DNA of 7,865 nt, taken from contig CACXDR010000187.1 in assembly GCA_902766415.1 (NCBI GenBank), forward strand, positions 1 through 7,865. Reading direction: 5' to 3'. The stretch is from an uncultured Lachnospiraceae bacterium. Lineage in GTDB: Bacteria; Bacillota_A; Clostridia; Lachnospirales; Lachnospiraceae. Numbering within the stretch: position 1 is the first letter of the stretch; the number at the start of each line of letters is the position of its first letter. The notes under the pieces were generated by a model. The model was not told the DNA's origin, searched no databases, and saw nothing but the letters and a program-made list of their open reading frames with translations. Positions 1 through 7,865 of the stretch are shown in pieces. Both the position numbers and the translations under genes were made by a program.

Positions 1-274
1 AACGGCGCCTTACGCGCGTCTCATCGGCTTCCGGAGGGAATCCGCGGACCTTCTGACCGCGCTGAAGGCATCCTCCCGGATCCCGGTCATCAGCAAGGCG
101 GCCGATGCCGGCGAGGTCCTGAAAAGATGGTACGGCGACTCGCCGCGGGCGCGCGCCGCGCTCCGCCTCCTCGGCTCCGAGGCGCACGCCGCCGACCTCT
201 GGAATTCGGTCTGCTTTGAACAGACCGGACGGCTCCTGCCGCCGCTTTACGCGCGGCCGATGATCGTGGTGTAA
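1..274 (+). CDS. tmcAL: tRNA(Met) cytidine acetate ligase, C-terminal end (partial)
   Basis: The open frame starts at base 2, beyond the window's left edge, and ends at TAA 272-274, leaving 90 residues. The visible tail has the pattern I associate with the end of TmcAL (formerly UPF0348): an ARLIGFRRE segment near residues 6-14, a helix DLLTALKASS, the strand RIPVISKAAD near 28-37, a helical LLGSEAHAADLW stretch and a terminal RPMIVV. In the known family the enzyme uses ATP and acetate to acetylate the wobble cytidine (ac4C34) of elongator tRNA(Met) in the cytosol. The nucleotidyltransferase active site lies in the missing N-terminal half, so catalytic competence cannot be judged. The gene is followed directly by a terminator, so it is probably the last gene of its transcript. 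The identification rests on remembered C-terminal family features only. A different nucleotidyltransferase-like protein is the main alternative. Confidence 0.7.
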   Translation, partial: TAPYARLIGFRRESADLLTALKASSRIPVISKAADAGEVLKRWYGDSPRARAALRLLGSEAHAADLWNSVCFEQTGRLLPPLYARPMIVV

Positions 275-286
275 CGCTTTTCCCGT

Positions 287-336
287 AAAAAAGAGATGTC
301 TCCCTCCGCGGGTGCGGAAGGAGACATCTCTTTTTT
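287..336. terminator. Bidirectional rho-independent terminator between convergent genes
   Basis: A16-bp perfect stem (arms 287-302 and 321-336, each with AGAGATGTCTC or its complement at its heart) is extended inward by CCTCCGC pairing with GCGGAAG(G) across one bulge, with a short GGGT-type loop. The arms begin with six A and end with six T, so both strands give a GC stem followed by a U-tract. It lies 12 nt after the tmcAL stop on the plus strand. On the minus strand it is the first convincing terminator after the amidohydrolase operon, about 180 nt past that stop. Confidence 0.9.
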
Positions 337-366
337 ACTTGCTGTTACTGTCTGTGTTTACGCTGC

Positions 367-433
367 CAGGATCCGGCCTTACAGCATACAGGGCACATCC
401 CTGACATGTGAATGTGAAGCCGTACGGATCCTG
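367..433. repeat. Short inverted repeat in the operon 3' flank
   Basis: CAGGATCCG (367-375) is the exact reverse complement of CGGATCCTG (425-433), giving a 9-bp stem around a 49-nt loop. A second small perfect hairpin follows at 476-493 (GCAGGG, 6-nt loop, CCCTGC). Neither has a T-run, so they are not obvious terminators. They may shape the 3' untranslated end of the minus-strand operon transcript, which seems to run on to the terminator at 287-336. I see no credible gene between 337 and 514. Confidence 0.35.
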
Positions 434-514
434 TCTCAGAGGCAGTAAAACCGACTTTAGGCGAACCTGAACATGGCAGGGATCGTGCCCTGCGTAAAGA
501 ACCGAAGCCCCGGC

Positions 515-1852
515 TCAGTTTCCGAAGGTCCTGCAGTATTCGCGGTACTCCTCCCGCGTCATGGGAGCCTTGTAGTCCGCGATGATCTGCCTTGCCTCCT
601 TCGCGCCGTCCTTCAGGAGGCGGTAGGCAAGGAGGGCCATCATCTTCGCGGGGACGATATGCGCGACCTCCGGGTCTGTGATCTCATAGTCCTTCGAGTG
701 CAGGGCGCCTCGGCTCCCGCCGAAGGTGAAGTTCAGGACCGGCATGATGGCGAAGAGGTCGCCGACGTCGGTACTCGCGGTGTTGATGTGTCCGGGCGTG
801 ATGGGTGCGACCTTCACGCCGTCTCCAAGGAGCGCCGCGGCGTCCGTCATGACCTGCTGCGGCGCAACCTCCGGGCAGGGCATGTAGCCCTGCGAGTCGA
901 TGATCTCCGCCTCGCAGCCCAGCGCCATCGCCGTCCCCTTGTAGCAGAGGTCCACCTTCCCGGAGGTCTCCATGATGGCCTCCTGGGACAGCGCGCGGAC
1001 CATGGTGTCAAGCACTGCGCGGCTCGGGACTACGTTGATCGCGGTGCCGCCCTCCGTCATGTACGGGTGCACACGCACGCAGTCCTTCTCCTGGAAGGTC
1101 TCCCGGATCATGCCGAGGGCCGCCATGCCGAGGCTTGCGGCGTTCAGCGCGTTGTGCCCGAGGTGCGGCGCGGCGGCAGCGTGCGCGGCCGTCCCGTGGA
1201 TGATGATCCGCTTGCCGATAAAGCCGGTGCAGGCGCTGTTCCCGAGCATAATGTCGATATCGCTGTCGCGGTCCGCCATGAGGGAGTGCGTCGTAATGGA
1301 AAGGTCGATGTCGTCAAACTCTCCGCGGCGGATCAGCTCGCATTTGCCTCCCGCGCAGTGGATGTCGTCGCTCTTCCGCACCTCCTCCTGGACACTGCTC
1401 CCCTGGAACTCCTCCGCGGGGACGGCAAAGATGGTCGCGGTGCCGTCGAGCTCAGCGGCGACCTCCGGGTCGGAAAGCGCGAGCGCGGCGCCGAGCATGC
1501 AGGTGATCTGCGCGTAATGCCCGCAGGCGTGCGCGTAGCCCTTGTCCGTGGCGCACGGGTGCACCGGGCAGGCGATCCCGTCAAGCTCGCCAATGAGGGC
1601 GATGTTCGGGCAGTCCGCCTTCTCCCCGTCCCCGGCCTTCTTCCCGATCTCCGCCCGCACGCCGGTGACCGCGAGGCCTTCCCTGGTCTCAAGGCCCAGC
1701 TTCTTCAGAAAGCCGGAAACGATCTCCGCCGTACGGAATTCGTGGTAGCCCTGCTCCGCGTGCGTGTAGATATCCATCGCAAGCGCCTGGAGCTCGTCCG
1801 CGTGGGCGTCGATGATGTCTATGATCCTCTGTTCTGTCCTGTCCATGCTCAT
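515..1852 (-). CDS. M20 family amidohydrolase, AbgB/PM20D2-like (third hydrolase)
   Basis: This 445-residue cytosolic metallohydrolase is predicted to cleave an amide bond in an N-acyl amino acid or a p-aminobenzoyl-glutamate-like compound. It has no signal peptide. Visible M20 features are GELDGIACP (residues 88-96, Asp91), HACGH (108-112, likely ligands Cys110 and His112), the catalytic/ligand pair EE at 147-148, THS near 188-190, the dimerisation-domain signature TAAHAAAAPHLGHNA (221-235), GGTAINVVPS (268-277), STDVGD (360-365) and LHS at 384-386 (likely last ligand). It is longer than, and clearly diverged from, its two upstream neighbours. The usual HD after ACG is HY here (Tyr113), and the late ED motif is replaced by the STDVGD seen in AbgB-type proteins. 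The start at 1852 overlaps the upstream stop by 4 nt (ATGA) and has GGAGAGG just upstream. A second ATG lies at 1846. The substrate is unproven. Confidence 0.87.
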   Translation of the reverse strand: MSMDRTEQRIIDIIDAHADELQALAMDIYTHAEQGYHEFRTAEIVSGFLKKLGLETREGLAVTGVRAEIGKKAGDGEKADCPNIALIGELDGIACPVHPCATDKGYAHACGHYAQITCMLGAALALSDPEVAAELDGTATIFAVPAEEFQGSSVQEEVRKSDDIHCAGGKCELIRRGEFDDIDLSITTHSLMADRDSDIDIMLGNSACTGFIGKRIIIHGTAAHAAAAPHLGHNALNAASLGMAALGMIRETFQEKDCVRVHPYMTEGGTAINVVPSRAVLDTMVRALSQEAIMETSGKVDLCYKGTAMALGCEAEIIDSQGYMPCPEVAPQQVMTDAAALLGDGVKVAPITPGHINTASTDVGDLFAIMPVLNFTFGGSRGALHSKDYEITDPEVAHIVPAKMMALLAYRLLKDGAKEARQIIADYKAPMTREEYREYCRTFGN

Positions 1853-3030
1853 GCCTCTCCGTTCAGGTAATCAGCCGCGAACTGCGCGTAGATGGCTGTC
1901 CCGTCCTTCAGGATGTCCTCGTCCACGTCGAACGCGGGATGGTGGTGCGTGCACTCGATGCCCTTTGCAATGTTCCTCGCCCCGAGATACCCGAATACGC
2001 CGGGAACGTGCTCCATGTAGACGCTGAAGTCCTCCGCGCCGGTCATCTTCTTCAGCGGGACGAAAGCATCATCCCCTAAGATCCTTCCGGCCGCGCCCTT
2101 CGCGGTCCTGACGAGCGCTTCGTCGTCGTTGATCAGCGGGCTCGGCCCGAAGTAATAGTCGCAGTCCGCGGTGCAGCCGTAGCCTGCGGCGACGTTCTTC
2201 ACGACCTTTTCGATGCGCTCCGGCATGCTCTTCCGGAAATCGCGGTCGAAGGTGCGGACGGTCCCGACCAGCTGCACATGGTCGCAGAGGATATTCTCCT
2301 TGGTCCCGCCGTTCATCATCCCGACGGACACGACAAGGCTGTTCAGCGTGTTGTTCTGGCGGCTCGGGATGTGCTGGAGCGCCATCACGCAGGCGGCTGC
2401 CGCAAGGACCGCGTCGTTTCCGAGCCAGGGCGCGCTTCCGTGCGCCGCGGTGCCGCGAACCTCGATCGTAAAGCGGTCGGAGCACGCCATGCGGTCCCCG
2501 CTTTCAAAGTTCCAGGTGCCGGCGTCAAGGAGCGACCAGACGTGCATCCCGAAGATGGCGTCGACGCCCTCGAGCGCGCCGCGCTTCACATACTCTTCCG
2601 ACTTCCGGCCGATCTCCTCCCCCATCTGGAAAATGAGTTTGACCGTGCCGTTAAGCTCCGGCGCAAGTTCCTTCAGGACGCGCGCGGCACCGAGGAGCAT
2701 GGCGGTGTGGCAGTCGTGCCCGCAGGCGTGCATGACGCCGGGGTTCCTGCTCCCGCAGGCCCTTCCCGGAACCTCGGTGATGGGAAGCGCGTCGATGTCC
2801 GCGCGCAGCATGACCGTCTTTCCGGGCTTCCCGCCCTTGATCGTCGCGACGCAGCCGGTGCAGCCCTCAAAGGTGACGAACGGGATCCCGTCCTTTTCAA
2901 GCTCCTCCGTGATGAGCTTCGTGGTCTCATACTCTTTGCAGCTAAGCTCCGGGTTCGCGTGGAGCCTGTGCCGCAGTTCCTTCACATATGCCTCCTGCGC
3001 GTAAGCGAGTTTTCTGATGTCCTTCATCAT
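1849..3030 (-). CDS. M20D family amidohydrolase (second hydrolase)
   Basis: A 393-residue member of the M20D (HipO / IAA-amino-acid hydrolase / AbgA) group, at the family's usual length. These are cytosolic two-metal enzymes that hydrolyse N-acyl amino acids. Motifs in order: HANPELSCKEYETT (24-37), LRADIDALPITE (75-86), MHACGHDCHTAMLLGAA (100-116, ligands Cys103 and His105), FQMGEE (134-139, catalytic Glu138 and ligand Glu139), GMHVW (161-165, His163), TAAHGSAP (194-201), GAEDFS (331-336) and HHHPAFDVDE (362-371, His363 the likely last ligand). All expected metal and catalytic residues are present. It overlaps the upstream hydrolase by ATGA (3027-3030) and the downstream one by ATGA (1849-1852), which implies translational coupling. 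GGAGG at 3036-3040 serves tandem ATG codons at 3030 and 3027. Either could be the start, and the first is chosen for the overlap. The substrate could be p-aminobenzoyl-glutamate, hippurate-like or another acyl amino acid. Confidence 0.93.
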   Translation of the reverse strand: MMKDIRKLAYAQEAYVKELRHRLHANPELSCKEYETTKLITEELEKDGIPFVTFEGCTGCVATIKGGKPGKTVMLRADIDALPITEVPGRACGSRNPGVMHACGHDCHTAMLLGAARVLKELAPELNGTVKLIFQMGEEIGRKSEEYVKRGALEGVDAIFGMHVWSLLDAGTWNFESGDRMACSDRFTIEVRGTAAHGSAPWLGNDAVLAAAACVMALQHIPSRQNNTLNSLVVSVGMMNGGTKENILCDHVQLVGTVRTFDRDFRKSMPERIEKVVKNVAAGYGCTADCDYYFGPSPLINDDEALVRTAKGAAGRILGDDAFVPLKKMTGAEDFSVYMEHVPGVFGYLGARNIAKGIECTHHHPAFDVDEDILKDGTAIYAQFAADYLNGEA

Positions 3031-4220
3031 TTCTTCCTCCCTTCCGCAGTCTTCTCAAGATAGTCGGCGGCTAACTGCGCGTACTGCGCCGCGCCGACGT
3101 GGAGGAGCTCCTCGTTGATCCGGAACCTCTCGTTATGGACAGGATAGACAGAGCCGGTCGCCTCGTCGTAGCAGCCGATGAACATGAAGAGCGAGGACGG
3201 GATGTGATCCATGATGTAGGAAAAGTCCTCGCTGCCGGAGGCGCGCTCCGTCGTTGCGAGGACATCGTCCCCGTAGAGCTTCTTCGCCGCGTCCCGCGCG
3301 ATCTCGTTCAGCGCGTGGTCCCCGTTGATGACCGGCGGCTCGAGGTAGCGGTAGTCGATCTCGACCGTACAGCCGTACGCCGCGGCTGTCATCTCCGCGA
3401 TCCTGCGCATGTTCTCCTCGACGAGCGACCGCGCTTCCTTGCTGTGGGAGCGCACGGTGCCCTCCATGACGGCGGTGTCCGTGATGATGTTGAACTGGGT
3501 GCCGGCCTTGATCGTGCCGACTGTCACGACAAGCGGGTCGCGCGGGTCGTCGATCCGGCTGACGATCTGCTGGAGGTTCATGATGATGGCGCTTGCGCAG
3601 ACGATCGCGTCCTTCCCGAGATTCGGGGTGGACCCGTGCGCGGAGACGCCGTGGACGGTGATGGTGTAATTGTCGCAGCTTGCCATCATCGGCCCGTCCT
3701 GGATGCAGAGCTTCCCGGAGGGGACGGTGGGCCAGACATGCATGCCCATGGCCGCGTCGACGTCGTCAAGGTATCCCTCGTCCCAGTAGTAATGGCTCCC
3801 GATGAACACCTCCTCGCCCGACTGGAACAGGAGCTTTACGGTGCCCTTCAGCTCCTCCCTCTTCTCATACAAAAGCTTCGCCGCGCCGAGCAGCATGGCA
3901 GTATGGCAGTCGTGCCCGCATGCGTGCATGACGCCGGGGTTCATGCTCTCGAACTCTACGCCGCTCTTCTCCGTGATAGGAAGCGCGTCGATATCCGCGC
4001 GGAGAAGCACGGTCCTTCCGGGCGTGCCGCCCTCGATCACGGCGATGCAGCCGGGATAATCCTCAAAGCGGATGACCGGGATCCCAAGCTCCGTAAGCTT
4101 CTCAACAAGGAATCTCGTGGTCTCGTGCTCCTTCAGCGAAAGCTCCGCGTGGGTGTGGAGAAAACGGCGCGCGGCGATGATCTCGCTGCCGATCTCCGCC
4201 GCTCTTCCGGCAAAATTCAT
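3027..4220 (-). CDS. M20D family amidohydrolase (first hydrolase)
   Basis: A 397-residue M20D amidohydrolase, predicted cytosolic. Motifs: HTHAELSLKEHETT (22-35), LRADIDALPITE (73-84), MHACGHDCHTAMLLGAA (98-114, Cys101 and His103), FQSGEE (132-137, Glu136/Glu137), GMHVWP (159-164, His161), SAHGSTP (193-199), GSEDFSY (329-335) and VHNERFRI (361-368, His362). The full metal site is present. It is closely related to the next gene: the same motifs occur at nearly the same residue numbers, and the DNA around the HACGHD block is also visibly similar. A tandem duplication followed by divergence is therefore likely. The start at 4220 has AAGGAG (4228-4233) 7 nt upstream. It is the first gene after a 106-nt gap from the transporter, so the hydrolases may be expressed at a different level from the carrier. 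Within the family it could act on aroyl- or acyl-amino acids. Which one is not determinable here. Confidence 0.93.
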   Translation of the reverse strand: MNFAGRAAEIGSEIIAARRFLHTHAELSLKEHETTRFLVEKLTELGIPVIRFEDYPGCIAVIEGGTPGRTVLLRADIDALPITEKSGVEFESMNPGVMHACGHDCHTAMLLGAAKLLYEKREELKGTVKLLFQSGEEVFIGSHYYWDEGYLDDVDAAMGMHVWPTVPSGKLCIQDGPMMASCDNYTITVHGVSAHGSTPNLGKDAIVCASAIIMNLQQIVSRIDDPRDPLVVTVGTIKAGTQFNIITDTAVMEGTVRSHSKEARSLVEENMRRIAEMTAAAYGCTVEIDYRYLEPPVINGDHALNEIARDAAKKLYGDDVLATTERASGSEDFSYIMDHIPSSLFMFIGCYDEATGSVYPVHNERFRINEELLHVGAAQYAQLAADYLEKTAEGRKK

Positions 4221-4275
4221 ATATGTCTCCTTTCTGCCTGAATGCCAGGAACTGAAACTTACGTTTCACGCACTA

Positions 4276-4310
4276 AATTGCGGCCGGCTCATAATGAACC
4301 GGCCGCAATT
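4276..4310 (-). promoter_or_regulatory. Intercistronic hairpin between transporter and hydrolase genes
   Basis: A perfect 12-bp inverted repeat (AATTGCGGCCGG at 4276-4287 with CCGGCCGCAATT at 4299-4310) continues inward on the minus strand as four further pairs (one G-U), leaving a 3-nt TTA loop. This gives about 16 bp of very stable stem. Only three T follow the stem on the minus strand, so it is a poor full terminator. It better fits a partial terminator, a processing site or a 3' stabiliser of the transporter message. A TATAAT on the minus strand at 4311-4316 has only a weak -35 partner, so an internal promoter is possible but not well supported. Confidence 0.6.
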
Positions 4311-4326
4311 ATTATATCACATTTGA

Positions 4327-5880
4327 TCAAAGGAAGATCTTTCCGCCAGGGCCAAGCGGCAGGTTCAGGGTGACCCACACAATGACCTGGAGGATCCAGA
4401 TGATCGCGAACGTGATGGAATACGGCAGCATGTTCGCGATGACCGTGCCGAGTCCGACGTCCTTCTGGTACTTACGTCCGAATCCGAGGAGGACAGGGGT
4501 GTAGGTGAACAGCGGGGACAGCGGGTTCGTGATGGAATCGCCGATACGGTAGACGACCTGCGTGATCGCCGGGTCATAGCCGAGCAGCATCATCATCGGG
4601 ACAAAGACCGGAGCGAGGATCGCCCACTTCGCGGAAGCGGAGCCGATGAAGATGTTGACGATGCAGGACAGGAAGATCAGTCCGATCAGCAGCGGGACGC
4701 CGGTGAAGCCGATGTTGCTCAGGAAGCTCGCGCCGCTGATGGCAAGGATGGTGCCGAGCTTACTGACGGAGAAGAAGTTCGTGAAGATGGAGATGAAGAA
4801 GCACATGAACACGTAGTTGCCCATCTCAGCGAAGCCCTGGGAGCAGTCCGCCCAGACGTCCTTGTCGTTCTTGTACTTGCCGATCGAGAAGCCGTAGCAG
4901 AGGCCGGGGATCAGCAGGGCAAGAGTGACGGTGAAGACGATACCCTTGGAGAACGGAGCTGCGCCTGCGGTGATGCTGTCAGCCTCACCTGCGAGGATCG
5001 GCTTGCCGTCGACCAGCGGGAACGCGGACAGGACGATCATGATGATAATGAAGATCAGGAAGCCGATGCCGGCCGCGCGGAGCGCCTTGTCCTGCTCGGG
5101 GGTGATGTTGGCGGCGTTCTCATCGAAGTCGTGCTGTGCCAGCTCTTCCTTCGTGATCGGGAAACGGTGAAGCAGGACCTTCTCGACCAGGATCGTGCCT
5201 GCGATCGTAAGAAGGAAGCAGGAAACGATAAGGAAATACCAGTTGATCGCGATGGACTCCGAGTAGTTCGGGTCGATCATCTGTGCCGCGGACTCGGTGA
5301 AGCCGTAAGCCAGCGCGTCAGACAGGCCGAGCATGACGTTCGCGCAGAAGCCTGCGGCGACGGATGCGAAGCCTGCGTACAGGCCGAGCATCGGATGGCG
5401 CCCGATGGACATGAACAGGATCGCTGCCAGCGGCGGAAGGACGATGAAGCCCGCGTCGCCCGCGACGTTCAGGTTGATGCCGAGGAACATGACGACCATC
5501 GTGACGATCCATCCCTTGGACTTGCCGAGGAACTTCTCCATGAAGGCGACCAGGAAGCCGCTCTTCTCAGCGACGGACGAACCGATGACGGCGACAAGGA
5601 CCATGCCGAGCGGCGCGAAGCCTGAGAAGTTGGTGATGACGTTGGTCCAGAGATACTGGATGCCTGCGATGGAAAGCAGGTTGAAGACTGTGATCGTCTC
5701 TCCGTTGGACGGATTGACTGCGGATACGCCTGCCGCGGAGCAGATCGCCGAAACGATCGCGACGACGACTGCCAGTCCGAGGAACATGGTGATCGGATCG
5801 GGCAGCTTGTTACCGGCACGCTCTACGGCGTCCAGTATTTTGTCAAGCGTACTCTTTTTGACATTGCTGTTGTCTGCCAT
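4327..5880 (-). CDS. abgT: AbgT-family transporter (p-aminobenzoyl-glutamate type)
   Basis: A 517-residue polytopic inner-membrane protein of the AbgT/MtrF family. E. coli AbgT takes up p-aminobenzoyl-glutamate, while Neisseria MtrF and Alcanivorax YdaH were described as sulfonamide/antimetabolite exporters. Family marks include the amphipathic N-terminus with ERAGNKLPDP (20-29), NVAGDAGFIVLPPLAA (138-153), GRHP (160-163), a cytoplasmic charged loop near 240-268, GSASAKWAILAP (413-424), GYDPAITQ (434-441) and YRIGDSITNPLSPL (444-457). From memory, the functional MtrF residues Ser417, Trp420, Pro438, Arg446, Asp449 and Pro457 each have a counterpart here one position lower (Ser416, Trp419, Pro437, Arg445, Asp448, Pro456). 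The length is as expected and nothing looks broken. AAGGAG at 5887-5892 sits 6 nt before the ATG. Linkage to three amidohydrolases favours import of an amide-linked substrate. Direction and exact ligand are inferred, not seen. Confidence 0.93.
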   Translation of the reverse strand: MADNSNVKKSTLDKILDAVERAGNKLPDPITMFLGLAVVVAIVSAICSAAGVSAVNPSNGETITVFNLLSIAGIQYLWTNVITNFSGFAPLGMVLVAVIGSSVAEKSGFLVAFMEKFLGKSKGWIVTMVVMFLGINLNVAGDAGFIVLPPLAAILFMSIGRHPMLGLYAGFASVAAGFCANVMLGLSDALAYGFTESAAQMIDPNYSESIAINWYFLIVSCFLLTIAGTILVEKVLLHRFPITKEELAQHDFDENAANITPEQDKALRAAGIGFLIFIIIMIVLSAFPLVDGKPILAGEADSITAGAAPFSKGIVFTVTLALLIPGLCYGFSIGKYKNDKDVWADCSQGFAEMGNYVFMCFFISIFTNFFSVSKLGTILAISGASFLSNIGFTGVPLLIGLIFLSCIVNIFIGSASAKWAILAPVFVPMMMLLGYDPAITQVVYRIGDSITNPLSPLFTYTPVLLGFGRKYQKDVGLGTVIANMLPYSITFAIIWILQVIVWVTLNLPLGPGGKIFL

Positions 5881-5998
5881 GAAAAACTCCTTTCTTTATT
5901 TGCTCCGTACGCATCCCCCTGAAATTCTTTATGCAGTACGGAATGGGCTTTCCCGCCCGGGGTTTTCCGTCATTCTGACTATGAACAGAACGACGTTA
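5881..5998 (-). promoter_or_regulatory. Structured 5' leader of the transporter operon
   Basis: If transcription starts about 7 nt after the -10 box, the leader is roughly 118 nt long and folds into up to three successive stems. Stem 1 pairs 5968-5977 with 5986-5995 (10 bp, one G-U, 8-nt loop). Stem 2 is small, GGGC 5945-5948 with GCCC 5955-5958. Stem 3 pairs 5905-5914 (CCGTACGCAT) with 5931-5941 (one bulged base). Stem 3 ends 12 nt before the ribosome binding site at 5887-5892. No U-rich intrinsic terminator is evident, so any control would more likely act on translation or RNA stability. I do not recognise a known riboswitch consensus, including that of the tetrahydrofolate class. Confidence 0.45.
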
Positions 5999-6004
5999 AT
6001 GCAA

Positions 6005-6033
6005 ATTATAAGCCAATCTGCTCATTTATTCAA
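6005..6033 (-). promoter_or_regulatory. Sigma-A promoter of the transporter-hydrolase operon
   Basis: On the minus strand TTGAAT (6028-6033) and a perfect TATAAT (6005-6010) are separated by exactly 17 nt. An A/T-rich stretch just upstream of the -35 (about 6034-6060) could act as an UP element. The predicted start is near 5998. This is the best promoter in the 381-nt gap before the transporter gene. Confidence 0.8.
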
Positions 6034-6161
6034 TAGACCTGTTTATTCAAATTTTATTTTCATTATCATTTCTAAATAATTTAGTATTTGTAATGCATAA
6101 ATATACATCTCATTTCTGATGTGCTTATGCATGCAGCCCCGGAAAAGCCCCAGATGCATTT
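6034..6161. other. AT-rich intergenic stretch with an 8-bp dyad
   Basis: This lies between the operon promoter and the terminator of the protease gene. Roughly 6040-6120 is much richer in A/T than the coding DNA. It contains a palindromic site: ATGCATAA (6093-6100) with TTATGCAT (6125-6132), and inside it ACATC (6105-6109) with GATGT (6118-6122). The dyad lies about 60 nt upstream of the operon -35 box, where an activator or repressor could bind. It could also just be a secondary hairpin downstream of the protease terminator. No credible gene is seen. Confidence 0.35.
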
Positions 6162-6208
6162 AAAAAACAGGCTGCACCGCGGTTTTTTCCGGCGATGAAG
6201 CCTGTTTT
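6162..6208 (-). terminator. Rho-independent terminator of the PrsW-family gene
   Basis: AAAACAGGCT (6164-6173) pairs with AGCCTGTTTT (6199-6208). The interior has further partial pairing (ACCGCGG facing CCGGCGAT). Read on the minus strand, the stem ends in a run of six T (6167-6162). It begins 53 nt past the stop codon at 6262, which fits termination of the protease transcript before the transporter operon's promoter region. Confidence 0.82.
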
Positions 6209-6261
6209 CCTGTATGCCCTGCCATCCGGCTGCGGACTCAAAATGAATAAAAAGGCATGAT

Positions 6262-6957
6262 TCAGACCGGTATATCCGTTGCCGACGAATCCCTGACACG
6301 CTTCAGGGCGCGCAGGTCGAGCCAGATCACGTAGAAAACGAAGAAAATGCCGAGCAGCGCGCTCTGGGTGCTCAGGACAAAGTCATAGGTCCCGTGGAGG
6401 ATCAGCGGGATCCACAGCGCGCACTTAAGGAAGGACCGGCTCCCTCCCGCATCTCCGAGGTTCGCGAGGCGTTTTGCCTCTCCGTAGTAATAGCCCATGA
6501 TGATGCCGAAGGTGCAGTGGCCCGGGATACTGGTCACAGCGCGCACGACCGCCACAACGATCCCCCCCACGCCGGAGGAAAAGACGTACATGACGTTCTC
6601 AAGCAGCGCGAAGCCGAGCGATACGGCCGCGCAGTAGACGATGCCGTCGAAGCGGTAATTGAATTCCGGATTTCTCCAGGTGATGTTCTTTGCGGCAAGA
6701 TACTTGAAGCCTTCCTCGCTGAGACCGACGCAGAGGAAGTTCACCGCGAGAAGGAACAGGGTCCCGCTCCCGAAAACGGCCTGCGCGATGCCGATCAGGA
6801 TCCGCTCCGCGATGGCGCACGGAAATGTGATCAGCATGCCCGCAAGAAGGAGCTTCCACACGAGCTTCTTCGGCTCCTTTTCGATCTTGTCCAGGTTATA
6901 GATCCGGTACATCAGGTACAGCGGCGGGACGACCGCGACCATAAGAAGTATCGACAT
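6262..6957 (-). CDS. PrsW-family intramembrane metalloprotease
   Basis: A 231-residue multi-pass membrane protein with the hallmark motifs of the PrsW/CPBP-like family: EExxK at 81-85 (EEGFK), FxxxEN at 116-121 (FALLEN), a PGH at 145-147 and HxxxD at 188-192 (HGTYD). These are the proposed metal and catalytic residues, and all are intact. Hydrophobic segments lie at about 2-18, 34-50, 53-79, 104-125, 130-145, 178-195 and 199-213. B. subtilis PrsW performs the first cut of the anti-sigma factor RsiW. The wider family is mostly uncharacterised, so the substrate here is unknown. No sigma/anti-sigma gene lies in the window. AAGGAG (6965-6970) stands 7 nt before the ATG at 6957, and a good promoter lies 33 nt upstream. 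It is divergent from the CarD-like gene. The last residues, rich in Arg, are predicted to be cytoplasmic. Confidence 0.88.
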   Translation of the reverse strand: MSILLMVAVVPPLYLMYRIYNLDKIEKEPKKLVWKLLLAGMLITFPCAIAERILIGIAQAVFGSGTLFLLAVNFLCVGLSEEGFKYLAAKNITWRNPEFNYRFDGIVYCAAVSLGFALLENVMYVFSSGVGGIVVAVVRAVTSIPGHCTFGIIMGYYYGEAKRLANLGDAGGSRSFLKCALWIPLILHGTYDFVLSTQSALLGIFFVFYVIWLDLRALKRVRDSSATDIPV

Positions 6958-6989
6958 AAATGCTCTCCTTTTCCTGTTTTTTCAAGAAA

Positions 6990-7018
6990 AGTATAAACGT
7001 GCCGGGCGGGAAAAACAA
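6990..7018 (-). promoter_or_regulatory. Promoter of the PrsW-family gene
   Basis: On the minus strand TTGTTT (7013-7018) and TATACT (6990-6995) are 17 nt apart. The predicted start is near 6983, giving a leader of about 26 nt before the ATG at 6957. Confidence 0.7.
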
Positions 7019-7058
7019 CCGATGAGCACCTTCTCAGATGAAGCAGAAATGACTTTTT

Positions 7059-7088
7059 CTTACATCTTCCGTTGTAAAGTGCTAAAAT
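7059..7088 (+). promoter_or_regulatory. Promoter of the CarD-family gene
   Basis: TAAAAT (7083-7088) is a good -10 box. CTTACA (7059-7064, 18-nt spacer) or TTACAT (7060-7065, 17-nt spacer) serves as -35. The predicted start near 7095 leaves a very short leader carrying GGAGGT at 7099-7104. The -10 boxes of this promoter and the divergent protease promoter are under 90 nt apart, with the two -35 elements about 40 nt apart. Confidence 0.65.
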
Positions 7089-7110
7089 GTTAACCAGTGG
7101 AGGTAAAACT

Positions 7111-7629
7111 ATGTATAATGTCAACGATCTGGTCGTATATGAAGGCTCCGGCGTGTGTAAGGTCGAGGACATCCGCGACATGACCTTTTCCGATGCTGCC
7201 CCGAAGGCTTACTATGTCCTGAGGCCTCTCTTCTCAAATGACGGCACCATCTACACGCCGGTCGGAAACAACAAGGTCACGCTCCGCCCGGTCATCACGA
7301 AGGAGGAGGCGGTCGAGATCATCCGCCATATCCCGGAAACGGAGGTCTGCTCCTTCGACGGGCTCCGTCCGGTCGAGCTTGAAAACCAGTACCGTAAGGC
7401 CTCCGCAAGCCACTGCCTGAAGGATATGATCCCGCTGATCATGGCGATCCATAAGAAGACCCGTGCGGTAAAGCGGGCCGGGAAAAAAGTCAGCGAGGTG
7501 GACGGGCGGTATCTTAAGAAGCTGAGCGACCTGATCAACGGCGAGCTTTCCATTGCGCTCGGGATCGCGAAGGACGAGGTTCCGGAGTATATCGCGGAGG
7601 CGGTAAAGAAGGAAAAAGAAAAGAAATAA
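7111..7629 (+). CDS. CarD/CdnL-family RNA polymerase-binding transcription regulator
   Basis: A 172-residue cytosolic protein. The N-terminal third (about 1-60, beginning MYNVNDLVVYEGSGVCKVED) matches the CarD/TRCF RNA polymerase-interaction domain, a Tudor-like fold that binds the beta subunit. The rest (about 64-165) is helical and basic (for example HKKTRAVKRAGKK at 114-126), as in the CarD DNA-binding domain that contacts the upstream edge of the promoter bubble. The tail is a Lys/Glu-rich stretch. Known CarD/CdnL proteins stabilise open complexes and tune housekeeping (often rRNA) promoters. Many Firmicutes carry several shorter paralogs of unclear role. The start at 7111 is chosen because GGAGGT (7099-7104) sits 6 nt before it. 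The in-frame ATG at 7087 overlaps the -10 box and lacks a ribosome binding site. It is followed by the palindromic element, which probably terminates it. Confidence 0.9.
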   Translation: MYNVNDLVVYEGSGVCKVEDIRDMTFSDAAPKAYYVLRPLFSNDGTIYTPVGNNKVTLRPVITKEEAVEIIRHIPETEVCSFDGLRPVELENQYRKASASHCLKDMIPLIMAIHKKTRAVKRAGKKVSEVDGRYLKKLSDLINGELSIALGIAKDEVPEYIAEAVKKEKEKK

Positions 7630-7693
7630 AACGGCTGACGCGAAGCTTATGAGAAGCGGCGACTGACGCGAAGCAATGTTGAAGCGACGACTC

Positions 7694-7726
7694 GGGAGGG
7701 GAAGTGCTGTAAGCACTTCCCCTCCC
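7694..7726. repeat. Perfect 15-bp hairpin I inside the palindromic element
   Basis: Arm 7694-7708 (GGGAGGGGAAGTGCT) is the exact reverse complement of 7712-7726, with a GTA loop. ACGA at 7687-7690 could add four more pairs with TCGT at 7727-7730 over a 3-nt bulge, competing with the outer stem. No T-run follows on either strand, so alone it is not a classical terminator. Confidence 0.9.
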
Positions 7727-7727
7727 T

Positions 7728-7753
7728 CGTGTCACGGCATTCGCCGTGACACG
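7728..7753. repeat. Perfect 11-bp hairpin II inside the palindromic element
   Basis: CGTGTCACGGC (7728-7738) and GCCGTGACACG (7743-7753) pair perfectly around an ATTC loop. It abuts hairpin I (one base between) and hairpin III (no gap), which suits coaxial stacking in a branched fold. Confidence 0.9.
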
Positions 7754-7818
7754 GACTGACAAGAGAGGAGCCTGAGAGAGCATGCTAGCATGCTTCTCCG
7801 GCTCCTCTCTTGTCAGTC
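7754..7818. repeat. Long hairpin III (19-bp stem with inner palindrome)
   Basis: Arms 7754-7772 and 7800-7818 are perfectly complementary over 19 bp, with AGAGAGGAGCC within the left arm. The apical part holds a 16-nt self-complementary sequence (7779-7794, AGCATGCTAGCATGCT), so most of the 65 nt can pair. The outermost four pairs use 7815-7818, which the large outer stem also needs, so the two helices can exchange bases. Confidence 0.9.
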
Positions 7819-7865
7819 GTCGCTTCTCATTGCTTCGCGTCAGTTTTTGAACGAATGTATCGGGC

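Follow-up and report, generated by a model that had tools for sequence, protein, structure and literature searches.

The window analysed here (the whole 7,865-nt stretch from an uncultured Lachnospiraceae bacterium) ends in a densely palindromic sequence behind a CarD-family gene, which raises the question of what this sequence is and how it came to lie there. We consider it likely that positions 7632-7848 hold an old, elongated copy of a family that is sister to Clostridiales-1 (RF01699 in Rfam) and spread as a miniature transposon, and that this copy probably now acts as a two-way terminator. According to this explanation, a family of branched palindromes extends throughout the Lachnospiraceae, its members consisting of a closing helix P1 and the arms P2, P3, and P4 with almost no spacers, and the window's branch would have spread as a non-autonomous transposon in the same manner as Clostridiales-1.

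The element starts two bases past the CarD stop, and its right arm contains the putative stop codon of a second gene on the minus strand, so that it fills the gap between two convergent genes (Table 1). From seven residues and synteny we infer that this second gene encodes a DUF711 protein. The ending found in the window also occurs at loci of G001 (Fusobacterium naviforme; L001 and L170) and G006 (L130), and the G001 protein carrying it matches PF05167 (DUF711) with an E value of 1e-196. Both genomes belong to the nearest genus compared (seven genomes, G001-G007), which is not necessarily the window species' own genus, the window CarD being at most 57% identical to the CarD proteins found there. 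A CarD relative is present in five of the seven genomes (only a remote one, with 26% identity, in G004), and the search of these seven genomes found none in G006 and G007. In G001, CarD, a diverged element, and DUF711 follow each other in the order of the window. Since a diverged copy occupies the same site there, the window copy is presumably old, and the element has probably long been resident between CarD and DUF711. The pair is also present in G002, where the DUF711 ending is IHSFRN and an arm-like P2-P3-P4 series lies in between, in a gap in which our covariance model R1 (see below) finds no match. In G003 and G005, CarD is followed by other sequence with, by eye, a plain terminator-like hairpin, and at the G006 locus the CarD side is lost at the contig start. 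Between CarD and the element, G001 also carries a tandem array of partial units of about 78 nt with palindromes (L001, 8507-8820).

Other features of the window are given here for completeness. According to Pfam, three M20-family peptidase genes in a row and then an AbgT-type transporter gene occupy positions 515-5880 (minus strand), apparently a cluster for uptake and cleavage in which the M20 genes are paralogues, and a PrsW-type intramembrane protease gene (6262-6957, minus strand) is the neighbour of CarD. Strong inverted repeats at 285-338 and 4276-4310 (arms of 25 and 17 bp, loops of 4 and 1 nt) look like ordinary terminator-like hairpins.

Table 1. Coordinates of the parts of the element and of the adjoining genes in the window.
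Feature	Position	Strand	Description	Basis
CarD-family gene	7087..7629	+	ATG 7087 or 7111, stop 7627-7629	PF02559, E 3e-12
A-rich stretch	7613..7631	-	CarD end and the next two bases	direct reading
Unit 1	7632..7659	+	outermost copy on the left (28 nt), able to pair with the right arm	
Unit 2	7660..7692	+	5' strand of closing helix P1 (7662-7678, 7681-7692)	
P2	7691..7729	-	hairpin 7694-7708/7712-7726 (15 bp, perfect, loop 3)	
P3	7728..7753	+	hairpin 7728-7738/7743-7753 (11 bp, perfect, loop 4, ATTC)	
P4	7754..7818	+	stem 7754-7772/7800-7818 (19 bp, perfect) with inner hairpin	
Unit 3	7812..7844	-	inverted copy: right arm, 3' strand of P1 and tail CATTGCTTCGCGTCAG	
C-terminal end of convergent gene (inferred DUF711)	7840..7865	-	...PIHSFKN, stop 7840-7842	ending and synteny
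TTTTT	7844..7848	+	directly 3' of P1; the CarD transcript may end here	direct reading

The preliminary description of this locus had reported two abutting 28-nt direct repeats with a third, inverted copy, three perfect hairpins of 15, 11, and 19 bp with hardly any spacer, a geometry resembling a four-way junction of about 183 nt, and a terminal TTTTT. All of these are present; of the span that it gave, 7635-7848, the end is correct and the start is not, as the repeat begins three bases earlier. The abutting units (7632-7659 and 7660-7687) are identical at 20 of 28 positions. Unit 2 is the perfect complement of 7828-7844 and 7815-7826 and is paired in the predicted fold of both strands, where the outer stem (7662-7678/7828-7844, 17 bp, perfect) is continued by a perfect stem of 12 bp (7681-7692/7815-7826). 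Only 8 of the 12 bp form when the fold is predicted, and the rest of 7815-7818 goes to the third hairpin, the first bases of unit 3 also belonging to P4. Unit 1 can likewise pair with the right arm (7635-7646/7832-7843 and 7649-7667/7812-7830) and occupies the position at which Clostridiales-1 copies outside the nearest genus carry their left terminal inverted repeat. Terminal inverted repeats, which are a mark of miniature inverted-repeat transposons (MITEs), are thus present in the element in the sense that units 1 and 2 are both complementary to the right arm. At the base of P2, CTCG (7691-7694) lies opposite CTCG (7726-7729), which on the minus strand amounts to CGAG facing CGAG.

For the junction at 7662-7844, a single four-way fold with a closing helix and three arms joined almost directly is predicted on either strand. 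The predicted folding energy of the plus strand is -160.2 kcal/mol versus a mean of -81.2 kcal/mol for shuffled sequences (z -15.5), and the minus strand reaches a z of -17.4; in both cases, none of 200 shuffles was as stable. Among 154 segments of 214 nt, the element has the lowest energy (-158 versus -102 for the best non-overlapping one).

According to the preliminary description, a single copy with neither homologues nor covariation and with no transcript across it would be just an isolated terminator. Related Lachnospiraceae were compared by BLAST. The closest sequence matches lie in the P3 region: 7725-7752 recurs without a difference (28 of 28 bases) twice in G007, a third place there has 26 identical bases, and G006 has two matches (24 bases, 96%); the right arm is matched with 91% identity over 32 query bases in G007 and with 96% over 25 in G006. 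The element is thus not unique. The relatives found are consistent with the Lachnospiraceae host that the preliminary description assumed. These matches fall in two G007 loci on different contigs (L128 and L129) and in one G006 locus (L130), and a weaker BLAST match led to a further G006 locus (L131). All four loci show the part order of the window, and their P2 and P4 sequences differ from those of the window, yet the pairing is kept. Across 397 genomes of the family, BLAST matches were found in 7. Of six BLAST places outside G007, three (L164, L165, and L167) hold a shorter form of the element, and three (L166, L168, and L169) were set aside because no such element was seen there by eye. In plasmids and phages, BLAST with the window element returned only short pieces with E values of at least 0.6.

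To go beyond sequence identity, the covariance model R1 was built from five better-aligned relatives with the window excluded. R1 matches the window with 44.7 bits (E 1e-8) and also L128, L129, L130, and L133; G007, with its two window-like loci, has five R1 matches. In the window, R1 pairs the sequence in a shifted register starting at 7701, within P2, and the window's link to the family therefore rests mainly on L128-L130. At E <= 0.001, R1 matches were found in 119 of 250 Lachnospiraceae genomes, with copy numbers of at least 13, at least 13, and at least 12 in the richest genomes; as at most 13 candidates were scored per genome, these counts are lower bounds. As a negative control, 23 viral contigs (177,731 bases) gave no R1 match at E <= 10. 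The 23 exact TGACGCGAAGCAATG stretches seen in these contigs were taken for chance.

The fold itself is conserved beyond its sequence. In 74 aligned R1-type copies (73 distinct), 90.1% of the cells hold standard pairs, both partners change in 34 of 36 pairs, and the covariation score is 0.668 versus 0.185 for shuffled alignments and at most 0.115 with slid partners. The alignment was fitted to R1, so these figures lean towards the model, but within P1 alone the variants GCCATGC/GCATGGC, GCAGTGC/GCACTGC, and GCCACGC/GCGTGGC are found. The four-helix layout recurs among the folds of R1-type copies, most of the 74 having been inspected. In several relatives, P4 resembles a terminator, its 5' arm being rich in A and its 3' arm rich in T. 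A relaxed form of the P2 motif, CTC[GA]...YTC[GA], is present in 54 of 62 non-redundant copies versus 10.7 in shuffles, and the strict form CTCG...CTCG, which the window has, in 27 of the 62. Read on the minus strand of P2, the facing CGAG sequences could, we assume, form tandem G.A pairs. The 60 R1-type regions fetched were chosen from the top matches and from genomes with many copies and are not a random sample. In two such genomes, the flanks are shared as well: AAACCATAATTT stands on both sides of several copies in G112 (L216-L222), and a right flank like CAAA[CT]CGGAATTT accompanies most copies in G149 (L206-L215), many of the copies in both genomes lying at contig ends. The moving unit of the R1-type branch may, judging from such flanks, be longer than the folded core.

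Searched with Rfam at the models' own cut-offs, the window gives no match, and RF01699 itself (gathering cut-off 48 bits) gives none either. The 32 microRNA matches in the window and one snoRNA match (33 in all at E 10) are generic hairpins far below the cut-offs. The relation to Clostridiales-1 becomes visible through the relatives: RF01699 matches L128 on the opposite strand over the whole model with 60.9 bits, above the cut-off, and L249 (44.2 bits) and L259 (31.3 bits) below it, again over the full model and on the opposite strand. In total, 3 of the 30 R1-type loci scored match RF01699 (thresholds E <= 1 or E <= 0.01). Conversely, R1 gives partial or weak matches in 22 of 40 RF01699-type loci, the best of which (L278, 26.5 bits, E 8.5e-5) covers part of the model. 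Because few R1-type loci match RF01699 and R1 barely matches canonical copies, the two look like sister branches of one layout, with the window outside the Rfam model, and not like one tight family.

RF01699 is itself widespread and multi-copy, with matches above the cut-off in 110 of 250 Lachnospiraceae genomes. At most 10 candidates were scored per genome in this survey, which makes its copy numbers lower bounds. In G238, a single contig of 3.4 Mb, 31 matches were found at E <= 0.001, 14 of them above the cut-off, and G108, G001, G006, and G007 have 15, 19, 10, and 4 matches, respectively. Of 118 genomes sampled across the class, 4 match, and these had already been part of the family samples; none of 14 control genomes gives a match. 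No RF01699-type copies were found in plasmids. Sixteen unannotated 'Bacteriophage sp.' records (H23-H37, MT837121.1 and others) contain partial Clostridiales-1 copies with up to 96.4% identity; all those listed come from human faeces, no transposase was found adjoining the copies in these records, and they represent genuine phage copies or else bacterial sequence deposited under a phage label. Head-to-tail arrays of two or three Clostridiales-1 copies were also observed (L281 and L276 in G001, L271 in G238).

How such a family multiplies can be read from the ends of its copies. In G238 and in most of 20 regions from other genomes (each the top or a near-top match of its genome), Clostridiales-1 copies start near GATGTTGGGGTCAAAAG and finish at or close to CTTTTGACCCTGG[TC]ATC, and the two ends are partly inverted repeats of each other; a parent insertion sequence would be expected to have the ends GATGTTGGGGTCAAAAGG and GATACCAGGGTCAAAAGG. 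Target duplication was assessed by comparing the bases directly after the element with those just before it in 37 of 40 RF01699-type loci, leaving out the tandem arrays L271 and L281 as well as L292, which a contig end truncates. Outside the nearest genus, 28 copies were compared: 16 are bounded at both ends by a perfect direct repeat of 7-10 bp, and the other 12 have no perfect repeat, some showing by eye a repeat with one mismatch. For comparison, 1.5% of 1332 mismatched flank pairs reach 7 bases. A 17th copy with at least 7 bp (L276) was counted as chance, its repeat not being at the element's end. None of the 9 RF01699 copies of the nearest genus is bounded by a target duplication; the nearest-genus copies inspected also showed no left end motif. 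Shortened derivatives in G238 (L311, L312, and L322) have kept both ends and lost much of the core; L311 is flanked by the perfect direct repeat ATCAGAAT, L322 by ATCATAT, and L312 by an imperfect repeat. Given these derivatives and the duplicated targets, Clostridiales-1 copies outside the nearest genus are, on sequence grounds, best read as having spread as non-autonomous transposons. A search of G238 by end pattern found no full-length autonomous transposon with Clostridiales-1 ends.

For the window copy itself, the flanks, read directly, show no visible target duplication. The idea of a non-autonomous mobile repeat put forward in the preliminary description thus holds for the wider family, which is multi-copy and has target duplications in its Clostridiales-1 branch, and is not borne out by the flanks of the window copy or of the copies in the nearest genus. 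Its alternative of successive palindromes nested into each other was rejected because each of the three hairpins is the counterpart of a fixed helix in the single fold that the relatives share.

The direct repeat at the left end would have arisen when part of the left P1 arm was duplicated; duplications of this kind recur in the family, and on the left side only. Among 64 R1-type loci whose left flank was long enough, 23 have part of the element repeated in tandem on that side; on the right, no such copy was found in 68 R1-type loci. The window's 28-nt repeat scores 12.5 in the same test (threshold 18, best shuffled 13) and is, by its sequence, apparently a weaker case of this left-side duplication.

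Most likely, the element now terminates transcription arriving from either side and stabilises the 3' ends of the transcripts of both convergent genes, as suggested by the T tracts at both ends and by its place between the two stops. By direct reading, the outer stem runs directly into TTTTT on the plus strand, and the A-rich stretch before unit 1, read on the minus strand, is a T-rich tract past the structure and hence a possible termination tract for the opposite transcript. A simple terminator scan limited to loops of 3-8 nt found none. In the family at large, copies occur in all orientations relative to genes (according to crude open-frame calls), and as they are not confined to convergent gene ends, termination is not the family's common purpose. 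A stop codon within 16 nt outside the right end was found in 15 of 68 R1-type loci versus 2 of 51 on the left; this excess is suggestive, four of the 15 being G149 copies that share their right flank and two being one place in sister genomes.

The strand of the putative RNA was addressed after merging near-identical copies (74 to 62 for R1-type and 40 to 30 for Clostridiales-1). In folds without wobble pairs, the plus strand encloses 7 G-T versus 25 A-C mismatches in the 62 R1-type copies (p 0.002) and 6 versus 20 in the 30 Clostridiales-1 copies (p 0.009); an earlier run on 12 Clostridiales-1 copies had given 4 versus 5. The count on consensus pairs (alignment A4) points in the opposite direction (90 versus 50), with 51 of the 90 in two columns, and without these two columns it becomes 39 versus 49. 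The two tests thus disagree on the RNA strand, and of the earlier proposal of a structured RNA at the end of the CarD message, the conserved and covarying fold stands, with the strand tests at variance.

These observations bear on several other explanations. That the family is a small regulatory RNA of the kind Rfam lists, whose folded transcript acts and whose multiplication is secondary, seems unlikely to us. It would account for the strong covariation, for the conserved P2 motif with its possible tandem G.A pairs on the minus strand, and for the larger number of G-T than A-C mismatches that the fold-based test finds on that strand, and it agrees with the Rfam type ('Gene; sRNA') and with the table of the 2010 discovery paper, in which Clostridiales-1 is entered as probably RNA and not cis-regulatory (Weinberg et al. 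2010, PMC2864571). It does not sit well with many copies per genome, target duplications, and shortened derivatives; moreover, the consensus-pair count either contradicts the fold-based result or favours neither strand, and no promoter-like site was found in 7400-7865. More doubtful still, in our judgement, is a REP-like element mobilised in single-stranded form by a RAYT or an IS200/IS605-type Y1 transposase. Palindromic folds in many copies would be in line with such movement, as would the R1-type branch, in which no clear target duplication was seen by eye in the flanks inspected, but beyond the nearest genus, Clostridiales-1 copies have terminal inverted repeats and target duplications, as expected of a cut-and-paste DDE transposase.

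A local terminator whose inverted duplications arose in place, with no dispersed family behind it, would explain the exact position between two convergent stops and why the P2 and P4 sequences are unlike those of other copies. This is highly improbable and largely refuted by the two G007 loci with an identical P3 region, one of which also has the right arm in the same order, by the matches of R1 to the window and of RF01699 to L128, and by the recurrence of the four-helix layout in relatives. The compact four-way junction, very stable on both strands, could also be imagined as a DNA cruciform for a recombinase or a replication protein (an att-like or origin-like site), a notion to which we give hardly any credence, since no integrase or replication gene was detected among seven proteins (six from the window) searched with Pfam and relatives carry many copies per genome. 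Compared with these explanations, an old copy of a miniature transposon family now serving as a terminator accounts for the locus in our preferred reading. A bolder version, which we put forward tentatively and regard as possible rather than probable, is that the only cargo of these miniature transposons is an RNA that folds into a four-way junction with a tandem G.A helix, and that selection preserves the folded transcript while allowing its sequence and position to change.

Were such a transposable RNA fold real, ready-made 3' ends, each a terminator with a protective fold, would be planted behind genes throughout the family, and the elements would grow by partial modules added on one fixed side. 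For Clostridiales-1, so far a small RNA in Rfam, the copies examined suggest a dispersed miniature transposon with a conserved fold, so that the annotation of its genome matches would need to change, and the window reveals a sister branch that the Rfam model misses. It thereby becomes a testable question what selection maintains: the folded transcript, the DNA ends, or the two together. In the literature searched, which leaves most subscription journals outside, we found no account of Clostridiales-1 as a transposon, and a term search of the main text of PMC2864571 returned nothing on transposition or repeats for it. Elsewhere, passages of a paper on short tandem repeats mention human matches to the Clostridiales-1 motif, another paper is seen to use the family within a training set, and the Rfam 12 paper remarks in one place that MITEs in eukaryotes can be mistaken for microRNAs.

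Among known systems, Clostridiales-1 shares with the window's element the order of the helices (P1, P2, P3, P4, read on the opposite strand), the short-joint layout, which is that of the window fold, an unpaired internal loop in P2, the multi-copy nature, the bacterial family, and, in many copies, a GCAAGC-type inner hairpin in P4. It differs in that P3 has about 17-24 pairs in canonical copies versus 11 in the window (and 5 in most R1-type folds), and in that the P1 arms of the window are longer and of unlike sequence, the GATGTTGGGGTCAAAAG left end being absent. Bacterial MITEs, as far as they are outlined in the relevant part of PMC3049150, are likewise short, gene-free, highly paired elements with complementary ends and with target duplications, which are seen here in the Clostridiales-1 branch; in contrast to them, the present family has four helices conserved between species by compensatory change, beyond what the ends alone would need, and the end-pattern search of G238 found no autonomous partner. 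Bidirectional intrinsic terminators also lie between convergent stops; their GC-rich stem with a T tract on each strand has a possible counterpart here in the outer stem and its flanking tracts, whereas a 183-nt four-way junction replaces the single hairpin and family copies are also found elsewhere. Among modular folded repeats already described, the BOX element of Streptococcus pneumoniae is the closest analogue that we found; the same part of PMC3049150 portrays it as modular, with a variable number of inner modules, and as strongly folded when transcribed. The likeness, drawn from that description and not from sequence, lies in modularity and strong folding, and the difference is that in the present family the extra modules accumulate on one side only.
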